A stretch of DNA of 64,000 nucleotides, taken from the NCBI GenBank assembly GCA_018340805.1, contig JACMZG010000008.1, positions 81,940,096-82,004,095 on the forward strand, read 5' to 3'. Positions 1 through 64,000 of this stretch are shown here, one piece after another. How positions within the stretch are numbered: position 1 is the first letter of the stretch; every line of letters starts with the position of its first letter. The notes under the pieces were generated by a model. It saw only the letters and a program-made list of their open reading frames with translations. It ran no database searches and was not told the DNA's origin. A program made the translations under genes and the position numbers. Source of the DNA: Microvelia longipes (Eukaryota > Arthropoda > Insecta > Hemiptera > Veliidae).

Positions 1-527
1 ACAATAATGACTGAGCTAAAATTTCGAAAAATCATAAAACGCGGAAAAACGCGATTGGATTGAGATTTGGCACGCATGTGACTATGTATAAGGCTAACAT
101 ATGTGCCAAGTTTCATCTCATTATCAGCATTAGTTTAATTTTTATTGAATGACTTGTGTACGTTTTTTAAAAAAATTGTTAAAAATTAGGAAATGGTCCA
201 ATTGAGTTGAACTTAGGTACAAGTGTATACCTTTACTTCATACATACGTACACTAAGTTTCGTTTCAATACGAGAAGTATATGATTTTTGTTGGATCAAA
301 AAATATAAGTAGCATTGAGCGTGGTCAGTGCTGTAAGGGTGAATGCTAAGAACGATACGGATGAATTTAATATCTGAAGACGAGCGAAGTGAATCCAAAG
401 GCATGTTGCAGTATAAATTTGGCAAACTGTATTTCTGAGGACGAGGGAAGCGAGTCCAAAGCAGGCAGGATGAGCGTAGCGAATCCGATATAATGAGGAA
501 AAGTTCTGAGCTACCCCGTACCTGATT
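1..527 (-). repeat. R1 dispersed repeat, copy 1 (truncated by window edge)
   Basis: This is a minus-strand copy of a family seen about ten times here. On the minus strand it starts with the family's 5' signature, a GGTACGGGGTAGC-like block followed by AACTTTTCCTCAT. It continues through two GACTCGCTTCGCTCGTC-like blocks and ends in the stretch related to 'gatgaaacttggcacatatg'. Readable frames in it are short and look incidental. The 3' end lies outside the window. Confidence 0.7.
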
Positions 528-1080
528 TTTCGTTTTTGTTTTATAAGAAGAGGATTTAAAATAGCTTTATTTTATTCTTTTACACTCATCCAATTTAGTT
601 TAAATACCATGGTAATATGTTCCGTGTCTAGAGAGATTATAGAAAGTATCAATTGATGTACAACATATGTAAGAATTCCCATTTATACCTCTACTACACG
701 TATGTGTAGAGATGACACACACTCACAACTAAGTAAGAAGTCAAAAACTTGTTTTCAAACTTAGAAAACTTATTGTATAACTTAATTTTCTAATAACATG
801 AAATCAATATCAAATAAAAGATATGTTGTCAAGACAAAAATAGAATAAGGCTTCCGATGTTTAATAAAATAATGTAGACAGAAATTAATTTTAGAATGTG
901 ACACTCTAAACGTCAATTACTTGGCAGATATATTTTTGTGACGCTTTACTGATAAAAAATTTTACTATTTGGTAAAAGAACCACTAAATACCATCTGAAA
1001 CAAGCTAAATCTCCCTAGCGAAAAACCCAGTATCTATCTTGGTAATTACTTCAGAGTAAATCTAGTCTAAGACAGGATCA
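528..1080. other. AT-rich non-coding stretch, nothing recognised
   Basis: I see no coding-like frame, RNA gene or repeat structure here beyond AT-rich sequence. Confidence 0.5.
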
Positions 1081-1215
1081 GCCGATAGTACCTGGCAAAG
1101 GGTCTGCCTGATAATAACTAAATTTCTTTCACGGAACTCAATGTACCTTGACTGGAACTTTTATTTTAATACTTTAGGCTAGGTTTTTTGGAAGACAGGA
1201 TCTGTCAACAGTGTT
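1081..1215 (+). repeat. R4 dispersed repeat, copy 1
   Basis: This resembles 6765-6900. Both carry 'gggtctgcct', an 'aactaaa' stretch, a cactccgcgaa/tttcacggaa block, and then 'aggctaggt' about 110 bases later. Both also contain 'ctgtcaacagtgtt' nearby. The two copies are diverged, and no coding sense is apparent. Confidence 0.4.
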
Positions 1216-3579
1216 AGCCTACGATATCTAAAATATATTTTAATTCCCACCAGTAGGAGAGATGATTTTGATTAATACTATACAGGCAGAGATAACAATT
1301 AAGACGGATGAAATATTAGAAAAAAGATGTTCCACAGTCATTTTGTACCACAACAACCATCAAGATTTTGAAACAATCAGGAATACCTGATTGTTGTACA
1401 CGTGTATTTAAAATATTTTGAAGTTTTTCTATATGATCACGATAGGATTTCTACAAGGTTTTATCCGAAACTAGGATCTCATGTTCTGTCAAATGCGTCA
1501 CACTCTCACTACGCTACAGAAGGCTCGCAGCACAGTGAGAGGCTCATCCACCTTTCTAACATGATACCGAGAAAAACTTTATTTGATAAAATAAGTTTTT
1601 AAAACCCCTGAAGCCACACTCCATGGAACATACCGACAAAATCTTATTCTTAAAAAGATAATAGAGGCCAAATTTAATATTTTTAAAACCTTTTCTAATT
1701 CGAACCAACAACTTAAATACAACTTTTGGTAAAAGTCTTTTACAAATTTGGGCAATTTTAAGATTTAGTCAAGTGTGTCCCAATAAATTTACACTAAAAG
1801 TATACATTTATTTATTTTATGACCATATACACTCAGTATTCACTTATGCCTTTCATTATTTGTTTTTTATTCGGATATTATGTATGGGTGTTATTTAATT
1901 ATTCCTTGAAGGCATTACAAGTGAAAGGGTCACATTATAATGGGATGAAAGTACCTGACCTTATACAAAAAGTAAAATTATAATTTTTGTGACTGTAAAG
2001 CATGCTACGTTTCAAATTTGTTTAATATATTGGGATAGGAATTCGTGAAATTTGAGATTGATCGTTGGGTTCTGTAGAGATTTAGAGGTGATTGGATCAC
2101 GCGTGGGAAGTTCTATATCGAAATTGAGAATTTCAATATTGGTTTAAGAAAATAAATAGAATGTTGGTTTTAAAACTGATCACTCATGGTAGTCAGCAAG
2201 TCATGGTAAAGTTTTATGAGCGTTAAGGCATTAAGGAAATGTCAGCGTCAAGTTAGATGAGAGATCGGGCGTTTCGTTTCCATAGGATATGCAGGACATC
2301 ACGAAAGCTGAGATGTCACTGGATGGAAGCAAAAAGTAGGGTTTCTGCGTTACGCTTTGACGTTGTAATCATAGGAAGACCTGAAGCTTTACATATTTAG
2401 TGGTCTTGAGATTACATGTGTTGTATACAACCTGAAATGTCATCATACCAGGTTGGCATCCAGGTCATTACTGTGCCTGCTGCGCAGTTGCTTTTATGGC
2501 ACATGGTTTACAAATTAACAAGTGTGAGGGAGTAAGTAAGAGGTTTCAAAGAAGTGGAGCGTCTCTTAGGGTTTGAACAAAAGGTTTTCCACCAAGAAAT
2601 TTTGTGGAAAACGTGGAAAACCAACGTAATTGTTTTCATACGTTGATACGTATGAAAACAAAACGTTCGAAACATACGTAAAAATCAAAGACGCATTCGG
2701 AAATAATAGTCAGAGGAAATAACCTGTCAGGGAAGCAATAATCGCAAATGCACCCCCATCAGACAATGGAATGATGGAGAAAAGTGGAGTCCTATTCCTA
2801 TAGTTTATAAAAAATATCCTATACAACTATAGTTTATAGTTGGTAGAAAATTTAACTGTAAGAACAAAAGTTAGTTAAAATGTTTAACTATTACAGTAAG
2901 AGGGAGCTAATCTAAAACCGTAATCATAATGAGATCTCGCGAGGATTAACAAACGCGTAAAAGACATCAATCAACCAACACAAACCTCACCAACCACAAA
3001 CCCAACTCGTTCTACAGCAGGAAATGAAAAACCTGTCAAACAGTTTTTGATTGTTTTTCCATTTTCAATTTCCATAGGAGGGGATGTATCGGTCGGAGAC
3101 CAACTTTTCTGGACAAAAGAGGGAGAATGTGCTACCAACTCATTATAGGGGGGTAAAAGTTTTTATTGATAAAGTTACCAGAACGATGAATATGTTTTCT
3201 AAATAAGATACGCATCTATACGTATCTACATAGGGTGACGCATATTGTATAACATACGGGTAACTTGATATTTTACTCCGTACGTAGAATAAGGGTGAGA
3301 GGAGGGGGAGTCACATGTGAGTCCGATACACAAGAGAAGTGTGATGTTTCATTGATTCCTCTCACGCCCTACAAAATATTTCACTACTTTTTAATAATTT
3401 TCATTTCTATTAAATTTTTTATTCATTTGTAAAAAAATGTGTTTGTGTATGAAATAATAAATTTAATGGATTCATGTTTAATTATATATTATATAATTTT
3501 CTCTGGTTAACCTTAATTTTCCAATGTTTATTTTGTGTTGGCGTTTGGCTTTATTTGTACCTTTCTTAACAATCACACT
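1216..3579. other. AT-rich non-coding stretch with small hairpins
   Basis: No gene is recognised. The reading frame at 1402-1602 has no family features that I know. A perfect 13-bp stem-loop lies at 2630-2661 (TTGTTTTCATACG paired with CGTATGAAAACAA). A weaker 'ggttttccac' / 'gtggaaaacc' pair lies just upstream at about 2588-2627. Confidence 0.4.
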
Positions 3580-3631
3580 GTCTCTACAATAGTCTATTGT
3601 AGAGACACCGAATTATGGGAGTCCATAATTC
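3580..3631. repeat. Twin perfect hairpins
   Basis: There are two adjacent perfect stem-loops. At 3580-3606, GTCTCTACAATAG pairs with CTATTGTAGAGAC around a single T. At 3610-3631, GAATTATGG pairs with CCATAATTC around GAGT. They are separated by only three bases. No terminator-like context is expected in an animal genome, so they are probably foldback remnants. Confidence 0.7.
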
Positions 3632-3879
3632 CCATAGATATAGCATTATAATTTTATCAAAAGCATTTAACGTGGGGCCAATGCACAAAGGATGGAATTC
3701 CTGAATTTTATAACCTTAAATAGCTCTTCACACCAAAAAAATTAAATTAAATTAAAGTTAAAAGCAGTCATGTCATTAATATTATTTAAAGGTCATGTAA
3801 AAATATTATCATTTCTGCACTTCAATATAACAACCACATTTAGATGATTCTTTATAAGTGCTTTATCAGTGCTTTATAA

Positions 3880-4050
3880 GCAGATCTTATTAAGAACTTT
3901 ATATAGGAAGACTTTTTAGGGGATCATTTTAAGAACGTTTTATAGTAGAACTTTTAGCAGATTATTTTAAAAACTTTAAATACGAAGAACTTTTAGCAGA
4001 TCATTTTAAGAACTTTTTAAAGGAAGAACTATTAGCAGATTATTCTAATT
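3880..4050. repeat. Degenerate ~45-bp tandem repeat
   Basis: About four diverged units share 'agaacttttagcagatcattttaagaactttt'-like content, with a spacing of roughly 45 bases. The stretch 3632-3879 to the left holds nothing recognisable. Confidence 0.5.
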
Positions 4051-4122
4051 ACACCAATAAATCATTCTAATCATATCAATTGAGGTGTAAACATTTGTAT
4101 GGGAAAAACAAAGAAAAAATAC

Positions 4123-4332
4123 GGGCCTTCGGCCAGTAGCCGCTACGCGGCGTCGGCCCACCGAGCCGCTTCGCGGCCCGGGGGCCTCCCTGTGGCCGCT
4201 TCGCGGCCACATTGTTGTTGTTTTGTATGATGTGTTGTTTCATTATTGTTCTTGTTACATGGCATTTTGCCATGTACCTAGCGAATTTTCACAGCCTCTC
4301 CACACAGGCCCGCTTCGCGGGCCTGAGAGGCT
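4123..4332. repeat. Cluster of short perfect GC-rich hairpins with 3-nt loops
   Basis: Five or six perfect stem-loops lie within 210 bases of otherwise AT-rich DNA: 4124-4134 (GGCC/GGCC, loop TTC), 4139-4151 (GCCGC/GCGGC, loop TAC), 4165-4177 (GCCGC/GCGGC, loop TTC), 4192-4210 (GTGGCCGC/GCGGCCAC, loop TTC), 4256-4276 (TACATGGCA/TGCCATGTA, loop TTT) and 4305-4325 (9-bp stem, loop TTC). The last is nested in an outer pair, AGCCTCTC (4293-4300) with GAGAGGCT (4325-4332). The stems differ while loop size stays constant, which argues for structure rather than a simple sequence repeat. The function is unknown. Confidence 0.85.
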
Positions 4333-4335
4333 TTC

Positions 4336-4790
4336 TCACAAATTTGATTTTACTAATTAAGATTTTATTAATACTTTATTATTAATAGTATGCTATAATA
4401 TTAAATCTAACAAGCATTATAAACAAAGATATATTCATGATTTTTGTTTTTAAATAAAAATACCGTTTCCGTCACTTAGGATCATAGATAAACAATATTA
4501 ACATAGATGGCTCACTCAAAGATTTAAAAAAAATAGTTGATGGGATGCAGGAGGCTCAAGTAGTACAGTCTAGTGGTGACAGCGTGAAACTGTCACATAT
4601 TTTTATTTCTGACATTTTATTTATTTATTTTTATTCAACAAAACAACGAGCTGTTGAGGGTAATCAAGTCTTTCTATCCGCTTTTCAGCACTAGAATGAT
4701 GAGGAGTCGATGGATGAGTGATCCCAAGAAAGCTCTATAAGAATTTCGTATAAATTGGTAAAAAGTGAAAAAAATTAATTTCTCACTCTT
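4336..4790. other. AT-rich non-coding stretch, nothing recognised
   Basis: I see no coding-like frame or RNA gene here. Confidence 0.4.
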
Positions 4791-4794
4791 ACTT

Positions 4795-4895
4795 CACCCA
4801 TTCTGTCGTCCCCCCTTGGATTTGAACCTCTAATGTCAGAGTTTCAATTTTTGTTTGTTTCCTTTACTTATCCGTTTGCGCCAACCCGAGATGTT
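4795..4895 (-). repeat. tRNA-like fragment, probable SINE head
   Basis: On the minus strand, a box A-like 'tggcgcaaacggataag' is followed about 45 bases later by a box B-like 'ggttcaaatcc'. The two pol III boxes have tRNA-like spacing, but I cannot fold a convincing acceptor stem. A tRNA-derived SINE or decayed tRNA copy is more likely than a working tRNA gene. Confidence 0.4.
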
Positions 4896-4977
4896 ATACT
4901 CAGATAGCAAATTTAAATGTTAAGTCTAAAAAACTAAGAATGAATTATTGTTATTTTTTTAAGAAAACGATGGTGCT

Positions 4978-5570
4978 GCTTCGCGTGATGAGGCCCCCAA
5001 GTTTTATAAAACAAACATAAATCGCGAATACTACAGCGTACCATAGATCTTTGTTTACTTTTATTTTATTTTACTAAACGATTGGCAACTGTTTGTTTTT
5101 AAAAAAATACTACAGCACAATCTAGTAGAGAATAGAGCAAATATATTTTTACTACTAGCGCTATTCAAGACTCTAGTGATAAGGCCCCCAACTTAAATCA
5201 TAAACACAAACTTGTCAATTGAGTGTTCCTACTACACTCGGGAGTGAACCATCTATCTTATGATTGTCTGATTGAGCTGAAACCGGTCGCAATCGTTTTA
5301 GAATGACTTCGACCATATAAAGACTACTTCGAGGTTCTTCCGCTTTACGGGCCTGCTTTGCTTGGCGTGGTTTAGTGGAAGCCATTTTTGTCCTGTCTCT
5401 CTGGGACAGCAGGCTTACCAGGATGGAGCAAGAGGTAGAGGTCCATCTTTTATACTATATCCCCATCCTCTAACATTACTAAACCCAACAGATATCGTAC
5501 AAGTCTTTGACCTGGACGTATACATATATACAACATTATATATATATGTATACTGTTTGTGCCATTTGTG
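4978..5570. other. Non-coding stretch with short repeat shared with 5572 region
   Basis: A block around 5265-5330 ('gattgagctgaaaccggtcgcaatcg') is a diverged copy of 5575-5605. The reading frame at 5362-5571 has no recognisable features and ends in a TATA-rich tract. Confidence 0.35.
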
Positions 5571-5571
5571 A

Positions 5572-5839
5572 TGGTCCGATTGAGTTGAAATTGGTCTTAA
5601 TCGATTTAGCTACCCGTCTACCTAAACACGAAATACTTTGTTTTAAAGCCATTTTAAGTTTCAAAAAAATTTTTTTTTCATGACGTCATAACTTTGGTTG
5701 ATGACGTCATAATGTTTTTATAAACAATAGGCCTCGTAACCTCCTCAACATCTCGCGATTTGCAAAGTTTCGTTTCAATTTGAGAACGCCTTCGAGAGTT
5801 ATCGTTCGCCATACGAAAGGGTAGAAACTCTTACATACA

Positions 5840-5899
<60 letters not shown>

Positions 5900-6010
5900 T
5901 ATATAAACTTTTTTTGGACATATATTTTTGTTATCAGGAAGCCAATAGGAACCGATTCCACTCACTCCCACCCTCAACTTCCGTCATCCGAACAACCTCA
6001 TAAGCGTCAT
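5572..6010 (+). repeat. R6 dispersed repeat with two TGACGTCA palindromes and (TA)n
   Basis: It starts 'ggtccgattgagttgaaa' and contains two ATGACGTCAT palindromes around 5680-5710. A (TA)n tract at 5835-5905 follows, and then a tail similar to 21170-21250 ('ttatcag', a C-rich block, 'cgtcat(c/t)cgaacaa'). A related organisation is seen at 28075-28660. This is probably a non-autonomous element family. Confidence 0.45.
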
Positions 6011-8860
6011 TTTCATTATGAAAATTCGCTAATACATCATTATGGGGTTTTAAATAACTTCTAAACATGGCTAACATAAATATTAGCAAAGTAATCAAAT
6101 AAAACATCCCATCTTGGTTTGGGAGAGAGAAAAATAGCTTAAGTACTCACTAACCACATCTTATAATAACCTGATATTAAAATAATAAAATGGTTCAAAT
6201 TAAATAATAACTCTACGCTCAAGATGCGCCAGACACGGCTGCAGTGTTTAAAAACCATCACGATATTGCAATTACTATTAATTACAGTAATTAGCTATCG
6301 TTCATTGATCTCGGTAATCATATTGAGTAAGAACTGATGAAGTAATTCACAGCGTCGCCGGCAGCGCTCTACATCAAGCATCCTCCTACGAGTCATTAGT
6401 CACGGAAACTATCAGAGTATTTCTTCCTATAGAACCAGGTCCCTGGGTTAGACATAGAGCCCTAAACGCCTGCGTTGCTAGCCGTAACGCTTTGCTAGCC
6501 ATAAACATAGGACGCTTTAGGATATCCTGATAAGACTATTTACTTAAGTGTCACGATACAAATCATTTGTGAGATTAAACGGACGATTTAATTAAAACAG
6601 CACTCACCCACTGTCTACACTTAAGTATACTAAGTGCAGTTGGATCTACATGGATCAGGAGATAGTTGTGATTCAGAACTACCATCTATGTTTTTTTTTT
6701 TGGCAAAATTTTTCTTGCGGGAAAAATGTTGCCAAAAAAGAGAGAGAAATGCATTTACGCACGAAGACAGCGGTCTGTCAACAGTGTTGGACTCAGGGTC
6801 TGCCTCATATCAACTAAAACTCACTCCGCGAAACCGCTTGAACCTAGCCTGAAACCGTTATTCACATTACTTCAGGCTAGGTCTTATCTTGAGCCTTCCG
6901 GCTCCCTCCCATCTTACCCCCCTAGAACAATCATCTATAACTCTACCTATCTTTACATGTCCTAAAAGCTTCTACATTTGCAATATCCTATAGATAGTGT
7001 AACAAATATAGTTAGTTTTCTATTTCTTAAAACATTAGATTATATAATGGCCAATAATATTAACCATGGAAACTTAAAATTGAAACTCTAGGAGTTAGGC
7101 TGACAATGCGGCAGATTAAAATTATTTTTCATTCATGAGCCCACTTATCGTCTGTATACAGATTGCCTAAGGTATAAAGGGTGAAGTCTTCTGGTTACAC
7201 GGCATCGAGGTTTCGCGCAGGAATCCAACCTTTCGCTTCCACCGGAAAGAATTACTGATGAAAACGCGATGCTTTACTGAACAGAGGAACAATTTTAGGA
7301 ATGATGATGATAATAATAATAATGATAGATTATGGTTCTCATCTATCCCCTCTAGCTGTGCAATAATATATTATTCTTGAATACGTCTAATAGTCTTCAT
7401 AAAAAATTCACACTATAAAACAAATATGAATATTAATTAATTTACATAAAATTGAACAGAGTTTGAAAATACAACAACATATGAAGAATCATTCTTTTAA
7501 AAACTAACGACTAAACTAATTATCAGTACAGAATAATAGAAACAAATTTAACAAATCTTTAATCAAGACGTTGAGCTGTATCCCTTTCAACTTATTTTTT
7601 AATGTTGATAGTCCCGTTCTTGGACTATCAATATCAAAAAACAAATCTTTAAGTAGAAGCTAAATTTGAAAGTCATAAAATAATAGTTAAGCTTAAGGAA
7701 AAAAAGATATACAAGGTTAAAGCTAGTTGAAATTTAGCTCAGCATACGGAGATATCGTCTAAGTAAAGTTTCATGTCACTTAAATCGCCTGGAGTCAGAA
7801 CTGTCGCAATCAGTGCAGTATAACCTTAATAGATTTTGCACAAAACTTCCATTTAATATTTTTGATTGATGAAGTACTCCATTCAGAATTATTTAGGTTA
7901 CTTCAAATGGTCATTATAAAACAACAGTTTTAAAAACGTGAATATTTCTGATCGAAATTGGTTATTTATTCTGTAGGATAAGTTTGTCGTGAGATGCAAG
8001 TTGTATCTATATAAGGTTACCGTTAGCCCTCAGCAACGGGCCTTGTTACACGGCCTTCGATGCTTGCTCTTTATCATTTCCCATAAGTTCTCTTTGTTTA
8101 TAAATTGTTATCAAAATATTCGAATCTCCTGTACAGTCATTCCGCTTTCAGAAAGGTTCTCTTTTATCTAACAAAGTTTGGTGTCTTTTAGTTTGATACT
8201 TACTTCCGATACTTGATGTCACGATCTAGGTTTCGATGATTATTATATTAGCACTATGCTTTAGAATACTAGTACCGCCCAAGACAATCATACATTTTCG
8301 TTTAAAGGACGAAAAAGTGTTTTAGCTGCTCCAAGAGCATTAAAAAAATTGTACAATCTAGTCATCTAAAATAAAATTTAACAAATTTAACACAAAAGTA
8401 AAATAATAACACTCGGTTTGTCCCTTGGCCTTACAGCCTCAGCATCTAATCAAATATATATTTATATAAATATGCATAACGGATTCTAATTTCATTTGAT
8501 ACATATATTTATAAGAAACCTTTCAGTTTAATATTACCTACAGGAGCAAAGATGAAACGGAAAAAATCATTCGATTCCTAAAATATATTCTTAAAACAAT
8601 GTTTCTTTTTCTTTTTAAAAACCTACTTAATAAAGGAAAAAACTGTAAAAAAAACTCTATAAAGAGAAAATAGTCTGGATTTTTATTTTGTCTTATATAA
8701 TTCCACAGGAAACAAAGACAGAGAAATGTCGATTGATAATAACAAGGGTTAAGGAAGTCGAAGATGAATTGAAAAATACGTAAATATACTAGGTGTGGTA
8801 CAGTTATACCAGGTGTGAGAGACACGCAACGCACGCTAAAAAACAATGGATGTCTTCATT
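6011..8860. other. Non-coding stretch; R4 copy 2 and small hairpins
   Basis: No gene is recognised. A foldback lies at about 6695-6739 (TTTTTTGGC...ATTTTTC with GAAAAAT...GCCAAAAAA). A second copy of repeat R4 lies at about 6765-6900. An imperfect hairpin lies at about 7595-7641 ('gttgatagtcc' with 'ggactatcaat'). The minus-strand frame at 8538-8846 (102 codons) is hydrophobic and AT-driven with no family signature, so I do not call it a gene. Confidence 0.4.
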
Positions 8861-9430
8861 ACAACTGTACGCCTTTTGGTCGAAAGATCCCCACCACGAA
8901 TATTCAAAGTATTCAAATGAGGTAATCTAAGTTTCCCCTCCAAGAACAATAATGTATTTTAATACATTGGTACGCCTTTTGGTCTAAATATCGTCACTGC
9001 AAATATTTAAAGTATCTAAATGATTAAATTAAAGTTCCTCTCTTTGAACAAGAATATGTGTTCCATTGGTACACCTTTTGGTAAAAGTATCGTCACTGCG
9101 AATATTCAAAGTATCTAAATAAGGTAATGCAAATGCCATTCTCCCTGAACAGGGAATCTATATTTCCTCTAGTCTAAAAATCGTCACCAAAAATGCTCAA
9201 TACTTATAGTGTCCAAATAAGGTAATACAAGTTGTCCCTCCCTCGACAAAAGAATCTTTTATACAACAGTAAGGCATTTGGTTTTTATAAATTACCAACA
9301 CGAAAATTCATATCCTCAAAATGAAATTTTAGTCATCCCCAAAAAGGGATCTTCAGTTCAACGCTGTGCCTTTTGGTTCAAAGATAACCACCATAACTAC
9401 TTTTAGTATCCTACTAAAAAAGAAGTTCCA
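8860..9430. repeat. Degenerate ~100-bp tandem repeat array
   Basis: The block 'ggtacgccttttggt' followed by 'cgtcac(t/c)gcgaatattcaaagtatc(t/c)aaat' recurs, diverged, at about 8868, 8969, 9069, 9165, 9270 and 9366. That gives five to six units of roughly 100 bases. The units decay steadily to the right, so it looks like an old minisatellite. Confidence 0.65.
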
Positions 9431-11655
9431 CACTTCCTCTCTTTTATAAGCACAACCTCAAAAGCTCAATTTTCTTAGAAAATTCGCTAAAAGTCATTAC
9501 AAATGTTAACAAGCTTTATACATTACTTAAATGACAGCAAAAACACAAAACATAAAATGATGGATTAGATTTCACAACAAAGAAAGCGTCAGTAAAGTTA
9601 TTGTAGGGAAAAGATCAAAATATAAGACAAATCCGTGACTCTAGTGTCAACTTGCTCAATGAGCATTATTTACCCATAAATAACTTTGACGGTTAAGAGT
9701 TAAACAATTACAAAGCGTTCAAAGTAATTGTATAATCCTGATAAACTGGAAAGGAAAAGATTATATTGAATTATTAAGGTATTAGAACTACAGTTGGATA
9801 TTTCGTCACTAATAAGTAAAAAATTACAATTACAAATTCCAGAGTTTTTGCTGTTAATATAAGTTAACAGTAATTTATTGACTTTCGTGTTTTCGTAACT
9901 TTAAGTCTAAAGGGAAAAAGAAAAATATGAGAAATAAAATATTCCATCGTCAAAGTTAATAGAACGATAAGAGGAGTCTGAAGGGGAGGAATATAAATGT
10001 TGGTTATAATGTTCTGTCATGAGGCAGATAATGGAGCAACATTTCCGAGGGGCTAAGACTCTAAACACTTGTTGCTTCTCACAATACAATATCATGCCCC
10101 GTGATAAAGAGGCAAAGATCCCCCTAACAAGTTGTTTAGCTCTTTAAAGTTGCCAGTCAAAAGACGAGGGTTCGCTAAAGCGAAGATTTTTTTCTATTCT
10201 TCGTATACTGATATTACGCAATCAATTAATTATATTTATATTATCCTCTCAGATTGATTTGAAAATGTACTTTTCAAATTAGGTTTTAATATAAAAATAA
10301 ATAATTATTCATTTAAGCTAAAAGCTGATAAAACAAGACCAGATGAGAATAATCTACCGTGCAAAAATGTGGCTTATTTCAGCAATATTTTAAGTCATAA
10401 AAAATCGAAATATATTAATACTGGCCTCTATAGTACGAATACGACACACGGGTAAAATCAATTGACAGCGCGGGAAAATAGTTTTGAGGAACCAATAAGA
10501 TTGGCCTGATTCGAAATTGAGGGCGTTGTTTAACATCCAGGACTAACCTCATTGGCTTCCACGCAGTCAACTGATTTTGGCCGTGTGTAGTATTAGAAAT
10601 TCATACATCAATCTGACGCATTTCGCTCTAGATGAAAAATATTTCAGTAACTGAATAAAAATCATTCAGGATTTGAACCAATTTAGCCTAGGATCCAAGA
10701 TTATTCATATAATGGTGGAATAAGAATTATCGTACCAAGACCTATTTTAGCCTAAATGAAAATAATCTAGTGAACAAAATCATGACCTTTTTATCAAAGA
10801 TACTTAATTATTAAAACCATAACTTATATTTTTAAATATAATTTAGGAGCCAAGATATATGAGACGGTGTATAAAGATTGCATCGCTTAAATCTGGGTTA
10901 TTTAGTATAGTAAACGGGTGATAGTAGAAATTAACTGTTCTGCCTTTTCTTTTATTATAATTTCTTTTTCTAGTTTTGTTTACTATCTAGATTTTTTTCT
11001 TCAGGCGTGAATAGCACCGAAATTCTACCCAGCAGCTGTCATTAATTTCTCACTGCCATAAATTCTTTTACTTCTAGACCTAAATCATAATAACAGGCCA
11101 TTAATTTAAATTATAAGTCCACAACTATCCGTAAGTTTCGTAAAAGTCTTTCTCACAAAATTTAACATATTTCAGTCTTTATCAAACATCTTTTTTCTTA
11201 TTTAAAACTTTAAATTTTTTAGACAGAATTAACTATCATGGTTCTGTGCTTTTCATTGTATATTTGTCTTCTTAATTCTATCTTAAGTCAGTATTTCAGG
11301 AGATATAGAGGACCACCAATAATATTTACTATCTTTTAGGGTTTACTGTTAAAAAAATGTTATGTTGGTTAAATGAAGAAATTGAAAAGTATAAGAGGTT
11401 CAGAAGTATAATATAACTACGATAGTACAAGCTTAAAGAATACAATAACATAAATAAGCTTAAAAATTTCATTTAAGTAATCTAGGGATGCTAATTAAAA
11501 ACATTATTAGGCATTTATTTCGCATTTCGTACTGGAAAACTCATTAACTGAATCAATTGTTAAGACTAAAACATCTTCAATAATCTCGTTCGACTACTAA
11601 ACTCACATCCACTTGCACAGTGCTGTTGCTGTGGTGTGATTGTTGATACTTTTAC
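9431..11655. other. AT-rich non-coding stretch; one short dispersed repeat
   Basis: Nothing coding is recognised. A short block at about 10445-10490 (acacggg-taaaatca-attgacagcg-gggaaaata) recurs diverged at 20587-20625. Confidence 0.4.
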
Positions 11656-11995
11656 CGTCCAAGGTAGTACACTAGATTTTTGTCTTCAGGGGGCAGTTAT
11701 TTAAATTTTTATCCTCTTTCCTCGATCATTTGTAAATGCTAGTTATAATATCTACCTTACATTCGCTCGAATATATAAGCCATCACACCAAATCTAAGAA
11801 AAATCACTGTGATAGTGGTTACGAGTTTTGGAACCTACAAATACCATCAAAGTGATTTTTCTTTGATTTGGTATGATGGTTTACACTTTGAGCGTCCAAG
11901 GTAGTACACTTCGCTTTTGTTTAGAGAGTGCAGTTATCTGTTCACTTGGTATTCTCTTTCCTCTTCTCCAAATCTTTTGTTAATGCTAGTTATTG
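11656..11995. repeat. Duplicated block around a foldback (MITE-like remnant)
   Basis: Two direct copies of a block starting 'cgtccaaggtagtacact' lie at about 11657-11755 and 11893-11995. Between them a near-perfect 29-bp inverted repeat (about 11780-11808 and 11843-11873) carries 'catcacaccaaatc' and its complement. No terminal site duplication is obvious. Confidence 0.5.
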
Positions 11996-11999
11996 AGAT

Positions 12000-13890
12000 A
12001 CTGCGTGTTAATACGATGCGTGTCTCTATAAACCTTATTGACAAGGAAAGAAATCAAGTTGAACGAACCCTCCTTACTCCCTAATAGTGTTAGTATTGCC
12101 TGAGTCATGTCTTAAGAAAAACTCCAGAGAATTTCACGGCCTTCTATCTGAGCCTCATAAGACTAGACTTGCACAAACACTCAAGCCGCAGCCTCGTGAA
12201 ATGTCAACAATACCTTTCTTGAAAAGCAATATCTGCACCCGTCCAATCAAATACGGCAAATGGTTTAGTAGTAAATATTGGTTTAAAAAAACTACAACGA
12301 CCTTTTCTTTCTTAGGCCTCTAAGGTGTAATTCGCATTTCTTTAATTATACCCTTTTTCAGATATTTTTATTATTTTTTTTAATTCGCATACTACAGTCA
12401 AATGGTGTCTATTTATTTCTCATTTTTATTTGCAAACGGCTTAAATTTATCTCGCTAGGAAAACAAGATCAAAGACTTGTATACATCTAACTCATTTTTA
12501 TTTGAACCATATTTGAATATTTCATATTTGCAAACCATAATGACTAGACACGAAACCCACAACTTTTTGACGTTCTCATTATTTCCAACCTTTTTAAATG
12601 GACAGGCTAGTTATCTTTAATTAGATTCCATTAGGGTGAATTTAACCTTAATAGATTTCAACCCAATTAAATTATATTCTAATTTATCTGGCCTCTAGCC
12701 CAGAACAATTAACACGAAAATAGAAACAATTGGATGCTAGACTGGTTCTTATCTATAGAAAATGTCTATAGTCTAGGAAAGACATAAACTAACAGACCTA
12801 ACTATGTATCAGCCCTACCTCATTCCTCCCTATATCGCTACATTGCCATCTTTATGTACCTCTATGCACTTGCCACAGAGAACTTCCTTCTTTCTTTTGC
12901 TTAAACTTATTTTTCAAGATTCAGTCTCACTTTCATCTTTATTTACTGTTATTCTATGTACTTGATCAACAAACCTCTTCTTTTAGCTTAACTCTAGCCT
13001 TCATAGTTTGGTCACTCCGACATCTCTATGTACAATACTCTATGTTCTTCCCCTAGCGAACTTACTCTTTTAGCCAACCTTCTTCTTCAAGGTTTCACCT
13101 CACAACCATTTCTAGGCCATTCATATCTATGTCGGTTACAAAATAACTTCAAACGTACACGTCTAATTAAACTTTTTTCAAAAGGTATTAAACTAAAAAT
13201 GTCAAAATCACTATCATTCGAATAAAGGAAAATGGATTTCAGCAAATAATATAATGTCATAAGACAATAAAAAAGTATTACACTCTTAAAAAACGCACAA
13301 CTATAAATTTCAAATAAGAAACGACAAAACCGACAACATTACGGGGTCAGTCAACTTTGAACAACAAAAAGAATCGGCAAAAGAGATGAATTTACATCTC
13401 TTGACTGTTAACTCTATGAGAGGAATAAACGTAAACAAGACTTGTTACCATCATGAAGTTTTAAAATATTCCGTTATTGGAGAAGGTTCAAACATATCAT
13501 TATATGACAAATGATGAAGGATAACAATCCTTATTCTAATAGGTTCTTAAGTCTAAACTGTTTTAAATACGTCTTGCGCATCAGTGAGTGATTGATCGAG
13601 TCAAAACATTACGAAGGAACAAGCAATACCAACAACAACACACCAAAGAATATCGAAAATGTTCTAATAGAACAAATATAATACCATCGTTGATTGATGA
13701 AAAATTATCACAAGCTGCTAAGTATGGAACTAAAATGCCTTATCTAATATCTCAGACGTCATAAAAACACAAACCCCTCCGCGATCCGCAAAATAAACTG
13801 AAATTACACGAAAGCTGAACTTACCAGAGATGTGGTTCAGGATTAGGTACAGAACACTATCAACTAGCTTTAAAAATGATTTTTATCAAG
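12000..13890. other. AT-rich non-coding stretch, nothing recognised
   Basis: The frames at 12087-12323 and 13028-13225 lack any family feature I can name. The right end (from about 13750) may belong to the decayed LINE that becomes readable after 13900. Confidence 0.35.
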
Positions 13891-13899
13891 TAATATACT

Positions 13900-14215
13900 C
13901 TCTCAAATTCTTATTCAAAATTATATTGAGGTTAATATACTTTAATAATAAAGTGGCCATATTGAGAAGCTATTTAGGAATTGTCTTAGAGCTAAATCAA
14001 ATCTTTTTGCATCCAAATTGATCGAGTGGACAGCCCAATCTGCAGATTTTGCTATAAAGAAGATGAAACGCCATCACATCTGATTGGGTCGCGTTCTGCT
14101 TAGAACTCCCAACGTTTACTGATCTTTAATGTATTTACCTTTACACCCGAGCAATTTAAAGAAATAAAGATCAATAAATTAAAAACATTTTACCAATCTA
14201 CTTTAATTTTAAACG
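13900..14215 (+). pseudogene. Decayed LINE (I/Jockey-type) 3' coding end
   Basis: Translating plus-strand frames by eye gives 'VAILRSYLGIVLELNQIFL' near 13956-14012. This matches the usual 'xxLLxGLLTGHCxLNxHLxK' segment at the end of LINE RNase H regions. After a frameshift comes SPICRFCYKEDETPSHLI (14032-14085), the typical CxxC...E-T-x-x-H-L/I zinc motif at the C terminus of I/Jockey/R1-type LINE ORF2. The continuation contains TPEQFKEIKINKLKTFYQST, the usual end of that domain. The last Cys of the motif is replaced and a stop follows, so it is non-functional. The family is assigned from memory of conserved motifs; the exact clade is not determined. Confidence 0.65.
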
Positions 14216-15234
14216 TACCATAGTAAATTACAAGGGGACACCTTGTAAATAGCTCATATAGATTCATATTTTTTTTATACAGTTTACATAAATAAATCCT
14301 TAAAAATCTATTCTAAACAATCATCTATCATTCTTCATTTACTTCATATATTTATATATTTATTAGTATATCTAATCCTATACAATAATATCCCCGGAAC
14401 GGCCACAAATCCCCGGAATGGACCAACAAAAGAGGTCTTAAGAAAAAATCAGACCTTCCTCTCATGGGCCTTTTGGTTCATTAAAATCGGTAAGGGAGTT
14501 TGAGCTGTAACCTGTTACGGAGTCCACCATAAAAGCTCACATCCATCCATAAAGATATGCCAACAGGAGAGATCAACTTTGTTCTATTTTTCATTGAAAG
14601 TGAAAAGAGGGAATCGTCATTTTAATCGCAAGCCGACCAGAAATTCCATTATAACTTGTGAAAGGCACGAGGAAGTTTAAAATAATATCCCAGCAGATCA
14701 AACCAAAGTAAATTTTCAATATCACAATAATTCCAAAAAAGGATTCTGATAAACGAATGCAAATCAATTCAGTAATCCAATCTATTCAAGTTCACCTGTT
14801 GAATACACAAGTTTTAATTTCTTACGTTGATATCTATATGATATTTATGATGTATATGATACTTAATACGTCCTGTTTTTGTGGTTTTGGATGCTTGATT
14901 TCAAACTAAAGAAAGTAGTCTCTGTATCGTTTATACGCTGTGTTGAAAACGATCTAGCCCGTGACCATCTCCGACCCATCTCAGGTGTCATTTCGTTTTT
15001 TAACACCTCATATAAAATTTATTTTCATGTTTTTAACATTTCCGTTTCTCTTTCGTTTAGCTATCCTGGTAGCTTTGTTTACATTTTATAAAGTTCTTCA
15101 GTCATTTGAAAACATTTCGTATATTTACGTATTTTGATTCCTTTGTTTAGGTATATTATGTTCTAATTATCAACTTTCATTTACCCATAATTTATTTACA
15201 CATTATATAACTTAAACTCTAAAACTAAAAAACG
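14216..15234. other. AT-rich non-coding stretch, nothing recognised
   Basis: A short twin block 'ccccggaa(c/t)gg' occurs at 14392-14421. No gene or clear repeat boundary is seen. Confidence 0.35.
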
Positions 15235-15268
15235 CCCATTTATACCGTAACTCTACGGTATAAATGGG
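15235..15268. repeat. Perfect 15-bp hairpin
   Basis: CCCATTTATACCGTA (15235-15249) pairs perfectly with TACGGTATAAATGGG (15254-15268) around ACTC. Its right half runs into 'ggggaaaagt', the same ending as R1 copies, so it may be a remnant made of an R1 terminus and its complement. Confidence 0.75.
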
Positions 15269-15939
15269 GAAAAGTAATAAAGAGAACTAAACGATTTAAG
15301 TTCTCCGTCAATACGTTTTCTTTTACTTCGAGGTAATATTTTTATAAAGTTAAAACTCCAATTAAATAAAGTTTAATACAACCAAGTAGTAAGTATCCTA
15401 TAACTACCAGAACTATTACCTTTGTTGTTAACATCTATAAACTTCGCAAAAGAATTTAATTGGGGAGGCTCGATAGTAAAGTTTAAAAAGTTTAGTATTC
15501 TAGGACTTGGCCATGACAAGGTTACGATGATTAAAATAAAAATACAATTACAGAAAGAATAGGTACGGGCAAACCAACCTTGGATTCAAAAGTAAAACGC
15601 CTGAAGGTTCGAAAGTAAATTCAATGATGTTTACTCCAGTATTAAAAGTAAATCACGTGCTAATTATTTAAAAGAGTAAATGATAACCAATAAAAGAGTT
15701 CCAACAAATTAACGAGTAGGATTGGCTTCAAGGTTGATTTCAATTATACAATTAATGCTATAGATACCTATGATTTTTCATTTAATTGGTAAGCATTTTT
15801 TTAAGGGAAAATAAATTTGATTTACCCTTTTACACTTTAAATAATATTATACATAGAAGGATCACTAATGATATCACAAATGTCGATTCGCTAGTGGTCT
15901 TAACTAAGGTTGCTAACCAAACAAAATAAAAATATTTTA
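15269..15939. other. AT-rich non-coding stretch, nothing recognised
   Basis: I see no coding-like or structured element here. Confidence 0.4.
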
Positions 15940-16380
15940 ATGAAAATCGGCCATACTTCCGTATGACGAATACAAGTCATTCGATAAAAATTGATATCAA
16001 TCTGATAATGAGCTGAAACTTGGTATATAAGTGATCTTATTATGACTGTATGCGTGCTAAGTCTCAAAGTTGTCGACAATTTTTTTTTAAATATATTTTT
16101 ATGAAATTTCGAAATATTGGCTAAATAATTATTGTGGATAAGTGACGTCATAAAACAAATTATTTTCAGGATACCTTAACTAACCCTTAAGGTTAATTTT
16201 GGCATAAAGTTTCAACATTCTAGCAAAAATACATTGTGAGACACACACTTACAGACAGACAACTTTGTAAAAACTACTTAGGAGGACTTAAAACATCTGA
16301 AACGGATAATCTAGGTGAGTTTTTTCTCCTATCACAATACTTTTCTAATAATCACGGTATAAACGAGGAAAAGTAAAAAT
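15940..16380 (+). repeat. R1 dispersed repeat, 3' part
   Basis: It contains the family's middle block ('gataatgagctgaaacttgg', 'tgcgtgctaa'), a TGACGTCA-like site, 'acacacacttacagacagac', 'gaaacggataat' and the terminal 'gaggaaaagtaaaa'. It lacks the 5' GGTACGGGGTACC part. Confidence 0.65.
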
Positions 16381-16504
16381 GTGAAGACATTTTTTATTTA
16401 AATTTGCCAGAGTGGCAGGACTCGTGTTCGTCTAATTGTGAACACTGTTTACAGATAAGTCCACAAACACACGTTAAGTGTAAGTTATGGCAACTGCTCT
16501 TACT

Positions 16505-16605
16505 ATACTTAAATAGAGATAGTGATAGTAATATGGGGGGAGTGGTAGTAACTACCAGGCAAGTAGGCCACGTTGTTGAGCCCTTTTTGCCAGCTCGCTA
16601 AAATA
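16505..16605 (-). repeat. R3 short palindromic repeat, copy 1
   Basis: It contains a perfect TGGTAGTAACTACCA palindrome (about 16542-16556) followed by 'ggccacgttgttgagccctttttgccagctc'-like sequence. The complement recurs at 18853-18955, with shorter relatives at 21300-21350 and 59503-59545. Confidence 0.6.
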
Positions 16606-16839
16606 GTGTTCTACTCCTTTTAATTTCAAGTGTAGGTATATTTCATCTAATCTAGACAGAAGAGCCGTAAATTTCTATGGTTCCTCTCATGCTTTTTCGA
16701 GCGATCATACATATTTTCACTGACTCTTATAGTCTAGTGAAAACTGGGAACAACACGTGCTCTCACTGTTAAACCAAACCTCCACACACTTTAAACTACA
16801 AGGCAGAAACAGTATAGTATTATAATGAATCTACAATGA

Positions 16840-17050
16840 GGGCCCTAAATTTTGCCTATACCCAGTTTCATTTAGGGTAAGGGATCTTTAACGAGTACTG
16901 ACAACGGTAAGACCACCGGCTTTACGCCCCTTCTAAAGGACGTGGTACTCAGAATTTTTATCCCTCTCATAAAAATCCTAGAGGCCCGTGCTAGGATTGA
17001 ACCCATGACTAAAGTCCATTCATTCTGTTTATTAACCATAAACACCAAAA
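16840..17050 (-). repeat. tRNA-derived SINE, family S1, copy 1
   Basis: The minus strand carries a box B-like 'gggttcaatcc' at the head. A body follows with 'gggcct', 'aggatttttatgagaggga' and 'tctgagtaccacgtcctttagaaggggcg'. The same order occurs at 26925-27126 and 57285-57390. The head is too decayed to fold as a tRNA. Confidence 0.6.
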
Positions 17051-17559
17051 GTGACTCTTAAATAGAGATACTTTGCTAATTTCATAACTAACAACTTATA
17101 GTGGCCGTAATTTCAACCTAACTTATGTATGTGGCATGGTTTATTTGTAATTACTCCGTTTGATTTTGTAGGCATAATTCATATCAGATTAATATTAATT
17201 AACTTCATAAATACAATAAATATTAAATTAAAAATACCCTATCAACATATCAAAGTTTTCGTAAGATTAAAGTTTACAACAGCACGGTTATAATTTTTAA
17301 ACAGTGACATAAGGAGGCACTCAAGCAGTTTCATACTTGGCAGAATATTTAAGTTATTAAAATTATATGTAATAATGTAATAAACTAAAGAAGGCAATGA
17401 TTCTACACAACTTTAAAATTTCTATTTTGCTATAAAATGAATATTTGACTTTCTAAAATTTAATTTTGTTTATCTGTTTCAATTCAATTCTACAATACAA
17501 TAATTATTCCTGATTAGGAAGTACAACACAATATAATGCATGGTTATTTAGGATTTTGA
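17051..17559. other. AT-rich non-coding stretch, nothing recognised
   Basis: I see no gene, repeat boundary or structure here. Confidence 0.4.
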
Positions 17560-18433
17560 CTTTTCCCCATTTATATCGTAAGTATATAAGAAAACTATTG
17601 AGTTTACAAAATATCCGAAACAGGGTTTTCATTTAAATTATCCGTTTCAGATGTTATTAAGACTTCCTTAGTGAAGTCTATGTTCACTCTATGTTCAGAA
17701 ACAAATCTATTTTTATTTTATCTTCTTTGTTTTTCTACAAATATCCTTGTTATTATGATTTAATCCTATAACCATTCTCTAAATTAAATTCATTTTACAG
17801 TTCACATTTGACTACCACGTCAAATGTGTCAAATACCATGTCAAATTTAAATAAATAAAATAATTTTTTTTCAAAAATTTGTCTGTCTGTACGAGTGTGT
17901 GTGTGTTATTGTAGCTCCTAGCGTTTTTATGCTAGAGAGTTGAAACTTGGAACAAAATCAATCTAGTTGTGCAAGCCGAAAATATTTTATCACGTCGACA
18001 TTATTCAGAAAAGTTACTTAAAAAAATACAAATATTCGTGAAACGCGAAAAAAAGTTGCGATCCATTTGAAATTTGACACGCACGTAGGCATATATAAAA
18101 CCAAATGTGCCAAGTTTTACCTCATTAAGTATAAATAAGTTTACTAAGTTTCGTTTTATTACGACAAATATAGCCTCTGTTTTTTTGGATCATAAAAGTT
18201 AAGGAACATCGAACGAGGTGGTAAGGACTTTAATGGGTGACCGTGGGGAATGAAACAAATGTATTTACAATCTGAGGACAAGCGAAGCGAGTCCGAAGAC
18301 GTGCTGCAGTATAAATTGGTATTTTTTTTATTTTTGAGGTCAGGCAAAGCGAGTCAGACGTGGGAAGGATGAGCTTAGTAAATCCGATGTTATGAGGAAA
18401 ATTTCCGAGATACCACGTACCCGGTTTTTTCAT
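17560..18433 (-). repeat. R1 dispersed repeat, near full-length copy
   Basis: This is one of the most complete R1 copies, read on the minus strand. It starts 'aaaaaccgggtacgtggta', with 'ttttcctcat' close behind. Two GACTCGCTT-type blocks, the 'gccaaatttcaaatgg' segment, a CA/GACA microsatellite and 'aaacggataatt' follow. It ends 'aaatggggaaaagt'. The ends ACTTTTCCTCA and TGAGGAAAAGT are inverted with respect to each other, as in a DNA transposon derivative. No transposase frame is present. Confidence 0.7.
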
Positions 18434-18852
18434 ATTTTGGTGAATGCTTTAATATGTCTTACTCGAATTTCGCTGCGTAATATTTCAAACAATAAGAAAA
18501 TTTACATTCATTATTAAAGCAAATAACATTTCGCTGACTAAGCATTCTAAACAATAATTCAAGTCCTTGGTGTTGATGAAGACCCGAAATAAATAAACAA
18601 ATTAAATAGAAATAAACAAACAATAGATTACAAATAAACTGACCAAGGTCAATGCTAATGAGGGAATAAGTGACGGCTTCACCATACAAGCCAATAATTA
18701 ACTTTATGTTGTGTCATGTTAGATGAAACTTGTATTACATCGTCATCGATATTTCTGATCCAAAGGCTTAACAGAGGTCCCTTGTAGTTGGAATTTACAC
18801 ATCATGAGGGTTTTCCACTAAGAGTAGGGATCCTAATTTTCTTAGGGAATCC

Positions 18853-18955
18853 TTTTCTTCTTAGGGAGCTGGCAAAAAGGGCCCAACAACGTGGCCTACT
18901 AGCCTGGTAGTTACTACCATTCCCCCTATATTACTATCTCTACTAGGGATCCTAA
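18853..18955 (+). repeat. R3 short palindromic repeat, copy 2
   Basis: 'gggagctggcaaaaagggcc' is followed by 'caacaacgtggcctactagc' and the perfect palindrome TGGTAGTTACTACCA. This is the complement of 16505-16605. Confidence 0.6.
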
Positions 18956-19619
18956 TGGTAATATTACCATAAATAAGACAATATTTCTGTTTTTAATTTA
19001 TTTAAAAACACTGGATGGGACAGTAATAACAACTTGTTACTTCTTTAAATGACTATATTTCGCCTGATCCCAGGCATATTCATGTCTACAAACAGAATAA
19101 ATAATTTAAATAACTTTAGGATAATCGAACTTAGTCTAAAAATATTACTTCTACACATAAATCTCAAACCTAAAAAGAATTAAAAATTCTCAGTGTCTTT
19201 AAATAAATTAAAAATGATATACAATGGTGACGAATACTAATAATATTCTGGTTCTAGACCAAATATTAACAAATGTTTACAATGCTGAAAATGTTCCATG
19301 TTTTAAAGTAGTGCGATATAGATAATATTTTATAAATATGATTTTCAACCTGCTCGGACTTCTCTTAGGTTTAAGGCTCCATAAATTTGACTGCGTTTAT
19401 ACATGGTATTAAATCCGCTATTAAATAACGTATTTATTAGAGGGAATCCAGTCCCATTTAATAAAACAGAAGAGAATCCGACATAATTAGTCAATACGCC
19501 ATGAGAACGAATCAGAATTTTAGATCGTATTTTAAAAGTTATATTTCAAGAAGAACTATTATTTCAATTAACTCCTTCTGACTTATTATCACGTAAAGTA
19601 TAGTTAATGCTTTAAATAT
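18956..19619. other. AT-rich non-coding stretch, nothing recognised
   Basis: No supported feature is seen. Confidence 0.4.
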
Positions 19620-19865
19620 ATATTAACTTTTTCACAGCCACCATGGTCGAGGTCATAAGCGTCAGTATTAATATACAGGTCTTTGACGCCCAGGAGGTCT
19701 GGGGTTCGCATCCCAGGTTGCCACGCTCTCAGCTATTATAAAGTTATTGTTCCAATAAATTATTGCCAATTTTAGAATACATTTGGAGCGATACGTTTGT
19801 CTAAACCACTTGAGGTGGATCCCGCAGGAGTTGTCCCTGATGAGCCGCAAGACTCTAAACGGGCA
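19620..19865 (+). repeat. tRNA-derived SINE (different family)
   Basis: The plus strand has a box B-like 'ggggttcgcatccc' at about 19699-19712, preceded at tRNA-like distance by 'ggtcataagcgtcagtatta'. It is followed by a body ending 'gactctaaacgggcattatt'. Translated antisense it gives the NPRPPGRQ-type peptide usual for tRNA T-arm sequence. It is not a foldable tRNA gene. Confidence 0.5.
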
Positions 19866-21040
19866 TTATTATTATATATGAAGTATTAGTGTTACCTCCC
19901 TACGTATGGCTTTTACTCTAAAAGACGCGATGTTTTGTTGGGTTTCGTTACGAAGTCATCCCATATGATCTACTTAAGTAATACGATATAAGCACAGAGC
20001 GTATTGAACACGATGCGATTAAATCTCCTTTTAAGTACGCTATTAGAACTAAGCAAATGCAAACAATAAACACCAGTGAGTCAACAATGAGTCAGACACC
20101 AGCCTCTGGACAAATCTATTTCGTCTGTCTCCTAGCTTTTTTACTTCGTTTTCACTGGCACTGATGATGAACTGTTAAGTTTGAAAGTCGGCTCTGTCAA
20201 TAAATATATACTAAGTGGAGTGACATCTCTCTTTTTTTTCTCCTATTTGGAAACTCCACAACTCATCTTACTATCAAACAATAAAAGGTACAAAGGCATT
20301 TTGCTATAAGGGGTACACTCTATATAATAGAATAAAATATTTTGGTTAAAATTATTTATTAATTAAATTGACATTGGATCATCAACTTCGTTATGTTACG
20401 TTTGTTTACTTAAAAATGTTTAACTATTGGCATTGTGAAATTACTTTGCTCCATAACCATCGCACAAAATATTATTATACTCCTAAAATCACGCCAAAAA
20501 TTTGTATTAGAACGATTTGGTATACCTGTTGAATCTAACTAGCTAGAATTAATTTCCTTTTAATAAAGAGACTAATGTTAGCATTAAACACGGTTATAAT
20601 CAGTTGACAGCGTGGGAAAATATAATTGGTGTCAACAACAAATAGTGACACAGCAATATGAAGAATACGAAAAAGTAAGGGCAGCATAGTCTTAACATTG
20701 GAAAGGACCCTATGCCATAGACAAATAGTCATTATTTATACAGTCAAATAGTATCTGGTAACTATTTAAATAATGGTACAAATATGTCAGGCGATGAATT
20801 ATGTAACTTTTTTTTATAAATGAACCCATTCATTGACACATTTGCCAATATTTTACAAACAGCCCACGTTAAACTTACTATGTACACCAATAATAAAGTA
20901 TTTCATTAATATTAAGTCGACGTGTAAACACTATGTAAATGTAGTGTACATTTTATTATTATATATATTTAATATCGTTTCATGTCGTTTCATAAATAAG
21001 TAATATCAATATGAACCAATCAAAGTTTGTATAAAAAATT
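19866..21040. other. Non-coding stretch with a possible Penelope-like 3' tail
   Basis: Around 20155-20215 the sequence 'cactgatgatgaactgttaa' followed by 'gtttgaaagtcgg' resembles the 3' untranslated end common in Penelope-like elements (compare 28955-29060 and 30510-30960). Nothing else is recognised. Confidence 0.3.
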
Positions 21041-21058
21041 AATAGTATATATATATAT

Positions 21059-21132
<74 letters not shown>

Positions 21133-21250
21133 TATATACACACAATGTATACATACATTTTAAGAAATGTTTGCTATCAGGGTGCCTAGCGGTATCAAAC
21201 TCCCCCTTTCACACACCGTCATTCGAACAAGGTTAGTTACACTTTCTGTC
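21041..21250 (+). repeat. (TA)n tract plus R6-like tail
   Basis: (TA)n runs over about 21044-21137. It is followed by 'ttgctatcagg', a C-rich block and 'cgtcattcgaacaaggtt', a diverged match to the 3' part of 5572-6010. A related R3 fragment follows at 21300-21350. Confidence 0.5.
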
Positions 21251-22108
21251 ATCCGATGTAATAAGTGGAAGTAATGAGAAAGAGGTGAGATCACCTAGCT
21301 ACTAAGCCTCGTAGTTAGGCCCTTCTTGCTAACTCCCTTAGATAGGTGAAATTATTTTTCACACTATAATTCTAAGTGAAGTTATTTTGTACCTGTATGG
21401 TACGGAAGAGCCGTACAAGCACACATAATTAATTTAGCATTAATTAACTTAACAATACATGCCCCTATAATTAAAATGAAGAAAAGATTTCCAACACTTT
21501 AAACCATAAAGTATAACATTATTTGTATTATTGGTCTCATTCATTGTCACCGGAAATTGGTCACCAGAAGTTGTGCCCAATTTCTGGTTGAATAAAGTAT
21601 AACATATGATCCAAGGGAATCAATTCCATAGAAAAATAATACTTGTGAAGGTAAACAAAACTTATAACTTAACTTAACCTTAATTGTATAATGCAAATTT
21701 AAGCAAATTTTCAAACTTACATATAAGTTCCAATAAATATATAATCCAAACTTACCTAAAACAAAAAAAAAATTAAATAAAAAACATATTCAAGTATATA
21801 AATTTCTTTTACTTCCATAACTACATAATCAGTAAATATACTAAATAAAAAAAACGTTAAAATAAACAAATATTTTAAATAAAAAATTAATAAATAAATG
21901 TATTACATTTAATAACAAATAAAATAAATATTAAAATAACAAATACATTAAAATAAATAAATTTATTTAATTAAAAACATTTAACTAAATATATTTATGT
22001 ATTAATTATGAAATACATTCATAAAAATGAATGCAATAAATATCAAATGCATAAAAATATACAAATATATTAAATAATAAATACATTTAAAAAAATCTTT
22101 CTATGAAA
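21251..22108. other. A/T-rich low-complexity stretch
   Basis: From about 21640 the sequence is dominated by aaataaat-type low-complexity DNA. No gene is seen. Confidence 0.5.
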
Positions 22109-22440
22109 TGTGTGCTTTCTTGCTTAAAAATCCATTCTTACTTAACATTCCATGTCTTGCTTAACAATCTATGTCTGGCTTAACAATCCATGTCTTGCTT
22201 AACAATCTATGCCTTGCTTAGCATTCCATGTCTTGCAATCCATGTCTGGCTTAACAATCCAAATCTTGCTTAACAATCCATGTCTTGCTTAACAATTCAT
22301 GTCTTACCTAACAATCCATGTCTTGCTTAACAATCCATGTCTAGCTTAACAATTCATGTCTAGCTTAACAATCCATGTCTTGCTTAACAATCCAAATCTT
22401 GCTTAACAATCCATGTCTTGCTTATCAATCTATATCCTGC
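22109..22440. repeat. 19-bp minisatellite
   Basis: About 17 tandem, slightly varying units of 'aacaatccatgtcttgctt' are present. There are no spacers between units and no neighbouring protein genes, so it is a minisatellite. Confidence 0.85.
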
Positions 22441-23689
22441 TAAAGTTTCCTGTTCATGCTTTAGCAGTAGCGGAACTATTTTTAACTTCAATATATCAGA
22501 TTGTTTTTAAGGAAACGTGAGCATGGAATTCCAAAAGTTACTCGATACTAAGGTCATCATTTCAATCGACCCCAGTCTAGAATTACTCGCATTCATTTAA
22601 AGCTGAGAAGCATTTACTTATTTTTCCATTTCATCAACAAAATACACAGCTTTTCGAATTCAAGTTGCTCTAATCAGCTATTTTTACAAAAATTAAAAAA
22701 TCAGTTCCAGGTACTTACTAACTAAGGTAAAGTACTAAGGGGTATTTATTAAAGCCGCGAACAAGCTCAAGCTTTTGCGGCTTGAGCTATAAATAATAAA
22801 AAAGCTAATAAATAAAAAATATTTATTTTCTCTCCAGTAATAAGGTAGATAATTGCTCTAATAATAAAATTATTGTATATAACAAAAAACAGCATTTTTT
22901 ACAGCACATTGTATTTGTGCTGTAATACTAATTTATATTAATTTGCATGTTTTTGTATTCAATAAATAAACTTATTTTTCTTTGTTAACTAATTGTTTGT
23001 TATAAAATAATTTAAATTTTAAGTTAAATTGCAAAACTATCATGAATTTGTAATAGTAATTTAAAACGTCCATTACTTTTTACCCTTAGAATGTTCGGAT
23101 GAAATAATGCTTTTTCCTCAACCGATCCCAAGTTACGTAAAATCTAATTTCTACGATTAGAAATACGATTAAAAAAACTCATGTAAACCATAAATTCCAT
23201 ATTTCTTTCTTTAAACCGGTCAATTGACATTTCTAATATACGTAGACTCGACGCTAGACTTATTTAACTTACATTTCATACGGGTAAGTTACAGGAATTA
23301 ATAAGTAACGAATACTATTTCCAAAAGCCCGAGAAAAAAGTTACATAATTTGTGTATTTGTTTTAAATTGTTTGCTATCTAGAGAATAAATTTAAAAATT
23401 TTAAACGGATATATAAGAAACGCAGGTCTATCACTATGACTGGGCCATACTATTTAACTCTCTGATTATTATCTCAACTAATTATTCTCTTATATAATGA
23501 TTTTATCACTATATATGAGCCTGCAGTAATGTCTTTGAATATCCAGTAAAATGCAGTAATTACAGTTAAAGGACATAAACTAATGAATAGTTTTAAATTG
23601 TATAACGACCACAAAACTTTAGTACTAAAAAAAGAAAATGTTTGCTTTCTTAAATTTTTAATAAATGTGTTTTAATTTGAAAAACATTT
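22441..23689. other. AT-rich non-coding stretch, nothing recognised
   Basis: I see no coding-like frame, RNA gene or clear repeat here. Confidence 0.4.
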
Positions 23690-24070
23690 AATCAGGTACG
23701 AGGTACCTCAGTACATTTTCTTACAACTTTGGACTCGCTTTGCTCGTCCTCAGAATGTAATAATTATCCAAAGATGAAAATGGTATCACTTTGGTCTCGC
23801 TAGAATCAAATTCTGTATATAGAACATTGATCTATACAGAATTCCGACTTAAGACTAGATTCGGTCGTCCTCAGAATGGCATGATTAATTAATTTTTATG
23901 TAGCATAAACACAGTTGGAGTCATGCGTGACACCCACACACAGACGGAAAATATGGTAAGAACCACGCAGAACGTCATAGAAGTCCCTAAAACGAATAAT
24001 TATTATGAAACCTCGGTTTTGGAGTTTTAGGGTGAAAACAATTCTTTTCCAAACACCTACAGTAGTACTA
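23690..24070 (+). repeat. R1 dispersed repeat, internally deleted copy
   Basis: It has the 5' signature (caggtacgaggtacctc), a GACTCGCTTTGCTCGTCCTC block and a second related block. It jumps to the 3' half ('agcataaacacagttggagt', 'gcgtgacac', CACACAGAC) and then the terminal 'ggtgaaaacaattcttttcc'. Confidence 0.65.
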
Positions 24071-24639
24071 AGGGAATTAAAAATCCTACGTATAATTCAT
24101 TGGTATTAAATTTAACTCCATAAATTAAAGTCTCTCCATAATTTAAGTTACGGAGAGACTCAATAGGTAAAGTAAGGAGCCCTTTATTTAGAATTTTTCT
24201 TTACTAAAAGACATTTAATTATAAAATATAAACAGGAAGCTGGGTTAAAGATGATCTGACCGCAAACTCTCCCTGGATCAGTGATCTAGTCTAACAAGAT
24301 GATCTTACTAACCTTACCACAGAGTCTACCATCAGATCTACTAACCTTATAATAGATCCTGACCACACTGAAACTTATAGAAAGAAACCACAGGTAATCG
24401 TGCAACGACAAAAACTTTCATTGGTACATACCAATTTTAAATTTAAGTCAGATAATGTTGTAGACATTCAAATAATAAATAACAACTAACTGACAACGCT
24501 TAGTAATAATAAAACCGTTTAAAGACTTTGCGTCTCATAAGAAATAACCCCTGCATGAAGCACCGTAGGTGAGGTGGCAACCGTTACACTCTAAGTACAT
24601 TCCAATTTTGGCGATCATTTATTCAATGAACTTACTAAA
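24071..24639. other. Non-coding stretch, nothing recognised
   Basis: No feature can be supported here. It may include further decayed parts of the Penelope-like element that follows. Confidence 0.3.
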
Positions 24640-24910
24640 ACTTACACACTTTCTAACTTAAATATTAAGTAAACACAACTTAAATACAGCATTTAAAGCT
24701 AACAAGAACATAGGAACCAAATTAACACATAACTTAAAACCAAAGTGGAGTTTACAAAATAACTTGCAAAGACTGTCAACAAAATTGTATAGGTAGAACA
24801 TATCGTACACTAAACACTAGGTATAAAGAGCACTGACGCTCATTCATATAAGATAAATCAGATTCTAACTTCGCCTAAAACCTTCGCACACACGGACACG
24901 TATTTTTTTA
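24640..24910 (+). pseudogene. Decayed Penelope-like element, GIY-YIG endonuclease end
   Basis: Translation by eye of the plus strand at about 24750-24835 gives SGVYKITCKDCQQNCIGRT and then TYRTLNTRYKEH. This matches the C-terminal GIY-YIG endonuclease of Penelope-like retroelements, which typically reads xSGVYKLxCxxCxxxYIGQTxRxxxxRxKEH. The linker Cys pair and the R...KEH part are kept. The YIG tyrosine is changed to Cys and stops follow, so it is dead. The downstream 'SNFA' and 'THGHV' fit the usual 'ALHLLxTGHxY' segment. Upstream the frame is broken and the RT is not readable. Confidence 0.7.
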
Positions 24911-24919
24911 TACATACTA

Positions 24920-24928
24920 TCTATATAT

Positions 24929-25000
<72 letters not shown>
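24920..25000. repeat. (TA)n microsatellite
   Basis: The tract is nearly pure TA dinucleotide. Confidence 0.95.
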
Positions 25001-25001
<1 letters not shown>

Positions 25002-26053
25002 TGTTTTTTCAGTGAGTCCATCCCTTTTAAAAACTGTTTTGGAAATTCGAAAAACATACACACAAAATAAAAAAATCACAAAATTTTGAGAAAAACAACC
25101 GTATAAAACATCACTTTATCACATTAAACATTTTGTTTATATAATATAATGATTTCATAGGCAGAAAAATTAGTTCTTATACTGAGTTGCTACTGAAGGG
25201 GTCAAGATGGACAAACAATTCAAAAGACAATTGTTATGGCCGTATGACGGATGCCTAGGAGAAACTCACGTCAAATATTCCCCTAAACTTTATGAAATAA
25301 AAGATTAAAGATAACATAAATCAATTAACAAGTTAAGAAAGTATAGATTACAAAGTACGGAGCACTTAACAAAGAAATTGACGATGTAGGTTTACTTTTT
25401 TAAAACATAAGCTATTTTTATTTTTTATTGGTTGACATATACAGCGAGCAAAAACCAAAATGCAATTATGGCTGTATTAGACACTCGCACATTGTGAAAC
25501 TCGGCTGTCTTGACCAATCAATTCTTCCTTCAGCTACTAGCTGTGTAAGATATCTACAAGATAAAAACTTATCTGAATCTTGATATTCTATCTAGAAATC
25601 TATTGGATGAAATAAAGACTTTGCAGCCAATTATTTTACGCCAACATTTACAAAATACTTTTAACTAATTTATTTATACAGTATAACAATTTCTATATTG
25701 TATTTAGTTAGTTTTTACAACGGTGTACTAATTTTTTAACATCCTAGGATAGAAATATTAAAGTTACAAAAGAATTAAAATGCGTTTTAGACAATTTAAT
25801 AGAATCTAACAGGATCCAGGCAATGCCTAGAATATTTTATTTCCAGTAATAGTAGATAAAAAAAGAATATGTAAAAAGCTAAAATTAACAATTAGCGTAA
25901 AAAATAATGATTCTGATTATTAAGAATAATTAATTATTGGGTAGTATGCAACATAAGAAGTACAGAGAGAAAGCAAGTAATAAATGTGACCGTCTATCCA
26001 GTAAAACTGACTTATAAATCAAATTACAGACCAATAAAGACTTCTATTGTTTT
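25001..26053. other. AT-rich non-coding stretch, nothing recognised
   Basis: I see no supported feature here. Confidence 0.4.
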
Positions 26054-26318
26054 TGACGTCAAGCTTTTTATTAGCTAAAGCAGACGAAATTGCTTTGTTT
26101 TAGTATGACGTCAAGCTTTTTATTAGCAAAAGCAGACAAAATTGCATTGTTTTATATGACGTCAAGCTTTTATTAGCAAAAGCAGACAAAATTGCATTGT
26201 TTAAGTATGACGTCAAGCTTTTTATAAGCAAAACAGACAAAATTGCTTTGTTTAAGTATGACGTCAAGCTTTTTATTAGCTAAAGCAGACAATATTGCTT
26301 TGTTTAAGTATGACGTCA
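26054..26318. repeat. 51-52-bp tandem array, each unit starting with TGACGTCA
   Basis: Six TGACGTCA palindromes begin at 26054, 26106, 26157, 26208, 26259 and 26311. Each of the first five is followed by 'agctttttattagcaaaagc'-like sequence, which itself contains a GCTTTT/AAAAGC inverted pair. TGACGTCA is the canonical CRE, the CREB/ATF binding site. Unit length is 51-52 bases. It may be an ordinary minisatellite or a regulatory array; no gene is recognised beside it. Confidence 0.85.
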
Positions 26319-26449
26319 TTGTCTACAATAATGACTTTTGTTTGATCACGCTGAAACTTAATGCACATATTATACTGCTACTGGATGTAACGCTTACATA
26401 CTATCCGCATTTATTACAATTTAATCGTTCGACATTTATAACTTCATAA

Positions 26450-26825
26450 AAAATCGGGTACGGGGTACCTCTGAACTTTTCCTCATCACATCGCTACGCT
26501 CATACACATTGCTTCGGACTCGATTCGCTAGTCTTCAGAAAATAAAATTCGCCAAATTTAAACTGCAGCATGTCCTCGGACTCACTTTGCTCGTTCTTAT
26601 ATAGTAAATACATTCGATTCATTCTCAGCGGTCATTCATTCAGCACTGACCATGATCAATGCTGCTTAACTTTTATGGTCCATCAAAAATCATGGATATA
26701 CTCCTCGTATTAGTGTACTTATTTACTACGTAAAGATATAGACTTTAACCAAGTTTCAACTTAATAGAATTATTTCCTGATTTTTTACAGTTTTTTTTAA
26801 AACAAGGTACACAAGTCCACCAGAC
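26450..26825 (+). repeat. R1 dispersed repeat, 5' half
   Basis: It starts 'aaaatcgggtacggggtacc', then 'cttttcctcatcaca'. Two CTCGCT-type blocks, 'atggatatactcctcgtatt' and 'tttcctgattttttacag' follow. It stops before the CA-rich 3' half. Confidence 0.7.
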
Positions 26826-26924
26826 TAAACTTTCCTGCTTTCGAAACCACAAGACAGATACAAATATATTTTATATAAGCATCTATTCAGTCCTATATTC
26901 TGCTTTATACCAGGTTTATATATT

Positions 26925-27126
26925 TAGGTTTAGAATAGGTTAGAAATATTCTACGAGTACCTGACATCACAAAGGCTAGGAACGACTAATGTTGTAACGA
27001 CCCTTTCGAAAGACGTCACAAAGATAGAAATCCCTTACAAATAAATCCTTAAGGCCCCGACCGGGATCGAACCTGGACTAACTGGGTGGCAGGTGCACGT
27101 GCTAACCAATACACCAAGAGACTCCC
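26925..27126 (-). repeat. tRNA-derived SINE, family S1, copy 2 (best head)
   Basis: Minus strand: box A-like 'tggtgtattggttagca', an anticodon-arm-like 'cacctgccaccc' (loop CTGCCAC, as in tRNA-Gly GCC), and box B 'ggttcgatcccgg' in tRNA order and spacing. The acceptor and T stems do not pair well. The SINE body follows ('ggggcct', 'aaggattt', 'tttctatctttgtgacgtc'). A working tRNA is therefore unlikely. Confidence 0.7.
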
Positions 27127-28074
27127 TCCCTCGAGCATTGACAATACCATTTTGTAAGGACTATTTTATAATGAACCTCGAACAGAGATCTTCGTTTTCT
27201 CACAGATGTTTAATTTAAACCAATTTATCAAAAAAATTTAAATTTTCATATCCACCATATGTACCAGATCTAGAAGCCAAGATATAAATGTATTTCTAAA
27301 GTATTTTAAATGTGTTCAAATTAAAAACTTGATATTTCCTTAACAGCGGAATAAGGTCACAACTATTTTAACCTCAATTATTTCCATCTTAACCCGAGTC
27401 ATCACCTGTCACAATTAAAATTTAATTTCGAATTTCCCTTTTTCTCAGTTTTCTGCTGAGTAAAAGAAAAGAAAGTTATATTCTTTTTTTTTTATTCTTC
27501 TTCTTATTTAAGGAATTCATTATGCTTAGTAATGTTTTAACGTCCTTCTTTTAGCTTTAACTTTGTTCTTCTAGTGTTGAGTTAAGTCCCAAGGCGTTTC
27601 CTAATGATAAAAAAGCTTTATGAGGATTTCAAACATCTACTTTAAACTCATTATCTCGTCAGAGTTCTTTATCGTTTGTCTTGTTATCTGTCCCTTGTTC
27701 TTTCTTTTTTAAATTTTTTATTAAGTTAATGTATTTATTTTACTCATTTTTTTTTTTATTTCGCCTTAATTGCTTATTATCTTAACTTAATTTAGCGTTT
27801 TCTCTACCTTAACTTAAAATTTTCTGCACCATTTATTTATTAATTCATGTAGTCTTTAAATTCGATTAATACATTAATTCATTCTAATAAATAAGGAAAA
27901 TATTGTTTAGTCAATAAAATTAAAAAAATTGGGCTGTGAAACTCAAACTAGAATAAATTAAATCTCTCTAAAGATTAATATTTATTTAATAAAGCAGATC
28001 ATCAAGCTAACAGCTTATTAAAATTCAAAAGAATTTAATATTAAGAGGCCTGCCTATTGGTAACATCGTAGCCT
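27127..28074. other. AT-rich non-coding stretch, nothing recognised
   Basis: It contains T-rich runs around 27480-27870 and no supported gene. Confidence 0.4.
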
Positions 28075-28660
28075 CGGCGTTGGGGGCCGCGCCGCCCCTT
28101 CATGTGCCCGCTCGCTTTGCGGTCATATGGTTTTTTTTCTTTGTAGTTGTTTTGAAAATTTTATACCGCCACAATATAAGCGGATTTCTACACATGAAAT
28201 TAAACCTTTATCAAAACTTTATTCCAAACGTGACAAAGTTGTATACATGTCAATCGTTAAAATCAGAAAAAATAGTCAAAATAGGAAAAAAAGTCCTTGG
28301 TGGACGTGTTTAAAAACGCATAGTAGTATACGCATATTACATTTTAGCTTAATCTGTACTTTGCTGAGGTTCATTAAATTTTTTGATGAGTCATTATTGT
28401 CAGTTAATGACGTCATAGTTCCAATATAATCCGAAAAAGTGTTTAGAAGTTACCTAGTCACATTGAAACATCACCTGGGAACAACATCTCTTACATACAT
28501 ACATACTTACACACACATATCTATCTAAGCTAATTTTTCCTTTATAAGAATGAGCTAATGGATTTTCGACAACGAATTACGCTTTTGAGGTTTTTTGGAT
28601 TACGTAAGGGGAGATTGATTCCATTTATTCCGCCTTCCATTATTCCATTCCACCTGACAT
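28075..28660 (+). repeat. R1/R6-related repeat copy
   Basis: It begins in a GC-rich block ('gggggccgcgccgcccc', 'ctcgctttgcgg'). It contains 'atgagtcattattgtcagtt' and ATGACGTCAT, then an ACATACATAC/CACACACA stretch and 'aatttttcctttataag'. This is the same order of landmarks as R1 and R6, but strongly diverged. The frames read in it (28080-28429) are incidental. Confidence 0.4.
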
Positions 28661-28954
28661 GTATTTAAAAAGTTTCTTACTATGTTCTACAGTTATGCTT
28701 GTAATATATACGTTTTGGTAAATAATATAGAAATTGGTGATTAGCTGCAAGCTTTATAGTCAACTATGTTTGATAAATATTAATTTGTTCAGATAAATAA
28801 ATTAGTATTTATTCTTAGGATTAACAATTATAGAAGGCTAAAGAAGCAATTAAAGAATCAGCTGTTGTTGGATATTTATAACCAACAGCTAAGGTTGTTT
28901 TGACGGAGATTTTGTGGTATAGACGCACCACGATGTTTAATAAAACACACTAGA

Positions 28955-29060
28955 ATTAAAAACAATTAATATATTGTCAACCACAATAGTATAAAAAAGA
29001 TTAAAACTGACCGGTTTCCACTTTACATCATCATTAGAGTTGTTTACAGCTCTAATGACT
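28955..29060 (-). repeat. Penelope-like 3' tail, copy 1
   Basis: Minus strand: 'aatgatgatgtaaagtgga', then 'aaccggtcagttttaatc' and 'attgtggttgacaatata'. The same string of landmarks occurs at 30510-30600 and 30865-30960. A 'gatgatga...gaaaccggtc...attgtgg' order is common at the ends of Penelope-like elements; this assignment is from memory and therefore moderate. Confidence 0.45.
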
Positions 29061-29134
29061 GTAACAGCTGTATCAGACTGTAAACAGCTCTGATCATGGT
29101 GAGCAAAGGTATTGACTGTAGCTGATTCTATAAA

Positions 29135-29910
29135 AAAAAATCGGGTACGGGGTACCTCGGAACTTTTCCTCACCCTTCAGACCCGCTTCGTTCGTCCTCA
29201 GAATAGCACACAAGAACGTTAAACTTCGCATAATCTTAAATGAGAAAAAGTTCCAATTTTTACTCGGTTTTATCAAATTATTTGAATTTTTGGCGGAAAT
29301 TTTTAACCTTGACAAATGTAAACAAACTTTTACGTTTAACAAAATTGTCGCACTAATTAATAATTAAGTTCGCTTATAAATTTTCAACTAAGTAGTAGAT
29401 TTTGATCGGAGTTTTTTATATTTGTTCCTATTTTTTTTGCAGTTCCAACGACGTGTTGTATGTCAAAAATACGTGAATACTTTTGGTATTATTAAGCGTC
29501 AAAATTTTAAATTTCAAAAGTAAATAATTTCAAAATGGCGGTCAATATCAAAACGAAATTCGGAAGATTTATTTATTTATTTTAAGTTCATCGGGTCATT
29601 TTTCGATTTTTTACAATTTTTTAAATTTTTTACTGACTAAGCAAATAGGGTTAATGGTGACATAAAATTTTGATATTTCGTGTAGTTTCAACTACCAAGT
29701 TTCAACTATCTAGCATAAACACAGTGGGAGTTATGCGTGACACAGACACATACACACACAGACAGACATCAAGCTGAAATCGGTTCAGATGGTTCTAAAA
29801 ACACCTAAAATGGATAATTCAAGTGAAATCTCGGGTTAAATTTTTTTGGGTGAAACCAATACTTTTTCTCTATATACCTTCTGTAGAAGAAGGTGAGGAA
29901 AAGTAAAAAT
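29135..29910 (+). repeat. R1 dispersed repeat, copy with both ends
   Basis: It begins 'aaaaatcgggtacggggtac' with ACTTTTCCTCAC at about 29162-29174. It ends 'ggtgaggaaaagtaaaa' at about 29890-29907, so both inverted termini are present. The middle differs from other copies between about 29220 and 29640. No protein of its own is evident. Confidence 0.75.
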
Positions 29911-30254
29911 TAAAACAGCAGATGCAACAATAAAACAGAACAATGCACAGTTTTATGCAGAACAATAAAACTGTGTTCGCCCTATTGATCCATAAATTTT
30001 TAACAAATTAAAAAAACACCTTCCACTATATTTCAGTTATGTTCCTTACCTTTCTTCACTTTTTCTTGTTTTCTCTTTTTTAAGCATCCTCTTTATCATG
30101 TGAATGACTTTGAAAGCGCTTCAGATGTCGTGTCTTTTCTGTGAATGTATTTTTATTAATCTCTAACAGGATACGGTCGTGTTCTACTCATAACACTGCG
30201 TATTTTATACAACCAATCCAATTTTTATTGTTTCTTCTATTTTAATCTTGTCTG

Positions 30255-30965
30255 TTGGTTGCCTTCATAATTTGTCTTTTAGTCGATGGATTCGATGAAA
30301 GTAAGGAGTGATCGCATGCGTCGAAGTTCAATAAGTCACATAGGTTATAGAAATAGCCTGGCTCGGTAAGCCGGACGAATTTCATTTGGTATGCTTGCTT
30401 TCTAGCGTACCAAGCCAGTTTTCGTTCAGATTATTATTATTAATACATAGAACAGTAGCACTTTTACTTGTCAATAAAACATGGTTAAAATTTAACACAC
30501 TTCAGTTTAAAAAAAAAAATGTCAAACCACAATACATAAAATGAAAACTGACCAGTTTCAACTATTAATTAGTCATCGTCAATATACATTTATAAACATT
30601 ATAAATAAACATAAATAAACATTACAAATTATTCAAAGCGGTAGCGCCAGAGGAGTTCATCGTATAATGATAAATAAAAGAGTCTCTCCACTTAATTACT
30701 TAATTTCTATAACCTATGTGACTTATTGAACTTCGACGCATGCGATCACTCCTTACTTTCATCGAATCCATTGACTAAAAGACAAATTATGATACTCTCT
30801 ACTTAAACAAAGCCTTGTTTTTTAATAAAGTAATTAAGTGGAGAGACTCTTTTATTTATCATTACAAATCAGTTTATAAATGTGGACCCTGACGATGACT
30901 AATTAATAGTTGAAACCGGTCAGTTTTCTTTTTATGTATTGTGGTTCGACAATTTTTTTTTAAAC
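30255..30965. repeat. Nested inverted repeats with two opposed Penelope-like tails
   Basis: There are three interleaved inverted pairs. The first is about 30265-30350 with 30704-30792 (shared core 'aaggagtgatcgcatgcgtc'). The second is about 30510-30600 with 30865-30960 (the 'aaaactgaccggtttcaac' Penelope-like tail in opposite orientations). The third is about 30664-30700 with 30828-30868 ('gagtctctccacttaattac'). Head-to-head or inverted partial copies are a known habit of Penelope-like elements, which may explain the arrangement. Confidence 0.55.
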
Positions 30966-31204
30966 TCAAACATGGTTTAATTTTAACCATGTTTAACATT
31001 ACTGTCAAAACAACTAATGTGTATGTAACTAATGTAATGACTTGTCTGTTAATTTGCATGGATTTATCACAATAAATGCACTTTCTATTAACATAGAGGT
31101 TGTACAAAACTATGATCGCCCTAGCACAATTTATATTGCAATGCATTTATTAATTAGCTTATTTTTATAATTAGCTTATAGTTAAATAGCTTATTTTATT
31201 CTAA

Positions 31205-31650
31205 TCTACGAAATGTTATAGGGCTTATAGTAGGAAAGGTTATAGGGCTTATAGCGGGAAATGTTATAGGGCTTATAGCGGGAAATGTTATAGGGCCTTT
31301 AGCAGGAAATGTTATAATGCTTGTAGCGGGAAATGTTGTAGAGTTTATAGCGGGAAATGTTATAGGGCTTTTAGCAGGAAATGTTACAATGCTTATAGCG
31401 GGAAATGTTATAGGGCTTATAGCGGTAAATGATATAGGGCTTATAGCGGTAAATATTATAGGGCTTATACCGGGAAATGTTATAGGGCTTATAGCGGTAA
31501 ATGTACCAGGGCTTATATCGGGAAATGTTATAGGGTTTATAGCGTTTATAGCGGAAATGTTTTAGGGCTTATAGCGGGAAATGTTAGGGCGGAAATGTTA
31601 TAGGGCTTTAGCAGGAAATGTTATAATGCTTGTAGCGGGAAATGTTATTC
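31205..31650. repeat. 24-bp minisatellite
   Basis: There are about 18 tandem units of 'atgttatagggcttatagcggga', about 24 bases each with minor variation. Because 24 is divisible by three, one frame (31317-31565) stays open and reads as GNVIGLIA octapeptides. I interpret this as a by-product of the period, not as a gene. Confidence 0.85.
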
Positions 31651-31664
31651 CCTTTAACATCCAC

Positions 31665-31960
31665 AAAGGTAAACAAATAAAGTGGTACTGTTTCAACTAC
31701 GCAACATAACTAGATCTAACGTCTGATGTTTTGTCAAATTTCAACTATGTAGCATAGACAGACAAAGCAGGAGTTATGCGTGACTCAGACAGACAGAATA
31801 ATGAAAAGCACTCAGAACGTCATGGAAATGCCTGAAAAGGATAATTTTAGAGAAACCACAATTTCCGTTTTTTAGGGAGAGCATAATACTTTTCCTCATA
31901 AACCTGTATAAGAATATTAAGTATGTAAGGATATTAGGTGAGGAAAAGCCGAGAAAATTG
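31665..31960 (+). repeat. R1 dispersed repeat, 3' half
   Basis: 'agcatagacagacaaagcag', 'gagttatgcgtgactc', 'cactcagaacgtcatgga', 'atacttttcctcataaacct' and then 'ggtgaggaaaag' are present. It directly abuts the minisatellite at 31205-31650. Confidence 0.7.
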
Positions 31961-33269
31961 CTTTAAGCCCTAACTCACTCTTGGAGGAGGTTTCAATGAG
32001 GTTACACAGGGTCCTCGAGAGCCCCAAAAAGATGTTTCAAGCCCCTCAATGTATTGAGATAGGGTATGCTAGTGAAAAGAAGTAATACATCTCTATGTCA
32101 CAAAATAATTATTCTTCATTCTTTGCAATAATAGCACAGTAAAATTTCTTAAATACCATCGAGTTCGATTAATTAAAAATAATGATTAGGATAATTTCAT
32201 TAGAAGCAATTAGAAACAAGTTGAATTATTCAAACCTAGCTTTTTAAGATCTGATACATTGTAATTAAACCTGATCAAAGAAAGTGAAATCAGATTGAAG
32301 AACGAATAATTCTATTTGAACTAGAGTATATTTAAACCTGATAAAACTATCAAACCATTAGCTTGTATAAACCAAACCATGCCTTAGTACGACAAATAAT
32401 TTCAAACATGATGCACTCAGAATTATTGTCATTTGAAAGCCATAGCAAAATAAACGAACAATTCTAAGTTATGAACGATGGAAAATTAAAATAACGTTAA
32501 ACTGACTAAATAAGAAACGACAGAACAAAATTAAACAAAAGAAAAGGATAAAAACACTTATATGGCAAAATAAAATATTAATTAATGCAAAATAAGATAT
32601 GAATTAATGCAAAATAAAATATTTATTAAGTCAGGAAACAGAAAAATAAATTAATAAATTTAACTAAAAAAAAATAATAAAACAAGTATTAACACATAAG
32701 AAAACAACATAATGTTTATAAAAAAACATTGTTAAATACGGTATAATAGAAGAAATGATATTAAAATAATATTATATCAAAGATAAGAAAAGCAAATAGA
32801 GACTATTACTGCAGAATAAAGATTTCTAATCTATTTTTGTGCCATGTCCACATTTTAACAATAAGTACGGTAAAAAATTAAACCTTTTTTACCATAACGT
32901 AAGAGTATAAAAAGGGCAAGAAAATTAGCTTCAATTAATAAAATTGGCAGGAATATCAAAGCAAATAATTTAAAATAAAATTATCAAAATGTGTTGAAAT
33001 AAAAACACTATAAGAATGAGAGTGCCAGAAAATTAAGTTAAGTTAAACGACCTGAGAAATGAGATAATTACATTGTAACAATACAAGAAAAGGAGATGGA
33101 AGGTTAGGAAACCCGCACATCTACTTCCTACTTACTCCATCTCGTCTCGATACGAGTAGACTCGACACCTTGTCTATCCACGCCTTTATACTGTTATTAC
33201 AGTCAAATTAGTCCATTTGTGTAGTCATATTAACCCCCCCCCCCACTCATTTTGAGGTAGAAATAAAAA
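31961..33269. other. A-rich non-coding stretch
   Basis: Mostly A-rich low-complexity sequence with an 11-base C run at 33234-33244. No gene is recognised. Confidence 0.5.
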
Positions 33270-33870
33270 CAAATCGGGTACGGGGTACCTCGAAACTTTT
33301 CATCATTACATCAGACTCGCTTCGCTCGTCCTCAGAATATACAGTTCGCTAAATTTAAACTCTAACATATTTTTGGACTCGCTCCGCTCGTTCTCAGATA
33401 GCAAATGCATCCGTTTCATTCTCAGCAGTCACCTATACAGCACTTATCTCGATAAATGCTACTTAATTTTTATGATCCAAAAAAATCATGGATATACTTG
33501 TCGTATTGAAGCAAAACTTGTTTACACTTGTACTAAATTTCAACTTAATTAAATCATTTTCTGATTTTCTACAATTTCTTAAAAACTTACATAAGTCATT
33601 CCATAAAAATTAAACTAATGTTGATAATGAGATGAAACTTGTCACGTAGTTAGTCCAATACATAGTCACATGCGTGCCAAAATTCAATCGGATTGCATAA
33701 TTTTTCCGCGTTTTTTAATTTTTCAAACTTTTCGCTAAGTCATTATTGCGGGTCAGTGATGCCATAAAAAATATTTCCCGAATAACACAACTACAACAGT
33801 AGATTGATTTTTTTCAAGTTTCAAATTTTCAGGTTTCAATACTCTAGCATAAATACACAAGGATTGCAGG
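33270..33870 (+). repeat. R1 dispersed repeat, 5' two thirds
   Basis: 'aaatcgggtacggggtacc', 'acttttcatcattac', two GACTCGCT(T/C)CGCTCGT blocks, 'atggatatacttgtcgtatt', 'gataatgagatgaaacttg' and 'cacatgcgtgcc' are present. It is cut shortly after 'agcataaatacaca'. The complement of 1-527 aligns along its length. Confidence 0.75.
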
Positions 33871-34368
33871 ATAGCTTATTTAAGACGAAACTTTTTAAGA
33901 ACTGCAGATGACATGCTTTTGTAATAATTTCCTCTATTTAATGCAAATGCATATGAGCATAAATAGGCAAAGTTATTACAAAAGCAAGTCATCAGCAGTT
34001 CTTAAAAAAGTGCCTAAAATATTTACTTATAGTTATAGTTCTGTCACAAATAAAAATGCTAACAAATTTGGCAGTTCCAATTTGACTACGCAGTATGACA
34101 AAATTTAATTCGACAGCTAATTGCTAGATAATTTTTAATCCACTTACTCCTAGCAATTTATTTATATTTTGTATTATTTAATTACTAACATTCTCTTTCT
34201 CTCAACTTATGTTCGTGACTTATTTTTTTCTCTTATTTTATCTAAACATATAAATAAATATACTTTGTTTACTATAAAAGTAATTAATGTGTAATACAAA
34301 AAAATTAGAAAGGCGCGTATTTTTATAACAAATACTTTTAAAAATAAACTGCATACATTAGAAAATAT

Positions 34369-34838
34369 ATTTTTTTTGAGGTAGTACGTAATTGAGCACT
34401 TTATTGGACCGTTTTTAGTATGAGAAGCCAATCATTATTGTACTAGGAGGTTATTTAGTACTTTTCACCTCCGAGGACAATAATGAATGTAAAAAAACTC
34501 CTAGGACGTAAAAGTAATTCATATATTGCCGCCATTACTGTAATGTAGCGTGTTCAAAAAAACAATCTGTGTTAAACCCTCATGTGGTTTATTTAAAAAC
34601 ATTCATTTTGTTTCTGTTTTTGTTCGTAGACTAATTTTTTATTCGTTTTTAAATGGTGTTTTAATTGACAATTTGTGTGTGTTTATTTTGTAAAGCTTTT
34701 ACATTTTTGAGTAAAAGTGTGAAGCTATGAATGAATTCAATGACGACGATAATATGGAGTTAATTGGACGTTTGTTTTTTTTTTTTTCAATTAAGTATAT
34801 AGCGCAATTTATTTAATGAGTGCTACCTCAAAAAAAAT
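34369..34838. mobile_element. MITE-like element with 16-bp perfect terminal inverted repeats
   Basis: ATTTTTTTTGAGGTAG (34369-34384) and CTACCTCAAAAAAAAT (34823-34838) are perfect inverted repeats enclosing about 470 bases with no coding potential. The adjacent 'gcact'/'agtgc' extends the pairing. No convincing target duplication could be read. Confidence 0.5.
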
Positions 34839-34842
34839 AGTG

Positions 34843-34957
34843 TATGCCATTCGGCTGAGAATGTCTTTATGTCTTGGCAATTTTTCCCGACTCGCTTCGC
34901 TCGTCGGTAAATCTAATTGCCGTGACATAAAGACACACTTCTCAGCCTTATGGCATA
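34843..34957. repeat. Palindrome with GCTTCGC centre
   Basis: The arms 'tatgccattcggctgaga' and 'tctcagccttatggcata' enclose further pairs ('gtctttatgtc' with 'gacataaagac', 'ggcaat' with 'attgcc', 'cgac' with 'gtcg'). The centre is CTCGCTTCGCTCG. It sits 18 bases from the gypsy insertion point. Confidence 0.75.
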
Positions 34958-34971
34958 AATAACTATTATTT

Positions 34972-34975
34972 GATC
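34972..34975. repeat. Target site duplication, left copy (GATC)
   Basis: GATC immediately precedes the left LTR and is repeated at 49371-49374 immediately after the right LTR. Four bases is within the usual 4-6 bp range for Ty3/gypsy integration. Confidence 0.75.
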
Positions 34976-35050
34976 TGACAACCATGGACTTGGTAAGCCA
35001 GGCTACAGCCTGATCAACTTGGCAGCACAATAGGCAACCACCTTAAGGGG

Positions 35051-35180
35051 TGATTCACAAAGGGTTGTTAGTGACGTCATTGTATACCTGGGGGGGGGGG
35101 ATGGAGTATAAGGGTATTATGACAAGGTATACGGTGACGTCACACATTAGTAAGGGGGTCAGTCATACCTTTGTGAATCA
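35051..35180 (+). promoter_or_regulatory. U3 enhancer-like block: two CREs between inverted repeats
   Basis: TGACGTCA occurs at 35072-35079 and 35135-35142. Both lie between a perfect 13-bp inverted repeat, TGATTCACAAAGG (35051-35063) and CCTTTGTGAATCA (35168-35180). An 11-base G run (35090-35100) lies in the middle. The same arrangement is in the right LTR. CREB/ATF-type factors bind TGACGTCA in animals; their use here is inferred. Confidence 0.65.
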
Positions 35181-35227
35181 TCCCTGGTGGGAGCTCGAGA
35201 GGCTTGATGGTGGGGGACGTCCAGGCC

Positions 35228-35266
35228 TATATAAGGAAGTGGGGACTAGGCCTCTGTGATCAGTCG
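35228..35266 (+). promoter_or_regulatory. LTR core promoter: TATA box and initiator
   Basis: TATATAAG at 35228-35235 is followed by TCAGTC at 35260-35265, an exact arthropod-type initiator. The putative start A at 35262 is 34 bases after the first T of the TATA box, close to the normal distance. Both are preserved in the right LTR. Confidence 0.7.
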
Positions 35267-35481
35267 TTGTTAAGACTGCCCACTAGGCAGCATTGGACGA
35301 TCCGCCAACCAAGGTGCTGGCTCGAGCTCCCAGGTTGTTGCATAACATGTCGTTGTTAATTTAAACAAATTACAGACTGTTATCTTCAGACCTATGGAGT
35401 AGTTTCTTTTCTCGGGCCTAATGGCCTACCCTCTTACTTAGGGCGGTATGGGTTTTTAACGCAGGGTTGGGTTTGAGCTTA

Positions 35482-35996
35482 GCTTTATCAGTGATCATGA
35501 TAAAGCCTCTTTTGGTCAGTCCTTCTGAGGGTTATCACCTCAGAACTTATTTAAGTCCCTAAAGCATTACTTGGAAGTCATCATTCCAAGCCTGGGATAA
35601 GGTTAAGCAAAGCCGTAGAAAAATCATCTACAGCTAGTGAAGGTATGGTAACTGGGACCCATTTAAGCTAGTTATTCCGGAGATCACGGATAACGTTAAG
35701 CATAGGGCAGGGGAGTCCTCGGGTTAGACTTGTTCTAACGCTGAGGCTTCCGACTTTGTACTACCGCCCGACCTCAACATCCTTCCGATCTGACAGGCTA
35801 TCACTGCCAGAGTCAAGCTTGTCTTGCAGAATATCACTGCAGATAGGGCGGGGCTCCTATATAGTACCTTACCTTTACGTTTTGAGCAATAACAGGTTAT
35901 CACTGTTATAAACTTATCCCAGCTTCCCAGTCAGACTACGGTCAGCATAGCCCAGTTGTTACCCAAAATAGCCGCAACACCGCTATCAGGTGTTGC
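35482..35996 (+). promoter_or_regulatory. Array of nine stem-loops with 7-nt NNNATCA loops
   Basis: The stem-loops are: 35482-35506 (9-bp stem, loop GTGATCA), 35523-35545 (8 bp, GTTATCA), 35570-35590 (7 bp, GTCATCA), 35611-35635 (8 pairs with one mismatch, AAAATCA), 35671-35694 (8 pairs with one bulge, GAGATCA), 35789-35811 (7 pairs with one mismatch, GCTATCA), 35824-35842 (5 bp plus G-T, AATATCA), 35889-35909 (7 bp, GTTATCA) and 35974-35996 (8 bp, GCTATCA). The stem sequences are unrelated, yet every loop is 7 nt and ends ATCA. One more stem (35723-35739) has loop CTTGT. The array lies downstream of the predicted start, so it should be in the RNA leader. Packaging, dimerisation, Gag binding or translation control are possible roles. 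Confidence 0.85.
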
Positions 35997-36095
35997 CACT
36001 CCACATTAGACTTGTAAGCTAACTTAGGCGTTTAAAGTGTTATTTACTAGTATTTAATTTGCGGCTTTGTCTCTTTTCCGCTTAATTAAAGAGTC

Positions 36096-36106
36096 TGGCG
36101 ACCGTG
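36096..36106 (+). other. PBS-like sequence inside U5
   Basis: TGGCGACCGTG is identical to the first 11 bases of the PBS at 36233-36243 and lies 137 bases upstream. It is also present in the right LTR. Confidence 0.7.
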
Positions 36107-36232
36107 TAATTTCAACTTTGACCCCGAGGCTGGATAAGTATGTGTCCCCCTTGGTGCAAGTCCGGTTAGGTAGATAGGTTTTTAGGTGAAGCATCGAGAT
36201 GATGCTCCGAGGCTGTACACCGGATGTCAAAA

Positions 36233-36250
36233 TGGCGACCGTGACAGGAC
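36233..36250 (+). other. Primer-binding site
   Basis: TGGCGACCGTGACAGGAC begins three bases (AAA) after the LTR end. It starts with the TGG complementary to the tRNA CCA end. An arginine tRNA ending in -GGTCG-CCA is a plausible primer, but I cannot check the tRNA set of this genome. Confidence 0.75.
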
Positions 36251-36578
36251 AGTCGTTAGTTTTTTCTGCATTTATATCTTTGGATACTAGTGAAGTTTAA
36301 TGTGCTCAGTTGTTAGTCTATTTTGTAGTTCCTGTGTTTTCCTTTTTATACTTAGTCCTAGGTTTGGGGGTATGGTTAGATTAGGTCTGTTTGTTTAACC
36401 TTAAGTCATTCAATTTTGGTTGAGCTATTTATTTGTGCTTAGTGCGCGTGTGAACTTTTGTTTATAGTGAACTTTAAATTTAATTTGATTATAGAAACCT
36501 GACTTTATTTATTATTTTAGACTCAATTAGTGTAGTGTTTAGTGTTAAACCGGTTAATATATTTGTGTTTTTTTTACG
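36251..36578 (+). other. Untranslated leader between PBS and gag
   Basis: AT-rich, with no long open frame and no further ATCA-loop hairpins. An almost identical reversed copy is at 44536-44880. Confidence 0.6.
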
Positions 36579-38273
36579 ATGTATTCTAAAAGATTGTGCG
36601 AACTTACAGTAGCGGAGATTAAGTATGAGTTAGGTAAGCGTGGTCTTTGTACTAAAGGAAGCGCTAGTGACCTAAGGATCCATTTAGAAGAAGTAATACG
36701 ATGCTCAGGGGTTGGCAATCCCTTAGATTACACCTTTTGGATCCCCACTGAGGATCAGTCTGGGTCGGATTTACCATTAGGTTCTCCCTTACTTGGTAAT
36801 TGGTTAGCGAACGTAGATCCTGCGGTAGGACCGGCACCGTTAGTTCCTTTACCTCAAGGCCCGAGTGTAGCTATAGATGAGGCTTTTAAGGACACATGGG
36901 AATTGCCATCTTGTTCTAGGAATGCATACGTATCGGTTCCGCCGTCAATCGAAAACCAAGGTACGAAAGAAATGTATAGGCCTCCGCCCGCAACTGAAAT
37001 CAACCAGACCACTGCTGCAGCGTCCTTATCGAATCCTTTCGCTGGATGCGAACCTTCACAGATAAGCCGTGAAGCAATGAATACAATTCCTGCAAGACAT
37101 TCAGTTGGACAACCGATTGTGACTTTTTATTCACCTCCAACTCATGAACCTTTGTCTCACCCGAGTCAAAACGTGTTGACAGAAAGAGTTTCAGATATAC
37201 CGTTAGTACGCCATCCTCATCAGATTTGCGACCCGCCTTCTATGCCAAGTAGAAGTAATGCGTATCTTCCGCGAGAAGAGGCCGCGCAACCGCGAAGTTC
37301 TCGTCCGTCTCCTCAGAATCCACCAGCCACGCCAGTAGTTAGCTGTATCGACATGGCTAACCTGATAGAAGCATTTATCCAACAGTCAAAGGAAAATCGT
37401 GCCCTGATACAAAGTTTTGTACAACGATTGGATGAGCCTAAACAGAAAGTGGATTGGGACCCAGCCTTGCTTGATTATGTAATGCTGCCGTTTGAAGGGA
37501 AGGTTTACGAGGACCCGGCCAAGGTGATCAGGAAATGGGAAACTGGCTTGCTAGAAAATAAGGTTCTTAAATCCTGTTGGGTTGAGGTTGCCCTTAAATA
37601 CGTCGGCAAAGAAGTGCTAGACGTTTGGCGCTCGCAATGTATACTTGATGCTACCTGGGAAGAGTTTGTCAATTTTATAAACTCCCGTTACTCAGCTCCT
37701 AGTGACGTGTCTCAGCTTAGAGCAAATTATCATGGCGTAAAACAAGGTGAAAATGACAACGTCGAGAGATTCCTAAGAGAGAAATACGCGATATTCAAAC
37801 GAATATACCCGTTAAACCAAGATTCTGATTTCATCGAAACGGTGACGGAATTAGTCGTGCCATACCTGCGTCAGCTTTTGCGTTTGAGAGAGCCTAAATC
37901 AGTAAACGACTTTATTGCAATGGCCCGTAGGCTTGAATCGGATCGGTGTGACCAGCCATCTACATCCTCTTCAACGAACCCCTTTGTGAGTCCAGTTACT
38001 CAACAGAAACCTGAGGTTAGGACATATAAACCACGTCCCGAGTATCAACCTGCTCCGCGATTTCAAAATAGGTCGTCGGGAGATAGGGGAAATAGTTCCA
38101 TGGATGGAACTCGGAGGAACGATAACTACCCTAATTCTAATAGATGGCGTGGCAATTACACTTCCAATCAGAGACCTCACGACACAACTGCCCGTCAAGA
38201 CACAAGAAGAGAAGCTCCAGCCACCAATAAGCCCCACTTACAACTTAAGCATTTAAACGATGCCCGGAGATGA
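36579..38273 (+). CDS. gag: Gag protein with N-terminal SAP domain (Ty3/gypsy)
   Basis: 564 codons, the first ATG after the leader. Residues about 7-40 (LTVAEIKYELGKRGLCTKGS and following) fit the SAP fold, a DNA/RNA-binding helix-turn-helix-like motif. Residues about 60-290 are Pro/Ser-rich and probably disordered. Residues about 293-455 form the retrotransposon capsid region, including FINSRYSAPSDVSQLRANYH and ENDNVERFLREKYAIFKRIY. The tail (456-564) is rich in R, G, N and Q, and I see no CCHC zinc knuckle, so the basic tail may serve as nucleocapsid. Gag assembles the particle and packages RNA. It ends at TGA 38271-38273, just overlapping the pol frame. The reversed copy has one A fewer at 38252-38258 and there gag runs straight into pol, so the terminus here may be an indel effect. 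Confidence 0.85.
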   Translation: MYSKRLCELTVAEIKYELGKRGLCTKGSASDLRIHLEEVIRCSGVGNPLDYTFWIPTEDQSGSDLPLGSPLLGNWLANVDPAVGPAPLVPLPQGPSVAIDEAFKDTWELPSCSRNAYVSVPPSIENQGTKEMYRPPPATEINQTTAAASLSNPFAGCEPSQISREAMNTIPARHSVGQPIVTFYSPPTHEPLSHPSQNVLTERVSDIPLVRHPHQICDPPSMPSRSNAYLPREEAAQPRSSRPSPQNPPATPVVSCIDMANLIEAFIQQSKENRALIQSFVQRLDEPKQKVDWDPALLDYVMLPFEGKVYEDPAKVIRKWETGLLENKVLKSCWVEVALKYVGKEVLDVWRSQCILDATWEEFVNFINSRYSAPSDVSQLRANYHGVKQGENDNVERFLREKYAIFKRIYPLNQDSDFIETVTELVVPYLRQLLRLREPKSVNDFIAMARRLESDRCDQPSTSSSTNPFVSPVTQQKPEVRTYKPRPEYQPAPRFQNRSSGDRGNSSMDGTRRNDNYPNSNRWRGNYTSNQRPHDTTARQDTRREAPATNKPHLQLKHLNDARR

Positions 38274-40118
38274 CACGAGTCCACGGCTAGCTTTTAGACT
38301 TAGCGATGGTAGTGAATTTATGGCGCTTATCGATACCCAAGCTTCTAGATCTTTTATAAGCGAAAAATTAGCCTCACACCCCGACGTTAAGGTCGTTTCA
38401 CGCATAGAAGGGAAGGTTAACTTTGGTGCTTTCACTACTAGTGGGAGATCAGAAGGACAGGCTACTTTTATTATTGATGTACAGGGCGCGAAAATATACG
38501 GTAGAGGCTGAAATCTTGAAGGATTCAGTTTACCCCTTTTGCTAGGAGAGACTTGGCTCCGCCAACATGCCGTAGTTGTCGACTACGGAAATTATACTTG
38601 CTCTATAGGTAAACGGGAACGCACAACGGTCAGTTGGCGTGCAGAACCTCAAGAGATAGTTGATCTTGCCATCCCCGAAGGAATTATCGACTCCAACCTG
38701 AACAACGAACAGCGCAAAGACGTTATTGAAGTCCTTCAGACTTATTCGCGCTGCTTCCAAGGGTTAGGCCGGACTAGATCCGTTTTACACAAGATTAAAT
38801 TAAGGGACGAGACTCCCCGTCGACAACATCCATACAAATATAATGATGAGAAGCGGGCTGAGATATGTAAGCAGGTTAGAGAGTTAGAGGCTGAAGGTTT
38901 AATCCAGCCCAGTGAATCTGCCTGGTCCAGTCCTGTGGTGCTAGTAAAGAAAAAGGACGGCGATTATCGACTGTGTGTCGACTACCGAAAATTAAACGAG
39001 GTAACAGAGGACGATGCCTACCCTATGCCTGATCTTCGAGAGCAACTGCATACGTTAGGTGAAGCGCGTTTCTTCACAAAGTTTGACCTTAAGTCCGGTT
39101 TTTGGCAAGTCGAGTTGGATCCGACATCTCGTCAGCTCACCGCTTTCTCTACTCCACTCGGATTGTATGAGTTCATAGTCATGCCTTTTGGGTTAAAAGG
39201 TAGCCCCAGTTCCTTTCAGAGACTCACCGAAAAGGTTCTTCGAGGTTATATAGGCAAATTTGCCAAAGTTTACCTGGACGATTTCGTCGTGTACAGCAAG
39301 ACTTAGGAAGAGCACCTGTACCACATAAGCCTAGTGCTGGAGAGACTAATCCAACATAATCTGACGTGCAAGATCTCGAAGTGCAGTATCGGCGCTCAGG
39401 AGATAGAATATCTGGGTCATATTATTTCCACAGAAGGGATAGCTACTCAGCCGGAAAAGCTTAAGGCCATAGCAGAGTTCCCGACCCCGCGAAACAAAAA
39501 AGGAATTCGCCAGTTTACGGGTCTCTGTCAGTGGTACGGCGAATTTGTGGATCATCTTGCAGACGTCGCGGCTCCACTCACCGATCTTACTAAGAATAAG
39601 ACGAGGTGGCGTTGGGGAGAAAGGGAAAACCAAGCTTTTCTAGCCCTTAAGGCTAGGCTGGCAGACGCTCCAAGTCTGGCCCACTACAATCCTAACTTAC
39701 CCCTAATTTTACAAACCGACGCGTCAGAAATTGGTTTAGGTGCAGTCCTTTTTCAGGAAACTGATAAAAAGCAGGTGTTAGGATTCGCGAGCAGAAAACT
39801 TAATGACGCCGAGACTCGGTACACGGCTTTTGAAAGGGAAGCTCTAGCTGTAATATGGGCCATAGGGAAGTATCGCCCAATGTTAGAGGGACGCAATTTC
39901 ATACTTATTACAGACAATAGTGCTCTGACGTGGATGACTAAAAATAAGGATGTTAATAGCAAGGTGCACAGATGGTTTCTGGCCCTTATGGGATATAAAT
40001 TCACCCTGCAGCATAGGCCAGGAGTTCTGAACCAAGCCGCTGACGCCCTGTCGAGGGACCCGATCGGGGAAGACGAACCTATGCTGGATATCGAAACCCC
40101 GCCTAGTCGTCATCTACC
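38260..40118 (+). pseudogene. pol: pol, left portion: protease, reverse transcriptase, RNase H (broken)
   Basis: Protease: ALIDTQASRSFI, with Gln where the catalytic D-T/S-G triad has Gly (in both arms). A one-base gain and a one-base loss (about 38487-38540) shift the frame between protease and RT. RT: LVKKKDGDYRLCVDYRKLN, FDLKSGFWQVELD, MPFGLKGSPSSFQR and the catalytic YLDD. An in-frame TAG at 39304-39306 interrupts just after VYSKT, and the same TAG is in the reversed arm. RNase H follows in frame with TDAS, the EREAL glutamate, TDNS and the AADALS aspartate, so its D-E-D-D set is complete. The native sequence stops at 40118, where it is joined to reversed integrase. The last stretch of the open frame (to 40266) is read-through into antisense sequence. 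Confidence 0.85.
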
Positions 40119-41229
40119 GTCTAAGTTGAAACAAGATCTCGGGAATATTTTCATCCCATCGGTTATGGTTTTCTCCGTCCAGCGCAATGCGGATTCCTTT
40201 TTTGATTTCTTGATTACGTCGCTCGGTTGGATTCGCCCGTGGTTGATATACCGCTGTGGTCCATAGTTCGCATCTCCACTCATTTACTACGGTGTCTGAC
40301 CACTCCTTCGACGAGAACTGGGGTCCATTATCGCTAAGTATAGCCTTAGGATAACTATAGCGAGAAAATACTTCTTTCTCCAAAGTCCTAATTATCTTTC
40401 CCGTAGTCGCTTTCGTCATGGGAAAAGCCTCAACCCAACGACTGTGAAGGTCGGTGTAAACTAATAAATTAGTTTTCCCCGATTTAGACCGAGGATAGGG
40501 ACCCATGAGGTCGATGGCTCCGACTTCCCACGTCTTCGTGGCTCTACGAGGAACCATAGGCGTTCGCGGTTGCCCGGTGAGCGGCTTGTTGGCCATACAG
40601 ATTTGGCAAGATTTCACATAACTTCTCACTGCGTTGGTCATTCTTGGCCAATAAACGCGTTTCCTTAAGGCGTTAATAGTCTCGTCGAACCCAGGGTGAC
40701 CTGCCAAACGGTGGTCATGGTATCTCTGTATTAGCTCTTCTCTCAAGTTAGACGGAGCATACAAACGAGGTCCACGGTCATCTCTATAATAGACGACATT
40801 ATTGATAAGCTGAAAATTATGTTTTTGCCTCAACCAGGCTCTCCTCTTCCGAACGTGCTTGGGAATTAACCCATCATTTAAGTAAGAAAATATCTTCTGA
40901 AGTTCTGGATCTTGATCCTGCTCAACGGCTGCGCGATCTAGAATATCGTCAGCTGCGTCACGAGTGGTACATAGACGTGTACCATCGGAAGGTAGATGAC
41001 GACTAGGCGGGGTTTCGATATCCAGCATAGGTTCGTCTTCCTCGATCGGGTCCCTCGACAGGGCGTCAGCGGCTTGGTTCAGAACTCCTGGCCTATGCTG
41101 CAGGGTGAATTTATATCCCATAAGGGCCAGAAACCATCTGTGCACCTTGCTATTAACATCCTTATTTTTAGTCATCCACGTCAGAGCACTATTGTCTGTA
41201 ATAAGTATGAAATTGCGTCCCTCTAACAT
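40119..41229 (-). pseudogene. pol: Integrase (with RNase H end), reversed copy, truncated
   Basis: An open frame of about 370 codons. It starts inside RNase H (TDNS, AADALS) and continues into integrase. The H2C2 zinc finger is H173-x4-H178 and C208-x2-C211 (counting from the M at 41229). The catalytic core has D240 in GAIDLMGPYP, D300 in LSDNGPQF and E336 in NPTERRNQ, a perfect D-D(35)-E spacing. It is cut at the 40118/40119 junction before the C-terminal domain. This copy keeps the frame that is broken in the forward integrase at about 45465. It has no start of its own and no promoter in this direction. Confidence 0.85.
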
Positions 41230-41804
41230 TGGGCGATACTTCCCTATGGCCCATATTACAGCTAGAGCTTACCTTTCAAAAGCCGTGTACCGAGTCTCGG
41301 CGTCATTAAGTTTTCTGCGCGCGAATCCTAACACCTGCTTTTTATCAGTTTCCTGAAAAAGGACTGCACCTAAACCAATTTCTGACGCGTCGGTTTGTAA
41401 AATTAGGGGTAAGTTAGGATTGTAGTGGGCCAGACTTGGAGCGTCTGCCAGCCTAGCCTTAAGGGCTAGAAAAGCTTGGTTTTCCCTTTCTCCCCAACGC
41501 CACCTCGTCTTATTCTTAGTAAGATCGGTGAGTGGAGCCGCGACGTCTGCAAGATGATCCACAAATTCGCCGTACCACTGACAGAGACCCGTAAACTGGC
41601 GAATTCCTTTTTTGTTTCGCGGGGTCGGGAACTCTGCTATGGCCTTAAGCTTTTCCGGCTGAGTAGCTATCCCTTCTGTGGAAATAATATGACCCAGATA
41701 TTCTATCTCCTGAGCGCCGATACTGCACTTCGAGATCTTGCACGTCAGATTATGTGTTGGATTAGTCTCTCCAGCACTAGGCTTATGTGGTACAGGTGCT
41801 CTTC
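41230..41804 (-). pseudogene. pol: RT connection and RNase H N-terminal part, reversed copy (broken)
   Basis: It contains the tether (FTGLCQWYG-type segment, LTDLTKNKTRWRWGERE) and TDASEIGLGAVLF. It is interrupted by a stop at 41269-41271 that arose by G-to-T relative to GAA in the forward arm. A two-base insertion near 41752 breaks the frame again. It also carries the shared TAG just before 41805. Confidence 0.8.
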
Positions 41805-43364
41805 CTAAGTCTTGCTGTACACGACGAAATCGTCCAGGTAAACTTTGGCAAATTTGCCTATATAACCTCGAAGAACCTTTTCGGTGAGTCTCTGAAAGGA
41901 ACTGGGGCTACCTTTTAACCCAAAAGGCATGACTATGAACTCATACAATCCGAGTGGAGTAGAGAAAGCGGTGAGCTGACGAGATGTCGGATCCAACTCG
42001 ACTTGCCAAAAACCGGACTTAAGGTCAAACTTTGTGAAGAAACGCGCTTCACCTAACGTATGCAGTTGCTCTCGAAGATCAGGCATAGGGTAGGCATCGT
42101 CCTCTGTTACCTCGTTTAATTTTCGGTAGTCGACACACAGTCGATAATCGCCGTCCTTTTTCTTTACTAGCACCACAGGACTGGACCAGGCAGATTCACT
42201 GGGCTGGATTAAACCTTCAGCCTCTAACTCTCTAACCTGCTTACATATCTCAGCCCGCTTCTCATCATTATATTTGTATGGATGTTGTCGACGGGGAGTC
42301 TCGTCCCTTAATTTAATCTTGTGTAAAACGGATCTAGTCCGGCCTAACCCTTGGAAGCAGCGCGAATAAGTCTGAAGGACTTCAATAACGTCTTTGCGCT
42401 GTTCGTTGTTCAGGTTGGAGTCGATAATTCCTTCGGGGATGGCAAGATCAACTATCTCTTGAGGTTCTGCACGCCAACTGACCGTTGTGCGTTCCCGTTT
42501 ACCTATAGAGCAAGTATAATTTCCGTAGTCGACAACTACGGCATGTTGGCGGAGCCAAGTCTCTCCTAGCAAAAGGGGGTAAACTGAATCCTTCAAGATT
42601 TCAGCCTCTACCGTATATTTTCGCCCCTGTACATCAATAATAAAAGTAGCCTGTCCTTCTGATCTCCCACTAGTAGTGAAAGCACCAAAGTTAACCTTCC
42701 CTTCTATGCGTGAAACGACCTTAACGTCGGGGTGTGAGGCTAATTTTTCGCTTATAAAAGATCTAGAAGCTTGGGTATCGATAAGCGCCATAAATTCACT
42801 ACCATCGCTAAGTCTAAAAGCTAGCCGTGGACTCGTGTCATCTCCGGGCATCGTTAAATGCTTAAGTTGTAAGTGGGGCTTATTGGTGGCTGGAGCTTCT
42901 CTTCTTGTGTCTTGACGGGCAGTTGTGTCGTGAGGTCTCTGATTGGAAGTGTAATTGCCACGCCATCTATTAGAATTAGGGTAGTTATCGTTCCTCCGAG
43001 TTCCATCCATGGAACTATTTCCCCTATCTCCCGACGACCTATTTTGAAATCGCGGAGCAGGTTGATACTCGGGACGTGGTTTATATGTCCTAACCTCAGG
43101 TTTCTGTTGAGTAACTGGACTCACAAAGGGGTTCGTTGAAGAGGATGTAGATGGCTGGTCACACCGATCCGATTCAAGCCTACGGGCCATTGCAATAAAG
43201 TCGTTTACTGATTTAGGCTCTCTCAAACGCAAAAGCTGACGCAGGTATGGCACGACTAATTCCGTCACCGTTTCGATGAAATCAGAATCTTGGTTTAACG
43301 GGTATATTCGTTTGAATATCGCGTATTTCTCTCTTAGGAATCTCTCGACGTTGTCATTTTTCAC
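41805..43364 (-). pseudogene. pol: Gag tail, protease and RT in one frame, reversed copy
   Basis: 519 codons. The Gag C-terminal region passes without a break into the protease (DTQA at the active site) and on through RT to YLDD at residues 509-512. It stops at the same TAG as the forward arm. This continuous frame suggests that the parental element encoded a Gag-Pol fusion without a frameshift, or that an A has been lost here. The ATG at the start is internal to gag and is created by a one-base run-length change (five A instead of four at about 43357-43364). Confidence 0.8.
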
Positions 43365-44535
43365 CTTGTTTTACGCCATGATAATTTGCTCTAAGCTGAG
43401 ACACGTCACTAGGAGCTGAGTAACGGGAGTTTATAAAATTGACAAACTCTTCCCAGGTAGCATCAAGTATACATTGCGAGCGCCAAACGTCTAGCACTTC
43501 TTTGCCGACGTATTTAAGGGCAACCTCAACCCAACAGGATTTAAGAACCTTATTTTCTAGCAAGCCAGTTTCCCATTTCCTGATCACCTTGGCCGGGTCC
43601 TCGTAAACCTTCCCTTCAAACGGCAGCATTACATAATCAAGCAAGGCTGGGTCCCAATCCACTTTCTGTTTAGGCTCATCCAATCGTTGTACAAAACTTT
43701 GTATCAGGGCACGATTTTCCTTTGACTGTTGGATAAATGCTTCTATCAGGTTAGCCATGTCGATACAGCTAACTACTGGCGTGGCTGGTGGATTCTGAGG
43801 AGACGGACGAGAACTTCGCGGTTGCGCGGCCTCTTCTCGCGGAAGATACGCATTACTTCTACTTGGCATAGAAGGCGGGTCGCAAATCTGATGAGGATGG
43901 CGTACTAACGGTATATCTGAAACTCTTTCTGTCAACACGTTTTGACTCGGGTGAGACAAAGGTTCATGAGTTGGAGGTGAATAAAAAGTCACAATCGGTT
44001 GTCCAACTGAATGTCTTGCAGGAATTGTATTCATTGCTTCACGGCTTATCTGTGAAGGTTCGCATCCAGCGAAAGGATTCGATAAGGACGCTGCAGCAGT
44101 GGTCTGGTTGATTTCAGTTGCGGGCGGAGGCCTATACATTTCTTTCGTACCTTGGTTTTCGATTGACGGCGGAACCGATACGTATGCATTCCTAGAACAA
44201 GATGGCAATTCCCATGTGTCCTTAAAAGCCTCATCTATAGCTACACTCGGGCCTTGAGGTAAAGGAACTAACGGTGCCGGTCCACCTACCGCAGGATCTA
44301 CGTTCGCTAACCAATTACCAAGTAAGGGAGAACCTAATGGTAAATCCGACCCAGACTGATCCTCAGTGGGGATCCAAAAGGTGTAATCTAAGGGATTGCC
44401 AACCCCTGAGCATCGTATTACTTCTTCTAAATGGATCCTTAGGTCACTAGCGCTTCCTTTAGTACAAAGACCACGCTTACCTAACTCATACTTAATCTCC
44501 GCTACTGTAAGTTCGCACAATCTTTTAGAATACAT
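43354..44535 (-). pseudogene. gag: Gag, reversed copy, frameshifted
   Basis: 393 codons, nearly identical to residues 1-391 of the forward Gag, with the same SAP domain and capsid start. It has one extra glycine codon (VGGPAP versus VGPAP). It ends early because of the extra A in the run near 43360. The leader behind its ATG (44536-44880) is the reverse of the forward leader. Confidence 0.85.
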
Positions 44536-44883
44536 CGTAAAAAAAACACAAATATATTAACCGGTTTAACACTAAACACTACACTAATTGAGTCTAAAAT
44601 AATAAATAAAGTCAGGTTTCTATAATCAAATTAAATTTAAAGTTCACTATAAACAAAAGTTCACACGCGCACTAAGCACAAATAAATAGCTCAACCAAAA
44701 TTGAATGACTTAAGGTTAAACAAACAGACCTAATCTAACCATACCCCCAAACCTAGGACTAAGTATAAAAAGGAAAACACAGGAACTACAAAATAGACTA
44801 ACAACTGAGCACATTAAACTTCACTAGTATCCAAAGATATAAATGCAGAAAAAACTAACGACTGTCCTGTCACGGTCGCCATT

Positions 44884-46229
44884 ATGCTGGATATCGAAAC
44901 CCCGCCTAGTCGTCATCTACCTTCCGATGGTACACGTCTATGTACCACTCGTGACGCAGCTGACGATATTCTAGATCGCGCAGCCGTTGAGCAGGATCAA
45001 GATCCAGAACTTCAGAAGATATTTTCTTACTTAAATGATGGGTTAATTCCCAAGCACGTTCGGAAGAGGAGAGCCTGGTTGAGGCAAAAACATAATTTTC
45101 AGCTTATCAATAATGTCGTCTATTATAGAGATGACCGTGGACCTCGTTTGTATGCTCCGTCTAACTTGAGAGAAGAGCTAATACAGAGATACCATGACCA
45201 CCGTTTGGCAGGTCACCCTGGGTTCGACGAGACTATTAACGCCTTAAGGAAACGCGTTTATTGGCCAAGAATGACCAACGCAGTGAGAAGTTATGTGAAA
45301 TCTTGCCAAATCTGTATGGCCAACAAGCCGCTCACCGGGCAACCGCGAACGCCTATGGTTCCTCGTAGAGCCACGAAGACGTGGGAAGTCGGAGCCATCG
45401 ACCTCATGGGTCCCTATCCTCGGTCTAAATCGGGGAAAACTAATTTATTAGTTTACACCGACCTCACAGTCGTTGGGTTGAGGCTTTTCCCATGACGAAA
45501 GCGACTACGGGAAAGATAATTAGGACTTTGGAGAAAGAAGTATTTTCTCGCTATGGTTATCCTAAGGCTATACTTAGCGATAATGGACCCCAGTTCTCGT
45601 CGAAGGAGTGGTCAGACACCGTAGTAAATGAGTGGAGATGCGAACTATGGACCACAGCGGTATATCAACCACGGGCGAATCCAACCGAGCGACGTAATCA
45701 AGAAATCAAAAAAGGAATCCGCATTGCGCTGGACGGAGAAAACCATAACCGATGGGATGAAAATATTCCCGAGATCTTGTTTCAACTTAGACAAAGGCAG
45801 AACGTTAATTTAGGGACTTCACCTGCTAACGTTATGTTAGGGCGACCGCTGACGCAGCCAGGAGATTGGTCCAAAGTTCTGAACCCTGTTAGTGAAACAC
45901 CAGAGAATAACAAGTCAAACGATGACTCAAGTACTGCACAAACTGTTTCGGAGGATGCCACCAATCGTGCGTCACAGGGTTCAACCAGTAAAGAAGGTAA
46001 CCAAGAGACTCAAGTTCCTTCTTATCAGCCAGGAGAGAAGGTGATGATCAAAAACCACGCTCAGTCTGATAAGATACGTGGAATACACGCAGGTTTCGCT
46101 CCCAAATACAAGGGGCCGTACACCATTCTTCGAAGAGCAGGCAGATACGTCTACATCGTTGGCCTTGGCAGAGGTCGTACTGCCAAACTTAACCAAGATG
46201 ATCTTAAGCGCTATGTACCAAGAGCATAG
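44884..46229 (+). pseudogene. pol: Integrase, forward copy (one frameshift)
   Basis: Forward pol resumes at the codon for MLDIETPP, repeating 40081-40118. The first part (to about 45470) holds the zinc finger HDHRLAGH...CQIC and the first catalytic Asp (GAIDLMGPYP). A missing T after VYTDL shifts the frame. The second part (45492-46229) holds LSDNGPQF, NPTERRNQEIKKG and the C-terminal module with the GPY-type motif YKGPYTILRR. There is no chromodomain. The reversed copy keeps the T, so the shift is a late mutation or a sequencing error. The stop at 46227-46229 ends pol. Confidence 0.85.
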
Positions 46230-46770
46230 TCGTAAGTGATGTCGTGTATATTGTTAATGACTTAGATCATTTATACGTTCGTTTTCCTACATTTTATATT
46301 TTTATTTTCCTTTGTGCGTAACCTAATTTAAACTGCATTACTTATGTTAGTTTGATCTACCTAATGTGTATATATAAAAAAAAAAAAAAAAAAAACTATA
46401 AATATAAATAAATAAATAAATAATAATAATAAATAATAAATAAATAATACTTAAATCTAACTTAAATTTTAGGGTATATTGATATATTGCGAATAGTAGG
46501 GGTACTACTTGCACCTTGCGAGGAGCCTTATTTTTCCGCCGGCTAGGCTCTTGGTTCCCTTGGGACGCTATCTAGTTCTCTTCGAACAAGGCTGTATCCC
46601 ATCGGTGATCCTTGTGGCACTCCCTTGATTTTGATTTCTTACGTTTTAGGTGATTTCTGCGAGTTAGTTTAGTGCTGTTAGTTTCTTATTCATACCTTCA
46701 TATTTTCTTTCGTGAATATTTGATTTTGTTTGGACTTTTAAATTTTCCGTGTTTTTATTTTCGAATCGAT
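46230..46770 (+). other. Spacer between pol and third reading frame, with internal poly(A)
   Basis: It contains a ~20-base A run at about 46377-46396 and then TAAA/TAA-type low complexity to about 46450. A GC-richer unique stretch follows, with a possible 3' splice site (pyrimidine-rich tract then TTTTAG) at about 46636-46650, upstream of the third ORF. No AATAAA was seen in the 30 bases before the A run. Confidence 0.5.
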
Positions 46771-47800
46771 ATGGTTAAGAAGACTCCTGATTTTCATTCC
46801 TCATTTGAGAAGGCTCAGCAAGCTTACAATAGAATCGCTGCTGCCCGACGAACGGCGATCCTGATTCCAAGGATGCAGGATCCCCTGATGTTGCAGAGCG
46901 GGTCGACCCGGAGGAGGAGGACAGCGGAGGAGGCGGTCGAGAGTCGACCACTGCCAGCTCCCATGGAGATGAGACCGGCGATTGAGTGGTCTGCTCCTCG
47001 ACCGCTGACTCTGAGTCCTCGTCCATCGGTCACGGCCCGTTCTGGCTTAAACAGGGATCCTCGCCTGTATAGGAGTAGGGATCCCCGTTTGGTAGGCAGA
47101 AGGGATCCTAGGGTAAGCTTCAAGAGGGTAGCGCCATCACGCCCATTAATTTCCAATTTAACTGTGAACCCTGTGGGCTCGGGTCCCAGCACCGCGGTGA
47201 AGCGGACCGTAATTTTAAGTTGGGGATTTCAAAAGAAAATTTAAAAAAAATGGACCCCTTGTAAGGGACTGGACGTCCCAGACTTATAATAAAAACTGGA
47301 AGAGGGTCATCGGAAAATCTATGTTGGTCAAGGACAGGGACGTCTCAGGACCCCGAATAAGCTCCATCATCAAAGAGGGAAACGTCACCCACCGTAATGC
47401 CCAAACAGAAAAGGCCCTGTGGGAGGAGGCGTCGTATCTTAAGCTAATTAAAGACCTTGAAGCTCGCCCACACAGACCTGAAGGGCCCTTCGTGATTACA
47501 GTAGGAGGTGGGGGGCCAGCATTGCATGGCCCGTCAAGAGGGCGGAGCGATGGGCCTCCTGCATTGAACTTTAAGTTACCAACTCCGGCGTGTGGATTCA
47601 GTATGCCGCTGCTCGAGGAAAACCCTACGCATAGTGGAGTCCATCGTCCACCCGCGGCTTCCCCAGGAGCAGAGGACCCTTTAGCGGAGCTAGAGATTCT
47701 ACTCGGCGAGGGCAGCACCACGAGATCAAAGAAGAAACTCTCACCCATTAGGGAGGAAGACCTGCAAGCTCTCGAGGACATGCTCAATGCCGATAGTTAG
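46771..47800 (+). pseudogene. Third reading frame downstream of pol, function unknown (one frameshift)
   Basis: It starts ATG at 46771 (MVKKTPDFHSSFEKAQQAYN). The first part, to 47244, is basic and Pro/Ser-rich with three RDPR(L/V) repeats (NRDPRLYRSRDPRLVGRRDP). The frame then shifts by one near the GGGG run at 47221-47225. The new frame is open from about 47219 through the M at 47321 to a stop at 47798-47800, so the two parts very likely form one protein of about 343 residues. The second part has GPFVITVGGGGPALHGP and an acidic end (EEDLQALEDML). No signal peptide, membrane segment or envelope-like feature is visible, so it is probably an internal basic/acidic accessory protein. I do not recognise it. 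It is a pseudogene call only because of the shift, which may be a sequencing error. Confidence 0.6.
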
Positions 47801-48106
47801 GTTCAGCCACGCGGCCCTTGTTCCTCATATTTACATCTGTTTTTTCCTTTGTTGTTCGTAATATTGAAGACTGATTTTTTTTTATTTAGTAATTTTCTTT
47901 TTTTTCGTTGGGCCCGTGTGGCTGAATTTAACTAGTCGTAGGCGACCTCTTTATTTTTCATTTTGATCTCTTTATTTTTCATTTTTCATTAATATTATCG
48001 TACTGTGATACATAATACTTAATGTGATAAATTTGATAATTAAAATTAAAGTATAATTAAGCTTATAATGTAAGTGCTGCCAAGCTTTTCGGCCGTAGCC
48101 TGGCTT
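47801..48106 (+). other. 3' untranslated region of the element
   Basis: AT-rich with T runs and no open frame. Its last 35 bases pair with the beginning of the LTR (see 48074-48177). Confidence 0.5.
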
Positions 48107-48177
48107 AAAGAAAGTGGGGTATATTGACAACCATGGACTTGGTAAGCCAGGCTACAGCCTGATCAACTTGGCAGCAC
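48074..48177 (+). promoter_or_regulatory. Long stem-loop spanning PPT and start of U3
   Basis: GTGCTGCCAAG (48074-48084) pairs perfectly with CTTGGCAGCAC (48167-48177). Inside it, GTAGCCTGGCTTA (48095-48107) pairs perfectly with TAAGCCAGGCTAC (48143-48155). The terminal loop exposes the polypurine tract and the LTR edge. The left arms exist only beside the 3' LTR. Confidence 0.7.
48107..48119 (+). other. Polypurine tract
   Basis: AAAGAAAGTGGGG lies five bases before the 3' LTR. It is the expected plus-strand primer position. One T interrupts the purine run. Confidence 0.7.
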
Positions 48178-49370
48178 AATAGGCAACCACCTTAAGGGGT
48201 GATTCACAAAGGGTTGTTAGTGACGTCATTGTATACCTGGGGGGGGGGGATGGAGTATAAGGGTATTATGACAAGGTATACGGTGACGTCACACATTAGT
48301 AAGGGGGTCAGTCATACCTTTGTGAATCATCCCTGGTGGGAGCTCGAGAGGCTTGATGGTGGGGGACGTCCAGGCCTATATAAGGAAGTGGGGACTAGGC
48401 TCTGTGATCAGTCGTTGTTAAGACTGCCCACTAGCAGCATTGGGACGATCCGCCAACCAAGGTTGGCTCGAGCTCCCAGGTTGTTGCATAAATGTCGTTG
48501 TTAATTTAAAACAATTACAGACTGTTATCTTTCAGACCTATGGAGTAGTTTCTTTTCTCGGGCCTAATGCCTACCCTCTTACTTAGGGCGGTATGGGTTT
48601 TTAACGCAGGGTTGGGTTTGAGCTTAGCTTTATCAGTGATCATGATAAAGCCTCTTTTGGTCAGTCCTTCTGAGGGTTATCACCTCAGAACTTATTTAAG
48701 TCCCTAAAGCATTTACTTGGAAGTCATCATTCCAAAGCCTGGGATAAGGTTAAGCAAAGCCGTAGAAAAATCATCTACAGCTAGTGAAGGTATGGTAACT
48801 GGGACCATTTTAAGCTAGTTATTCCGGAGATCACGGATAACGTTAAGCATAGGGCAGGGGAGTCTCGGGTTAGACTTGTTCTAACGCTGAGGCTTCGACT
48901 TTGTACTACCCGCCCGACCTCAACATCCTTCCGATCTGACAGGCTATCACTGCCAGAGTCAAGCTTGTCTTGCAGAATATCACTGCAGATAGGGCGGGGC
49001 TCCTATATAGTACCTTACCTTTACGTTTTGAGCATAACAGGTTATCACTGTTATAAACTTATCCCAGCTCCCAGTCAGCTACGGTCAGCATAGCCCAGTT
49101 GTTACCCAAAATAGCCGCAACACCGCATCAGGTGTTGCCACTCCACATTAGACTTGTAAGCTAACTTAGGCGTTTAAAGTGTTATTTACTAGTATTTAAT
49201 TTGCGGCTTTGTCTCTTTTCCGCTTAATTAAAGAGTCTGGCGACCGTGTAATTTCAACTTTGACCCCGAGGCTGGATAAGTATGTGTCCCCTTGGTGCAA
49301 GTCCGGTAGGTAGATAGGTTTTTAGGTGAAGCATCGAGATGATGACTCCGAGGGCTGTACACGGATGTCA
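48125..49370 (+). repeat. 3' long terminal repeat
   Basis: Near-identical to 34976-36229. The CREs, TATA box, initiator, hairpin array (48627-49138, with one loop shortened to GCATCA) and U5 PBS-like copy are all present. Confidence 0.92.
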
Positions 49371-49374
49371 GATC
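49371..49374. repeat. Target site duplication, right copy (GATC)
   Basis: It matches 34972-34975. Confidence 0.75.
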
Positions 49375-50003
49375 ATAATAAAAAACGTTATACATGAGCA
49401 TAATAAATGAGCATAAAAAGCGTTATGTAAACAAATATATCAAAAAATATTTTCATTTTAAATTAACTATTATTTATTTTAAAAATAATAAATCAAAGAA
49501 TTTTTACGACTGGAATATTACGCAAACACACAATAATATGTAAGTCTAAATTTTACATTTTAGCCAGTTTTCAATAGAAACTAAGACTAAATTAAATTTT
49601 AATCCAGTAAATAAAGGCGTTTAACTTATTTATAAGGATTTGTTTTTAAAAAAATGCAAAGGTTCCTAGGTTCAAATCCTAGTTATGTCGATAATTTTTT
49701 ACTGTCGCATATTTCCTAATATAAGTTAATAACATTAAAATTATTCTTACGCAGAGGTCTCCAAACCGGGCAAATTAAAATTTTGTTCACAAACCTCCTT
49801 TTTGCATAAGTTTCCGGGTCATGCCTTATAACCTAAGCAGCAGCATTAATATTTGATACATATTTTCCTCAAAGGAAATGCGCTAAAAAATTACAAATTA
49901 GCAAAAACTGAGCATTATACGAGCGTGAATAATGCTGTGCAGTAGCGATTTTCAAATGATGTCCTTAGTGATGACCAGGTTATAAGGCATAAACCAAAAA
50001 CAA

Positions 50004-50008
<5 letters not shown>
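49375..50008. other. AT-rich non-coding stretch with a tRNA T-arm-like block
   Basis: 'cctaggttcaaatcctag' at about 49667-49684 looks like a tRNA T arm, but no matching A box or acceptor stem is convincing. Nothing else is recognised. Confidence 0.3.
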
Positions 50009-50057
<49 letters not shown>

Positions 50058-50088
50058 TATATATATATATATATATTATATATATATA

Positions 50089-50120
<32 letters not shown>

Positions 50121-50122
50121 TA
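50009..50122. repeat. (TA)n microsatellite, followed by (CA)n and a C run
   Basis: A TA tract with small interruptions, then CACACACA (about 50127-50142) and a 14-base C run at 50189-50202. Confidence 0.95.
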
Positions 50123-50202
50123 TAGACACACACACACACACAATTACAAAAATAACCACATATTTGGCATCAAAAGCAAACAGAAATACCCCCCCCCCCC
50201 CC

Positions 50203-50800
50203 ACTTCACTTTAATTACCAGACAACTGTATAAGCGTACTTTTATGATGAAACTCTCTAAAAAATAAAATAAATAATGACAAGAGAACTAAGCAATTAAA
50301 ACAGTGTAATAGATAAAGGAAACATCCTGCCAGCTATGGACCATTAGTAAAACAAAACTATACTCACTCCATATATCATACTTATGTAACTATATTATAA
50401 TAAACTAAGGAAAAGGATTTATACGCAAGATTACTCGACCATCAATACATTGTAATATTACACATTTCATAGTTTCTTTAAATTTACATATAAAGGCTTG
50501 TTGGTCTTATAATAGATATTTAAAGTATATTTTTTTTAATAATATTTATGCACCAAGGGAGTAAAGAATGCTATTATTTTCCTGAGCACTTAGTTGGTTC
50601 CTAAGGCGTAAACCGAGGAAACTAAAACATTTAACTCCCAAGGCGAAGCCGTGGTACTTATGACTATTTACTCCCGAGGCAAAGCCGAGGAGGTAATTGC
50701 GATGGGAAAAATAACATTTTTTTCTCGGGTCCCCCTTATAAATTTTGGGAGAGGTGCCCCCCCAAAAAAAATCAATTTTTTATTGCTCCGAACAAGTTAG
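50203..50800. other. Non-coding stretch with short GC-box repeats
   Basis: Around 50600-50695 a motif like 'ctcccgaggcaaagccgagg' recurs two to three times. No gene is recognised. Confidence 0.4.
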
Positions 50801-51025
50801 GAAATGTAATGGACAGAATCTAGAATAATAAATAAAAATATACATGAAAGTAATGTAATGCACAGAATAGAATAATAAAAAATACATGAAATATAATGTA
50901 ATGGACAGAATTCAGAATAATAAATAAAAATATACGTGAAAGTAATGTAATGGACAGAATCCAGAATAATAAATAAAAATACACATGAAAGTAATGTAAT
51001 GGACAGAATTCAGAATAATAAATAA
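50801..51025. repeat. ~48-bp tandem repeat, five units
   Basis: The units begin 'aatgtaatggacagaat' and continue 'cagaataataaataaaaa' and 'tacatgaaagt'. The antisense frame read through it (50820-51032) is an artefact of the repeat. Confidence 0.8.
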
Positions 51026-53837
51026 GCGACAAAAGGAAGCTAGTACAGCAGAAATAGATTAATTAATATACAGTGTTGACATGGGCTGAGTGTCCCTCCG
51101 CCTGCTAGATAGAACTACAAGGTTAATACAATTACAACTCTAGACTGGATTAAATTGCTGACAATAACCACTTGCCATTGGGCTCAGTCCCGAAACAATG
51201 ATTCATATCTTAAACAAAGGGCTTGAATCTGGTAAGTTTGTATTCGTAGATAGGACTGACCAAGAAGTTAAAACAACGGAGGGGGGTTGTAAAGAATTGC
51301 TTCTCCAATTTTAATCCCCAATATTGCTAAACAGTATTTGTCTCGATAGTATTACTATTAGTAGTTAGCTGACATTTATGTATTTATAATTTTAATACAT
51401 GCGTCAATTAAAAATTAAAATCATGTTAACAAACTCAGAAGGATTGTATTCGATGAAAAACTGACTTAGCACAGCGACACAAACGCGTTTCATTTAAAAT
51501 GCAGCCTTTGATGCAAGGCTCAGCAATAATTCCTCCAACCACTTATAATTGGTCCCACTAATGACTGCTTTTGACATCTCGCCGAAACAACGCTGCAATC
51601 AAGGGAAAACGTCAGACCTCGAAGTGTATGAAAAAGCGTAGAATAGTTTATTTAGTAAATAAATATAATAGTCATCGTAAAAACTGGGTACTGAGAGTTA
51701 ATTGAGAGGTTACTCAAGAAGAAGAGGGTGCCACTGAGAAATAACTCGCAGAGCTGCCAACCTTGCTGTCCCCAGTAGTTAAAAAAAATTACAAGGTATT
51801 CTAATTTTATTAATACCTAAAACACAGTGGATGCGTCCCACCTAAGAAGGATCTGATAAACGAGCTTTTAATTTTTATTTATTCCCCATGTCCTAAATCA
51901 TGTACAATTAATTTATTTTAGTTTTTATTAATTTAGTGTTCTCCAAAAAGTTAAAACTATAATTTTCCATTTATAAGTTTATATATTATATAACAATCTA
52001 ATGAAAACTCACATTTTTACAGGACACCATTGGTAAGATACGATTTTCACAGATAAAATATTCTTTATCACTTACATCTATACATTCTTCTTACACTTGC
52101 TACATCTGTATTACAATTTTAGTGGGTCCGTTAGTATTTCATCGTTTTCAAAAAAGTGTTGATTACATTTTGTATAAGCAAAGTTTTCCTAAAACTAAAG
52201 TGATGTCCTAAATTACTCATGATTAGTCAGTCAGCAATGCCTTAAAAAAATATTTTTTTATATTATCTGGCCGCAAGCTTGGGCGCACTGTGGGGTCAAC
52301 AATTATACATTGATTGTTTAAACAAGCGGTTCTTAGCTCTCCTACAATCCTAATTAGAAATTCTAGGATATTTCCTTCTAGACTCTCCTAAAACCCAGAC
52401 GTGTTAAGAGCCAATTTAAATTAATTCTGCTATTTTCCAAATTACCAATTTCTATCGAATTGGCTTGTAGTTCGTTTGTGAATCCACCAGTAATTAAGAA
52501 AAAAGGGAGGAGGAAAGAAGACAAGCCTGACTTAAAGGCGGAACTTGTAGCGTGGGAGTTGAGACGGTTTTATTGTTGCCATCACAGATCCACCGCGATG
52601 GAAAGACGACATTAGGGAAGCTCCTCAGTTCCCACCAATTTTGTAGAGAGGAGTCCTTGGGGAATTAAGTCCCTCAGGTAACGCCCCTAAAAATCCACCC
52701 TGGAATTTCAAACCAAAGATGAAACCGGTATAAGGTTGAGTGGAATTAAAAGACAAACCGTAAATAAACTTAGTCTTTCAAGTAGCCGATTAGGGATGAA
52801 GTTCAAGTCCGACGTAAGTACTGTCGATTGTTTTAATTCCTGACCTTGTGTAAGGTTTATAACCTGAGTCAGAGAGTCAGGTTGGCCTTGTTGTCAGGTT
52901 GCCTCTTCATTCCAAGTAATCAGTATGTGACCCCTAGCCCATCCTCATAGGAAACCGTACAATTCATTGTTTAACTTCAAACCGAGTTCTCCGTTTTAAA
53001 GTAACTAAAAGAAACAGACTGAAGGATATGTTATTAATCAGAGATTAGCTGATAGTAATGCTTAGTTTTATGTAAACTACAGTCCGACTAAGAAGTTAAC
53101 AAATGCAAGGGAAAATGTTAGTCCTATCTTCGTTAAGAACTGCCAGTATTGCCAAGTCATTGTCAGCATCAAATTATTACTAAAGCATAAAGTTACTATA
53201 AACTTATCTAATTTAAGCAAACAAAAATTTTAGATTTATTTAACCTTTTGTTATTTAAATTCTTATTTAAATTAGAACATTTTACGAAGGGAGACCTTTA
53301 ATTTGAAAAATACTGAATTTAAAATTAATTTTAAATGAAACTGGAAATTATACCTACAGGCTACACTTCACTTTCTTAAAATAAAAATTTAAATTTAAGT
53401 ACAATCATATATTTAGCAACAAATGCAAGCGAGTACGTCGAGTGTTCAATTTAAAAATTATAAGGCAGAATTCACTTAAAATTGAGTTTGAATAGAAGTA
53501 TACAAAGTACACCTCTAGGGAATCTATTTAAGCTCCTTTTTTCTAATGTAACCTGATTTTAAGAATGAGAAGCAGTTATTTAACAAAATCATTAGACAGT
53601 GTAAGAAGCAGATACATCCCTCGGGTGCCTGTTAACCCGCAAGTCGATCAGACCTACTGACCGATAGAAATAAATAAAAATATACGTTGAAACATTCTAA
53701 ACAAATATACACTTTCACAAGAAAAATTCAAAAGATAAAAACTGAATATGAAAATGTCAACTATTTTTATAAAATGTACAATGATTAGTTAGGAATTTAT
53801 ACGAAAATATTTGGAAAATGTGTTAATAATAATAAAC
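51026..53837. other. Non-coding stretch, nothing recognised
   Basis: This is the largest featureless stretch right of the gypsy element. Somewhat more GC-balanced parts at about 51450-51640 and 52480-52980 were translated by eye in several frames without finding a family signature. They could hold decayed elements or host exons that I cannot identify. Confidence 0.35.
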
Positions 53838-54074
53838 ATTTGAAATATATACACAAAAGTTAAAAAAAAAATGATAAAGAGAAAAAATTAAATTTCAAAA
53901 TCGTTACAGAAATTTTAACTTATACAGAAAATAATTATAAATTTTAAAATTCAATTCTGAATTTTAAAATTTATAATTATTTTCTGTATAAGTTAAAATT
54001 TCTGTAACGATTTTGAAATTTAATTTTTTCTCTTTATCATTTTTTTTTTTAACTTTTGTGTATATATTTCAAAT
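53838..54074. repeat. Near-perfect 237-bp palindrome
   Basis: The left arm 53838-53953 and right arm 53958-54074 are complementary throughout around the 4-base loop ATTC. The only difference noticed is 10 A versus 11 T in a run. AT-rich, no coding potential. Confidence 0.9.
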
Positions 54075-55386
54075 CAAAATGATGATCAAATGATTTTAAA
54101 GAATCATTAAAAAAGATAAATGATCAAAAAAATTGAAATAAGAAATTTTAAAAATAAACAGATAAAAAGAATAAACATTGCACAAGAAAAATAAATAAAG
54201 ACATATGCGAGGTTCATAAAATAGACAATATTGCAAAACTTACACTTATTTCTAATATACTTTAAGTTATATTCATATTTATTTAGCAAATGAATAATTG
54301 TTTTGTGGTTTTGTGTAACACGTTAGCTTATTGTGATGAAAAAGTGTTAATCACTTTAAAAAAATATTTCCCACATTAACATTTTAATAACTTTTTTGCA
54401 CCATTTAGATATATTTGTATTTAAGTTAAGGAACTTAATAATTAAAAAGGAAGCAAAAAGAAAATTCATTTAAATAATACATTTTTTAAGGAAATACGAT
54501 AAAATCAACTTTTGTTTTGTTATCAAACAAAGATTGAATTTTTTCCCAAAAGAAAGCTGTTGTGAGATAACTAATGAAATATATAATACGCTAAAATGTA
54601 ATTTATTAAAATATTATTTTAGGCAAGGACGTAATATATTTTAAACTGATAAATAGTATAAACCTAAATTTGAGAATACAAGAACGAAAGGTTATGTACA
54701 AAAATTATAAGTTGACAATAAATAGTGCTCTGTCTATAACTAATAAGTTCCCGATGTATCAAATAAATGCATATGTTTAATCGGATATCGCTGACAATTT
54801 ATTTACAATTAGTAGGTGTTTTACTAAAGGGTCGGGTGTAACACTGCTTATAGCATTGCATTTTGCTTGGTTACATTTCCTAGGTGTCTCTCTCACAATT
54901 GATATTGTGTCAACTATTAATGATTTGCAAAACTTGGTTTAGCTATAAGAATTATGGAAGTAAGAGAGTATCGCTCGTCTCTGGTAAATATACTTCACAT
55001 TATATTTTTCGGAATGTAAATTTTAATTGAGAGTGAATTTTCTGTAGGGACCCAGATGAGTTAGACGTAACGAAACATGACATTATGTCAAGCCATCAAT
55101 GATGACGAATGTCGAATGATGGAACAGTTCCCAGATGTAGCATTGCATTTTACTTGTTACATTCCCTAGTTGTCCCTCGCACAATTTTTATTGTATCAAC
55201 TATTTACATTTTGCAAAATTCGGTAGTACAAAATAATACTAAACCCGAATCATAAGTAAAACACCTACTGAGGTAATTTAAATGGTCAAACTCACGAGGT
55301 TAAAGATTAAAAAGTTTTAAAAACAAATCAAACAGATCCAAAAAACACTTCTAGGACACGCAACTCGCTGGCCTGTTTTAGTTGAT
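54075..55386. other. AT-rich non-coding stretch with a duplicated block
   Basis: The blocks at about 54848-54940 and 55138-55225 are diverged direct copies ('gcattgcattttgcttggtt', 'cacaatt...attgtgtcaact', 'ttgcaaaa'). Each contains a small CACAAT/ATTGTG hairpin. A related tandem pair is at 60385-60445. Confidence 0.5.
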
Positions 55387-55416
55387 GTTACAACGATACT
55401 TTTGTATCGTTGTAAC
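55387..55416. repeat. Perfect 13-bp hairpin
   Basis: GTTACAACGATAC pairs with GTATCGTTGTAAC around TTTT. Confidence 0.85.
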
Positions 55417-55429
55417 AAACATTCGCCTT

Positions 55430-55515
55430 AAGGAGAATGTTAGGAAAATGTTAGGAGAATGTTAGGAGAATGTTAGGAGAATGTTAGAAAAATGTTAGGA
55501 AAATGTTAGGAAACG
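55430..55515. repeat. 11-bp minisatellite (gttaggagaat)
   Basis: Seven to eight tandem units, with g/a variants. It contains TTAGG but with an 11-base period, so it is not the arthropod telomere repeat. Confidence 0.8.
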
Positions 55516-56084
55516 TCTTTGAATACGAGCCTAAATTACCATATGTTGGTGATAGTTACTAAAAAATAATGGTAAATTTTAATTCGTTGGTAAATCACTG
55601 CAAGAGTCTCCTCACCATGAGTAGGTCATTATAATTTATTATTAATGCATTTATATCACGTTACATGAGAGAATAAATAGATAGTCTGGTCAAAAATATA
55701 TAATTTATGCATTTAAGTTGATGTATGCAAGTTAAAAGAAGATAATATACAATATATACTGATAAATTTCAAAACCTCAACCTGCTTGATATTTGTTACC
55801 AAAATGACCCTAAAGGAGCACTAGGTCACCTTTGCAACCTAACAGATCGAAAATGTAATAAAAAAATAATCATAAAATACGTAAGTGGACCATACTGGTG
55901 TATTAAGTCTTATTTTATTATTATGATAATAATATCAACTATGCAACGTTAAAGTAAAATAAATTACACACGGAACGAGTGGATTAAAGAATTATCGAGG
56001 TATTACTACAGGACAATATCACGTAATCAAGATAATTGAATAAAAATAGAAATAAAAGAGAGTTTATTAAACAATAATTCATAT
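55516..56084. other. AT-rich non-coding stretch, nothing recognised
   Basis: No supported feature is seen. Confidence 0.4.
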
Positions 56085-56104
56085 AATATATATATATATA
56101 TAAT

Positions 56105-56152
<48 letters not shown>

Positions 56153-56242
56153 TTATATATAGAATTATTTTAATAAACTCCTTTTATATCTATTTTATAT
56201 TGAATTTTTTATATATGTATTAAGTTTATTATATATTTTTAT

Positions 56243-56305
<63 letters not shown>
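56085..56305. repeat. Two (TA)n microsatellites
   Basis: TA tracts at about 56088-56161 and 56248-56303, with T-rich DNA between them. Confidence 0.95.
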
Positions 56306-57284
56306 CATACATGCAAAAAGGCAAAAGACCCCTTTTTTTCTTTACAAAAAATTAACTCATTTCAGTGCTGAATCATTCCTCGGCACTGATATTAACCCAA
56401 CAATGTTTTTATTAAAGTTGAGTTTAAAATTATGGTATGGGGTTCGGCCTGGGTTAGTCCGATAGGTTTAGAATCGTATAAAATCAAATAGAATGTCATA
56501 CCACGTCATAAGCTTGATTTTGCAAGCTTGCTCATTTGGTTAGTGACGTGTGTATGAACGAAGTTTCGACTAAATATGTAAAATCGCTATTTGGAAGGGT
56601 GTCCAAATATCAAACAATTTTAAATCTTCGATAGGTGAAAAGATTAGCAAGCACTGATTCCATGATACAACCTTTTAATCATGAAACAAAAACTTTTAAC
56701 AACAATATACAGATTAGGTTTAACATCTTCAAAAAGAACTGTTTAAGAATTACCAAATATCCGGATTCTGTTAAGTAAGTACAAGTCACAGGACAAGCGA
56801 TCGAATAATCGAATATGTGACCTTTCCAGGGATATTATTTAGATAATCTAAGTCAATCTAAATCATCATTTAGATTGTCCAGTTTTAGAAAACGTGCACT
56901 CATTTCGTGTAGTGAAATGTCAGTCAGTCCGTGCCGGGAGTTAACTAGCAAAGATCGCCAATTTAACCGACTACAAACAAATCAGTGTCACCCTAAATAA
57001 TATAATTGTATAAATACTGCAATAGCTAAGTAAATGGAACATGATTCGACGGGATTTTCTGAAAACCGTAAGTAAAAGTAAAAACATTTCAAATTAACTT
57101 GACTAAAAAATAATATTGAAATGTGTTAAAGTCAACCGTCATCTTAAATATTATAACATTTATAAATAACTATTTATAGTGTAATTTTCGCCAATCAATC
57201 TTATCTATGTATATCACAAAATAACCAACTAACTATACAACACCGACTCCATCTTATAGATTAATTGTCGAAACTAACACGCAA
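56306..57284. other. AT-rich non-coding stretch, nothing recognised
   Basis: No gene or repeat boundary could be supported. Confidence 0.4.
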
Positions 57285-57395
57285 TCAGAGGGTCACGGTG
57301 GAGAAATAGTCAGCACATGCAACTTAGACCAGGTTCAATGCCGGTCGGGGCCTCAATGATTTTCGTAAGAGGGACAGAAACCTTTACATGCATAC
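57285..57395 (+). repeat. tRNA-derived SINE, family S1, copy 3
   Basis: Plus strand: 'gtcagcacatgcaacttaga', 'ccaggttcaatgccggtcgg', 'ggcctcaatgattttcgtaa' and 'gagggacagaaacc'. This is the order seen on the minus strand at 26925-27126. It abuts the BEL/Pao remnant. Confidence 0.6.
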
Positions 57396-57479
57396 CTAGA
57401 CTTTTCCTAAAAAAATTTTGGTCAACCCAACTAACCTCTCTCCACCCATTTGGAAAAAAAATCAATGAATTGGAAAAAA

Positions 57480-57778
57480 TCCAATTCAGTTGTTGTTCTA
57501 GGCCAAATTTTTAATTTCATACCAACTTATGATTTTTTGGCATAACTCGTCACTAACACTTACATCCCAGCCTATTTCGCCGGTCCAAATTTCTTGTAAA
57601 AGTTACTTAGGAGCAAACGAAATGGGTGCACAAAGCCCTTTTGGATCAAATAAGTTTTGTGATATTGATAAAATTAACAGTTTCGTTACTTTTTCTGGTT
57701 CTAGTCTTAGGCCATGTATTCAAATTGCGGCAACATTTGTTTCTCTTCTTAATCCCATTATGAATGGAAGAGTGCCTT
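57480..57778 (-). pseudogene. Decayed BEL/Pao retrotransposon pol fragment
   Basis: Minus-strand translation by eye gives GLRLEPEKVTKLLILSIS, then QNLFDPKGLCAPISFAPK, and after a stop LLQEIWTGEIGWDVSVSDEL. This matches the hallmark of BEL/Pao pol after the RT (the Pao-specific region with SxIAxxFDPLGLLxPxxxxAKxLxQxLWxxxLxWDxxLPxEL). Stops within it and the (TA)n tract on its upstream side show that it is dead. The plus-strand frame at 57529-57951 is antisense to it. Confidence 0.7.
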
Positions 57779-58080
<302 letters not shown>

Positions 58081-58082
58081 AA

Positions 58083-59275
58083 AGGTGTGTTTCATATAAA
58101 GTGTCCACCAAAGAAGGAGTTGATAGTACTCCTTAAAGGAACAAAATATGTTCTATAGTAAAAACCCGATCTCCAACCGTTTCCCACAAGGTCAAATTTC
58201 ATATTTAAAAAAATATTTGACCCCACATAATAAAATGTTAATAGCGTTTAAACTATTCAAGCTAGAAAAGCAAAATTGGTCTCGTTAAAAGCTGAGTGAA
58301 TTTCCTAAAGGACAAACTACTAACTATGTCAAATATTTTGTAACTACTGTCTAAATATTGCATGAAAAATAATTTTTTGAAAAAATGAATTTATGGAATT
58401 TTTGTGGTAGGGCATTAGAGGAAGAAAGGGATGAGCAAAAGTTCAGCCAAGAACGGAAAAAAACTTCTCTTATGATTGCCTTTAAGAAAACTAAACTTCA
58501 TCATACATTCAATAGTCAAAATGTTGAGCCATTCTTCCAAGAAGTTGAAAAACTGTTATTTTTGTGCATTTTTGCATATCTCTACAATGTTAATTACATG
58601 GTACAAAAATAATTAAAAATCTCTAAAACAGGAGAAAAGAGTGGTTTTAGTGAAAAAATGCGTAAGAATAAAATATGTTTATTTTACCTCCTAGAGTCTT
58701 AAAATCGCATTATTAGTTTATTTTCGAAAAAAAATATTTTGCTTAAATAACACATTATTTTCTCTTTTATACGACAAAAAATGATCAGTTTTTTGCAACT
58801 TCTAGCAACAATAGCTTACATTTTTGACTATTGAATGTATAAAAATTATTTAGATTAACTTAAAGGGCAATCATAAGAGAAGTTTTTTCCGTTCTTGGCT
58901 GAACTTTTGCTCATTCTCTTACTTCCTCTAATGCCCCACCACAAAAATTCCATAAAATTCATTTTTTCAAAAAAACCATTTTCATGCTAATTTTTGGGCA
59001 GTATTTTACAAATATTTGACATAGTGTAGTAGTTTGTCCTTTAGAAATTCCACTCAGCTTTCTAAAGAGACCAATTCCGCCTTTCTAGCTTGAAATAGTT
59101 TAACTCTATTAACAATTTTATGATGGGTCAAATTTATTTTTAAAAAATATTAAATTTTGACCTTGTGGGAAAACGTTGGAGATCGGGGTTTTTTACTATA
59201 GAACATATTTTTTTCCCTTAAGGAGTACTATCACCTCCTTCTTTGGTGGACACTTTATATGAAACACCCTGTATA
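58083..59275. mobile_element. Foldback element with ~430-bp inverted arms
   Basis: The left arm starts 'gtgtttcatataaagtgtcc' at about 58086. The right arm ends with the complement plus 'accctgta' at about 59272. The arms (about 58086-58515 and 58850-59272) match imperfectly throughout. The middle (about 58520-58850) is unique. The element sits between two (TA)n tracts, consistent with TA target use by Tc1/mariner-like transposases, and no transposase is present. The 75-codon frame at 58385-58612 lies inside an arm and has no recognised family. Confidence 0.7.
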
Positions 59276-59288
59276 TATATATATTATA

Positions 59289-59327
<39 letters not shown>

Positions 59328-59345
59328 TATATAATATAATATAAT
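59276..59345. repeat. (TA)n microsatellite
   Basis: A TA tract immediately right of the foldback element. Confidence 0.95.
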
Positions 59346-60384
59346 AATTTATATATATGTACATGTTTTCTGCCTTATGGTTTCGAAAGCAAAAATGCTT
59401 GATTTGGAATTAGTTGAAGCTATTGAAACTTAACTCTTCTGTGAATGAGACGCAAAATGCCTGCAATAGGACTCATTAAGTAAAAAAAAATCATCTGATA
59501 TCTAAGGGAGTTAGCCAAAAGGGCCCAACAACGTTATCTATTTTCTGTCTGATCACTAACATGCAATCACCCAGGGCTTATTAAGTGTGAATGAGGAATG
59601 TTTGACATATCTACCTTTTAGAGGTTATCATTCACCATCTTACTAACTGAACTTAATCTAAAATAATTTTTTTAAAAATACCCAGTTCAAGAGGTTTATT
59701 TACCGATATTTTGTTCAAAAATATTAAAAGAGAATGTAAAAGACTTTATTAGGACTCTATCATGAAATAATTTTTTGTTTAATTTATTTGAGGTCATTAT
59801 GATCACAATTTTTGATGGTTATAATCTATATTGGTACAGCTTTTTGATACGAATTATAAAAATGTCTAAATTCAAGAAATAAAATATTAATGTGAAAAGG
59901 GCAAAGATAAATATAAAGTAAAATGTTAATACAAAGTGAAATAAGTAATATAAATAATACATAAGATATAAAAAATTAATAAGTAATAATAACAAATAGA
60001 ATGTATTACAAATAAAAATAAAAATATATACTTTGGACCATTAATTATCAAAAACAAAAAAAACAATTATACTATAATAAATTAAAAATAATATAAAAAT
60101 ATAAACAAAATCACTTCAGTTTGCTAACCACAAGAAGAAATGGATTTTTGAGGTCCGTGGTCCAAAGAATCTAGATTATTCACTAGTGATTAGAGATAAC
60201 AGTCAAAATTTATGTACCATTAATTAAAGATTACGTTGTCTAATTGTAAGATATAAAGTAAACTAACCTTCAAGAATATTAAGAACAAACGTTACCGATA
60301 GGATAATAAATTTTTATAATTTTATCAAATTTTAAAATAACAAATTGTGTCAAATAATATCGTATGTGGTGTAAAAAGAATATT
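59346..60384. other. A-rich non-coding stretch with one R3 fragment
   Basis: A short R3 copy lies at 59503-59545 ('gggagttagccaaaagggcc'). From about 59880 to 60110 the sequence is A-rich low complexity. Confidence 0.45.
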
Positions 60385-60445
60385 TCTCTCGCACAATTAT
60401 ATTGTGTCAAATATTTCTCTCGCACAATTATATTGTGTCAAATAT
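60385..60445. repeat. Tandem duplication of a CACAATTATATTGTG hairpin
   Basis: Two direct copies of 'tctctcgcacaattatattg' plus 'tgtcaaatattt' are present. Each contains a CACAAT...ATTGTG inverted pair. Related to 54848-54940 and 55138-55225. Confidence 0.7.
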
Positions 60446-60567
60446 TTTTCAGTACTCGCGGCTCAGGACTTTTTAGTTTAAACTGTGCTCATGTTTTTTG
60501 GGTAATTTTTGTTAGAAATAATAATTTAGGGATATTTTGTTGAATTGAATTTTTTTTTTGTTAATAG

Positions 60568-60654
60568 GCTACAGATACACCAGATGCCAGCATCTGGTGG
60601 CTTCTGCAGTATCAACATCAGAGAGAAAAGCAGCCAAAAAAGATTGACATTTAA
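60568..60654 (+). CDS. Candidate 3' terminal exon of an unrecognised host gene
   Basis: A good splice acceptor (a run of 10 T, then GTTAATAG, ending at 60567) precedes a short frame, ATDTPDASIWWLLQYQHQRE and eight more residues (28 in all), ending in TAA at 60652-60654. Composition is much more balanced than the surrounding DNA. I do not recognise the protein. A chance acceptor before a short frame is possible, and no upstream exon was found in the window. Confidence 0.3.
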   Translation, partial: ATDTPDASIWWLLQYQHQREKQPKKIDI

Positions 60655-60699
60655 TTATTTCATACAAATGAAGTCAATAAGATTATACTTGCCGTAAGT

Positions 60700-60975
60700 T
60701 AAAAAATCGGGTGCGGGGTACCTCGGAACATTTCCTCACCAAACATACTTATAGGACTCGCTGCGCTCGTAATCAGAACATACAACTCGTTAAAGTGATA
60801 CTGCATAACGTCATCGGACTTGCTTTGCTCGCCCCCAGAAAGTAAATACATCCGTTCCAAACCCACCCAGACACTATTTACGCTCGACGCTGCTTAACTA
60901 TTATGATCCAACAATAATCGTGGATATACTTGTGTCGAATTGAAACGAAAACTTAATATACTATTTATATACGTA
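60700..60975 (+). repeat. R1 dispersed repeat, 5' part
   Basis: 'aaaaatcgggtgcggggtac', 'acatttcctcacc', two GACTCGCTGCGCTCGT / CTTGCTTTGCTCGCCC blocks and 'gtggatatacttgtgtcg' are present. Confidence 0.7.
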
Positions 60976-62559
60976 AAATAGATATAACTTTGTAATTGTC
61001 AGTAAGGTGCGATTTTATTATTAATTGTATTCCGTTACCTCGTTCGAAAATGAATCATTATATCTATATAGACAAATAAACAAATGACTAGAAAAAAATC
61101 GAACCATAAAACATATATTCTTTAAAAATATGCATACGTGAGCTTAGAATCACTCACGGCCAGAAAACAGGCCAAACCGAAAATTTAATGCTTTCTATCG
61201 CTGACTTGATTATGTCTGTTTTTGTGAATTTGCTCCACTGTCTTACTTCGCATTTCATATTGTAAGCTGAAGTTCTATCCTTCGAATGAGAGCTCTCCCA
61301 AGTTGTAGTTTGGAAGTAAACTTGGTATACTCTGTGTGTTCTGCATATGCTGTTTTGTGTATGACATATATTACAATTCTGTTGTAGGAATCAAGAATTT
61401 GTTTGAATTTTTGAGTGATAATAATCTTTGGTTAAACTGCTCTGTAATAAGTTTTCGATGAATTTTTATAAACATTTTCTTATGTATCTCTTCTTAGTTC
61501 CGGTTGCCAGTTTTTAAATAACCAGACCCTTCGGTATTATGGTTATTTTATCTGTTATGTTGACTGTAAACTCACTCTTTCAATGATTTTATATGTCTTT
61601 TTTTAGAGCTAGATTTTTAACTAACAAGGTTAATAGATGGACATTAATTAGCACAATATCCTTTATAGATTAATAACTGTGTTTCTTTTCCAATTTAAAA
61701 TATTAATGTTTAAAACCGAATTCAAAATTTGAGCAAGATCATTTATTTCGTATAACTGTATTTCTTCTTTGGCACTGTGATGTTACCTTTGAGTTAGATT
61801 GTTAATCCCTGACTACGTCAAGAAATTATATCTCATGTCGTTCATATCATCTACACATTAAGGTTGTTAAATTATACGACTTGAGTTAGTAGAATGGAAT
61901 ATATTTCAATTCATCACTCCTTTGCGTTCCATAGAAGTTTATAAGAACGCTCAATGACTCTTAGAATCGCAGTCGAAGCAATCAGCAACGTCACATTTCC
62001 ACCGTAAATCAGCTTCACTATCCAAATAAGTTGTTGATCCCTACTCATACGTTTATCCTCAATATATTTATAAAGTACATTCCAAATCTTGGTTCGTATT
62101 CTCATATTAGTAATTATCATTTTCCTCATGACAAAATATTTAACGCTCACAAGTTTGATCTTCAAATAATTTTTGTTTGTCAATAAAAACATCTCAAATT
62201 CAAGATTTGACTTAATTTATTTTTATTCCTTAAATAATCAAAAAAATATTTCCCTACAGTGTTCGAACACCTACTGATTTACTCACCAGAACTCGCTCCA
62301 TTCTCCGTTTTTCCGGTTCATAACCCACGCTCAGTATTACGCATCTCATATATTTAAAGAGGTAATGCTTTCGAAATGATTATAAAATTGATAATTGTAA
62401 ACTGCGTTAACAGAGTTTACGAATGATATCCTTTATTCAAGACTAATAACAATTAGACTAGGAAGTAAATCAAATATAAACATATATTTAGATGGATAGG
62501 TAATAATAGTCCCTAAACCGCTTAGCGACAACAGATTGTGAGACCATATTCAACTTAGT
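60976..62559. other. AT-rich non-coding stretch, nothing recognised
   Basis: A minus-strand frame at 61914-62192 (92 codons) and the region 61180-61450 were inspected without finding any family signature. Confidence 0.35.
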
Positions 62560-63117
62560 GAAATGGATATTTCCATATATCTACAACATTATTCCAAAAA
62601 AACTACAACAAGTCCATTTATGATAGAAAATTGACCTAATGCCGATAAATGAGATGAAACATTGCACAACACCTACATGTTAATCCAGACACATGACTAC
62701 ATGCGTGTAAATCTCAGATTGTTTTGAAACATTTTCTCTCCAACGTATTATTTTCGAGCTAGATACAATATATTTGCGAATTAATGACATCATAAAAAAT
62801 ATTCCCGATAGCCCAACGTACAGATATAGACTAATGATGTAACACAAAGTATGCTACTAAAAATTTAACATTCAAATCAATATGAAAATATACCAACTGG
62901 ATGCAACGTAATGAGATAAATATACCAACACACACATCAGCACAAGTGAGAAAGCTTAAAAAACCACTCAGGTAGCCTTAAAAACCCCTAAAACGATATA
63001 TATAAAAGTGATAAACAAGTCCCTATGTTTCGGAATTAATATTGTGGGACAAACCAACACCATAACTTATTCTCACATCAATTATCCCAACATGTAGTTA
63101 CAGCGTAGAGGAAAAGT
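62560..63117 (+). repeat. R1 dispersed repeat, diverged 3' part
   Basis: 'aaatgagatgaaacattgca', 'cacatgactacatgcgtg', 'tgacatcataaaaaatattc', a CACACACATCAGCACA stretch and the terminal 'gaggaaaagt' are present. It ends exactly where the decayed gypsy pol becomes readable. Confidence 0.55.
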
Positions 63118-63118
63118 T

Positions 63119-64000
63119 AAAAGTATAAGTTGAGAATCAGAATGAAATACCTACTGAACTTTAAATAACTAAATATTTTCAACGGATCAAACACGGGTTG
63201 GCAACTCAAGGTTATCGAAGAAAGTAGCAAAAACTGCGTCTGGACTCCATTCGCACAATATTCGCATTTAAAATAACTTCCCTTTCGGATATTACTGCTA
63301 TGAAAATCTTCAAAGAAAATGTTAGAATAATTGCAAGGCTGAAAGGAGTCATATGTGATAGCTGACGATATTAATAACGGGCCAGGAATACTGAAGGAAG
63401 AACGTAAAAGATCACAAAAGAAATTTTGAGCATTAATAAGAAGATTGAGGGAAAAATTTGAAACTAAATAAAGAAAATGTAAATGCTCTGAAAGAAATAC
63501 AATTTTATGGATCACTTTACTTACCGGGCAAGAAGGAATAAGAGCAGACAACAAAATGAAGCAATTCACACTATGCCAACGACCAGAAGATAAAGCCTGG
63601 AGTCTAGATTTCCGTGAGTTATGTTACTACCTAACAGATACTTGAACAACTGAATGATGTGCAGACCGCTAAGAAAAACTAACAAACGACATGCCCACAC
63701 AATTTGTCCTGGCGAAAAGAAAAGCCTTTAAAACGTTCACAAAAAACAATGATATTTCGAAGAGCCAGTACTCAAGATATTTCGACCAACACAAGACACA
63801 TTACTATTCAAACTGATTCATCGGTCGTTGCTTCTGGAATAACCTTACTACAAGGAAGGCACCGTACGTTTGCATCTAAGGTACTGAATAGTAACAAAAC
63901 ATGCCCAATAAACCAGAAATGCTTGGCAATAGCTTTTTGCCATAGCAAGAAATTTGATCCTATATTGTGGAAATAAAGTATATTGAAACTGACCATAATC
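63119..64000 (+). pseudogene. Decayed second Ty3/gypsy pol (RT to RNase H), runs off window
   Basis: Plus-strand translation by eye, shifting frames, gives in order: GWQLKVIEESSKNCVWTPFA (RT, equivalent to the GFWQxxLxxxS...F.TPFG block) at about 63195-63255; LPFGYYCYENLQR (MPFG block); VIADDI, the degenerate YxDD catalytic box, at about 63352-63370; TLLTGQEGIRADNKMKQF (thumb, LGHxxxxEGI) at about 63512-63565; and from 63704 ITIQTDSSVVASGITLLQGR with CLAIAFCHSKKFDPILW (RNase H TDAS and connection). Multiple stops and shifts make it non-functional. It belongs to a different gypsy lineage from the 35-49 kb element. Confidence 0.75.

Follow-up and report, generated by a model that had tools for sequence, protein, structure and literature searches.

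The 5' long terminal repeat (LTR) of a retroelement in the genome of Microvelia longipes carries a row of nine hairpins with closely similar loops, and the question raised by this locus is what such a row might be for and what might read it. Little is known of how LTR retrotransposons select their own RNA. The reading preferred here, to which a probability of about one half is given on the evidence of sequence comparison, is that the RNA of the element would be recognized multivalently by its own Gag through the hairpin array in the R region.

The window (the whole stretch of 64,000 nucleotides that was analysed) holds one inserted Ty3/gypsy-type element, from 5' LTR to 3' LTR (Table 1), and the LTRs, primer binding site (PBS), PR-RT-RH-IN order and target-site duplication, all of them present, place it in Ty3/gypsy (Metaviridae). 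Differences between the two LTRs are almost all small indels, and the PBS is one that we take to be that of tRNA-Arg. The gag-pol region gives matches to reverse transcriptase, RNase H and integrase, and 3' of pol lies a third ORF region with an interrupted frame, in two pieces (46771-47241, Arg-rich, and 47321-47797). Judging from the positions of the TATA box, the TCAGT initiator-like site and the ATTAAA signal, the array is probably transcribed and lies within R; the TATA-to-TCAGT spacing (31-32 nt) is the same in the leaders of three relatives (L080, L082 and L085, of family II below).

Table 1. Positions of the element, its signals and its nine hairpins in the window
Feature	Position	Strand	Remarks
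5' target-site duplication GATC	34972-34975		identical GATC at 49371-49374
5' LTR (TGACAACC...GGATGTCA)	34976-36229	+	97.9% to 48125-49370
TATA box (35228) and TCAGT initiator-like site (35260), putative transcription start	35228-35264	+	
Hairpin 1, loop GTGATCA	35482-35506	+	9 bp perfect stem, -10.4 kcal/mol
Hairpin 2, loop GTTATCA	35523-35545	+	8 bp, -12.0 kcal/mol
Hairpin 3, loop GTCATCA	35570-35590	+	7 bp, -8.0 kcal/mol
Hairpin 4, loop AAAATCA	35612-35634	+	one C.A mismatch
Hairpin 5, loop GAGATCA	35671-35694	+	one bulged T
Hairpin 6, loop GCTATCA	35789-35811	+	one A.C mismatch; weakest predicted in-context pairing, 0.12
Hairpin 7, loop AATATCA	35818-35847	+	bulged T four pairs below loop
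Hairpin 8, loop GTTATCA	35889-35909	+	7 bp
Hairpin 9, loop GCTATCA	35974-35996	+	8 bp, -13.6 kcal/mol
ATTAAA, putative end of R	36085-36090	+	sole AATAAA/ATTAAA within 34976-36260
PBS TGGCGACCGTGACAGGAC	36233-36250	+	kept in 18 of 20 upstream loci of relatives when one mismatch is allowed, exact in 17
gag	36579-38273	+	N-terminal SAP-like module 36579-36758; no CCHC seen
3' LTR	48125-49370	+	second array copy at 48627-49138, unit 9 with 6-nt loop

Other features of the window are recorded here in their own right. The interior of the element (36228-44886) reads forward-inverted-forward, the inverted copy (40119-44886) starting at the LTR/PBS border and stopping in integrase; it may have arisen by rearrangement in the course of reverse transcription, may belong to a second element, or may be an artefact of assembly or reads. 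An inverted repeat around GGTGATTCACAAAGG / CCTTTGTGAATCATCC in U3 (35049-35186) resembles a small inserted palindrome, and a 24-bp tandem repeat array is found at 31138-31646. The start of the PBS (CTGGCGACCGTG, at most one mismatch) is duplicated at 36095-36106, directly 3' of the poly(A) signal. This second copy is present in 17 of the 18 PBS-keeping loci of the L076-L095 set (L077-L088 and L091-L095, being absent from L076), mostly ~90-175 nt upstream of the PBS and ~2 kb upstream in L079, L081 and L083; if inside R, it would stand at both RNA ends, and it recalls the Ty3 PBS, which is split between both genome ends (PMC4974528).

The nine hairpins occupy 35482-35996 and have 7-nt loops of the form RNNAUCA on mostly unrelated stems. 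A preliminary description of this DNA had reported them, with the same positions and loops and an interval of about 35-120 bases; all nine were recovered, and their loop-to-loop spacing is 33-117 nt. Nine of the ten occurrences of ATCA in the region fall inside the nine loops, the tenth lying in stem 1, and the first loop base is constrained as well (seven G, two A). Perfect stems of at least 5 bp with a loop NNNATCA number 7 in 35441-36060, as against a mean of 0.004 and a maximum of 1 in 2000 dinucleotide shuffles, so that the proposed check against shuffled sequence speaks against chance. When the test was relaxed to loops of 4-11 nt and to whatever 4-mer the loops have in common at one set position, the count was 7 against a maximum of 2 in 3000 shuffles. 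The constant loop length and constant ATCA half that had been claimed are borne out; other loop lengths occur at background level except for 9 and 11 nt, where the excess consists mostly of the same hairpins with closing pairs opened.

Aligned with each other (alignment A2), the nine units pair in 87.5% of 72 cells, compared with 47.4% in shuffles, none of 500 being as high; two-sided changes occupy 32 cells versus 10.9, and the covariation score is 1.10 versus 0.27, again unequalled in 500 shuffles, while the count of pair positions showing at least one two-sided change, 8, is unremarkable (84 of 500 shuffles). The statement that the stems "differ completely yet pair" is upheld as to pairing and goes slightly too far as to complete difference, units 6-8 having an apical CAG/CTG in common. 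Two further checks that had been suggested, a folding of the leader and a covariance model, agree with this result: the leader is predicted to fold more stably than shuffled versions of it (z -3.95, 20 shuffles), with moderate to high predicted closing-pair probability in context (0.60 to 0.98) for eight of the nine stems, unit 6 being the exception, and a model built from the nine units (R1) has 18 matches in the window at E of at most 10, 17 of them falling in the LTR arrays (all nine units of the 5' copy and eight of the nine in the 3' copy, where unit 9 lacks one loop T). The array thus has several stem-loops, a common loop motif and unconstrained stems, as multi-copy packaging signals do.

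Some more familiar identities were considered for the hairpins. The iron-responsive element is a hexaloop CAGUGN with a C bulge, and the present loops, of 7 nt and of the form GNN followed by a word, are not of that type; Rfam gave just three snoRNA matches for 34900-36300, all far below gathering score. Loop 1 (35491-35497) contains a 6-nt palindrome, TGATCA, capable of forming a kissing dimer. It is not conserved, copies L029 and L030 reading GTTATCA, and kissing loops were rejected as a general mechanism as only loop 1 holds such a palindrome. Four copies of TGAT, the complement of ATCA, are present in 35257-36232, and hairpin 1 accounts for two of these, in its loop and its stem. GATA sites were also set aside: the minus strand gives TGATAA or TGATAG at some loops, yet the pairing would go unexplained.

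A search of the same assembly (664.6 Mb, 1470 contigs) for the array region gave 15 matches, of which two are the window's own LTRs and three are pieces of one locus. Across the 12 loci that were aligned, including the 3' LTR, the hairpins are largely kept. Compensatory changes, another suggested check, are seen in some copies (U-A to C-G in unit 1 of L037; A-U to G-C in L032 and G-C to A-U in L036, both in unit 5), and the C.A mismatch of unit 4 is T-A in the divergent copy L039; divergent copies also contain disrupted units, among them unit 1 of L039, unit 5 of L030 and unit 6 of L036, as should happen when copies decay. Substitutions counted over 11 copies (the 3' LTR copy L028 being omitted as nearly identical) affect 29/178 free loop bases (NNN), 19/252 ATCA bases, 100/921 stem bases and 254/2269 spacer bases. 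The word therefore changes less than the free loop bases (p 0.005), the comparison of word with spacers is not significant (p 0.09), and stems are not slower than spacers (p 0.80).

This last figure is what would be expected of an origin by mutation only, in which template switching perfects palindromes that have no function; such a process would also yield perfect pairing with no G.U intermediates, and G.U is rare in family I, the family of the window. It would explain neither the fixed loop length, other lengths being at background, nor the fixed word, and it does not account for the recurrence of arrays with different words in several families (see below). This explanation is considered very improbable.

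Relatives were sought with the Gag protein, which has 95 matches in the genome, the window's own included. Stretches upstream of 31 gags (20 + 11) were taken and arrays were sought in them unsupervised, as hairpins with a common 4-mer at a fixed loop place, followed by word-by-word listing. The PBS TGGCGACCGTGACAGGAC is kept in 27 of the 31 stretches, and arrays of about 4-20 hairpins lie upstream of it. The word is not invariant across relatives, a supposition that was dropped, and changes with the family: AUCA in family I; GNNAUCA with some GNNACCA in family II (L079-L083, L085); GNNACCA in family III (L086-L088, L102); GNNGUUC in families IV (L093, L095) and IVb (L097-L099, L101, L104, L105); and GNNGCCC, in weaker arrays, in family V (L091, L094, L103). 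Twelve of the 27 PBS-keeping loci have arrays with at least five distinct stems (six in II, four in III, two in IV); the others are the six of IVb, with 4-6 GUUC units each, the three of V, two with partial arrays (L092 and L076, the latter a decayed family I copy) and four with none. In 150 block-shuffled loci the best shared-word count is 3, compared with 7-10 distinct stems in the real arrays of I-III and 5 in IV.

Among the 62 units folded from the five family representatives, 60 begin the loop with G. In L080 (family II), 16 of 19 ATCA occur as GNNAUCA units and four of nine ACCA as GNNACCA units, and six of the 16 AUCA units have one bulged base (five U, one A) exactly four pairs below the loop. 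The array is ~2 kb further upstream in L079, L081 and L083, in which U5 is interrupted. In L086 (family III) 15 of 22 ACCA are GNNACCA units, with no ATCA unit. Covariation in III and II exceeds all 500 shuffles, with pairing of 90.0% in III and, in an alignment of only 9 unbulged units with paired closing, 94.4% in II. Families IV and IVb have few distinct stems as a result of tandem repeats; L093 (IV) has 16 of 21 GTTC as GNNGUUC units, with five distinct stems, in 135-bp tandem repeats. In L094 (V) six of 13 GCCC pass, several others having an unpaired C.A just under the loop, and seven distinct GCCC stems are found (next word, 2) if 7- or 9-nt registers are admitted, as against one distinct unit when the register is restricted to 7 nt. 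The GCCC array of L092 is weak (4 against 3 for the next word).

Family VI (L077, L078, L084) keeps the PBS and has no heptaloop array upstream of it. In its place stand 84-bp tandem repeats (9.9, 3.3 and 3.9 copies, respectively, L084 being cut by the contig start), each made of two related halves of ~41 nt. In L077 the repeats adopt other folds; a replacement of the hairpin signal by these repeats is possible. L106 has a PBS and no array, and is uninformative since R appears to be missing from its sequence. Seven loci upstream of distant Gags have neither the TGGCGACCGTGACAGGAC PBS nor an array, and their LTRs may lie outside the stretch. No array is present either in 26 remotely related gypsy loci from prokaryote assemblies, which probably represent contigs of eukaryotic DNA and form a weak control, leaders probably being missing in most. 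Scans of IMG/VR for the reverse transcriptase or for one hairpin gave no match, and a search of the protein database with the window Gag gave no close relative at E 0.001. The preliminary description had taken the array for the signature of a repeated recognition element, and had linked it by hypothesis to an unusual mode of packaging. The shuffles, the covariance model and the recurrence of the architecture in related families (II, III, IV and IVb, more weakly V) support that view, and the arrayless family VI, in part the kind of related element that the description had named as a refutation, and the stems that evolve like spacers weigh against it. A SAP-Gag clade that combines this PBS with an array upstream of it is defined here.

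The array families share, besides the PBS, an N-terminal SAP-like module; the pattern M.SK.L..[LM]T..[ED]...EL.KR.L...G...D..IRLE, or one close to it, is common to I-VI and L092. The SAP domain ascribed to Gag is weak in the window's own Gag (14.7 bits, E 0.024, below the Pfam cut-off of 23.9) and clear in its IVb relative (33.3 bits, E 3.6e-8), with values just below cut-off in II, III and IV (21.1-22.3 bits) and a lower one in V (16.0 bits). An AlphaFold model of the first 70 residues, made without an alignment, had a pLDDT of 47.8 and was discarded. The tail of Gag is rich in Arg and Asn. The preliminary description had noted the lack of a zinc knuckle in Gag, and a scan in three frames, starting at the capsid match and extending to 900 nt beyond it or to the locus end, likewise revealed no CCHC in any of 30 gag loci, of which three belong to the window's element; the array accordingly differs from retroviral psi, for which a zinc-knuckle nucleocapsid is the reader.

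The distribution of the loop words agrees with a tree of Gag capsids. This tree has 30 rows, including two for the inverted copy in the window, and its midpoint root serves drawing only. A split with 100/100 support separates families III (ACCA), I and II (A[UC]CA) and VI (none) from IV and IVb (GUUC) and V and L092 (GCCC). Support is good for most family clades but not for the branching order among IV, V and IVb, and the program flags long branches; rows L062, L063, L069 and L074 have no upstream stretch with a PBS, and the leader of L070 is outside the set. Words are shared by descent, so that the changes rest on few branches and a small number of events, and family II carries both AUCA and ACCA. 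Since all families inhabit the same host cells and the word is nevertheless family-specific and follows Gag, the comparison suggests an element-encoded reader, most likely Gag.

The same comparison bears on a host RNA-binding protein, for example of the Nova KH type, that would read the loops and steer polyadenylation, splicing or export. Nova-type KH sites are UCAY, presented in loops, and family I units resemble them in that, in eight of nine cases, the closing-pair base that comes after AUCA is Y; the putative R ends near the poly(A) signal, and a host reader would account for arrays on all transcripts. It would have to be several proteins, however, as the words of a single host (AUCA, ACCA, GUUC, GCCC) differ between families and track the Gag tree, and GUUC and GCCC are not UCAY. 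A host reader is on balance unlikely.

As active form, the preliminary description had named RNA or single-stranded DNA. Isolated non-Watson-Crick cells between Watson-Crick neighbours were counted on the plus strand in one representative per family, giving 16 G.U, 5 A.C and 5 others over five families (binomial p 0.027 for 16 vs 5) and 16 G.U vs 3 A.C in II-V alone (p 0.004). Because isolated G.U outnumber A.C over the families, plus-strand RNA is favoured. Family I alone points in the opposite direction (0 G.U vs 2 A.C), and a minus-strand reading favoured from the window alone was dropped once the relatives were counted. In that reading, the SAP module, a type of domain best known for binding DNA, would attach to hairpins of minus-strand strong-stop cDNA at the strand-transfer step. 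The two isolated A.C pairs of the window would be wobbles on the minus strand, and the window stems are almost purely Watson-Crick (70 WC, 1 GU); with the 16 to 5 count over families set against it, this form of the signal is decidedly improbable.

The array might instead be an element of export, stability or translation, of the RRE, RcRE or CTE type, read by the third-ORF protein or by export factors. The third ORF region has no Pfam match in either piece, and its first piece no homologue in the protein database (E 0.001); a Rev-like role is possible; the leader contains 13 upstream ATGs; and response elements do exist in LTRs, the HERV-K RcRE overlapping U3 (PMC11379458; PMC6916052). RcRE, RTE and CTE are likewise structured RNA in or near LTRs, but their folds are complex, with multiple stem-loops (PMC11379458; PMC6916052), and nothing in the available text of PMC11379458 resembles a series of equal hairpins that share one word. 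A role of this kind is accordingly rated as rather doubtful.

If Gag is the reader, as preferred here, the array would act as a multivalent cis-acting RNA recognition element that, by its place in R, stands at both RNA ends. Each unit would be a stem of free sequence, needing only to pair, that presents the heptaloop G-N-N-[family word], with a probable closing contact between its first and last bases (G1.A7 or G1-C7). The word would be read by an element-encoded protein, for which Gag is the best candidate on account of its SAP-like module, its Arg/Asn-rich tail and the zinc knuckle not seen in it, and many weak contacts per RNA would allow Gag to select, condense and assemble on its own RNA. 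Identical repeats are known from retroviruses to be prone to loss during reverse transcription, and the stems would diverge for this reason, as is expected if pairing alone matters. A location in R fits roles that need both ends (capture, end pairing, strand transfer); it would also mark all transcripts, spliced ones included, which is neutral or slightly adverse for a pure packaging function. Evidence against the Gag reading comes from family VI, which lies in the Gag clade of I and II and is arrayless, from stems that change as fast as spacers, and from the usual association of SAP with DNA. A wider proposal, put forward tentatively, is a clade-wide, evolving loop code in which Gag would match the four-letter word and the RNAs of the families would be kept apart in one genome: family-specific words would stop co-resident families from packaging one another's RNA, and word and reader would co-evolve (AUCA, mixed AUCA/ACCA, ACCA; GUUC, GCCC).

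Several families in one genome thus offer matched sets of a putative Gag and a putative signal with differing words, which makes specificity accessible to simple binding assays. If confirmed, the system would be a case of retroelement RNA being recognized without a zinc knuckle and would illustrate in detail how the specificity of RNA and protein co-evolves, and the series of words would lend itself naturally to the study of shifts in such specificity. The covariance-model signature can be used to find such arrays in other genomes.

Among known systems, retroviral psi consists of 1-4 hairpins with GACG or GGAG loops, usually downstream of the PBS, that are read by the zinc knuckles of Gag; the present array is similar in being made of stem-loops near the RNA 5' end, but has about 4-20 of them, upstream of the PBS, and no zinc knuckle is seen. 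Iron-responsive elements and the MS2 operator also combine a constant loop with a free stem, and the bulge four pairs below the loop in six of the 16 family II AUCA units has its counterpart in them, but their loops have another length and sequence, their copies are single or few, and their readers are unrelated. In the PMC literature covered (including PMC3362945 and PMC3601003; subscription papers and repeat databases fall outside this scope), neither an LTR hairpin array nor a SAP-Gag gypsy clade is described, and LTR hairpin arrays are provisionally regarded as new. Fungal GalEa retrotransposons, likewise LTR elements, carry a Conserved Hairpin Site close to their 5' LTR, but this is a single hairpin with a conserved stem and a looser loop, in an element with no PBS, the reverse of what is found here, where a PBS is present (PMC5445492). 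Ty1 and Ty3 RNA is chosen by Gag, which in Ty1 likewise has no zinc finger; according to a review the packaging sequences are imprecisely defined, and its available text mentions no hairpin array (PMC4974528). There is a likeness, too, to the packaging signals of single-stranded RNA viruses and of HBV, in which many stem-loops with a short common loop motif are read by the capsid protein, as with the dispersed stem-loops of parechovirus (GxUxUxxU; PMC5431903) and the RGAG loops of HBV (PMC7612645). Those signals are spread along the genome, and their discovery came from SELEX with the protein, whereas the hairpins described here are concentrated in the LTR, have a fixed loop length, and carry a word that differs between families within one host.
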